Shown: piece by piece, positions 1 through 37,076 of the stretch
How the letters are laid out: every line of letters starts with the position of its first letter
How positions within the stretch are numbered: the first letter of the stretch is position 1
Assembly: GCA_011176535.1 (NCBI GenBank)
Contig: DUEP01000037.1
Coordinates: 1-37,076, forward strand
Source: Anaerolineae bacterium
GTDB lineage: Bacteria; Chloroflexota; Anaerolineae; Anaerolineales; DRMV01
Length of the DNA: 37,076 bases
Reading direction: 5' to 3'
Made by a program: the position numbers and the translations under genes
Notes under the pieces: generated by a model
Database searches by the model: none
The model's input: the letters and a program-made list of their open reading frames with translations, nothing else
What the model was told of the DNA's origin: nothing

Positions 1-1197
1 GACACCCCCACCGTGGCCGAGCCCCCCGGTCGCCCCGCCACTCCCCAGGAACACGCTCACCCCCTCCCGCACCCCGACCTACTCAACGCCCTGACCTCCC
101 TGCTGGCCGCCCAGCGCTTAGGGAAGGGCGAAAGCGCCCTCTTCCCCGCCGAGCGCGCGGCTTTCCCCCCAGGGTCCCTGACCGCTCTGGCCCGGGCGGC
201 CGGCCTGCTCGACGAGCAGGGAGCACCTGTGCCCGCCCGGATCAAACCCTTCCTCACCCTGGGCGACGCCGAGGCCCTCCGGCGACTCTTTCACGCCTGG
301 CGCACCTCGCCCCTTTTCGACGAACTGCACCTGCTGCCCCATCTGGAAGTCGAAGGCGCCTGGGAGCGGCCTTACCGCCGCCCCCGGGAGCAGGTGCTGG
401 CCTGGCTTCAGGCCCTGCCCGAGGATTGGTGGAGCCTGGAGGCCTTCGTTCAGGCGGTGCGGCAACAGGCCCCCGACTTCGCCCGCCCGGCCCCCGGCGA
501 CTTCGACTCCTGGTACATGCGCCGCCGCAGTGACGGCCAGTTTCTGCGGGGCGAGGCCGCCTGGGACGAGGTGGACGGTGCCCTACTCCGTTTTCTGCTC
601 ACTGGCCCCCTGCACTGGTTCGGCGCCGTGGACCTGGCCGCGCCGGAACCGGGGCAAAGCCCGCGCGCCTTCCGCCGCGCCGCGCACCTGGCCGACCTGC
701 TCGCCCGGCCCAGTGCTTCGCCCGTCAGGCACCCCTCGGCGCCGATGCAAGTGACTTCCGATGGGCGCATCACCGTCCCGCGCCACGCCCCCCGCTGGGT
801 GCGCTACCAGATCGCCCGCGCCACGGCGTGGGAGGCCCTGGACCAACGAGGCTACCACTACCGTCTGACGCCCCGCGCCCTGCAACAGGCGCGGCGGCAG
901 GGGCTGTTTGCCGGGCAGGTGCTGGCCCTGCTGCAACGCCACGCCGCCCATGTGCCGCCCAACCTGGTGCGCGCCCTGGCCCGCTGGGAGAAACACGGCA
1001 CCCAGGTGGAAATCGCCGAGGTTACGGTGCTGAAGGTCGGCGACCCAGCCATCTTGCAGGCCCTGCGACGTAGCCCGGCCCGGCGCTACTTAGGCCCTCT
1101 GCTGGGCCCCACGGCCGTGGTGGTGCCTAAGGCCACCCTGCCGCGCCTCCGCGCCGCCTTGCTGGAGATGGGGTATCTGGTGGAGGGGGAAGAGTGA
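1..1197 (+). CDS. helicase-associated (XPB/Ssl2-like C-terminal) domain protein, 5' end outside window
   Basis: The frame is already open at base 1, so the true start probably lies upstream; a GTG at 13 is possible but has no ribosome binding site. At least 394 residues are visible. The last ~150 residues have the pattern of the helicase conserved C-terminal domain found in bacterial proteins annotated as helicase-associated or XPB/Ssl2-like: a beta-rich start (MQVTSDGRITVP), a YQIARATAWE helix, a YRLTPRAL segment, a run ending in PPNLVRALARWEKHG, and a final LEMGYLV. No Walker A or B motif is present in the visible part, so it is not an active ATPase here. The plus strand is clearly C-rich in this gene, unlike the sequence just to its right. 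Family assignment is by recalled pattern; cellular role unknown. Confidence 0.6.
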   Translation, partial: DTPTVAEPPGRPATPQEHAHPLPHPDLLNALTSLLAAQRLGKGESALFPAERAAFPPGSLTALARAAGLLDEQGAPVPARIKPFLTLGDAEALRRLFHAWRTSPLFDELHLLPHLEVEGAWERPYRRPREQVLAWLQALPEDWWSLEAFVQAVRQQAPDFARPAPGDFDSWYMRRRSDGQFLRGEAAWDEVDGALLRFLLTGPLHWFGAVDLAAPEPGQSPRAFRRAAHLADLLARPSASPVRHPSAPMQVTSDGRITVPRHAPRWVRYQIARATAWEALDQRGYHYRLTPRALQQARRQGLFAGQVLALLQRHAAHVPPNLVRALARWEKHGTQVEIAEVTVLKVGDPAILQALRRSPARRYLGPLLGPTAVVVPKATLPRLRAALLEMGYLVEGEE

Positions 1198-1361
1198 TGC
1201 CCAGGGGGGATGCTCTGATGCCCAGACCCGCGCCGTCAGGGCCCATGGCGTCACGACCTGACGACGCACGACCCACGCCGCTTGAAATGCCATGGCTTCG
1301 CGCTTGAGGATAGACGGTGGCCACCCTCAGGCCTTTGCCGGGATGCGGGGTCATGTTTTCC

Positions 1362-1705
1362 TTTTCCCCAAGGGAAAGATCAGGTTATCGTAGTCTTCGT
1401 AGGGGCTGGGGAAATGTGGAAAACCCTGGGGATAGTGTGCAAAACCCCTAGGAGTGGGGGAAGCCCTGAAGTCGAGGGCCAGATATGGGGGTTCAGGGCG
1501 GTGGCGCTTTCCCCAGGGGGGTGGGGAAGCCTTGGGGAGATCTGCAGGTCGTTTTTCCACAGGGTTTCCCCAGGTGGCGCGCTACGCCTATATCTGCTAT
1601 GAAGGTGGGAGAAGGCCCCAGATATGGCGTTGCGCTTCAGCGGGCCGAAGCAAGTTGTCCCCACTTTTTGGGGTGTTTTCCACAGATTTCGGGGGGTTTT
1701 CCACA
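1362..1705. other. candidate replication origin: cluster of DnaA-box-like sites
   Basis: This is the core of a 576-base gap between the first gene and fumarase with no credible gene. Five 9-mers fit the DnaA-box consensus TTWTNCACA. Two are on the minus strand: 1415-1423 (TTTTCCACA) and 1436-1444 (TTTTGCACA). Three are on the plus strand, all TTTTCCACA: 1553-1561, 1676-1684 and 1697-1705. The outer pairs have the same 21-base start-to-start spacing and face opposite ways. Degenerate relatives lie between or beside them, for example TTTTCCCCA at 1362-1370 and TTGTCCCCA at 1655-1663. By hand count the plus strand changes from C-rich in the gene to the left to G-rich from about 1381. Against an origin: dnaA is not in the window, and no clearly AT-rich unwinding element or TAG-trio array is visible. 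A DnaA-titration site is the alternative. Confidence 0.55.
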
Positions 1706-1720
1706 GGCTAGCTAGATGGG

Positions 1721-1757
1721 AAAACCAACGGGGCGTCCGCTCCGACGCCCCGTTGGT
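1721..1757 (-). terminator. intrinsic terminator of the fumarase operon
   Basis: A perfect 14-base stem (1724-1737 with 1744-1757) encloses a 6-base loop. Read on the minus strand it is followed by TTTT (1724-1721). It lies 17 bases past the fumarase beta-subunit stop. Confidence 0.8.
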
Positions 1758-1773
1758 CAGACCTTTTGGCCGA

Positions 1774-2394
1774 TTACCCCACGAGTTCCTGAAAGGCTTT
1801 GGCCGACTGCTCGGCTATGACTTCGTGCAGGCTGTTGCCGTGGCTGTCCATGGTCACCACGGCAGGGAAGTTCTTGACCTCGATGACCCACATGGCCTCG
1901 GGCACGCCGAACTCCTCCAGTTTGTACACGGCCAGCACCCGTTGGACGCTTTGGGCGATGAGCGAAGCCGCGCCGCCCACAGCGTGGAAGTACACCGCCG
2001 GGACCTCCTGGCAGGCCTGCAGGGTCTTGGTGCCCATGCCGCCCTTGCCGATGATGCCTTTGATGTTGAAGTGCTTCATCACATCGGCTTCGTAGGGCTC
2101 CTCACGGATGCTGGTGGTGGGGCCAGCGGCCACGAAGCGATAGTCGCCGGTGTCCAGCCCGGCCACCACCGGTCCGCAGTGATAGAGCACGCCGCCGTTG
2201 AGCACCTTCTTGATGGCCTCGTACACTTCCAGGTCGTCGCCCTGGGGCTCGCGGGTCTTCTTGATGAAGGTGTCGGTGATCCATTTGTGCACCGCATCCC
2301 GGCCGGTCATCATCACGCCGGAGAGCAGCACGGCGTCGCCGGCCTGCAGGCTGCGAATCACTTCGTCGCTGATGGGGATGGTGATCTCACGCAT
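1774..2394 (-). CDS. fumB: class I fumarate hydratase, beta (C-terminal) subunit
   Basis: This 206-residue protein is the beta half of an iron-sulphur fumarase/L(+)-tartrate dehydratase, which with the alpha subunit interconverts fumarate and malate in the TCA cycle. Family hallmarks are the start REITIPISDEVIRSLQAGD, the LSGVMMTGRDAVHKW segment, the CGPVV block near residue 73, the substrate-binding KGGMGTKT at about 117-124, and a VYKLEEFGVPEAMW region near the C-terminus. Length is normal for the separate subunit. The ATG is preceded by GGAAGGGAG. It follows the alpha-subunit gene by 33 bases on the same strand, so the two are almost surely co-transcribed and form one enzyme. The symbol follows common usage for the two-subunit enzyme; ttdB-type tartrate dehydratase is the main alternative. 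Confidence 0.9.
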   Translation of the reverse strand: MREITIPISDEVIRSLQAGDAVLLSGVMMTGRDAVHKWITDTFIKKTREPQGDDLEVYEAIKKVLNGGVLYHCGPVVAGLDTGDYRFVAAGPTTSIREEPYEADVMKHFNIKGIIGKGGMGTKTLQACQEVPAVYFHAVGGAASLIAQSVQRVLAVYKLEEFGVPEAMWVIEVKNFPAVVTMDSHGNSLHEVIAEQSAKAFQELVG

Positions 2395-2427
2395 GGCTCC
2401 CTTCCTTTCTGGGGTTGAGAGGGTGGC

Positions 2428-3300
2428 TCAGCGGATAACGACCTCGTCGCCCCGGATGAGCATCTCGCGGCGGCGGTAGGCCCAGCACATGTAGGCGATG
2501 GAGACGAAGTAACTGGCGGGCAGGCGGTGGATGACCTTGATGCGCGTGGCCATGACCGTGGTCTTGCCGCCCAGGCCCATGGGGCCGATGCCCAGTTGGT
2601 TGGCCTCCTCGGTGATGCGGCGTTCCAGTTCGTCCAGCGCCGGGTCGGGGTTGGGCTCGTCCAAGCGGCGGAAGAGGGCTTCCTTCGCCGCGTAGAAGGA
2701 GGCGCCCCGGTCGCCGCCGATGCCCACGCCTAAGAAGCCCGGCGCGCAGCCTTTGCCTTGGGCCTGATACACGGCGTCGAGGACCACCTTGCGCACGCCT
2801 TCCAGGTCACGACCGGCCTTGAGGCGGGTGTCGGGCAGTTTGTACTGCGCGGAGACGTTCTCCGAGCCGCCGCCCTTGAGCATCAGGCGCACCCGTAGGG
2901 TATCGCCGTCCACCTCGTGGAAGTGGATGGTGGGGAAGTACTCGTCGCCAAGGTTGTTCCCCGTGTTCTTGCCGGTGACGGGATGCACCGCGTTGGGCCG
3001 CAGGTAGGCCCGTTTGGTGGCCTCGACCAAGGCGGCCTCAATCTGCCGCCGCAGTTCTCGCAGGCTCCACCCCTGGGGAAAGTCCACATAGAAGATGGGG
3101 GTGCCCGTGTCCTGGCAGATGGGGGTGGCGTTGGCCCGCGCTATGGCCACATTTTGTAGGATGGCGTCGAGCACCTGGTAGGCCACCGTATTGGGCTCTT
3201 CCGTTTCTTTCGCCGCTTTGATGGCCGCTTCTACATCATCGGGCAGGTCGGTGGCCGTGCGGCGTACCAGTTCCAGAAAGTGTTCGGTGTAGTCGCGCAT
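2428..3300 (-). CDS. fumA: class I fumarate hydratase, alpha (N-terminal) subunit
   Basis: This 290-residue protein is the iron-sulphur cluster-carrying subunit of the oxygen-sensitive class I fumarase. The three cluster cysteines expected in the family are visible: C62 in ICQDTGTP, C185 in GKGCAPGFLGVGIGGDR and C272 in YMCWAYRR. The segment LKGGGSENVS (about 141-150) and GIGPMGLGGKTTVM (about 237-250) are also typical. The ATG at 3300 has a GGAGG site 6 bases upstream. It heads the two-gene fumarase operon, which diverges from deoA. A weak minus-strand promoter could be TTGAGC (3380-3385) with TAAGAT (3355-3360), though the 19-base spacing is poor. The enzyme type suggests an anaerobic or microaerobic life style; that part is inference. 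Confidence 0.92.
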   Translation of the reverse strand: MRDYTEHFLELVRRTATDLPDDVEAAIKAAKETEEPNTVAYQVLDAILQNVAIARANATPICQDTGTPIFYVDFPQGWSLRELRRQIEAALVEATKRAYLRPNAVHPVTGKNTGNNLGDEYFPTIHFHEVDGDTLRVRLMLKGGGSENVSAQYKLPDTRLKAGRDLEGVRKVVLDAVYQAQGKGCAPGFLGVGIGGDRGASFYAAKEALFRRLDEPNPDPALDELERRITEEANQLGIGPMGLGGKTTVMATRIKVIHRLPASYFVSIAYMCWAYRRREMLIRGDEVVIR

Positions 3301-3452
3301 GATAACCTCCGCAGATAGAGAGTAGCCCTAGGGGACAACGACGCTCCAAAGTATATCTTACCGCAAAAAAGCGCCTTTGGCTCAAGAAAGCGTCAATTTT
3401 TTGGTACGGAAAGGGGGGGCGACCTCTATCGCTATCGACCGAGGCCAGTCGG

Positions 3453-3498
3453 GAGAAAAAACCGAGCCACAACACGGTTCCACCCGCGGTTTTTTCTC
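3453..3498. repeat. 12-base inverted repeat in the fumarase/deoA divergent region
   Basis: Two perfect complementary arms, 3453-3464 and 3487-3498, are separated by 22 bases. Each arm contains a run of six A or six T. The right arm lies 14 bases before the deoA -10 box, covering the expected -35 region, so a repressor or activator binding site is plausible. A hairpin in a longer transcript is the alternative. Confidence 0.5.
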
Positions 3499-3511
3499 TT
3501 CCTTCCTGCGC

Positions 3512-3517
3512 TATAAT
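3512..3517 (+). promoter_or_regulatory. -10 box of the deoA promoter
   Basis: A perfect TATAAT sits 36 bases before the deoA start codon. No good TTGACA is found at the usual distance; the T-rich inverted-repeat arm occupies that position, which may mean activator dependence. Confidence 0.6.
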
Positions 3518-3553
3518 GGAAACGACGAGACCTTTGCCTCGAGGAGAACCCCC

Positions 3554-4858
3554 ATGCGCGCTGTGGATGTCATTATCAGGAAACGGGACAAGCAGGAACT
3601 TTCCAAAGAGGAGATTGAATTTTTCATCCAAGGCTTCACCCGGGGGGAGATTCCCGATTATCAGGCCGCGGCCTGGGCCATGGCCGTGCTGCTCAACGGG
3701 ATGACCCCCCGTGAGACCACGGACCTCACCCTGGCCATGGCCTTCTCCGGCGATGTGCTGGACCTCTCCCAGGTGGTGCCCGTTGCCGTGGACAAGCACT
3801 CCACCGGTGGGGTGGGCGACAAGACCACGCTGGCCGTGTTGCCTGCGGTGGCCGCCTGCGGCCTGCCCGTGGGCAAGATGTCGGGCCGGGGGCTGGGCTT
3901 CAGCGGCGGCACCCTGGACAAAATGGAATCCATCCCCGGCTACCGCTGCGATTTGACCACCGAGGAGTTCCTGCGCCAACTTCAGGAGGTGGGCATCGTG
4001 CTCACCGGCCAATCGGCCGACCTGGCCCCGGCCGACGGCAAACTATACGCTTTACGGGATGTGACCGGCACCGTGCCCTCCATCCCCCTCATCGCGTCGT
4101 CCATCATGAGCAAGAAGATCGCTGCCGGGGCCCAGGCCATCGTGCTCGATGTCAAAGTGGGGCTGGGGGCGTTCATGCGCACTTTGGACGATGCCCGCGC
4201 GTTGGGGCAACTCATGGTGGCCATCGCCCGCCTGGCCGGACGCCGGGCGGTGGCCCTGCTCTCGGACATGAACCAGCCCCTGGGCTTCGCCGTGGGCAAC
4301 GCCTTAGAGGTGCGCGAGGCCATCGACACCCTGCACGGCGGCGGCCCGGCCGACTTTCGTGAGCATTGCCTGACCGTGGGCGGCTATATGCTCCTCTTGG
4401 GCGGCGTGGTGCAGAATATCGAAGAGGGTAAACGGCGCATTGTCCAGGCCCTGGACGACGGCAGCGCTTGGGCCAAGTTCCGCGCCTTAGTACAGGCTCA
4501 GGGCGGCGATGTGGCCTATGTGGACGAGCCGGAGCGCCTGCCTGCCGCCCGCCTCATCGAGCCGTTGCCCGCCCCACACCGGGGTTATCTCCGGCAAATC
4601 CACGCCCGCGTGGTGGGCGAAACGGCGGTCATCTTAGGGGCCGGCCGGGAGAAGAAGGGAGATCCCATCGACCACGCCGTGGGCATTGTGGTCCACAAGA
4701 AGGTGGGCGACTGGGTGGAGCAGGGCGAGCCGGTGTTCACCATCCACGCCAACGACCCGCAGCGGCTGGCCGAGGCGCGGAAGCGGCTGCAAACCGCCCT
4801 GCAATGGAGCGATGAGCCGGTGGAGCCGTTGCCCCATTTCTACGGCGCAGTGGAATGA
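3554..4858 (+). CDS. deoA: pyrimidine-nucleoside (thymidine) phosphorylase
   Basis: This 434-residue enzyme catalyses phosphorolysis of thymidine, and perhaps uridine, to the free base and (deoxy)ribose 1-phosphate in pyrimidine salvage. The length matches the family (about 430). Visible motifs are the phosphate-binding [12 protein letters not shown] at 81-92, the family signature [21 protein letters not shown] at 109-129 (split: [10 protein letters not shown], then [11 protein letters not shown]), [19 protein letters not shown], and [12 protein letters not shown] before a VLDVKVG strand. The C-terminal alpha/beta domain has the [18 protein letters not shown] loop. I chose ATG 3554 because GAGGAG lies 7 bases upstream and residues before it are encoded across the promoter. 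It is a single-gene unit. Substrate preference between thymidine and uridine cannot be read from the sequence. Confidence 0.93.
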
Positions 4859-4893
4859 TCATTGAGGGACGCAGTTCATCAACATGCTCCCTG

Positions 4894-4934
4894 AAAAATC
4901 CACCGGGGCGACCTGCACAGGTCGCCCCGGTGGA
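4894..4934 (-). terminator. intrinsic terminator after the degV remnant
   Basis: A perfect 16-base stem (4899-4914 with 4919-4934) has a GCAC loop. On the minus strand it is followed by TTTTT (4898-4894). It lies between the convergent deoA and degV genes; for deoA the same stem lacks a T-run. Confidence 0.8.
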
Positions 4935-5027
4935 CGATGGATGGAGGAGTAACCCAATACGGGAGCGCCGATGGGGTACTCACCAAAGGATAACCCTCAA
5001 GCCGCCAAAAAGTTACGGGGTATCGGG

Positions 5028-5839
5028 CTAAAAATCGGTCAAGTAGGTCAGCGCCATGGTGCCGGGCCCCTCGTGAACGCCGACGGCTGAGAGGCGGATG
5101 AGGGCTTACTGGATAGGGCGCCGGGCGCCGATTTGCTCCGGTAGCCGGCGGGCGTTGGGTTCGGCATGGGCGTGGAAGGTGGCCACGCATACCTGTTCGT
5201 GCCCCTATAGCCGTCCAGCTGCGATGTCCACCCGCCGCTTGCGGGTGCGCGTCTTTTCCAGCGGCTCGATGCCCCCCGCGCACTTCCAGGATGGGCTTGA
5301 TGTTGAGCATGGTGCCCACCAGGCGCGCGGCGCCGCCAATCCGTCCGCCGCGATAGAGGTATTCCAGGGTTGGCACCGTGAGCACCGCGCCCACATGCCC
5401 TTTGGCCTCCTCGGCCAGGACGCGGCATTCCCCCAGCATGGCGCCCTCGGCCGCCGCCAGCACCACGAAACTCAGGGTGGCTACCGTGTGGAATCGACGA
5501 TCTCAATGCGAGCCTCGGGGAGCATGGCCCTGGCCTGCTCGGCCGAGGCGATGGTGCCTGAAAGTTTGCTGGAGATCAACACGGCCAGGATGTCGTGCCC
5601 GCTCTCGTGCAGTTCGCGGAGAATCTGGTAGAAGGATTTCGCCGAGACCTGGGAACTGGTGGGCAGGGTTTTGGCCTTCGCCAGGCGCTGGAAGAAGGCC
5701 TGGGGCTGGATGTCCACCCCGTCAGATAGGTCTCGCCATCCCAGATGAGCACCTGGGGTGCCACGCGGATAGCGTATTGCGCGACCAATTCCTGGGGGAA
5801 GTAAGCCCTGCTGTCGGTGACCAGAGCCACTTTGGTCAT
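5028..5839 (-). pseudogene. decayed degV family (fatty-acid-binding) gene
   Basis: DegV/FakB proteins bind fatty acids for the fatty-acid kinase. The remnant is recognisable over its whole length but cannot be translated. It starts normally at ATG 5839, with AAGGAG upstream, as MTKVALVTDSRAYFPQEL. A one-base loss near 5733 shifts the frame inside ETYL-(S/D)GVDIQPQAF. A second one-base loss near 5482 breaks [15 protein letters not shown] third shift occurs in a run of six G near 5272, between [10 protein letters not shown] and [13 protein letters not shown]. In the final frame a TAG (5205-5207) and a TAA (5106-5108) interrupt [25 protein letters not shown] and [18 protein letters not shown], before the natural TAG at 5028-5030. 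Three frameshifts plus two in-frame stops suggest real decay rather than a sequencing slip. Its terminator and ribosome site remain intact. Confidence 0.85.
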
Positions 5840-5910
5840 AGCAGGGTGCTCCTTGTGGGGGAGGATGGCGACAATTTCTCAAAACCCCTTCAGGCATAAA
5901 AGGTTGCACG

Positions 5911-5952
5911 GCAGACAGCCCTTGGGGGCCTCGTCGCTCAACGGCTGTCTGC
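5911..5952. terminator. hairpin between the thiamine operon and degV remnant
   Basis: Arms 5911-5920 and 5943-5952 are perfectly complementary over 10 bases with a 22-base loop. TTTT follows on the plus strand; on the minus strand the T-run starts only eight bases later. It probably marks the 3' end of the thiamine operon, but its efficiency on the minus strand is uncertain. Confidence 0.5.
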
Positions 5953-5980
5953 TTTTGCGGGGGAAAAGGGCGCCGGGGGA

Positions 5981-7504
5981 TCAGGACAGATGGGCTTCTG
6001 CGAGGAGGGCGGGGGCGGCGAACAGGTCTTCGGTAAGGCCGTCGAAGGCGATGTGGCCCTGGTGAAGCACCACTGCCCGGCGGGCGTACTCGCGCACGAA
6101 CCGCAAATCGTGGGTGATCATCAGAATCGTCACGCCCTGGCGGTTGAGGTCCCGCAGGAGGTCCATCAGGGCGTAGGCTGTGTTGCGGTCCTGCCCAAAG
6201 GTGGGCTCGTCCAGGATGAGCAGCCGCTGGCCCACGGCCAGCATGGTGCCCACGCTGAGGCGACGTTTCTGGCCCTGGGAAAGGGTGAAGGGGTTGCGGT
6301 CGGCCTGTTCGCTGAGGCGGAAGCGCTGCAGCAGGTCGTCGACCACCTGCCGGATGCGGGCCTCGGGCCAGCGCCGGACGCGGGGGCCGTAAGCCAACTC
6401 GTCCCACACGCGGTCGGTGACGAACTGGTGTTCGGGGTTTTGGAAGACATAGCCCATCCGCTCAGTCAGCCTGGCCGGGGTTAGGTCCTCCAGCCGCTCC
6501 CCGAAAAGCCAGATCTCCCCTTGCGAGGGGCGTTGGGGGAGCAGGCCCATGAGGAGCAGAGCCAGGGTGGACTTGCCGGCCCCGTTGGGGCCCAGCAGAG
6601 CCACGAAGTCGCCCTGGGGAATGGTCAGGTCGATGGCGCGGAGCACCGGCGGCCCATCGGGGTAGGCGAAGGTCAGCCCGTGCACGGCCACGGCGGGAGG
6701 ATGTTCCACCAGAGGGGGGAAGGTCTTCGGGGGCGCGGACCGGGTTCGGGGGTCCAGGGAAAGGGGAACCCAAATCCCGGCGCGCAGCACCTGGTCCAGA
6801 TGCGCCTTCAGGGTGGGCAGAGGTTCGCCTTGGGCCAGCAGTCCCCCCTGTTCGTCCAGCAGAATCACCCGGTCGGCCAGGGGTAGGCAGGCGCTCAGTT
6901 TGTGCTCGATGAGCAGGATGGTGTGCGTGCCCTTGAGGTGCGCCAGGGTCTCGAAGAATTCGCGGGTGGCGCGAGGGTCCAGGTTGGCCGTGGGTTCGTC
7001 GAGGATGAGGATGGGGGGGCGCATGGCCAGCAGGGCGGCCAGCGCGATGCGTTGCATCTCGCCGCCGGAGAGGGTGTCCAGCCGTCGGGTGCGGTAATCA
7101 GGCAGTCCCACCTGCTCCAGGGCCGTCTGGATGCGCGCGGCCATCGCCTCGGGGGGGACGCGCAGATTCTCCAGGCCGAAGGCGAGTTCGTCTTCCACGG
7201 TGAGGGTGGCGAAGGATGCTTCGGGGTCCTGCAGGAGCAGGCCCACGCGGGCGGCCACGGCTCCGGGCGCGGCCTGGGTGGGGTCGAGGCCGTCCACGGT
7301 GATCCGGCCCTGGATGTGGGCGAAGATGTCGTGGGGGATGAGGCCGGTGAGGGTCAGGGCCAGGGTGGATTTGCCGCCGCCCGACGGCCCCAGCAGGACC
7401 ACCGTCTTCCCCTCGTGGATGGTCAGGCTGAGGTGGCGCAGGGCCGGGCGGGCGGTGTGCGGGTAGCGTACGGTCAGGTGTTGGGTGCGCAGGGCGATGG
7501 GCAT
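5981..7504 (-). CDS. ykoD: ECF-type transporter double ATPase (YkoD-like)
   Basis: This 507-residue cytoplasmic protein carries two complete ABC ATPase domains in one chain and should energise uptake of a thiamine precursor. Domain 1 has Walker A GPSGGGKST (39-47), signature LSGGE (145-149) and Walker B ILILDEPTANLD (166-177). Domain 2 has Walker A GPNGAGKST (305-313), signature LSQGQ (408-412) and Walker B LLILDEP (428-434). The YVFQNPEHQFVTDRVWDEL stretch of domain 2 is typical of energy-coupling-factor ATPases. It is the last intact gene of the operon, 54 bases after the YkoE-like gene; the ribosome site (AGGGG) is weak. The usual third partner, a CbiQ/YkoC-type transmembrane T component, is absent from the operon. 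Substrate is inferred from the riboswitch and partner. Confidence 0.88.
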   Translation of the reverse strand: MPIALRTQHLTVRYPHTARPALRHLSLTIHEGKTVVLLGPSGGGKSTLALTLTGLIPHDIFAHIQGRITVDGLDPTQAAPGAVAARVGLLLQDPEASFATLTVEDELAFGLENLRVPPEAMAARIQTALEQVGLPDYRTRRLDTLSGGEMQRIALAALLAMRPPILILDEPTANLDPRATREFFETLAHLKGTHTILLIEHKLSACLPLADRVILLDEQGGLLAQGEPLPTLKAHLDQVLRAGIWVPLSLDPRTRSAPPKTFPPLVEHPPAVAVHGLTFAYPDGPPVLRAIDLTIPQGDFVALLGPNGAGKSTLALLLMGLLPQRPSQGEIWLFGERLEDLTPARLTERMGYVFQNPEHQFVTDRVWDELAYGPRVRRWPEARIRQVVDDLLQRFRLSEQADRNPFTLSQGQKRRLSVGTMLAVGQRLLILDEPTFGQDRNTAYALMDLLRDLNRQGVTILMITHDLRFVREYARRAVVLHQGHIAFDGLTEDLFAAPALLAEAHLS

Positions 7505-7558
7505 GGGAACCCCTGGGAGGGGTGGGAGCGGCTCACAAGGGCCGCCCCCACCGGCGGA

Positions 7559-8314
7559 TCATTCCTCGCGGGCGATGGCAAAGGAGCCTAAAGCCCCGGC
7601 GCGGTAGAGGCCGTCGCCGATGGCCTTGCCCAGCCAGCCGGAGAGCACCGCGCCGGAAATCAATCGGGCGACCAGCATGATGGCCAGGACATTGAGGCTG
7701 AGGTCATAGTACCAAAACATGTAGTCCACCACCAGGCTGCCGATGCCAGCCGCGGCGCCGGCCAGCATGAGGGTAGGCAGGTCGTAGCGTTTGTACCCCG
7801 TGGCGGCAAAGACGATCTCGGCCATCCCACCCTGGACGATGCCGGAAATGAGCAGGGTGAGGCCCCATTCGCCCCCGGCGAGGAACTCGGCCAGGGCCGC
7901 CAGGGTCTCGGCGGCTAAGGCCGTGCCGGGTTTGCGGATGATGTAGGCGGCCACGATGGAGGCGATGAACCAGAAGCCGTACACCAGATCGCGCGTGCCG
8001 GGGAAGAGGGTGTTCAACGGCTTAGCCACCTTCCACACGAAGCCCCAACCCAGGAAGAGCAGGCCAAACACCAGGGCCAGGTTGGCCACCAGGATGACTT
8101 CCAGGGTCTTCCAGCGTTCCAACGCCTGCCGGGAGCCCCAGGCGGCTCCGGCGGCCAGCCCCAACACGGTGAGCACCAGGGCATGGGTGGTGTTCCACTG
8201 GATGTACTCCACTTCGGGGCCGCGCACCACGGCGGCCAGGTAGTACACCAGCAGGGTCACCGCCCCGCCGATGAGGGCGTGGAGCAGCGTGCGGACAGCG
8301 GACTTGCCTTCCAT
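7559..8314 (-). CDS. ykoE: YkoE-like substrate-binding membrane component, thiamine/HMP ECF transporter
   Basis: This 251-residue integral membrane protein resembles YkoE, the substrate-specific component of the YkoEDC transporter assigned to hydroxymethylpyrimidine or thiamine uptake. The YkoE-like part starts near residue 67 (RWKTLEVILVANLALVFG) and includes LFLGWGFVW, LVYGFWFIASIVAAYIIRKPG, a GIVQGGMAEIVFAATGYKRY loop and two further hydrophobic helices. About 65 residues with two extra predicted membrane helices (about 10-30 and 43-61) precede it, which I do not recall in the Bacillus protein. The ATG is preceded by AAGGAGG. It lies between the thiamine pyrophosphokinase and the double ATPase genes under a TPP riboswitch, which supports a thiamine-related substrate. 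Confidence 0.85.
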   Translation of the reverse strand: MEGKSAVRTLLHALIGGAVTLLVYYLAAVVRGPEVEYIQWNTTHALVLTVLGLAAGAAWGSRQALERWKTLEVILVANLALVFGLLFLGWGFVWKVAKPLNTLFPGTRDLVYGFWFIASIVAAYIIRKPGTALAAETLAALAEFLAGGEWGLTLLISGIVQGGMAEIVFAATGYKRYDLPTLMLAGAAAGIGSLVVDYMFWYYDLSLNVLAIMLVARLISGAVLSGWLGKAIGDGLYRAGALGSFAIAREE

Positions 8315-8369
8315 GGCGAACCTCCTTAGGTGGGGTAGCGTATCTCGGCCTGGCGGCCGAGGAACGGCC

Positions 8370-9056
8370 TCAGGAAGGAGGGGCGGCGTTGCCTTTCGCC
8401 GCTTCCAGCGCCTGCAACCCCTCTTGAGGGGTGACGACGCACAGCAGGCGTCCGCGTCTGACCTGCACCATGGCCTGTGGGGCGGTCAGTTGGTTGCTCA
8501 CCCCACGGCTCACGCCAAAGGGCAGCCGGCCGTTGGTGAGGGGGTAGGCCAGCCCTGTGGTAGTGATGCCCTCGGCCGGGCCGTTCAGGGGGATCAGGGA
8601 AACGAGGTCCCCGGGGCGGCCCTGGATGACGGCGGAGGACTGGATGAGGAACAGCCGCTGCACACCGTCGTGGAAGACCAGCGAGGCGTCGCGCAGGCGC
8701 GGGTGGGCGGCCAGGAACAGGTTGGCCAGGCTTTGATCCCACCGTCCCCCCAGGGCGGCCAGGATGTCCAGATGCGTGGCGCCCTGGTCAACGGCCCACA
8801 ACAGGGCCAACTCCAGGTCGGTCTCGTCCTTCTGGGCCGGATAACGGAGGATTTGCGTGCCCTGGGCGGCGAGGCGGGCCACTTCGGGGGCGGGGAGGGA
8901 GTCCAGGTCGCCGATGAGCACCTGGGGTTTCACCCCCAGGCGCAGGCAATGGTGACCGCCGCCATCGGCAGCGACGATGAGGTCTGCCTGGGCGACCATC
9001 TCCTGCCACTGGGGAGGGAGGTGGAGCGTTCCGTTGGCGAAAACGACGGCTTGCAT
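8370..9056 (-). CDS. thiN: thiamine pyrophosphokinase
   Basis: This 228-residue enzyme makes thiamine pyrophosphate from thiamine and ATP. The N-terminal catalytic domain shows ADGGGHHCLRLGVKPQVLIG, the DLDS motif, then YPAQKDETDLELALLWA and the GGRWDQSLANLFL loop, all typical of the family. The C-terminal beta domain (about 130-215) includes LVSLIPLNGPAEGITTTGLA and the SNQLT motif that contacts thiamine. I start it at ATG 9056 because AGGAG sits 6 bases upstream; the ATG at 9062 touches that site and the one at 9116 lies beyond the attenuator. It is the first gene after the TPP riboswitch and terminator, so transcription should fall when TPP is plentiful. Confidence 0.92.
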   Translation of the reverse strand: MQAVVFANGTLHLPPQWQEMVAQADLIVAADGGGHHCLRLGVKPQVLIGDLDSLPAPEVARLAAQGTQILRYPAQKDETDLELALLWAVDQGATHLDILAALGGRWDQSLANLFLAAHPRLRDASLVFHDGVQRLFLIQSSAVIQGRPGDLVSLIPLNGPAEGITTTGLAYPLTNGRLPFGVSRGVSNQLTAPQAMVQVRRGRLLCVVTPQEGLQALEAAKGNAAPPS

Positions 9057-9074
9057 GCCCATCTCCTGGGGTGC

Positions 9075-9100
9075 AAAAAGCCCTCCGCGCCTGCGGAGGG
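9075..9100 (-). terminator. riboswitch-controlled intrinsic terminator
   Basis: An 8-base GC stem (9081-9088 with 9093-9100) with a 4-base loop is followed on the minus strand by CTTTTT. It lies between the TPP aptamer and the thiN ribosome binding site, so the riboswitch most likely acts by premature termination. Confidence 0.88.
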
Positions 9101-9129
9101 CCGATGGTTTCGTCAATTTCCGAAGCCAT

Positions 9130-9233
9130 CCGCCTGCATCCCTCCGCCGGCATTACCCGGATCAGGTGCTACGGGTCGAGGGCTTCCAGCCCTCCTCTCA
9201 GCCCGGTCTCACCGAGCTCCCCGTGCAAGGCGG
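9130..9233 (-). promoter_or_regulatory. TPP riboswitch (THI-box aptamer)
   Basis: Read on the minus strand, the conserved THI-box elements appear in order: CTGAGA near 9200, then the core ACCTGATCCGGGTAATGCC and GGAGGGA (about 9140-9167). The closing P1 helix can be drawn between 9224-9233 and 9130-9138. It binds thiamine pyrophosphate and controls thiN, the YkoE-like and the YkoD-like genes through the terminator at 9075-9100. Confidence 0.95.
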
Positions 9234-9253
9234 TATGTTGCGTTGCTGCCCTC

Positions 9254-9282
9254 ATTATACAGTTCTGGGGAGGGTATGTCAA
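9254..9282 (-). promoter_or_regulatory. sigma70 promoter of the thiamine operon
   Basis: Both boxes are perfect on the minus strand: TTGACA (9277-9282) and TATAAT (9254-9259), with a 17-base spacer. Transcription would start a few bases before the TPP riboswitch. Confidence 0.92.
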
Positions 9283-9297
9283 TAATCTCGATGGGGC

Positions 9298-9326
9298 TGG
9301 ACGAAAGCGGGGAGGCATGTTATACT
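9298..9326 (+). promoter_or_regulatory. probable promoter of rpsB-tsf
   Basis: TATACT (9321-9326) is preceded by TGGACG (9298-9303) at a 17-base spacing. It faces right, toward rpsB, back to back with the thiamine operon promoter, and gives a leader of about 120 bases. Confidence 0.65.
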
Positions 9327-9334
9327 CCCGGCGC

Positions 9335-9360
9335 TAGGCTCCCGCCTGGGCGGGAGCCTA
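9335..9360 (+). promoter_or_regulatory. perfect hairpin at the start of the rpsB leader
   Basis: A 12-base perfect stem (9335-9346 with 9349-9360) with only two bases left for the loop follows directly after the predicted start of transcription. No T-run follows, so it is not a terminator. It could stabilise the mRNA 5' end or belong to an S2-binding autoregulatory leader, as is known for rpsB in other bacteria; the link is inference. Confidence 0.55.
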
Positions 9361-9452
9361 TCTCACACGCCTTCTGACCTGCCGGGGCGTGCCGTGTTCA
9401 GTGCGGTGCCGCGCAGGGACGAGGAAGGCGGAGGCCTAACGCGGAGGTACAA

Positions 9453-10406
9453 ATGCCAACCGTTTCGATGAAAGTCATGTTGGAGAGCGGGGTGCATTTT
9501 GGGCATCGGACCAACAAAGCGCACCCCAAGATGAAGCCCTACATCTTCACCCAGCGCAACGGCGTTCACATCCTCAACCTGCAAATCACGCAAAAAGCCC
9601 TCAAGGAAGCCTACAACCTGGTGCGTGATACCGTGGCCAAGGGGGGGACGGTGCTCTTTGTGGGCACCAAGCGCCAGGCGCAGGAGACCATCGCCACGGA
9701 GGCGACTCGCTGTGGCATGCCCTATGTGAACTACCGCTGGTTGGGGGGAACCTTGACCAACTGGCGCACCATCTATCAACGCATCCGCAAACTGGAGGAG
9801 TTGGAGCGGCTGCGTGACAGCGGCCAGTTGGAACGCCTGCCTAAGAAAGAAGCCATTCGGGCGCAGCGGCTCATCGAGCGCCTGGAGGCGCGCCTGGGCG
9901 GTTTGCGCACCATGCAAGGCCTGGCCGACCTGCTGTTCGTGGTGGATGTCTGCCGCGAGGAGACGGCCATCAAGGAGGCCAATCGCCTGGAGATCCCCGT
10001 GATCGCCATGGTGGACAGCAACTGCGACCCCTCGCGTATCGATTATGTGATCCCAGCCAACGATGACGCCATTCGGTCCATCAAGTTGATCGTGGGGAAG
10101 ATCGCCGATGCGGTGATCGAGGGCAAGAACCTGCGGGCCAAGGAGATGGAGGCCGAGGCGCAGGCGGCGGCCGAGGCGAAGGCCACGCGCCGAGAGGAGG
10201 AGCAGGCGGAGGAGTTGCCTGAAGATATGCTCCTGGGCGAGGCGACCCTGGCCAAAATCCAGCCGCAGGAAAAGGCGGTCGAGGAAGCGCCCGCTGCGGA
10301 AGAGGAAGCGGAGACCCCGGCTGAGGTTGAACCTCAAACCGAGGCCGCCAAAGAAGAACCCACCGAAGAGGCCAAGCCGGAGTCCGGTGAAGAATCCGCC
10401 GCCTGA
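9453..10406 (+). CDS. rpsB: small ribosomal subunit protein uS2
   Basis: This 317-residue protein is ribosomal protein S2 of the 30S subunit. The S2 fold covers about residues 1-230, with the signature start [20 protein letters not shown], then [48 protein letters not shown] and [20 protein letters not shown]. The remaining ~85 residues are a Glu/Ala-rich low-complexity tail (for example [15 protein letters not shown]) absent from the 241-residue E. coli protein; such tails occur in some phyla and are probably disordered. GGAGG lies 6 bases before the ATG. It is followed 63 bases later by tsf, the almost universal bacterial order. Confidence 0.97.
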
Positions 10407-10469
10407 GCGGGTCCCCTTTTCGTTGCTGGGCCTTTGACAATCTCACCGAAGGAACCGAGGGAATTGAAG

Positions 10470-11877
<1,408 letters not shown>

Positions 11878-11900
11878 CCTTTCCAGGACCCGTAAGCGCG

Positions 11901-11932
11901 AACCGGGCCAGGAGGATTTCCTGGCCCGGTTT
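11901..11932 (+). terminator. terminator hairpin after pyrH
   Basis: A perfect 13-base stem (11901-11913 with 11919-11931) with a 5-base loop lies 23 bases after the pyrH stop. Only TTT follows on the plus strand, so it may depend mainly on stem strength. It also faces the end of the convergent ftcD-type gene. Confidence 0.75.
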
Positions 11933-11962
11933 GTCGTCTCTCCGCCCGTGAAAGACGATTTC

Positions 11963-13498
11963 CTAATCCAGCCCGGCGCGGGTGTGAACGGTGCGCATCA
12001 CCTCGGCGTAACGCGTTTCGGCTTGCTGGACGAGGGCGTGCACCTCGTCCAAGAGGGCCCTGGCCTCCTCCGCGGGCAAATCGAGGCTGTTGATGCGTAC
12101 ATTGAGGGTGGCGCCTGTCAGGGCGGCATGGGCCAGGGCGGCCGCGGTGCCGGCGTCGGTGACGGCGTTCAGGTTGCCGATGGCGGCCATTTGCCCAGCC
12201 AGGTCGAGCACTTCGGCGGCCAGGCGCGCCGTGCGCAGCGGCACCTGGGCCGCTTTGCGGGTGGCCTCCAGGATGGCCTGCTGGCGCGCGGCCTTTTGCT
12301 CCTCGGTGGCCTTGGGCAATCGGCGGGCGGCCATCACGGCCTCGAAAGCAGCGGCGTCCTCGCTCACCAGGGCTTCCAGTTCGCGCCGCACTTCCTCGGC
12401 GCGCTCGAGGATGGGCCACACCTGGGGTTCCACCGCCTTGTATTTCTTTTTGCCCACGGTCAGTCGCCCCACCATGGCCACCAGAGCCGCTCCTGCCGCC
12501 GCCGTATAGGCCGCGGCCGAACCGCCGCCCGGCGTGGGGGTGCCGGCTGCCAGTTCGTCCAGAAAGGTGGGCTCCGGCGTTTCGGGCAGGGGCTTTTCCT
12601 GCAGGGCGCTGTAGAGGCGGCGCTCCAGAATTTGCTCTGGCTCGAAGGCGTCCAGTTGCAGATACCAGCGGGCGGCCTCGATGAGGGCTTCCTGCGGGGC
12701 CAGACCCACCAGTTCGCTGTGATGCACGGCCACGCCGTAGCGCTGGGCTTCCCGGCGGATGAGTTCCACCACGCGGGCGATGGGGGTCTTACGGTAGTTG
12801 GTCAGGTTCATGGAAACCTGGGCGCGGCCTTCGACCAGCATGCCCAGGGCTTTGACATAACGCAACCCCCCCGAGGAATGGCGCACGGCGCGGGCGATCT
12901 TGCTGGCGATGCTCACATCGTCCGTGGTGAGGTACACATTGAAGGCGATGAGGGGATCGCGGGCGCCGATGACCGTGGCCCCGGCCGGGCCGACCCTGGC
13001 TGGACCGAAATCGGGGTCGCGGGCCGGGTGCTTGCCGATTTCCTCTTTGAGGGCCTCGTATTCGCCGCGGCGAATGTTCTCCAGGTTTTCCCGTTCGGGG
13101 CGGGTGGCGGCTTTTTCGTATAGGTAAACAGGGATGCCTAACTCCTCCCCCACCCGTTTGCCCAGGCGGCGGGCCATCTCGATGCATTCGGCCATGGTGA
13201 CGCCCTCGATGGGCACGAAAGGCACCACATCCGTGGCTCCGATGCGCGGGTGCTCGCCTTCGTGCTGGTTCAGGTCGATGAGTTCGGCGGCCCTGGCGAT
13301 GCCGCGGAAGGCCGCCTCGTCTACAGCCTCCGGCGGGCCCACGAAGGTGACCACCGTACGGTTGTGATCGGGATCCGAATGGCGGTCCAGCACGACCACG
13401 CCTTCCATCGAGGTGATGGCGTCCAGAATTTGCTCCACCACCTCCATCCGACGGCCTTCGGAAAAGTTGGGGATGCACTCCACCAGGCGTATGCTCAT
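11963..13498 (-). CDS. ftcD: glutamate formimidoyltransferase / formimidotetrahydrofolate cyclodeaminase fusion
   Basis: This 511-residue bifunctional enzyme passes the formimino group from formiminoglutamate (histidine breakdown) to tetrahydrofolate and then deaminates it to 5,10-methenyl-THF. Residues 1-295 are the transferase: LVECIPNFSEGR at the start, a VVTFVGPPEAV strand, and the catalytic-histidine motif HEGEHPRIGATD with H83 in the expected place (H82 in the mammalian enzyme). Residues ~305-511 are the cyclodeaminase, with FLDELAAGTPTPGGGSAAA, LTVGKKKYKA and AAIGNLNAVTDAGTAA. In many bacteria the two are separate genes, so the fusion mirrors the animal FTCD. GAGGTGAG lies before the ATG. 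No other histidine-utilisation gene is nearby, so a role in glycine/purine-type one-carbon recovery cannot be excluded. Confidence 0.93.
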   Translation of the reverse strand: MSIRLVECIPNFSEGRRMEVVEQILDAITSMEGVVVLDRHSDPDHNRTVVTFVGPPEAVDEAAFRGIARAAELIDLNQHEGEHPRIGATDVVPFVPIEGVTMAECIEMARRLGKRVGEELGIPVYLYEKAATRPERENLENIRRGEYEALKEEIGKHPARDPDFGPARVGPAGATVIGARDPLIAFNVYLTTDDVSIASKIARAVRHSSGGLRYVKALGMLVEGRAQVSMNLTNYRKTPIARVVELIRREAQRYGVAVHHSELVGLAPQEALIEAARWYLQLDAFEPEQILERRLYSALQEKPLPETPEPTFLDELAAGTPTPGGGSAAAYTAAAGAALVAMVGRLTVGKKKYKAVEPQVWPILERAEEVRRELEALVSEDAAAFEAVMAARRLPKATEEQKAARQQAILEATRKAAQVPLRTARLAAEVLDLAGQMAAIGNLNAVTDAGTAAALAHAALTGATLNVRINSLDLPAEEARALLDEVHALVQQAETRYAEVMRTVHTRAGLD

Positions 13499-13547
13499 GG
13501 CTCACCTCGTTTTCTCAAGATGACGGGTGTACCTATCATACCATCGG

Positions 13548-13575
13548 TTGCCCGACCGAGGGCTTGCGGTACAAT
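13548..13575 (+). promoter_or_regulatory. promoter of the DUF1232 gene
   Basis: TACAAT (13570-13575) is preceded by TTGCCC (13548-13553) at 16 bases. It sits in the divergent gap and reads toward the DUF1232 gene. A TATGAT on the minus strand (13535-13540) could be the -10 box of the ftcD-type gene. Confidence 0.6.
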
Positions 13576-13602
13576 GGGGCAAATCTTTGAGGAGTGACGC
13601 GG

Positions 13603-13938
13603 ATGGCGGAAAAACCTAAGATGAAGTTCCCCAACCGGAGCCTGGTGGAAGCGTTGACCCTGCGCGGTCGGCTCATCCTGCGCCTGCTGCGCGACCCGCG
13701 GGTGCCGTGGTATCTCAAATTGCTCCCCCTGGGGGCTATGGTGTATCTCATGGCGCCGGACCTGTTGCCGTTGAACCCTCTGGATGACACGGTGATCGTG
13801 GGGTTGGGGTTCTATCTGTTTGTGGAGTTGTGCCCCCGCGAGGTGGTGGACGAACACATGAAGGCCCTCAACCGCGTGGTGCCCGGCACCTGGCGGGAGG
13901 AATCCGAAACTGACCCTCTCCCACCCCCCAGAGGCTAA
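13603..13938 (+). CDS. DUF1232 (YkvA-like) small membrane-associated protein
   Basis: This 111-residue protein carries a DUF1232 core: LRDPRVPWYLKLLPLGAMVYLMAPDLLPLNPLDDTVIVGLGFYLFV (in the order LRDPRVPWYLKLL, YLMAPDLLP, DDTVIVGLG), with the family's proline-aspartate turn between two short hydrophobic helices. The first ~25 residues are basic and the tail is acidic and proline-rich. ATG 13603 has GAGGAG 8 bases upstream; a GTG at 13594 overlaps that site and was not used. The stop overlaps the end of the convergent permease gene by 4 bases. The function of the family is not established. Confidence 0.8.
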   Translation: MAEKPKMKFPNRSLVEALTLRGRLILRLLRDPRVPWYLKLLPLGAMVYLMAPDLLPLNPLDDTVIVGLGFYLFVELCPREVVDEHMKALNRVVPGTWREESETDPLPPPRG

Positions 13939-14813
13939 AGAGGGACGGCCTGACGACTCTGCACATACCCTTCGACCCAGAAAATGACCAGGGCCAGCCA
14001 GACCAGGCTGTAGCCCACCAGGTAGGTTGGGGTAAACGGTTCGTGATAGGCCAGCACACCCAGCAAAAACTGGAGGGTGGGCGCCAGGTATTGCAGGATG
14101 CCCACCACACTCAGGGGGACCCGTCGCACGGCCAGACCGAAAAAGACCAAGGGCACAGCGGTGACCGCTCCGGAGCCCAACATGAGCAGGTCAGCCGTGA
14201 GGCCCATATGGCCGAAGGCCCCTCGCCCTTGCAGTTCTTGCCAGAGGAGAAAGCCCGCGGCGGGGAGAAAGATGAGCCCGGTTTCCAGGGTTAGCCCGTC
14301 CAGGGCATCCAGCGGCGCGGTTTTGGTGACCAGACCGTAAAGGCCAAAGGTGGCTGTGAGGGCGAGGGCGATCCAGGGCAGGCGACCGTAGATCAGCGTC
14401 AGGTAGCCCACGCCCACGGTGGCCAGACCGATGGCCGTCCATTGCCACGGGCGCAGGCGTTCGCGCAGCACCACCAGCCCCAACAGCACGCTGAAGAGGG
14501 GGTTGATGAAGTAGCCCAGGCTGGCTTCCACAATGTAACCGTGGGTGACGGCCCAGACATAAGTGAGCCAGTTCCCGGCCAGCAGCAGGCCGGCCAGGGC
14601 GTAGGTGTGGACCACCCGCCCGTCACGCAGCAGAGGGCGTAAACGGTTCAGTTGACCCATGACGGTCAGCAAGAGCACCATGAAGACGAACGACCAGACA
14701 ATGCGGTGGCCGATGAGTTGGATGGCGGGGATGCCTTCCAGTTGTTTCCAGTAAACAGGGAAAAGCCCCCACAGGAAGTAGGCCAGCAAGGCATAGATGT
14801 ATCCCTGGTTCAT
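13935..14813 (-). CDS. rarD: RarD-like EamA/DMT superfamily permease
   Basis: This 292-residue membrane protein has about ten hydrophobic helices in two EamA repeats. The start GYIYALLAYFLWGLFPVYWK followed by LIGHRIVWSF is characteristic of RarD, and VTHGYIVEASLGYFINPLFS is a well-kept block in the same family. Substrate is not established for RarD proteins; drug or metabolite export is the usual annotation. GGAGAGGG precedes the ATG. The stop overlaps the DUF1232 gene tail-to-tail, with no room for a terminator. The gene stands alone on its strand. Confidence 0.88.
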   Translation of the reverse strand: MNQGYIYALLAYFLWGLFPVYWKQLEGIPAIQLIGHRIVWSFVFMVLLLTVMGQLNRLRPLLRDGRVVHTYALAGLLLAGNWLTYVWAVTHGYIVEASLGYFINPLFSVLLGLVVLRERLRPWQWTAIGLATVGVGYLTLIYGRLPWIALALTATFGLYGLVTKTAPLDALDGLTLETGLIFLPAAGFLLWQELQGRGAFGHMGLTADLLMLGSGAVTAVPLVFFGLAVRRVPLSVVGILQYLAPTLQFLLGVLAYHEPFTPTYLVGYSLVWLALVIFWVEGYVQSRQAVPL

Positions 14814-14910
14814 CCCTCTCCTCCGAGCGATGGGCGAGGAAAGTTTACCACAAGGGGGCGAGATGAGGCGGGCGCGCAGGGTGACGCGGAAGGGTGGCCC
14901 TGTTCTGGGC

Positions 14911-14916
14911 TACAAT
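14911..14916 (+). promoter_or_regulatory. possible -10 box for the dehydrogenase/NYN gene pair
   Basis: TACAAT lies 42 bases before the ATG at 14959. No convincing -35 box is visible at 15-19 bases upstream, so this rests on the -10 box and its position only. Confidence 0.45.
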
Positions 14917-14958
14917 AGGGGCAGTGCGTTGGGTTTTGCCGTTTGATGGAGGGAACGG

Positions 14959-15915
14959 ATGCGTGGCTTATGGCTGGAACAGCAAACCCTGACCTATCGT
15001 GAAGACCTGCCCATCCCGGAGCCCGGCCCTGGTGAGGCGCTCCTTCGGGTGCGGCTGGCGGGCATCTGCGCCACAGACCTGGAGATGGTGCGTGGGTATT
15101 ATCCCTTCACCGGCGTGCCCGGGCATGAGTTCGTGGGCGAGGTGGTCACCGCGCCCGAGGCCCCCGAGTGGGTGGGCCGGCGCGTGGTGGGCGAAATCAA
15201 CCTTACCTGCGGAACCTGCCGCTTCTGCCGGAGGGGGATGCCCACGCATTGCGAGAACCGGACGGTGTTGGGCATCCTGGGCCATGACGGGGTGTTTGCG
15301 GAATACACCACCCTGCCCGTGGCGAACCTGCACCCCGTGCCCGATGGGGTGCCCGATGAGATGGCCGTATTTACCGAACCCCTGGCGGCGGCCCTGGAGA
15401 TTCAACAGCAGGTGCATATTCGGCCCACGGATCGCGTTCTGGTGGTCGGGGTGGGACGGCTGGGCCAACTCATCGCCTGGACGCTCAGCCTGACGGGAGC
15501 CGAGGTGTTCGCCATGGTGCGCCGGGAGCGCCAAAGGGCGTTGCTGGCGCCTTATGGCGTGCGGGCGCTGACTGCCGAGGAAGTGTCGCCTCGGAGCATG
15601 GACTTGGTGGTCGAGGCCACGGGCAACCCTCAAGGGCTGGCTCTGGCCAAACACGCCCTGCGCCCGCGCGGAACTTTGGTGCTCAAAAGCACCTTCGCTG
15701 GCGATACGACCCTCAATCTGGCCTCCTTTGTCGTGGACGAGGTCACGGTGGTGGGCTCGCGCTGCGGGCCTTTTGCCCCGGCGCTACGCCATCTGGCACA
15801 GGGGCGGATTGATCCACGCCCGCTCATCGAGGCCCGTTATCCGCTGGCCGGGGGGCTGGCTGCCTTCGACCATGCTGCCCGCGCGGGCGTGTTCAAAGTG
15901 CTGTTGGAGCCGTGA
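14959..15915 (+). CDS. zinc-type medium-chain alcohol dehydrogenase
   Basis: This 318-residue MDR protein should oxidise an alcohol or sugar alcohol with NAD(P). The catalytic zinc ligands are C37 in GICATD and the H-E pair in VPGHEFVGEV. The structural-zinc lobe is present as CGTCRFCRRGMPTHC. The Rossmann fold begins at VLVVGVGRLGQL (GxGxxG pattern), and the substrate-side block is LVVEATGNPQGL. It is shorter than the usual 340-360 residues, mainly in the C-terminal part. GGAGGG lies 5 bases before the ATG. The next gene starts 3 bases after its stop, so the two are probably translationally coupled, although a dehydrogenase and a NYN protein have no evident functional link. Substrate unknown. 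Confidence 0.88.
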   Translation: MRGLWLEQQTLTYREDLPIPEPGPGEALLRVRLAGICATDLEMVRGYYPFTGVPGHEFVGEVVTAPEAPEWVGRRVVGEINLTCGTCRFCRRGMPTHCENRTVLGILGHDGVFAEYTTLPVANLHPVPDGVPDEMAVFTEPLAAALEIQQQVHIRPTDRVLVVGVGRLGQLIAWTLSLTGAEVFAMVRRERQRALLAPYGVRALTAEEVSPRSMDLVVEATGNPQGLALAKHALRPRGTLVLKSTFAGDTTLNLASFVVDEVTVVGSRCGPFAPALRHLAQGRIDPRPLIEARYPLAGGLAAFDHAARAGVFKVLLEP

Positions 15916-15918
15916 ACA

Positions 15919-16389
15919 ATGTATCTCATCGATGGGCACAACCTAATCCCCCATGTGGCGGGGCTGAGTCTGCGCGATCCGGACGATGAGCGTCGCCTTG
16001 CCGAGGGGCTGGCCGCGTTCTGTCGGCGCGCCCGATGCCGGGCCGAGGTGTACTTCGACGGGGCGCCCCCCACCCAGGCCCGGCGCTTCACTTTGGGCCG
16101 GGTGACCGTGGTCTTCGTTCGGCGGGGCCGCACGGCCGATGCGGCGATTCACGCCCGGTTGCGCCAGTTGGGCGGCGCTGCTCGGAATGTCATCGTGGTC
16201 TCCTCGGATCGGCAGGTGCAGGCGGCGGTCAAATCTTACGGAGCGCAGGTGATGGACGCCGCCACCTTCGCCCGACGCCTGGCGGCCTCAGCCACGGCTT
16301 CCGCCGGCGAAGCAGAGGAGAAACCTGCCGAAGTGTCCCCCGATGAGGTGGAGGAGTGGCTGCGGTTGTTTGGGGAAGAGGAGGGTTGA
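15919..16389 (+). CDS. NYN-domain (YacP/PIN-like) putative ribonuclease
   Basis: This 156-residue protein has the NYN nuclease pattern: MYLIDGHNLIPH at the start with the acidic D5 and N8, VYFDGAPP in the second strand, VVFVRRGRTADAAIHARL with the third acidic position, and VIVVSSDRQVQAAVKSYGA, where the SSD is the usual metal-site region. The family includes YacP/Rae1, which cleaves mRNA on ribosomes. After residue ~125 comes an Ala/Glu-rich linker and a short helix EWLRLFGEEEG. It starts 3 bases after the dehydrogenase stop without a clear site of its own, suggesting coupling. RNase activity is inferred from the family. Confidence 0.82.
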   Translation: MYLIDGHNLIPHVAGLSLRDPDDERRLAEGLAAFCRRARCRAEVYFDGAPPTQARRFTLGRVTVVFVRRGRTADAAIHARLRQLGGAARNVIVVSSDRQVQAAVKSYGAQVMDAATFARRLAASATASAGEAEEKPAEVSPDEVEEWLRLFGEEEG

Positions 16390-16446
16390 GTCGCGGAGCG
16401 GTTCCCACAACGGAGGAGAGCCTTGCCCCGTGATTCAGGCCGGTTT

Positions 16447-17427
16447 CTAAGCCAGACGCCATGCGGTGGCGCGGTCCAAGTAGGGCGAACGCCGCAACAG
16501 CAGCCAGCGAACGAAGGGCCGGAAGGCTCGCACGAGGCCGCGTCGCCAGCCCAGGGCGCGGCGCAGGTCGGCCAGGTAGTCGTCCAGGGTGCGTTGCTGA
16601 TAGCGGAGCAGGCGTTCGCTTTCCTCGGTGTCTAGCCAGTCTACTGGATACGGTGTGCGGCTGAAGGCTTCCTCGGGCAGCATACCCACGCCGACGGTGA
16701 CCAAGATGCGCTCGGCCACCTCGTGGTAAAGGTGCTGGCAGCGCGGCCCGCCGCCGATGTGGAGCACTTTGCCCCAGACGGCTTCGCTGGTCACCGCGTG
16801 GGCGATGGCGATGGCCACATCTTCCCGATGGACGAATTCGATGCGGTTGTTCAGGGGGACATCGAACATCCCAGGGTCGAGGATCAAGGTGACGGGCAGG
16901 GCGGCAGCCAGGCGAAAGATGACCCATTTTAGGGTGGAGCCTTTGACCAGGGCTTCGGCTGCCGCTTTGTGGCGGGAGTAGTGTTCGGCAGGGTTGGGGG
17001 GATCGTCAACCCGCCGCGGGGGCGGCAGGTGCTGGGTGCGACCATAGATGTGCAGCGACGAGGTGAAGACCAGGCGTGGGGGGCGCGGTTGGGCTTCCAT
17101 GGCGGCGATCAGGTTGCGTGTGCCGCCCACATTGACGGCCCACGCCCAATCAGGTGCCTCTTCGCTGCCTTTGCCCGTGGCCGAGAGGTTGGGGATGACG
17201 AAGGCCAGATGCACCACGGCGTCCTGGCCGGCCACGGCCCGGGCGACCGCCTGGGGATCACGGATATCGCCCCAGCACACCCGCACCCGCCCACGGAAGC
17301 GCCGGGCCGCGTGCCGATTGCGCCTGGTGGGCGTGTCAAAGGCAGTGAGATGATGGCCGTGGTGGAGCAGGGATTCCAGCGCGGCCTGGCCGATGTTGCC
17401 AAATGCGCCGCTGACGAGAACATGCAT
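16447..17427 (-). CDS. NAD-dependent epimerase/dehydratase (extended SDR)
   Basis: This 326-residue protein has the extended-SDR layout: MHVLVSGAFGNIGQAALESL with the GxxGxxG NAD-binding loop at 7-13, GDIRDPQAV, then AVVHLAF, a VFTSSLHIYG strand with the catalytic Ser region, and YSRHK as the YxxxK pair. The C-terminal ~80 residues (basic, ending RATAWRLA) do not recall a standard domain. It starts 37 bases after the stop of the TetR gene on the same strand and has no terminator between, so it is likely controlled by that regulator. The sugar or lipid substrate cannot be told; sterol- or nucleotide-sugar-type substrates are both known for the superfamily. Confidence 0.82.
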   Translation of the reverse strand: MHVLVSGAFGNIGQAALESLLHHGHHLTAFDTPTRRNRHAARRFRGRVRVCWGDIRDPQAVARAVAGQDAVVHLAFVIPNLSATGKGSEEAPDWAWAVNVGGTRNLIAAMEAQPRPPRLVFTSSLHIYGRTQHLPPPRRVDDPPNPAEHYSRHKAAAEALVKGSTLKWVIFRLAAALPVTLILDPGMFDVPLNNRIEFVHREDVAIAIAHAVTSEAVWGKVLHIGGGPRCQHLYHEVAERILVTVGVGMLPEEAFSRTPYPVDWLDTEESERLLRYQQRTLDDYLADLRRALGWRRGLVRAFRPFVRWLLLRRSPYLDRATAWRLA

Positions 17428-17464
17428 GGAAAACCTCCGAAGGGGAAAGAAGGAACAAAGCGTC

Positions 17465-18067
17465 TCACTCGGGGAGGATGCCCCAGCCGCGCAGCAGGGT
17501 GCGCACCCCCTGATAAGCCACGGCGCCCCACTCGGTGGTTTCGGGCAGGACCATCCCTTGCAGGAGCACCCCCATGGCTAGGGCCAGCATCGTGCGGGCC
17601 GCGGTGTGGGGATCCGTGGTCAGCGGGGCGCCTTTCTGACGGGCTTCGGCCAGCCATTCGGCGAACAGGGCCTCAAAGCGGCGGTAGGGCGCGACCATGG
17701 CCTGCCATACTGAAGGTTCCCGCACGGCGTGGCTCCAGAATTCCAGCAGCAAAGGCCACGACTGACGCCCTTCGTGGCCGATGCGCCCCACCTGTTCGCT
17801 CATCGCCAGCAGGGCGTGGGCGATCTGGGGATGGGCGCGCCGCTGGGCCTGAAGTCGCTCCTCTAAACGGGCTAGCCAGCGTTGCAGCAAAGCCAGGAAA
17901 ACGGCCTGCTTGGAGGGAAAGTGGTGGTAGAACGCCCCTTTGCTGACCCCCGCCTCGCGGCAGATGGCCTCCACGCTCACCGCGTTGTAGCCCTGGGTGG
18001 CGAAGAGGTGTTCGGCGGCTTGCAGGAGGGCGTGGTAGGTGGCTTGACTGCGGGCTTGTTTAGGCAT
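17465..18067 (-). CDS. TetR/AcrR family transcriptional regulator
   Basis: This 200-residue protein has the TetR N-terminal DNA-binding domain: a first helix YHALLQAAEHLFATQGYNAV, then the helix-turn-helix VEAICREAGVSKGAFYHHF with the family signature KGAFYHHFPSKQAVF (about 42-56). The C-terminal ~140 residues form the ligand/dimer domain, rich in Leu and Trp, whose ligand cannot be read. ATG 18067 has AAGGAG 7 bases upstream; longer starts would run through the operator. A perfect 18-base palindrome lies 25 bases before the start codon, so autorepression is likely, and the epimerase gene downstream would be co-regulated. Confidence 0.92.
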   Translation of the reverse strand: MPKQARSQATYHALLQAAEHLFATQGYNAVSVEAICREAGVSKGAFYHHFPSKQAVFLALLQRWLARLEERLQAQRRAHPQIAHALLAMSEQVGRIGHEGRQSWPLLLEFWSHAVREPSVWQAMVAPYRRFEALFAEWLAEARQKGAPLTTDPHTAARTMLALAMGVLLQGMVLPETTEWGAVAYQGVRTLLRGWGILPE

Positions 18068-18092
18068 GAGGGCTCCTTGAGGGATTAAAACC

Positions 18093-18110
18093 ATACCGAC
18101 CGGTCGGTAT
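18093..18110. promoter_or_regulatory. TetR-family operator
   Basis: The 18-base sequence ATACCGACCGGTCGGTAT is a perfect palindrome between the -10 box and the start codon of the tetR-type gene. TetR regulators commonly bind such sites, often with ACCGACCGGTCGGT-like cores. It would block its own promoter when bound. Confidence 0.88.
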
Positions 18111-18111
18111 G

Positions 18112-18140
18112 ATTTTAGCACAGATATCCCCCTGCGGCAA
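18112..18140 (-). promoter_or_regulatory. promoter of the TetR-epimerase operon
   Basis: On the minus strand TTGCCG (18135-18140) and TAAAAT (18112-18117) are 17 bases apart. The operator begins one base after the -10 box, covering the expected transcription start. Confidence 0.7.
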
Positions 18141-18150
18141 GGGAACCTCG

Positions 18151-18205
18151 AAAAAAGGGGCGCGTTGCCTCAGGCGGGGCGGGCCCGTCCTTTCGACAAC
18201 GCGCC
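18151..18205 (-). terminator. terminator of ssb
   Basis: Complementary GGCGCGTTG/CAACGCGCC arms enclose a GC-rich loop with further pairing; on the minus strand the structure runs into CCCCTTTTTT. It follows the ssb stop by 34 bases and insulates the tetR-type gene. Confidence 0.75.
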
Positions 18206-18239
18206 GGGGGCCTTCCAGGGGCTGAAGGCAGTAGCGCGC

Positions 18240-18653
18240 TTACGCTGTTTCGGCCGCGTCTTCCGGCGGCGGCGTTTCTTCCAGGGGTTCTTCCTCCTCT
18301 GCCAGTTCGGCAGGTTCCTCTTCGGGCGGTCGGTCGAGCATTTGCATGTCACGGGCCACGATGCGTACCACGCGCCGGCGTTGCCCCTCGCCCTCGACGG
18401 TGTACACGCGCAGGCGACCCTCAATATACACCAGGCGGCCCTTGCTCAGATACTGCTCGCAGATTTCCCCCAGGCGGCCATAGGCTTCGATGGTGAACCA
18501 GTCGGTGGTCTGGCGTAGTTCGCCCTGGGGGGAGCGCCAGCGCCGGTCCACGGCCAGGGAGAAGATGGCATAGGGCTTGCCGCTGGGGGTGAAGCGCCGC
18601 TCTGGGGCACGCCCCAGGCGACCGATGAGTTGAACGCGATTGAGTGAGGGCAT
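18240..18653 (-). CDS. ssb: single-stranded DNA-binding protein
   Basis: This 137-residue protein has the SSB OB-fold over residues 1-105: LNRVQLIGRLGRAPERRFTP, YAIFSLAVDRRW, TDWFTIEAYGRLGEICEQYLSKG and LVYIEGRLRVYTVEG. The last 30 residues are a Glu/Pro-rich acidic tail ending EDAAETA. The usual hydrophobic-acidic tip (DDIPF in E. coli), which recruits partner proteins, is not seen. ATG 18653 is chosen for the AGGAGGT site 5 bases upstream and because SSB homology begins there. A TTGACA-type promoter lies upstream, and the gene diverges from the M29 peptidase gene. Whether this is the main replicative SSB or a second copy cannot be decided from this window. Confidence 0.93.
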   Translation of the reverse strand: MPSLNRVQLIGRLGRAPERRFTPSGKPYAIFSLAVDRRWRSPQGELRQTTDWFTIEAYGRLGEICEQYLSKGRLVYIEGRLRVYTVEGEGQRRRVVRIVARDMQMLDRPPEEEPAELAEEEEPLEETPPPEDAAETA

Positions 18654-18787
18654 GGTTACCTCCTGCGACATCCCCCGTCGTTTTGCCCGCTGTTGCGTTG
18701 GGATGGTGTGGATAGGTGGGGGTGAGGTTGGGCCATACGGCACGGTTTCAGGACTCGAATCGGCCAACAGGAACCACCCCTATGTTT

Positions 18788-18815
18788 AGTTTAGCGCATG
18801 GCCGGAAAATGTCAA
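18788..18815 (-). promoter_or_regulatory. promoter of ssb
   Basis: On the minus strand a perfect TTGACA (18810-18815) and TAAACT (18788-18793) are 16 bases apart, giving an mRNA leader of about 130 bases before the ssb ATG. Confidence 0.7.
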
Positions 18816-18836
18816 CCACCTGGCACCGCCTCATGC

Positions 18837-18842
18837 TATAAT
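18837..18842 (+). promoter_or_regulatory. -10 box of the M29 aminopeptidase promoter
   Basis: A perfect TATAAT is 29 bases before the ATG at 18872. No matching -35 box stands out; the region overlaps the ssb promoter on the other strand, so the two may compete. Confidence 0.65.
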
Positions 18843-18871
18843 GGGGCACTTCGTTTAAGGACGGTGCAAGG

Positions 18872-19975
18872 ATGAGCGATCCCCGTGTGCAAAAGTTGGC
18901 CCACTTGCTGGTGGCCTATTCCACCGTGGTGAAGCCCGGCGATTGGGTGCTGGTGCGCAGCCACCCCCTAGCCCTGCCCCTGGTGACCGGGGTGGTCGAG
19001 GAGATCACCCGCGCTGGCGGCCATGTGACGCTGCAATTGACCCATGAAGCGCCCACCGAAGCCTTTCTCAAACGGGCCAGCGAAGAGCAACTGCGCTGGA
19101 TTTCGCCTCTGGAACGGCTGGCCATGGAGCAGGCCAATGTGCTCATCAACATCCGCGCGGCGGAAAACACCCGCGCGCTAAGCGGCGTGGACCCCAAGAA
19201 AAGCCAACTGGCTCAGGTGGCCCGTCGCGCTCTCACCGAGACCTTCATGCGCCGCTCGGCCGAGGGTAGCCTGCGCTGGGTGGGCACCCTCTTCCCCTGT
19301 CCGGCGTATGCGCAGGAAGCCGACATGAGCCTGGCCGAGTACGAAGATTTTGTCTATCACGCCACCTTCTGCGACCAGGATGACCCTGTGGCTTCCTGGC
19401 ATAAGGTGCATGAGGAGCAACAGCGCCTGGTGGACTGGCTCAAAGGCAAGAACGAGGTGGTCGTCAAGGGCCCCAACGCCGATTTGCGCCTTTCCATCGA
19501 AGGGCGTTCCTTCATCAACTCCGACGGCCACCACAACATGCCCAGTGGTGAAATCTTCACCGGTCCAGTGGAGGATTCGGTCAACGGGTGGGTGCGCTTC
19601 ACCTATCCCGCCATCTACGGTGGCCGGGAGGTCGAAGGGGTGGAGTTGCGCTTCGAGAACGGACGCGTGGTGGAGGCCAAAGCCGAAAAGAATGAGGACT
19701 TTTTGCTGGCCTTGCTGGAAAGCGACCCCGGCGCCCGCTACCTGGGCGAGTTCGCCATCGGCACCAACTACGGCATCCAGCGCTTCACCAAGAACATCCT
19801 TTTTGACGAGAAAATCGGCGGCACCATTCACATGGCCGTGGGTGCCGGCTATCCTGAGACGGGGTCGCAGAACAAGTCCAGCATTCACTGGGACTTCATC
19901 TGCGACATGCGCCAGGATAGCGAAATCTGGGTGGACGGGGTGTTGTTTTACAAGGACGGCCAGTTCCAGGTGTGA
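18872..19975 (+). CDS. M29 family (thermophilic-type) metalloaminopeptidase
   Basis: This 367-residue cytoplasmic enzyme removes N-terminal residues from peptides using two divalent metal ions. The metal and catalytic residues known from Thermus AmpT can be placed with matching local spacing: E227 in PSGEIFTGP, E293 in YLGEFAIGTN, H320 in GGTIHMAVG, Y327 in AGYPETG, and H339/D341 in SSIHWDFICD. It is somewhat shorter than the ~408-residue Thermus enzyme. The N-terminal domain starts RVQKLAHLLVAYSTVVKPGDWV. The ATG follows a short leader from the promoter at 18837, with only a weak ribosome site (AAGGACGG). A strong terminator follows, so it is a single-gene unit. Confidence 0.93.
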   Translation: MSDPRVQKLAHLLVAYSTVVKPGDWVLVRSHPLALPLVTGVVEEITRAGGHVTLQLTHEAPTEAFLKRASEEQLRWISPLERLAMEQANVLINIRAAENTRALSGVDPKKSQLAQVARRALTETFMRRSAEGSLRWVGTLFPCPAYAQEADMSLAEYEDFVYHATFCDQDDPVASWHKVHEEQQRLVDWLKGKNEVVVKGPNADLRLSIEGRSFINSDGHHNMPSGEIFTGPVEDSVNGWVRFTYPAIYGGREVEGVELRFENGRVVEAKAEKNEDFLLALLESDPGARYLGEFAIGTNYGIQRFTKNILFDEKIGGTIHMAVGAGYPETGSQNKSSIHWDFICDMRQDSEIWVDGVLFYKDGQFQV

Positions 19976-19997
19976 ACCCTCCTCTCCAAAAAACATT

Positions 19998-20034
19998 ACC
20001 GCCCCGGGGGCTTCCTCCGGGGCGGTGGCTTTTT
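19998..20034 (+). terminator. intrinsic terminator of the M29 aminopeptidase gene
   Basis: ACCGCCCCGG and CCGGGGCGGT arms with a short loop are followed by GGCTTTTT on the plus strand. It ends just before the surE stop on the opposite strand. Confidence 0.88.
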
Positions 20035-20037
20035 AGG

Positions 20038-20817
20038 TCAGAGTAGCCCTTCGAGGTTCTGCAAGGGTTTCATCGCGGCGTAGGCCGTGAGGTCCAGTTG
20101 CAAGGGGGTGATGGAGACATAACCCTGGGCCAAGGCGCCGATGTCCGTGCCGTCTTCAGGGATCCCGGTGGGGGCTTCGCCGCCGATCCAGTAGTAGGGG
20201 CGGCCTGCCGGATCCAGCCGTTTAATCAGCCGATCCCGATAGACCCGCAGCCCCATGCGGGTGATTTTCACGCCCCGGATGTCCTCCAGGCTGCCCAGGG
20301 GCACATTGACATTGAGTAGAACCCCTTGAGGCAACCCGTGCTCCAGGGCCCAGGCCACCGCCCGGCGGGCGATTTCCGCGGCCGGACGGTAATCGGCGCG
20401 GTGGCCCGATTCGTAAGGGTTGTCTAAGGAGACGGCGATGCCCGGCACGCCAGAGATCACGGCTTCCATGGCCGCGGTCACCGTGCCCGAGTAGGTGACA
20501 TCGTGGCCCAGGTTGGCGTGGGCGTTGATGCCGGAGGCCACCAGGTCCACGGGTTTCTCCAACAGGCCGAGCATGGCCAAAGCCACACAATCCGAAGGGG
20601 CCCCGTCGCTGGTCAGCGCCCGGGTGCCGTCGTCCAGTTCGACCTCCCGCACGCGTAGGGGGCGGTGCAGGGTTTTCACATGGCCCGAAGCGGACCAGTT
20701 GCGGTCCGGGGCCAGCACCGAGACCTCGACCTCGGGCAAGGTGCGCAGGGCCTGCGCCAGGGCCAGCAGCCCCGGCGCGTGCACGCCATCGTCGTTGGTC
20801 ACCAACACATGGGGCAT
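20038..20817 (-). CDS. surE: SurE 5'/3'-nucleotidase
   Basis: This 259-residue metal-dependent phosphatase removes phosphate from nucleoside monophosphates. Metal-site residues are present: D9 and D10 in TNDDG, S42 in NWSASG and N98 in SGINAHANLG. The VTYSGTVTAAMEA block near 107-119 and LLNVNVP are also typical. Length is normal for SurE. GAGGTGGAAG precedes the ATG. It is the last gene of a four-gene minus-strand run (YbaK-type deacylase, M23 peptidase, SDR, surE), 34 bases after the SDR stop, and converges on the M29 peptidase terminator. In other bacteria surE often sits by pcm, which is not present here. Confidence 0.95.
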   Translation of the reverse strand: MPHVLVTNDDGVHAPGLLALAQALRTLPEVEVSVLAPDRNWSASGHVKTLHRPLRVREVELDDGTRALTSDGAPSDCVALAMLGLLEKPVDLVASGINAHANLGHDVTYSGTVTAAMEAVISGVPGIAVSLDNPYESGHRADYRPAAEIARRAVAWALEHGLPQGVLLNVNVPLGSLEDIRGVKITRMGLRVYRDRLIKRLDPAGRPYYWIGGEAPTGIPEDGTDIGALAQGYVSITPLQLDLTAYAAMKPLQNLEGLL

Positions 20818-20851
20818 CTTCCACCTCGCCGACCGCTCATTGCCAATCGCA

Positions 20852-21538
20852 TCACCTCATCGGCGCCCACAGGCCCCCGGTGAGGCCGGCGGCCTCGGGG
20901 GTAGTCAGGGCGGCCACGGCCTCCGCCACACGCTGGGGGGGGCCCGGCAGTTCGGTGAAGGGGCGCAACCGCGGCCAGCCTTCCCCCGGCGGGGCGGTGA
21001 GCACGGCGTGGAGCCGCACCCGCGTATTCCTCCACTGCTCGGCTGCGATGGGGACCAGCCCCAGCAGGCCGGTCTTACCGGCGAGATAGGGCACCCCCGG
21101 CGGGGCGTTGACCGGCTCGCCCAGGCCTAGGTGCACGATGACGCCGCCGCCCTGCGCCTGCATGATGCGACCGCACACCTGGGTGACCAGGAAGGGCACG
21201 GTGAGGTTGATATCCAGAGCGCGGTGCCAGTCCCACTCGTCCAGGGCCATGACGGTGGCGGTGGGGTTGGCTTCTAAGGCGGTCACGGCCACATCAATGC
21301 GGCCCCAGTCGTCGGTGATCTGGTTGACCACGCCCTGAAAGGCGATCTTCTTGATGATGTCGCCCATGTACGCCCGGGCCTGACCGCCCCCGGCGCGGAT
21401 GGCCTCGATGGTCTGCTCGAGGTGCATGGGGCTGAAGTCGAAAGCAGCGATGCGATAACCTAAGCGGGCCAGGGTCAGGGCGATGGCGCGGCCATGCCCC
21501 TGCCCGGCGCCTAACACGAAAGCCACGGATTCGCTCAC
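20852..21538 (-). CDS. atypical short-chain dehydrogenase/reductase, catalytic Ser not seen
   Basis: This 228-residue protein has an SDR Rossmann fold: VLGAGQGHGRAIALTLARLG (a GxxxGxG cofactor loop), an acidic residue at AFDFSP favouring NAD, and a DIN residue trio at LDINLTVPFLV. The YLAGK motif supplies Tyr and Lys, but the strand before it reads VIVHLGLGEP, without the catalytic serine of classical SDRs, and the NNAG motif is replaced by TALEANP. It may be a non-catalytic or divergent member. The start is GTG at 21538, 6 bases after GAGGAG, which overlaps the stop of the M23 gene; tight coupling is likely. Confidence 0.8.
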   Translation of the reverse strand: MSESVAFVLGAGQGHGRAIALTLARLGYRIAAFDFSPMHLEQTIEAIRAGGGQARAYMGDIIKKIAFQGVVNQITDDWGRIDVAVTALEANPTATVMALDEWDWHRALDINLTVPFLVTQVCGRIMQAQGGGVIVHLGLGEPVNAPPGVPYLAGKTGLLGLVPIAAEQWRNTRVRLHAVLTAPPGEGWPRLRPFTELPGPPQRVAEAVAALTTPEAAGLTGGLWAPMR

Positions 21539-21541
21539 AAG

Positions 21542-22261
21542 TCACTCCTCAAAAGGGTGGATGTCCTCCGGCGGGCACAGGGGCACTCTATCCGGCGGTA
21601 CTTCTCTGGCGTTCAGCGACAGGCCCAGGTAAGGGGAGGGGTCGAGGGTGTTGGCGATGTCCAGTTCGTTGCGAAAGCGCCCTTGCCCGTCGCCGAGCAC
21701 GATGGAGAAGTGCAGGTGCACGCCCACGGGCCGCCGGGGGTTGCCCGAATAGTTGCCCTGGTAACCCAGCAGGGTGCCCGCCTGTACGGGCCGGTCTTCC
21801 GTCCCCGGCGGGAAGTCCGGGGCGATGAGCGAACGCCCCTGGGGGTCGGCCATGTGGGCGTAGTAGGTCCAGATGATGCGGTCCGGATGCAAGGGGTCCT
21901 CGTGGCGGATGATGACCGCCGATTTCCAGGCAGGCAGGCGGGTGAGCAGGCCGTCATAGGCGGCGTACACTGGGGTTTCGCCCGGCGCGGTGCCGCCGAA
22001 GATGTCCACGCCCTGGTGGGTGTGGAGCAGTTGGAAGCGGTCGCCCCAGAGGTAGCCGATGTAGCCCGCCGTGGGCATGAGGAAAGGGGCGTCGCCGCAG
22101 CGGATGCGGGCCGGGACGACCCAATCGGAGTGCTCCTGGGGTGCGCGCAGGAAAGCCACCAGTCGGGCTGAACGGCGCGCGGATGAGCCATAACGCAGGT
22201 AAAGCAGCCCCCCGGCCAGGAGCAACAGCCCAATGGCCCCGCCAAAGGAAACTTTTTTCAC
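21542..22261 (-). CDS. membrane-anchored M23 (LytM-type) peptidase
   Basis: This 239-residue protein has an N-terminal signal anchor (about 6-23, GGAIGLLLLAGGLLYL) and an M23 zinc peptidase domain, so it should act outside the cytoplasmic membrane on peptidoglycan or a peptide. Zinc-site residues are H82 and D86 in HTHQGVDIFG and H184 in VGVHLHFS, with H182 and H136 (TYYAHM) as the likely catalytic histidines. The set is complete, so activity is expected. The start codon ATG overlaps the stop TGA of the YbaK-type gene (ATGA), and the stop lies 3 bases before the SDR start, so it is part of a tightly coupled run. Confidence 0.88.
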   Translation of the reverse strand: MKKVSFGGAIGLLLLAGGLLYLRYGSSARRSARLVAFLRAPQEHSDWVVPARIRCGDAPFLMPTAGYIGYLWGDRFQLLHTHQGVDIFGGTAPGETPVYAAYDGLLTRLPAWKSAVIIRHEDPLHPDRIIWTYYAHMADPQGRSLIAPDFPPGTEDRPVQAGTLLGYQGNYSGNPRRPVGVHLHFSIVLGDGQGRFRNELDIANTLDPSPYLGLSLNAREVPPDRVPLCPPEDIHPFEE

Positions 22262-22782
22262 GACGGGTCTTCCTCGACCAGGCGAATGGTCTGCGCGCCC
22301 AGGGCCTTGCGGATGGCCTGAGGCGTCATGCGCAGCAACGTGTCTTCGGCCCCGCCGCCGGCCCAGACTTCTGAAAAGGCCAGGATGCGCTCGTCCATCA
22401 GCGCAGGCAGGGGTTGCCGATGGGCCAGCGGTGGCACGGCCCCCACGGCATAGCCCGTCCAGGCCGGCACCTCGTCGGCCCGCGCCAGGCGGACCCGCTT
22501 GCGGCCCACGCCGAAGAAGCGGGCCAAGATGCGGCGATCCACCCGTTGGGGGCCGATGGCCAGCACCAGCCAGGGCTGCTCGGTGCCGTCGTCATAGCGC
22601 ACGAAGAAGAGCAGGGTTTTGACGATTTGCTCCGGCGCCACCCCGGCCACCCGCGCCGCCTCTTCCACCGTAGGGGTGGGCTGAGAAAAGCGCACCACCT
22701 CGCCCGCCAGGCCGCGGGCTTTGAGATAGGCTAGCACATGGGCCGGGGTGAGGGTTTCCTGTGGGGAGGCTTCGGTCATCAC
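22258..22782 (-). CDS. YbaK/ProX-type aminoacyl-tRNA deacylase
   Basis: This 174-residue protein belongs to the YbaK/prolyl-tRNA editing family, which hydrolyses mischarged tRNAs in trans. Typical blocks are the N-terminal LAYLKARGLAGEVVRF helix, VAPEQIVKTLLFFVR with the conserved Lys of the active site, WLVLAIGPQRVDRR, and GYAVGAVPPLAHRQPLPALMDERIL, where GAVPP is the signature loop. Start is ATG 22782 or the next ATG at 22779. No strong ribosome site is visible. It is the first gene of the run continuing into the M23 gene by an ATGA overlap. It lies 120 bases downstream of pheT, so read-through from the Phe-tRNA synthetase genes is possible. Substrate tRNA cannot be assigned. Confidence 0.85.
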   Translation of the reverse strand: MMTEASPQETLTPAHVLAYLKARGLAGEVVRFSQPTPTVEEAARVAGVAPEQIVKTLLFFVRYDDGTEQPWLVLAIGPQRVDRRILARFFGVGRKRVRLARADEVPAWTGYAVGAVPPLAHRQPLPALMDERILAFSEVWAGGGAEDTLLRMTPQAIRKALGAQTIRLVEEDPS

Positions 22783-22838
22783 GGGGATGATTATACTCGT
22801 TTTTTCGTGAGATCGTGGCTCGTTGCTTCGGCAGAAAG

Positions 22839-22871
22839 CCCCTCCCCTCCCTTGCTAAGGGAGGGGAGGGG
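22839..22871 (-). terminator. pyrimidine/purine hairpin downstream of pheT
   Basis: A perfect 15-base stem (22839-22853 with 22857-22871), all C/T in one arm and A/G in the other, with a 3-base loop. On the minus strand only CTTTCT follows. It could terminate pheT transcripts; the purine-rich sequence continuing to 22890 also resembles dispersed intergenic repeats. Confidence 0.5.
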
Positions 22872-22902
22872 GTCGGGGAGAGGGGAGCGGTTCGCTCCGC
22901 CC

Positions 22903-25422
22903 TCACTCGCCTCGCAGTTGGGCGTTCAACGCCCGTTTGAGGGCTTTGATGATGCGCTTGCGGATTTTAGCCGCGTCTTTGTCGGTCAGGGTGCGGCTCA
23001 TGTCCTGGTAGGTCAGGCGGTAGGCCAGGCTCTTCTTGCCCGTGCCGATTTGCTCGCCCCGGTACACATCGAACAGGCGCACATCCACCAGGCGCGCGCC
23101 GCCTGCCTTGCGGATGACCGCCTCCACCTCGGCGGCAGGGGTGGCTTCGTCCACCACCACGGCCAAATCTTCGATGACCGGCGGGAAGGGGGAGATGGCC
23201 CGCAAGGGGTAGGTGTCGGGGATCAGGTCAATCAGCGCGTCGGCGTCCAGTTCGGCGGCCAGCACCGGGGCGCCTTGCAGGTCGTAGCGGGCTTGGGTTT
23301 CGGGGTGCAGTTCGCCGAAGGTGCCCAGGGTGATGCCTTCCACCTGGATTTGGGCACACTTGCCGGGGTGGAAGGCGGGGTGCTGGGCCGGGGCAAAGGT
23401 GGGTGCGGGCAGGTGCAGGGCTTCGATAAGGGCTTCGAGCAGGCCCTTGAGGTCGAAGAAGTCCATGTGCGGCGGCTCGCCGCCCTCCCAATGGGGCAGG
23501 GTGCGCGGCCCGGTGAGCAGGATAGCCAGGCGGCGCGGCTCATCAGGCAACAGCTCGCCCTCACGCGGGTGGAACACTGGCCCCAGGTCGAAGAGGGCCT
23601 GCCGCTTGCGGAAGCGGGCGTTGGCCTCGGCCACTTCCAGTAGGCCGGGCAGCAAGTTGCGCCGCATGGCCCGCCGCTCCGGGGCGATGGGGTTGACCAG
23701 TTCCACATAAGGCTGCTCGGCCTCGGCAGGCACCAGACGGGCCTCCCGCTCCGGCGCGCTCAGGCGGTAGGTGATGATTTCCTGTAGCCCCAGGCTGACC
23801 AGGATGTCGCGCAGACGCTCTTCCCGCTCCAGGTCGGGGTTGGGCCGCTGGGGCGGCAATTCGTCGGCGATGCGCGTTTCGGGGATGTGGTCGTAGCCGT
23901 ACATGCGGGCGATTTCTTCCATGATGTCCGCCTTGCCGATCACGCCCTCGCCGATGTCCAGGCGGTGCGGCGGGGTCTGGATGCGGATGCGGTCGCCCTC
24001 CAGGGTGCAGGTGAACTCCAGCGGGGTCAGCAAGTCTACAATGTCCAGCGGGGTCAGCGAGATGCCCAGGGCGCGGTGCACATCTTCGGGGGTAATCTCC
24101 ACCACTGGGTCCTGCGGGGGCCGTGGATATTCATCCACAAAACCTTGAGCCACCACCCCACCACTCCACTGACGCAGGAGTTCCAGAGCACGGCGCAGGC
24201 CCACTTCGGCCAGGGCGGGGTGCACCCCGCGGGAGAAGCGGTAGGCCGCCTCGGAACTCATCTTTTGCTTTTGGGCGGTGCGGCGGATGTTGATGAAGTT
24301 CCACGAGGCCGCCTCCAGGAGCACATTGCGGGTGGTCTCGGTGACCTCGCTCTCGGCACCGCCCATGATGCCCGCGATGGAAAGGGGTCCGGCGGTGTCG
24401 CACACCAGCACGGTCTGGTCGTCTAAGGTGCGCTCGACGCCGTCGAGGGTGGTCAGTTTCTCGCCGGGGCGGGCGGTGCGGGTGATGATGGTGGGCGGCT
24501 GGCCCCCGGCGCGGCGCACGAGCACATCGTAGTCAAAGGCGTGCAGCGGCTCGCCGGTTTCCAGCATCACATAGTTGGTGGCGTCCACGATGTTGTTGAT
24601 GGGCCGCATCCCGGCCAGTTTGAGCCGCCACTGAATCCAGAAGGGGCTGGGTTGGATTTTCACATCGCGGATCAGACCCAGCATGAAGCGCGGATTGAGT
24701 TCGGGGTTGGTGATTTGCAGGGCCACCTGGCCGAAGATGGGGTCGCCCTCGGCCACCACATCCAGCGCAGGCTTGCGCAGGGGCTGGCCCAGCAGGGCGG
24801 CGGTTTCGCGGGCCACACCCAGGATGCTGGCGTTACGGGCCATGTTGGGTGTGATGGCGATGTCCAGCACGGCGTCGCCCAAGTATTCGACCAGGGGCGT
24901 CCCCGTGGGCGCGTCGTCGGGCAGGTAGAGGATATCCTCCATCTCTTCCGAGATGCCCAACTCTTTTTCGGAGCACACCATGGAGTAGGACACCACGCCC
25001 CGGATTTTGGCCCGCTTGAGGGTGATGAGTTTCCATTCGGGGCTGTGGCCGTCGTAGAGGCGGGCGCCTTCGCGGGCATAGGCCACTTTGAGGGGCTTTT
25101 CCAAGTTCTGGCCCTTGAGCCGCAGCAGCGAGGGCGCGCCGGTGAGCACGATGTGCTCCTGTTGGCCGTCGTCCAGGCGGCAGAGCACCAGGCGGTCGGC
25201 GTTGGGATGGGGCATGACCTCGTGGATGGCGCCGACCACGAACTTCTCGGCGGGCCATTCCAGGCCGGACACTTTGAATTCGTGCCGCCCCTGGGGTTGG
25301 GGCAGGCCCACATAGCGAATCGCCTCCACCTCCAACCCGGCCAGGGTCAGGCGGTAGGCCAGGTCTTCGATGGGGATGTTGATTTCGACGTATTCTTTGA
25401 GCCAGGAGAGGGGAACTAACAT
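22903..25422 (-). CDS. pheT: phenylalanine-tRNA ligase, beta subunit
   Basis: This 839-residue subunit, with PheS, charges tRNA-Phe. The start is MLVPLSWLKEYVEI; the EMAP-like tRNA-binding domain covers about 45-160 (PHPNADRLVLCRLDDGQQ and IRGVVSYSMVCSEKELGI). The B3/B4 editing domain includes NNIVDATNYVMLETGEPLHAFDYD (as NNIVDATNYVML and GEPLHAFDYD), and GVHPALAEVGLRRALELL follows. The B5 domain (about 400-480) has MEEIARMYGYDHIPET at its end. The last ~95 residues form the anticodon-binding FDX-ACB domain (ISPFPPVIEDLAVVVDEATP). It is slightly longer than the E. coli subunit (795). ATG 25422 has GGAGG 6 bases upstream; a longer reading would start inside the repeat-rich spacer. It follows pheS and should share the T-box control. 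Confidence 0.96.
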   Translation of the reverse strand: MLVPLSWLKEYVEINIPIEDLAYRLTLAGLEVEAIRYVGLPQPQGRHEFKVSGLEWPAEKFVVGAIHEVMPHPNADRLVLCRLDDGQQEHIVLTGAPSLLRLKGQNLEKPLKVAYAREGARLYDGHSPEWKLITLKRAKIRGVVSYSMVCSEKELGISEEMEDILYLPDDAPTGTPLVEYLGDAVLDIAITPNMARNASILGVARETAALLGQPLRKPALDVVAEGDPIFGQVALQITNPELNPRFMLGLIRDVKIQPSPFWIQWRLKLAGMRPINNIVDATNYVMLETGEPLHAFDYDVLVRRAGGQPPTIITRTARPGEKLTTLDGVERTLDDQTVLVCDTAGPLSIAGIMGGAESEVTETTRNVLLEAASWNFINIRRTAQKQKMSSEAAYRFSRGVHPALAEVGLRRALELLRQWSGGVVAQGFVDEYPRPPQDPVVEITPEDVHRALGISLTPLDIVDLLTPLEFTCTLEGDRIRIQTPPHRLDIGEGVIGKADIMEEIARMYGYDHIPETRIADELPPQRPNPDLEREERLRDILVSLGLQEIITYRLSAPEREARLVPAEAEQPYVELVNPIAPERRAMRRNLLPGLLEVAEANARFRKRQALFDLGPVFHPREGELLPDEPRRLAILLTGPRTLPHWEGGEPPHMDFFDLKGLLEALIEALHLPAPTFAPAQHPAFHPGKCAQIQVEGITLGTFGELHPETQARYDLQGAPVLAAELDADALIDLIPDTYPLRAISPFPPVIEDLAVVVDEATPAAEVEAVIRKAGGARLVDVRLFDVYRGEQIGTGKKSLAYRLTYQDMSRTLTDKDAAKIRKRIIKALKRALNAQLRGE

Positions 25423-25643
25423 GGGGGCCTCCGGAGTTGATTGGTCAGTTGGTGGATTGGTTACCTGGTCACCTGGTTGCTTGGTCAATTGGTGGGTTAC
25501 TTAGCGTGGCGGCGTTGTTGGGTGCGGAGAAAGCGGCCATAGCCTCACACCAAACTTCCAGGTTTTCCAGCCCTCGGTTCACGCCTACCTCCACGCCAAC
25601 TTACAAGACCAAGTAACGAAGTAACCAAGAACCAAGTAACAAA
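25423..25643. repeat. low-complexity spacer with complementary halves between pheS and pheT
   Basis: A 221-base gap separates pheS and pheT, unusual for an operon. The right part (25594-25637) repeats units of the type AAGTAACNAAG/AACCAAGTAAC. The left part (25436-25503) repeats the complementary type TTGGTTACCTGGTCACC and TTGGTGGGTTACTTAG. The two blocks can therefore pair across a ~90-base central region, giving a large imperfect hairpin in the transcript. No gene is seen. It may be a mobile or slippage-derived intergenic repeat, or an mRNA processing or stability element. Confidence 0.6.
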
Positions 25644-26720
25644 CTAAAACTGCTCCAAAAACCTCAAATCACCACTCCAAAAATACCGAATATCCTCGAT
25701 ATGGTGGCGCAGCATGGTGATGCGTTCGGGGCCCATGCCGAAGGCGAAGCCGGTGTATTTTTCGGGATCGTAGCCGCCGTTGCGCAGCACCACAGGATGC
25801 ACCATCCCGGCGCCCAAGATTTCCAGCCAGCCGGTGTACTTGCACACATTGCACCCCTTGCCGCCGCAGAGGAAGCATTCCACATCCACCTCGGCGCTGG
25901 GCTCGGTGAAGGGGAAGTGGCTGGCGCGGAAGCGCACCCGCGCCGTGGGGCCGAACATGCGGCGGGCGAAATCGGCCAGGGTGCCTTTGAGGTCGCTGAA
26001 GGTAATGTTGCGGCCCACGGCCAGCCCCTCCACCTGGGTGAACTGAATCTCCGAGCGGGCGGTGATGGCCTCGTAGCGGTACACCATGCCGGGCAACACC
26101 ACCCGCAGCGGCGGCGGGTTTTCGGGCAGGGGGCCTTCGCCCGTGTAGCCTGTGGCTTGGCGCATGGCATGAATCTGCCCCGGTGAGGTGTGGGTGCGCA
26201 GCACCACGGGATACGTCTCCCCGTCGCCGCCGGACTTCATATAGAAGGTGTCCTGCATCTCGCGGGCCGGGTGGTGGGGCGGGATGTTGAGCAGTTGGAA
26301 GTTGTACTCGTCGGTCTCCACCTCGCGGGAGCGCAGCACCTGAAAGCCCATCTCGGCGAAGATGGCGGTGATGCGGCGGATGGTCTGGGTGACCGGGTGC
26401 AGCCGGCCCGGCGTGGGCCGCCGGCCGGGCAGGGTCACATCCAGGCGCTCTTGCTCCACGGAACGGCGTATGGCCTCCTGGCGCAGGGCCTCGGCCCGCT
26501 CGGCGTAAGCCGCTTCCATCTCCTGGCGGATTTCGTTGGCCCGTTTGCCCGCCAGGGGGCGCTCCTCGGGGGACAGTTGCCCCAGCCTGGGGAAGACTTG
26601 CATCAGCGGGGACTTGCGCCCCAAGTGGGCCACCCGCCAGGCCTCTAAGGATTCGGCGTCCTGCGCCTGGACCAGAGCCTGCAAGGCGGTTTCACGGATG
26701 CGTTCCAATTCGTTCAGCAT
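25644..26720 (-). CDS. pheS: phenylalanine-tRNA ligase, alpha subunit
   Basis: This 358-residue catalytic subunit is a class II synthetase. The first ~85 residues form the coiled-coil arm (LNELERIRETALQAL to MEAAYAERAEALRQEA). Motif 2 and ligand blocks are visible: PLTHTSP-like VLRTHTSPGQIHAMR, RVVLPGMVYRYEAITARSE, FTQVEGLAVG, then FRASHFPFTEPSAEVDVEC, and motif 3 GMGPERITMLRH near the end. A CxxC...CxxC insert (CFLCGGKGCNVC) could bind a metal, as in many bacterial PheS. ATG 26720 has AGGAGG 5 bases upstream; an ATG at 26738 lies too close to the terminator. The gene sits directly after a T-box leader. Confidence 0.96.
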   Translation of the reverse strand: MLNELERIRETALQALVQAQDAESLEAWRVAHLGRKSPLMQVFPRLGQLSPEERPLAGKRANEIRQEMEAAYAERAEALRQEAIRRSVEQERLDVTLPGRRPTPGRLHPVTQTIRRITAIFAEMGFQVLRSREVETDEYNFQLLNIPPHHPAREMQDTFYMKSGGDGETYPVVLRTHTSPGQIHAMRQATGYTGEGPLPENPPPLRVVLPGMVYRYEAITARSEIQFTQVEGLAVGRNITFSDLKGTLADFARRMFGPTARVRFRASHFPFTEPSAEVDVECFLCGGKGCNVCKYTGWLEILGAGMVHPVVLRNGGYDPEKYTGFAFGMGPERITMLRHHIEDIRYFWSGDLRFLEQF

Positions 26721-26746
26721 AGGGCCTCCTGGGTTCACACAGGGTA

Positions 26747-26784
26747 GAAAAAGAACACGCCCATCCCCTCAAGGGACGGGCGTG
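26747..26784 (-). terminator. T-box attenuator terminator before pheS
   Basis: A 12-base stem (26773-26784 with 26756-26767, one G-U pair) is followed on the minus strand by TTCTTTTTC. The T-box antiterminator would compete with this stem when uncharged tRNA-Phe binds. Confidence 0.88.
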
Positions 26785-27054
26785 GTTCCCGCGGTACCAC
26801 CCTTGTTGGCCGCGCGAAGCGCGACCCACTCCTTACACCCACGGGCAGGGCAACCTGCCTGCCGATGGGCTCCCCGAGTAACGCCGGGGCTACGGCCCGG
26901 ACTACTACGCCTTTTGGCGATTCACCCGGGCGGCTCGGGAGGGAACTTCAGCCGGTTTCTACCGAGGGCGGGTTCCAGCCTGTGCCCGCCCCTCTCTGGC
27001 GGCTTCCGCGCCGGCTTACTTTCCTCCGTCGTCGCCGTTCTCCGTTTCAATGTT
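26785..27054 (-). ncRNA. T-box riboswitch controlling pheS-pheT
   Basis: Read on the minus strand, the highly conserved T-box AAGGGTGGTACCGCGGG lies at about 26788-26804; its TGGT bulge fits the ACCA acceptor end expected of tRNA-Phe. About 140 bases upstream a TTC (26943-26945) in the context CTGAAGTTCCC is positioned as the specifier codon for phenylalanine. An AAAGTAAG segment near 27019 fits the stem I AG-bulge. Low charged tRNA-Phe would therefore turn on the two synthetase genes. Exact stem boundaries were not folded. Confidence 0.92.
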
Positions 27055-27060
27055 GGCTTA

Positions 27061-27088
27061 ATTGTCCCCAAAACACGGGGTTTGTCAA
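27061..27088 (-). promoter_or_regulatory. promoter of the T-box/pheST operon
   Basis: On the minus strand a perfect TTGACA (27083-27088) and GACAAT (27061-27066) are 16 bases apart, just ahead of the T-box leader. Confidence 0.75.
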
Positions 27089-27120
27089 GGGAAAGTGCAG
27101 CGGTGGTCGTCCAGGGGAAC

Positions 27121-27153
27121 AAAAAGCCCCCATGTGTCATGGACACATGGGGG
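27121..27153 (-). terminator. terminator of the small secreted-protein gene
   Basis: A perfect 12-base stem (27127-27138 with 27142-27153) with a 3-base loop is followed on the minus strand by CTTTTT... (27126-27121, after a C). It lies 55 bases past the gene's stop and just ahead of the pheST promoter. Confidence 0.85.
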
Positions 27154-27208
27154 AAAACAGGGGCTGAGGCAAAGCCGTCCACCAGGAAGGCGATGGCCTC
27201 ACAAAGGG

Positions 27209-27766
27209 TTAGGGCTGCGCGTTCGGTGCGGTCTGGCCCCAGGGGCACTGACCGTCAAAGCCGCCCTGCCCATAGCCGGGCATCCCGTTGGCGTTGGGGG
27301 CGAACCCCTGGCCACCGTTGCGGTAGCCCCGCCCGCGGCCCTGGAAACCCTGGGCGTCGAACATGGGGCCGCCCGGCGCGTGGCTCTGCATCCACTTGGC
27401 CTGTTCGGAAGAAAGCACGCCGTCGGCCATGGCGGCTTGTCGAGCGGCGTCGCGCGCGGCTTCCATCTTGGCGCGGATTTCATCCGCGGAGAACCCTTGC
27501 TCGGCGGCGTAGGCCCATAGGGTGGTGCCCGACTGGTGCAGGGCGTCAAACTCGGCCTCGGTCAGTCCGAAGGCCTCGGCCATGGCCTCTTCCATGTAGG
27601 GCTCCAGGAGCCCCTGGCCGCGACTCATCTCGCCAAAACCTTGCGCTCGGCCGCGCGGCGTTTGGGTGGGCGGCCACGCTTTGGCCTTTACCACGTGGGC
27701 CACGCCCAGGGCGGCCACGGCCACCAACAGGCTCAACGCGATTCCAAACCAGATTTTGCGCTTCAT
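27209..27766 (-). CDS. small secreted protein with LTEAEF/LSSEQA-type helical repeat and Gly/Gln-rich tail
   Basis: This 185-residue protein begins with a Lys-rich start and a hydrophobic stretch (MKRKIWFGIALSLLVAVAAL), a signal peptide or anchor likely ending near AKA (27-29). Residues ~55-125 are helical and resemble a widespread secreted family with the pattern LT.EE...L...G.T....A...G..: here FGLTEAEFDALHQSGTTLW, AAEQGFSADEIRAKMEAAR, ADGVLSSEQAKWM. The last ~50 residues are low-complexity, rich in Gly, Gln, Asn and Pro (RGRGYRNGGQGFAPNANG). AAGGAG lies 8 bases before the ATG. Such proteins are often membrane- or metal-associated, but no function is established; a periplasmic or surface role is inference. 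Confidence 0.7.
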   Translation of the reverse strand: MKRKIWFGIALSLLVAVAALGVAHVVKAKAWPPTQTPRGRAQGFGEMSRGQGLLEPYMEEAMAEAFGLTEAEFDALHQSGTTLWAYAAEQGFSADEIRAKMEAARDAARQAAMADGVLSSEQAKWMQSHAPGGPMFDAQGFQGRGRGYRNGGQGFAPNANGMPGYGQGGFDGQCPWGQTAPNAQP

Positions 27767-27947
27767 GGTGTTTTCTCCTTATTGTTGAAGGGATTTTTGT
27801 TTCGGACAAAGGCAACCCTTGTTGGTTACGCCCCTATCGTAGCGCGGCCATGTGAAGAAAAGGCCAACGAAAGGTCAAGAAATGATGAAGATCGGCGTTT
27901 GAGGGAGGGGGGAGGGCTTTTTGTCCGGCCTTGGGGCCAAGGTGGTG

Positions 27948-27953
27948 TACAAT
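27948..27953 (+). promoter_or_regulatory. possible -10 box ahead of the SDR cluster
   Basis: TACAAT sits 45 bases before the ATG at 27999. The best -35 candidate, TTGTCC at 27921-27926, is 21 bases away, which is too far for a standard promoter, so this is tentative. Confidence 0.4.
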
Positions 27954-27998
27954 TCGAGAAAGGAATGGGCAGATGGCCTCAATCGAGGAAAGGGAGAC

Positions 27999-28784
27999 AT
28001 GAAGGACCTTCGAGACCGGGTGGCGTTGGTCACTGGAGCATCGCGGGGCATAGGGCGGGCCACGGCTCTGGCTCTGGCCCGCGCCGGGGCTCATCTGGCG
28101 CTGGTGGCCCGACGGTCCGGCCCGTTGGAAGAGGTGGCCGCCGAGGTGAGGGCTCTGGAGCGTCAGGCGCTGGCCCTCCCGGCTGATGTGCGTGTGGAGG
28201 AGCAATCGCGCCAGGCCGTGCGCCGCGCCCTGGCGCACTTTGGCCGCCTGGATGTGCTGGTGGCCAACGCAGGGGTGTATTATCGCAGCCCCATTCGCTC
28301 TCTCTCGGTGGACATTCTGCGTCAATCCTTAGCCGTGAACTTTTACGGCAGTGTGTACTTTGTCCTGGAGGCGTTGCCGCATATGCTGGCGCGGGGCCAG
28401 GGGCACATCGTGCTGATCACCTCCATGGACGGCAAGAAGGGCATCCCCCCCGATGCGCCCTATGTGGCCGCCAAGTTCGCCCTGAGCGGCTTCGGCGATG
28501 TGCTTCGCCAAGAACTGTGCGGCACCGGGGTGGATGTGAGCGTGGTCTTTCCGGGTCGGGTGGATACGCCGATGATCGCCGACTTGGAGGTGCCCTGGAT
28601 CTCGGCCAAGATCCCGCCCGAAGCCGTGGCCCGCGCCGTGGTGCGGGCTATCCGGCGCCGTCGCGCCGAGGTCATCGTGCCCTTTCAGGCGCGGCTGCTC
28701 TACGCCGTCCAATGCGCTGCCCCCACCCTGGCCGATTGGGTGGTGCGCACCTTCCACCTGGAGGGAAAGCCCAAAGCCCGCTAA
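27999..28784 (+). CDS. classical short-chain dehydrogenase/reductase
   Basis: This 261-residue SDR has the full classical set: cofactor loop [33 protein letters not shown] for NNAG, the catalytic Ser in HIVLITSMDG, the YxxxK pair in YVAAK, and the FPGRVDTPM loop. An arginine pair after the second strand (VARR) favours NADP. ATG 27999 has GGGAGA upstream, and SDR homology begins immediately. The C-terminal ~35 residues, with VQCAAPTLADWVVRTFHLE, may lie at a membrane surface, as in DHRS7-like members. It ends 20 bases before the unrecognised gene at 28805, whose ribosome site follows at once, so they are likely co-transcribed. Substrate unknown. Confidence 0.9.
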   Translation: MKDLRDRVALVTGASRGIGRATALALARAGAHLALVARRSGPLEEVAAEVRALERQALALPADVRVEEQSRQAVRRALAHFGRLDVLVANAGVYYRSPIRSLSVDILRQSLAVNFYGSVYFVLEALPHMLARGQGHIVLITSMDGKKGIPPDAPYVAAKFALSGFGDVLRQELCGTGVDVSVVFPGRVDTPMIADLEVPWISAKIPPEAVARAVVRAIRRRRAEVIVPFQARLLYAVQCAAPTLADWVVRTFHLEGKPKAR

Positions 28785-28804
28785 GCGAACCCAAGGAGGA
28801 AATC

Positions 28805-30274
28805 ATGGCTGCCTTGCAAACCGCTTTTCGCCCCCACATTCCCCTGCATCCGTGGTTGCGCACCTTAGAAGTGGCGTTCGTGCCCCCGGAGCGACCGCTC
28901 CCTTTGGTGGCGGAGGTTTTCCGGGGGCTGGAAACGGCTTTTCGCAGCCAGGGGCATCGTGTGGTCTCGCCCCCCAGGGCGCACACCCCCGTGCTTTTCA
29001 CCGCCGCGCCCTTTGGCGAGCCCGTCAACTGGCGCCGCGCCCTGATGTTCACCGCCCGGCGGCGCTTTGATATGCAGGTGACCCCGTTGGTCTGGACCGT
29101 GGTCCCTGTGACGCCTCAACGCTGGCAGGAGGAACTCGCCCGCCTGGTGCAGGCCCTGAGCAAGCCCGCCCCGCAGGCCGAGGACTTCGCCTACCCCGGC
29201 CTGGCCTCGACGGCCTGGCGTACCCTGGTGGAGCAGGGACGGCGCGGCGGCCCCATCCTGGCCCTGGAGCGGGTGGTGCAGGCCCAGGCCAAAAGCATTC
29301 GCGTGCTGCTGGTGGTGGGGGAAGACCATCCTCAGGAGGCCTACCTTTTCGACCTGGTGGGCGCTCATCCGCGCATCCCTGCCGAGGACCCGAATTTCTT
29401 TTACGCTGACCTGGTCTTGCGCATCGTCACCGCCGCCAGCACGCGCGAAGTCACCGACCATGTGGTGGTGGGCGACCTCATCGCTGCCGAAACGTGGCAG
29501 GCCCTGGAAGCCCCTCGCGCCATGCGGCGCGCCGCCGCCGAACTAGGCCGACGCGACTTCTTCACCCCCATGGTGCGCATCAGCGACCTGGTGGCCGTGC
29601 CCGCCGTAGAGGCCAGTATCAGCAGCCAGTACAGTGAGGGTTGCTTTGCCACCTGGGAGCCGCGCCTCAATGCCCTCATCGCGACCGTGACGGGGAGCGC
29701 CCGCCCCGTGGCCAAGGACGCCATCACCGACGACGATTTGGCTGTTATCGTGGGCGTGCGTCCCGACGGCCAGGGGGCCTTAGTGCGCCATGTGGAGGGC
29801 AAGCGCAACGACCCGCCCTCCTCCGAGGCGGTGGAACTTTTCGACATGGACGCCCCGCTGCCGCGGGTCGACTGGCACGGCGCCACCGTGCCCGTGGCGC
29901 GGTCTAAACTGCACGGCCACCGCGGGGTGCGGGCGTTCGACCCCACCCTGGTGGAATTCGTGCCCCTGGACGAGGCGTACTACCACCTCCCTGTTTCCTG
30001 CGCCACCGACGCCCAGGCGCGAGGTATCAAAGGGGCCTTTGCCCGCTCCCAGGCGCTGCGCAACCCCGCGGACCCGCGGCAAATTGTCTTCACCGTGCTG
30101 CCCGGTCACGGGCTGGTCATGGTCGAGAAGTGGGTCCCTGGCAAGGCGCCCTTTCAGGTGATGTGGGAAGCCATGGATGCCGGGCGCATCGTGATTGATT
30201 CCCGGGTGTCCCAGGGGCCGTTTACCTACGAGATGAACGCGGAAGGACAGATGGCCTTGAGGGAGACGAACTGA
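28805..30274 (+). CDS. unrecognised conserved-looking 489-residue protein
   Basis: I do not recognise this protein. It is 489 residues, cytoplasmic by appearance (no signal peptide or membrane helix), with even, enzyme-like composition. Striking segments are MQVTPLVWTVVPVTPQRW (about 91-108), VRISDLVAVPAVEASISSQYSEGCFATWEP (about 259-288, in part VEASISSQYSEGCFATW) with a lone cysteine beside Glu, the acidic AITDDDLAVIVGVRPDG, WHGATVPVARSKLHGHRGVR with several His/Arg residues, and a C-terminal PGHGLVMVEKWVPGKAP. AAGGAGG lies 5 bases before ATG 28805. It lies between two SDR genes on the same strand and has a C-rich coding strand, like the first gene in the window and unlike the SDRs around it. 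A metabolic enzyme acting with the SDRs is a guess. Confidence 0.85.
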   Translation: MAALQTAFRPHIPLHPWLRTLEVAFVPPERPLPLVAEVFRGLETAFRSQGHRVVSPPRAHTPVLFTAAPFGEPVNWRRALMFTARRRFDMQVTPLVWTVVPVTPQRWQEELARLVQALSKPAPQAEDFAYPGLASTAWRTLVEQGRRGGPILALERVVQAQAKSIRVLLVVGEDHPQEAYLFDLVGAHPRIPAEDPNFFYADLVLRIVTAASTREVTDHVVVGDLIAAETWQALEAPRAMRRAAAELGRRDFFTPMVRISDLVAVPAVEASISSQYSEGCFATWEPRLNALIATVTGSARPVAKDAITDDDLAVIVGVRPDGQGALVRHVEGKRNDPPSSEAVELFDMDAPLPRVDWHGATVPVARSKLHGHRGVRAFDPTLVEFVPLDEAYYHLPVSCATDAQARGIKGAFARSQALRNPADPRQIVFTVLPGHGLVMVEKWVPGKAPFQVMWEAMDAGRIVIDSRVSQGPFTYEMNAEGQMALRETN

Positions 30275-30424
30275 CCCCTGGGGTGGGTACCCCCACGGGG
30301 GGAGTGGCACTTCCCCGGGGGGGGGGCAGCCCGGCGGGATATGGGGGCTAGATCGTTTCCCAGGGGAAAAACGTCCCCCTTGAGGTCCTTCCGCACCCAA
30401 TTTCCAGGATTTGGAGGCGTGAAG

Positions 30425-31195
30425 ATGGCTGAACTGCAAGGCAAAGTGGCCGTGATCACCGGCGCGTCGCGGGGCATTGGCCGGGCCATCGCCGAAGCCC
30501 TGGCCCAAGCCGGGGCGGCGGTGGTGGTGTCGAGCCGCAAGCAAGAGGTGCTAGACGAAGTGGCGGAAGCCATCCGCGCGGCAGGGGGGCAGGCTTTGAC
30601 CGTGGCCGCCCACACGGGCGATTCTGGGGCCGTGCAGCGTCTCATCGAGCGCACGGTGGAGACCTTTGGGGGCGTGGACATTCTGGTGAACAACGCGGCT
30701 ACCAATCCCCACTTTGGCCCACTGCTGACTGCCGAGGAAAGCCACTGGCAGAAAATCCTCGATGTGAATTTGGTGGGCTACTTCCGCACGGCCAAGGCCG
30801 TGGTGCCGCATATGGAGCGGCGCGGCGGCGGGAAAATCGTCAACATCGCCTCCATCGCTGGGCTGACCCCCTTGCAGGCCATGGGGGTCTACAGCGTGGC
30901 CAAAGCCGGGGTGATCATGTTGACCAAGGCCCTGGCCCTGGAACTGGCGGAGCGCAACATCCAGGTGAACGCCGTAGCGCCGGGGCTGGTGAAAACGCGC
31001 TTTAGCCGCGCGCTGTGGGAGCCGGAGGATATGCGGGAGCGGGTGCTGCGTCTGGTGCCGCAAAAGCGCTTTGCCGCGCCCGAGGAGATCGCCGCGCTGG
31101 TGCGTTATCTGGTCTCCCCAGAGGCGAAATTCATCACCGGCGAGGTGATCGTCATCGACGGCGGCCAGCACCTCTCGGCAGGGCGGTTGGCCTGA
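30425..31195 (+). CDS. FabG/DHRS4-like short-chain dehydrogenase/reductase
   Basis: This 256-residue SDR is a textbook classical member: [36 protein letters not shown], an Asn in [10 protein letters not shown], the catalytic Ser in [15 protein letters not shown], and the end [13 protein letters not shown]. The DHRS4-like PHFGPLL loop and length fit 3-ketoacyl or carbonyl reductases; VSSRK after the second strand favours NADP. ATG 30425 has GGAGG 7 bases upstream. The 150 bases before it (30275-30424) hold runs of C and G but no gene or clear terminator, so co-transcription with the unrecognised gene is possible. Substrate cannot be assigned. Confidence 0.9.
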
Positions 31196-31368
31196 AGCGT
31201 GCAAGGCCATCGACGCCTCAGAGCGGAGCGCCTCCTCAGAGCCGCGAAGTCGAAGGGGCGGTTCGCCATGACAGGAAAGGGGTGGCTTCTTCGGCCAACG
31301 TCGCAGGTCCTGACATGAAAGGGAGGGCCCACCGTGGCCTATGCACATCTTTGTGGCAGGAGGCGGCG

Positions 31369-31911
31369 ATGTTCGTGGCGAAACAACTGGCCGATGCTGT
31401 GACCTGGGGGCGGGCGTTGATTGCCGTTATGCTCTTCTGGCTGGGGTTCAGCGCCGGGGCGTCGGGGCTGCCCTGGGCCGTGGCGCTCATGCTCCTCGCC
31501 TGGACGGCGGATTCGGTGGATGGCGCCCTAGCCCGGCGCAGTTCGCGGCGCTACCACACCTGGATCGGCGACCACGATCTGGAGGTGGACATTCTCGTTG
31601 CTTTGGGGTTGTTGGGTTATCTCACTTTGAGCGGTTGGGTTTCGCCAAAGCAAGCCGGGCTTTACCTGGCGCTTTGGGCGCTGGCCTTTCTATTCTTCGG
31701 TTATGTGCATGTACTGGGGGAACTGGTGCAGGCCCCCATCTACGGCGATTTTGTCTGGGTCGCGTGGCGTCATGCCCCGTCGGTGGGTTGGCTGCTCCCG
31801 GCTTGGATGGTGGCCGCCATCGTGGTCACCTGGCCGCGTTTCCCCGAGGAGAAGGTGAAAGGGTTTTTGCAGGAAATGGCCGAGTTTTTGGGCCGTGCCT
31901 CGCGGCGTTAA
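31369..31911 (+). CDS. CDP-alcohol phosphatidyltransferase-like membrane protein
   Basis: This 180-residue protein has four to five hydrophobic segments and a motif close to the CDP-alcohol phosphatidyltransferase signature DxxDGxxAR...G...D...D: DSVDGALARR then IGDHDLEVD. The DGxxAR half is exact and the last two aspartates keep the usual D-x3-D spacing, but the Gly is two, not three, residues from the first of them. Such enzymes move a phosphatidyl group onto an alcohol in lipid synthesis. It is at the short end for the family. ATG 31369 has GGAGG 5 bases upstream. It follows the second SDR by 173 bases with no gene in the gap and is convergent with the aminotransferase gene 7 bases away. 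Activity and substrate are uncertain. Confidence 0.72.
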   Translation: MFVAKQLADAVTWGRALIAVMLFWLGFSAGASGLPWAVALMLLAWTADSVDGALARRSSRRYHTWIGDHDLEVDILVALGLLGYLTLSGWVSPKQAGLYLALWALAFLFFGYVHVLGELVQAPIYGDFVWVAWRHAPSVGWLLPAWMVAAIVVTWPRFPEEKVKGFLQEMAEFLGRASRR

Positions 31912-31917
31912 GGCGGC

Positions 31918-32763
31918 TTAGCAACGCCAGCGGGCGAAGGGCCGCGCCCGGCGGGCGACGAAGGCGGCATAGGCCGCCTGTAGGCGCCGGGTGACCGGCC
32001 CCGGGGTTCCCGTGCCCACGGGTTGCCCGTCAATGCGCACGATAGGCACCACGCCCCGCGAACTGCTGGTCAGAAAGGCTTCGTCCAGGGTGAGCACTTC
32101 TTCCACAGGGAGCATGGCGTAGCGCAGCGGGAGGCCCAGTTGCCGCACCAGATACAACACAGCCCGGCGGGTGACGCCGTAGAGCACGCCGCGCCGGGCC
32201 GTTCCCACCACGCCCCCGCGCACGAAGAAAAAGTTGCTCGTTAGGCCCTCGGTCAGGCGTCCCCGGCGCACCAGCAGGCCCTCGTAAGCCCCTTGTTCGC
32301 GCACCTGGCGGCGTTGGGCCAGGCTTTCGCGAATGAAAGCGGTGCGTTTCAGTTCGGGCCGGCGGCGGGTGAGGGGCACGGTGACCACTTCCACGCCCTC
32401 GGCGTAGATCTCCGGGGGCGGTGGTGTGAAGGGAGTCGCCAGGACGGTGAGGGACCCGTCGGCCAGGCTGAGCACCAGGCGGAGGCGCATCTCCCGGGGG
32501 CGAAGGGGGAGCAGCAGGCCGTCCAGCAGGCGCGGTATGACGGCCAGAGGCCCTTGAGGCGTGACGCCCAAGTCGGGCAAAGGGCGATACAAACGACGCA
32601 GATGGGCGCAGAGGCCCAGGGCCTTGCGCCCCTGGTCGAAGGTGCGCAGGGTGGTGTACAGCCCCGGCGGCAGGGCCAGGGTGGCTTCGTCCAGGGTCTC
32701 CCCCTGGGGGCTGAACGGCACGGGATGCTCGGGCGGCGTGATGCGCCAGGCGTAGAGGGGCAT
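31918..32763 (-). CDS. class IV PLP-dependent aminotransferase (BCAT/ADC-lyase fold)
   Basis: This 281-residue protein has the fold shared by branched-chain aminotransferase, D-amino-acid transaminase and aminodeoxychorismate lyase. The PLP-binding lysine is K139 in RRPELKRTAF, and the loop LTEGLTSNFFFV (about 170-181) carries the conserved Glu and Asn. LTLDEAFLTSSSRGVVPIVRIDG near the C-terminus (split LTLDEAFLTSSS, RGVVPIVRIDG) binds the cofactor phosphate. GLYTTLRTFDQGRKALGLCAHL at the start fits the substrate-side region. Without a clear BCAT-type pattern in the N-terminus I leave the substrate open; pabC-type lyase is a reasonable alternative. No strong ribosome site is seen before the ATG. 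Confidence 0.85.
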   Translation of the reverse strand: MPLYAWRITPPEHPVPFSPQGETLDEATLALPPGLYTTLRTFDQGRKALGLCAHLRRLYRPLPDLGVTPQGPLAVIPRLLDGLLLPLRPREMRLRLVLSLADGSLTVLATPFTPPPPEIYAEGVEVVTVPLTRRRPELKRTAFIRESLAQRRQVREQGAYEGLLVRRGRLTEGLTSNFFFVRGGVVGTARRGVLYGVTRRAVLYLVRQLGLPLRYAMLPVEEVLTLDEAFLTSSSRGVVPIVRIDGQPVGTGTPGPVTRRLQAAYAAFVARRARPFARWRC

Positions 32764-32846
32764 CGGTGGGTCCTCTTGTTTTCTTGTGGTTGCTCCAGGG
32801 ATGCGTGTCTTCTTCTTGAAAAACCCTGGATTGCCGCATCTGGGTG

Positions 32847-32875
32847 TTGATTTTCGTTCTCAATTGTGCCATACT
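32847..32875 (+). promoter_or_regulatory. promoter of adenine deaminase gene
   Basis: TTGATT (32847-32852) and CATACT (32870-32875) are 17 bases apart, 37 bases before the ATG at 32913. Confidence 0.6.
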
Positions 32876-32912
32876 GGGAAAAATCCTTCAAACCCAGCAC
32901 AAGGAGGCCCCC

Positions 32913-34709
32913 ATGGAACGAGGTTGGAAGGAGTGGCGCCGAGAACTCATCGATGTGGCCATGGGCCGTCGCCCGGCCGACCTGGTCATCCGCAACGGAC
33001 GTTGGGTCAGCGTGCAATCGGGCGAAATCCTACCCCACACCGATATCGCCGTGGCCCAGGGACGCATCGCCTACATCGGTCCCGACGCCAGCCACGCCAT
33101 CGGCACCGAAACCGAGGTGGTGGACGCCGGGGGTATGTACCTGGTCCCCGGGCTGCTGGACGCCCACATGCACATCGAATCGGGCATGGTCACGGTCACC
33201 GAATTCGTGCGCGCGGTGATCCCCCACGGCACAACGGGGATGTTCGTCGATCCCCACGAAATCGCCAATGTGTTCGGCTTGAAGGGCGTGCGCCTGATGG
33301 TGGACGAGGCGCGGGTGCAGCCCATCCACGTCTGGGTGCAGGTGCCCTCCTGCGTGCCTTCGGCCCCCGGCGTGGAGACCTCCGGCGGCACCATCACCCC
33401 CGAGGATGTGGCCGAGGCCATGGCCTGGGAGGGCGTCATCGGCCTGGGAGAAATGATGAACTTTCCCGGCGTGTTCCAGGGGGATGAAAAGATGCTGGCC
33501 GAGATGGCCGCCACGGCGGCTGCTGGCAAGGTGATCGGCGGGCACTACGCCAGCCCGGACCTGGGGTTGCCCTTTCACGGCTATGTGGTCGGTGGCCCCG
33601 AGGACGACCATGAGGGCACGCGGGTGGAAGATGCCATCGCCCGCGTGCGCCAGGGCATGAAGGTCATGTTGCGCTTCGGCTCGGCCTGGCACGATGTGGC
33701 GGCCCAGGTCAAAGCCATCACCGAACACGGCCTGGACCCGCGCCACTTTCTGCTTTGTACCGACGACAGCCATGCCGAAACCCTGGTGACCGAAGGCCAC
33801 ATGGACCGCGTGGTGCGTCACGCCATCGCCCAGGGGCTCCCGCCCATCACCGCCATCCAGATGGCCACCCTGAACACCGCCGAGCACTTCGGCGTGGCCC
33901 GGCAAGTAGGCCTGCTGGCGCCGGGGCGTTGGGCCGACATCCTGCTGGTGCCCGACCTGGCCGATTTCCGCCCCGCACGGGTGTACGCCAAAGGGCGCTT
34001 GCTGGCCGAAGATGGACGCCTGCTCATCGATCTGCCGCCCTACCCTTATCCCGATTGGGCCTGTCAGTCGGTGCAGCTGGCTCGTCCGTTGACCGCCGAG
34101 GACTTCCGCCTGGTTGCCCAGGCCAACCCCACCGCGCGGGTGCATGTCATCGGCGTCATCGAGAATCAGGCCCCCACCCGCCATCTGGTCATGGAAGTGC
34201 CTGTGCAGGACGGCGAAATTCGCCCCGATCGGGAGCGCGACCTGGCCAAAGTGGCGCTAGTGGAACGCCACCACGGCACCGGAACCGTGCAGGTGGGCCT
34301 GGTGCACGGCTTCGGCTTCACCGCACCGTGCGCCATCGCCTCCACCGTGGCCCACGACAGCCATCACATGCTGGTGGTGGGCACCGACGAGGCGCAGATG
34401 GTGCTGGCGGCCAACAAGTTGGCCGAAGTCGGCGGCGGCCAGGTGGTGGTCAAAGACAGCCAGGTCATCGGCCTGGTCCCCCTGCCCATCGCCGGCCTGA
34501 TGTCCGACGCGCGAGCCGAGGAGGTCGCCCGTCAGGCCGCCACGGTGTTGGCGGGCTTTCGCGCGTGCGGCTGCACACTGAACAACCCCAACATGCAACT
34601 CAGCCTGCTGGCCCTGGTGGTCATTCCCGAACTGCGGCTTTCGGACAAAGGGCTGGTGGATGTGACGCGGTTTGCTTTCGTGCCCGTGGTGGAAGACGGT
34701 GCGTCTTGA
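32913..34709 (+). CDS. ade: adenine deaminase
   Basis: This 598-residue metal-dependent amidohydrolase converts adenine to hypoxanthine in purine salvage. The N-terminal metal-site motif is DAHMHIESGM with H85 and H87. Other family blocks are PHGTTGMFVDPHEIANVFG, VQVPSCVPS, the GLGEMMNFPGV loop, and LCTDDSHAETL with the metal-binding Asp. The C-terminal part has GFGFTAPCAIASTVAHDSHH and the end ELRLSDKGLVDV, as in the YerA/Ade group. Length fits (about 570-600). ATG 32913 has AAGGAGG 5 bases upstream; the frame is open further up but runs across the promoter. It is a single-gene unit with a terminator hairpin shared with mutS2. Confidence 0.95.
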   Translation: MERGWKEWRRELIDVAMGRRPADLVIRNGRWVSVQSGEILPHTDIAVAQGRIAYIGPDASHAIGTETEVVDAGGMYLVPGLLDAHMHIESGMVTVTEFVRAVIPHGTTGMFVDPHEIANVFGLKGVRLMVDEARVQPIHVWVQVPSCVPSAPGVETSGGTITPEDVAEAMAWEGVIGLGEMMNFPGVFQGDEKMLAEMAATAAAGKVIGGHYASPDLGLPFHGYVVGGPEDDHEGTRVEDAIARVRQGMKVMLRFGSAWHDVAAQVKAITEHGLDPRHFLLCTDDSHAETLVTEGHMDRVVRHAIAQGLPPITAIQMATLNTAEHFGVARQVGLLAPGRWADILLVPDLADFRPARVYAKGRLLAEDGRLLIDLPPYPYPDWACQSVQLARPLTAEDFRLVAQANPTARVHVIGVIENQAPTRHLVMEVPVQDGEIRPDRERDLAKVALVERHHGTGTVQVGLVHGFGFTAPCAIASTVAHDSHHMLVVGTDEAQMVLAANKLAEVGGGQVVVKDSQVIGLVPLPIAGLMSDARAEEVARQAATVLAGFRACGCTLNNPNMQLSLLALVVIPELRLSDKGLVDVTRFAFVPVVEDGAS

Positions 34710-34747
34710 GGGACACAGGTTCCGAGCCTTCTCTTCCCCTTGCGATG

Positions 34748-34788
34748 ATGCCGTAAGTTGAGTAAAGCAGCCGCTCAACTTACGGCAT
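34748..34788. terminator. bidirectional hairpin between ade and mutS2
   Basis: A perfect 15-base stem (34748-34762 with 34774-34788) with an 11-base loop sits between the convergent stops and touches the mutS2 stop codon. Neither side has a long T-run, so termination strength is uncertain. Confidence 0.65.
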
Positions 34789-37076
34789 TATTCTTGCGTT
34801 GTCGCCTCGCCGGGGTGGGCCAGTTTGGCGATGGTGGCCCCCTCACCGCCCTCCTGGGGCAGCGCCGGTTCCACGGCCACCACATGGGGGTGCTGACGCA
34901 GGGCGACCCGCACTGCCTGGCGCAGTTTGCCCGTACCCTTGCCGTGCACGATGCGCACGAAGGGCAGCCCGGCCAGGTAGGCCTGGTCCAGGTGGCGTTC
35001 CAGGGCTTCCAACGCCTCGTCCACCGGCATCCCGCGCAGGTGCAGTTCCGCGCCGGGCGAGGGTACTTCGGGCACCCGCACGGTGCCCCGCTCCTCAGCC
35101 TGGCGCGGGGGAGCAGGCTCGTCCAGCACGCGCAGTTGGCGCACGGGCACCCGCACGCGCATCGCGCCCACCAGCACCTCGGCTTCGTCGTCTTCCAGCG
35201 CGGCTACCTCGCCCTGGGCGTTCAGCGGGGCCACATAGACCCGGCTGCCCACTTGCAGGGGCAGAGGGCGCGCGAGGGGGCGGAATTTTTCTAAAGTGGT
35301 CTCGGTTTCTTCCAGCGCCTCTTGGGCTTCTTCCGCCAGGGCTGCGGCGGCTTCGGCCACTTCTTCCACCGGCGTGGTGTCTTCTCCCAGGGCCTCCAGG
35401 CGCCGACGAAGGCGGCGCACCTCGGCCCGCAGACGGGCTAACTCGTCCAGGGCCTCCTGACGGGCCTGGGCCAGGACTTCTTCGCGCCGGGCCTCCAATT
35501 CTTGCAGGCGTTGCTCCAGGTCTTTACGCAACTTGGCGGCTCGCTGACGCTCGCGTTCGGCGCGGCGGCGCTCCCGGCGGGCGATGCGCCGCTGGCGGTG
35601 GATTTCGTCCAGCAGGTCGTCGGTCTTCAGGTCCGCTGGGTTGACCGCCTGGCGAGCGGCTTCTAGAATCTCGCGGGGCAGCCCCAGCCGTTGGGCGATG
35701 AGCAGGGCGTTGGAGCGCCCCGGCAGGCCGATGGTCAGGCGGTAGGTGGGCCGCAGGGTGCGTGGGTTGAACTCCACGCTGGCGTTGACCACGCCGGGGG
35801 TGGCGTGGGCGTAGGCTTTGAGTTCGGGGTAGTGGGTGGCGACCAAGGTGGTCACCCCGCGTTGCACGAAGTGGTCGAGAATGGCCCGCGCCAGAGCCGC
35901 CCCTTCTTGCGGGTCGGTGCCCGCGCCCAACTCGTCCAGCAACACCAGGCTGCGGCGGTCGGCCTGCTTCAGGATACGCAGGAGGTTGCGCAGGTGCCCG
36001 GAGAAGGTGGAGAGGGATTGCTCGATGGATTGCTCGTCCCCGATGTCGGCGTAGATGCCGGAGAACACGGTCAGGGTGGCGCCTTCCTCGGCGGGGATGA
36101 ACAGCCCCGATTGGGCCATGGCGGCCAGCAGCCCGGCGGTCTTCAGGGTGACGGTCTTGCCGCCGGTGTTGGGGCCGGTGATGACCAGAGCCCAGGTATC
36201 TTCGTCCAGCACCAGATCGATGGGCACCACCTGGGCCGGATCCAGCAGGGGGTGCCGCGCGCCCAAAAGGCGGAGCACACTCCCCGGGTGCGGTCCCTCC
36301 CCCTGGATCCGGCGGAAGGGCACCAGGCGGGGTTCGGTGGCGTCCATCTGAGCGGCCAGGTCCACCTTGGCGAAAAGCAGGTCCACCGCCCCCAGGGCCT
36401 CCACCAGGCTGGTCAGGGCCTGGGCGTGCTCTGCCACACGTTGGGTGAGGGCGCGCAGCAGGCGCTGGATTTCCTCCTCGGCGGCCCGCTCTAATTTGCG
36501 CAGGCGGTTGTTGGCCTCCACCACGGCCAGCGGCTCGACGAAAAGGGTCTGGCCCGAGGCAGACTGGTCGTGGACGATGCCCGGAAGTTGGCCTTTGAAG
36601 TCGGCCTTGAGGGGCAGCACATAGCGTCCGGCGCGTTGGGTGACGATGGGCTCCTGGAGCATGGGGGCGATTTTGGGGTCGCGGGTCATGCGCTCCAGGC
36701 GGTCGAGCAGGCGGCGGTGGGTGGCGCGGTATTCGCTGCGCAGACGGGCCAGTTCGGAGGAAGCGTGGTCGGGTACCTGGCCTTCGTCATCCACCACCTG
36801 AGAGATGGCCTCGATGAGCCCGGTTGGAGGCTGTAAAGGGGCGGCGAGGTGGGCCAGAGGGCCTTTGGCCAGGGCACGATGCAGCGTTCGGGCGACGGTC
36901 AGGGTGTCTTTGACTTCCAGCAGGGCCTGAGGGGTAAGGATGCGGCCCCGACGGGCAGCGGTTAGCGAGGGGCGCAGGTCGTGGGCGCCACGCAGGGTGA
37001 GGCCGGGATGGGTTTCGCGCACTTGCCGGGCTGCCGAGGTCTCGGCCAGCCAGGCCTGGGCGCGGCGTAGGGAGCC
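34788..37076 (-). CDS. mutS2: endonuclease MutS2, 5' end outside window
   Basis: MutS2 is an ATPase and nuclease that suppresses homologous recombination and can act on collided ribosomes; it has no part in classical mismatch repair. The frame is open to the window edge, so the N-terminal residues are missing; at least 762 of ~780-800 residues are visible. Motifs in order: YVLPLKADFKGQLPGIVHD, Walker A GPNTGGKT (codons 36153-36176), an LFIPAEEGA segment, Walker B LVLLDELGAGTDP, and VATHYPELK. A long Arg/Glu-rich coiled coil follows (about 35300-35640). The C-terminal Smr nuclease domain begins at ELHLRGMPVDEALEAL and includes VHGKGTGKLR; the usual LDLR reads LHLR here. A GTG at 37022 is in frame but internal, not the start. 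Confidence 0.95.
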   Translation of the reverse strand, partial: GSLRRAQAWLAETSAARQVRETHPGLTLRGAHDLRPSLTAARRGRILTPQALLEVKDTLTVARTLHRALAKGPLAHLAAPLQPPTGLIEAISQVVDDEGQVPDHASSELARLRSEYRATHRRLLDRLERMTRDPKIAPMLQEPIVTQRAGRYVLPLKADFKGQLPGIVHDQSASGQTLFVEPLAVVEANNRLRKLERAAEEEIQRLLRALTQRVAEHAQALTSLVEALGAVDLLFAKVDLAAQMDATEPRLVPFRRIQGEGPHPGSVLRLLGARHPLLDPAQVVPIDLVLDEDTWALVITGPNTGGKTVTLKTAGLLAAMAQSGLFIPAEEGATLTVFSGIYADIGDEQSIEQSLSTFSGHLRNLLRILKQADRRSLVLLDELGAGTDPQEGAALARAILDHFVQRGVTTLVATHYPELKAYAHATPGVVNASVEFNPRTLRPTYRLTIGLPGRSNALLIAQRLGLPREILEAARQAVNPADLKTDDLLDEIHRQRRIARRERRRAERERQRAAKLRKDLEQRLQELEARREEVLAQARQEALDELARLRAEVRRLRRRLEALGEDTTPVEEVAEAAAALAEEAQEALEETETTLEKFRPLARPLPLQVGSRVYVAPLNAQGEVAALEDDEAEVLVGAMRVRVPVRQLRVLDEPAPPRQAEERGTVRVPEVPSPGAELHLRGMPVDEALEALERHLDQAYLAGLPFVRIVHGKGTGKLRQAVRVALRQHPHVVAVEPALPQEGGEGATIAKLAHPGEATTQE

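Follow-up and report, generated by a model that had tools for sequence, protein, structure and literature searches.

It has long been asked how cells adjust the start of replication to the amount of DNA precursors available. In E. coli oriC, a DNA-bending protein (IHF/Fis) acts between the unwinding region and the distal DnaA boxes, while NrdR is known as a repressor of ribonucleotide reductase genes that senses dATP and ATP. In B. subtilis incC/oriC, tandem strong and weak DnaA boxes, a GC-rich spacer and trio repeats make up the basal unwinding system, or BUS (PMC6669920, PMC8287927), and an arrangement of this type recurs at the locus described here; the published search rule for such modules asks for at least three trios of the form 3'-NAN-5' (PMC8287927). 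NrdR binds palindromic boxes in pairs whose centres are separated by a whole number of helix turns, about three as a rule and four being tolerated (PMC12051234), it kinks DNA when bound (PMC9110341), and in the S. coelicolor protein D15 and R17 are described as base-reading, R17 being the base-contacting arginine (PMC9110341).

Here, we analysed a stretch of 37,076 bp (the window), which is the whole of contig C37 of the draft genome of an uncultured bacterium placed by its named relatives in Anaerolineales, Chloroflexota (G000; 129 contigs, 2.27 Mb) and the left flank of which ends at the contig edge; G0xx codes denote the relatives that were compared. We conclude that the region from about 1,350 to 1,710 is very probably the chromosomal origin (oriC) of this bacterium, and we give a probability of roughly 0.8 to the reading that it is an oriC in which NrdR boxes probably make initiation depend on the dNTP pool. 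The features are as follows.

13-1197, plus: Helicase_C_3 protein to the left of the origin, cut off at the contig edge
1350-1389, unstranded: putative duplex-unwinding element, the weakest 40-bp duplex near the boxes, flanking the trios
1388-1402, minus: DnaA-trio-like repeats, on the plus strand 3'-GAT GCT TCT GAT GCT-5'
1403-1406, unstranded: GC-rich spacer of the BUS, from sequence and alignment
1407-1415, minus: weak DnaA box ATTTCCCCA adjoining the trios, at the position of B. subtilis box 7
1415-1423, minus: strong BUS box for DnaA, TTTTCCACA, separated from the first trio by 12 bp
1436-1444, minus: DnaA box TTTTGCACA, at a 21-bp step
1446-1459, unstranded: degenerate partner palindrome, 31 bp from 1477 (score 0.2, weak)
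1477-1490, unstranded: NrdR-box-like palindrome GGCCAGATATGGGG, from motif counts and matrix
1553-1561, plus: middle DnaA box TTTTCCACA, consensus match
1586-1599, unstranded: degenerate partner palindrome, 30 bp from 1616 (score 0.2, weak)
1616-1629, unstranded: NrdR-box-like palindrome CCCCAGATATGGCG, from motif counts and matrix
1655-1663, plus: weak DnaA box TTGTCCCCA that opens the right-hand triplet (21-bp steps)
1676-1684, plus: DnaA box TTTTCCACA of the right-hand triplet, consensus match
1697-1705, plus: DnaA box TTTTCCACA of the right-hand triplet, consensus match
1724-1757, minus: hairpin followed by TTTT, from self-match and sequence; not called by the scan of the block
1774-2394, minus: right neighbour, fumarase C-terminal subunit

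The initial annotation had proposed an oriC away from dnaA on the basis of a cluster of DnaA boxes, and its description of this cluster was accurate: all five TTWTNCACA matches are present (1415 and 1436 on the minus strand; 1553, 1676 and 1697 on the plus strand), the outer pairs have 21-bp steps and opposite orientations, and near-matches of the TTTTCCCCA type occur throughout the interval (1362, 1407 on the minus strand, 1507, 1564 and 1655). TTWTNCACA has six matches in the 37 kb window compared with a mean of 0.68 in dinucleotide shuffles, none of which reached six. Homologous loci were first found by a DNA search with window positions 1200-1773, in which the short, well-conserved segments in relatives correspond to the two ends of the box cluster. 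These loci follow a common plan with TCGTAGTCGTCGTAGGGGCTGGGGAAATGTGGAAAA at one end, then about 265-300 bp, and then DnaA boxes in 21-bp steps; of 41 genomes, 37 have tandem DnaA boxes in 21-22 bp steps, and the control gave none.

On the opposite strand, the left end of the cluster has a strong DnaA box, a weak box, a GC-rich spacer and trinucleotide repeats; this is the order of elements in the BUS of B. subtilis, and we refer to it as BUS-like. The trio repeats at 1388-1402 had been overlooked in the initial annotation. They begin 12 bp from the strong box, within the published limit of at most 16 bp, and adjoin the stretch at 1350-1389, which only 0.28% of the 40-mers of the window undercut in a nearest-neighbour stability scan. 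Of the five trios in the window, 1 and 4 alone carry the conserved middle A, two where the search rule asks for three, and we therefore call the module of the window a BUS variant. Among 35 related origins, which share kinship and are not independent samples, about half have at least three middle-A trios among the five; trio 1 is GAT in all 35, the later trios are mostly GAT or GCT, and in 26 of 35 all five trios have A or C in the middle and four or more end in T, compared with 0.0005 at random. An alignment of 29 origins has no variation at GTAG, in trio 1, in the columns of the box core or in either right-hand box.

A BUS pattern, drawn from about ten of these loci, which are therefore not independent matches, was searched with up to three mismatches in an order-wide sample of 151 genomes, and matched 82 of them, most of which were new, generally as a single copy; the reversed pattern, used as a control, gave 11 matches. 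The single match in G000 falls exactly at the window locus. In the remaining 69 of 151 genomes the strict pattern was absent, it being narrow and the drafts incomplete.

The switch in GC skew that the initial annotation had described at the site is present: skew goes from -0.10 in the 1.4 kb on the left, a value that rests on this short flank and mostly on one gene, to +0.063 in the 35 kb on the right. Of 27 homologous loci that have 3 kb or more on both sides, 24 show a left-to-right increase in GC skew. The mean difference is 0.073 at these loci; other tandem box arrays average 0.021, dnaA genes 0.014 and arbitrary positions of one genome 0.011. In the single-contig relative G028, GC skew was too noisy to place an origin. 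In total, a box cluster beyond chance, a rise in skew, a BUS that usually occurs once per genome and conservation in relatives are the oriC traits found at this locus.

The proposed separation of oriC from dnaA is supported by the BUS-like module, the order-wide architecture and the skew rise at homologous sites; similarly, the dnaA gene lacks a box cluster in G000 and in most relatives, which fits an oriC away from dnaA. In G000 and in all members of the window family in which both were found, dnaA and the origin are on different contigs; in G020, G026, G031, G033 and G040 they are close to each other. In G000 both are near a contig end, dnaA at that of C120 and the origin 1.4 kb into C37, so the two could be close in this genome as well. 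The sequence expected to the left of the window, i.e. the N terminus of the helicase and its usual upstream neighbour, had no match among the contig ends of G000.

The initial annotation had also looked to conservation of the boxes upstream of fumarase, and this part did not hold: the fumarase-linked loci of relatives carry no box cluster, and a link between origin and fumarase was rejected. The origin is flanked by gyrB in G008, rpoB in G002 and G006, a class V aminotransferase gene in G004, G016 and G017, a solute-binding protein (SBP_bac_5) in G003, a ComM-like gene in G005, and an NADH:quinone/Mrp-type (Nuo-like) subunit in G009. Linkage to gyrB was likewise rejected as a general rule, having been seen in G008 only. 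The flanking genes differ between genera, and the origin is conserved yet not tied to its neighbours. In the window itself, the hairpin at 1724-1757 is probably the terminator of the fumarase genes and may shield the origin. Further to the right, the window has a TPP riboswitch (9122-9233, minus strand) beside genes for an ABC cobalt-type permease (7559-8314) and an ABC ATPase (5981-7504), which probably form a vitamin-uptake system, and a T-box leader (26769-27041, minus strand; 97.6 bits).

Tandem box arrays also occur elsewhere. G000 has two, at C94:8662-8713 (L005) and C126:27943-27994 (L004), each with three DnaA boxes in 21-22 bp steps and without trios. Arrays of this kind are also present in G008, G014 and G016, where they come after an inositol-phosphate synthase gene. 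The arrays on C94 and C126 are candidate DnaA-titrating or regulatory sites; as origins, they were rejected because they have neither trios nor a consistent skew change. Their presence in G000 and in many relatives could be taken to mean that the cluster in the window, too, titrates DnaA or regulates genes in the manner of datA or DARS. We consider this very unlikely, since those arrays lack the trio module and have a smaller mean skew difference (0.021 versus 0.073), whereas the BUS is found across the order, usually once per genome, and is unique to loci of the window type. Even less probable is that the conserved block regulates its neighbours, the helicase and fumarase genes, and not replication. 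NrdR and DnaA boxes are usual promoter elements, which speaks for such a role; however, the spacing within the block is kept while the flanking genes vary between genera, both neighbours in the window end towards the block, and a scan of the block found no sigma-70-type promoter.

Motif counting across the 35 origins brought out, besides DnaA boxes and trios, an ATAT-centred palindrome, the copies of which at 1477 and 1616 had escaped the initial annotation. CCANATATGG occurs 20 times in the origins compared with 0.10 expected; its sole occurrences in the 37 kb window are at 1479 and 1618. A refined matrix detected 55 palindromes in 29 origins (1.3 expected), sitting at preferred distances from the trios with a phasing of about 10.5 bp; no palindrome above threshold was detected in six of the 35 related origins.

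The strict form of the palindrome was searched in 21 genomes, and it was through the palindrome that the nrdR-nrdJ sites were found: it lies directly upstream of nrdR-nrdJ in G000 (C83:19716), G002, G003, G010 and G024, directly upstream of nrdJ in G005, and upstream of dnaA in seven genomes. A perfect copy is also present at C21:6495 (L299) of G000, near a gene with a Cas1 domain, and others lie by exonuclease VII in G024 (C196) and by methionine synthase in G002 (C109) and G006 (C27). The nrdJ gene of G000 (C83, L300:4480-8001) carries a LAGLIDADG intein, and those of G002, G005 and G010 have inteins or Hint domains too. A matrix trained solely on nrd and dnaA promoters gave 49 matches in 29 of the 35 origins compared with 1.1 expected, and a match above threshold in five of seven dnaA promoters outside the training set; its column-permutation control had a mean of 3.1 hits, a few high values probably stemming from permutations that leave the motif nearly unchanged. 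Neighbouring palindromes are 31 bp apart in five of six pairs at nrd promoters, and 30-31 bp apart in 21 of 31 pairs in oriC; at dnaA, most pairs have a spacing of 31 or 39-42 bp. These spacings match the published rule of three or four helix turns, and thus support reading the palindromes as NrdR boxes. Moreover, the cognate NrdR proteins of the group keep D15 and have S, I or T instead of R at position 17, in line with a box of altered sequence. Since the palindrome, in pairs 31 bp apart, is present upstream of nrdR-nrdJ in G000 and relatives and also precedes the dnaA genes of most relatives, the assignment of the palindromes as the NrdR boxes of this group is well supported by these comparisons.

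It is nevertheless conceivable that the locus is an oriC in which the palindromes bind another regulator or shape the DNA, and NrdR is uninvolved. The palindrome appears to depart from the E. coli/Streptomyces-type NrdR box, its partner palindromes in the window are weak, and it is missing from some origins of the order, all of which count for this alternative. Against it stand the recurrence of this palindrome, likewise paired at 31 bp, in front of nrdR-nrdJ in G000 and relatives, and the base-contacting residue 17 of NrdR, which has changed in step. On this evidence we regard an origin without NrdR as unlikely, and favour an oriC with NrdR boxes.

In the mechanism that we propose for such an oriC, DnaA would bind the strong box at 1415-1423, spread over the weak box and the GC-rich spacer to the trio strand at 1388-1402, and unwind the DNA to the left, into the weak stretch at 1350-1389, while the right-hand 21-bp triplet (1655, 1676 and 1697) could supply extra DnaA via a DNA loop. 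NrdR loaded with dATP and ATP probably binds the loop segment at 1477 and 1616, and by bending or bridging this segment may tie initiation to the dNTP pool; its targets would also include the nrdR-nrdJ operon and, in relatives, dnaA. We lean slightly towards NrdR aiding loop formation at ample dATP rather than braking initiation, because a brake at high dATP would tend to keep a non-replicating cell non-replicating. What the sequences document is the anatomy, the conservation, the skew and the identity of the motif with that of the nrdR-nrdJ promoter. From these, it appears somewhat more plausible than the contrary that NrdR of the Anaerolineales binds both the chromosomal origin and the dnaA promoter, such that dNTP supply would gate initiation directly. 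If true, a single sensor would stand over precursor synthesis, initiator supply and the origin. Moreover, the order-wide motif offers a simple origin locator in a large group that is known mainly from draft genomes. A search of the open-access literature turned up no mention of NrdR boxes within an origin, nor anything specific on origins of Anaerolineae.

As in B. subtilis, where the distal box group at incC is able to act through a loop, we propose that the distal group acts in this way here too, and the box-to-trio spacer of 12 bp lies within the published peak of 10-13 of the B. subtilis type (PMC6669920, PMC8287927). Unlike in B. subtilis, 3'-GCT-5', with C in the middle, is frequent among the trios, the distal group lies about 280 bp away as an array in 21-bp steps, the origin is usually not beside dnaA, and NrdR boxes lie between the box groups. 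As in the NrdR regulons of S. coelicolor (nrdRJ) and E. coli (nrd), palindrome pairs about 31 bp apart lie at nrdR-nrdJ, and the NrdR of the group has the Zn ribbon and ATP-cone of known NrdR proteins (PMC9110341, PMC12051234). In contrast to the known regulons, the box is CCCANATNTGGG, residue 17 is not arginine, and boxes are also present inside a replication origin and upstream of dnaA. Finally, compared with E. coli oriC, the presumed bending protein at this origin would be a nucleotide-sensing repressor.
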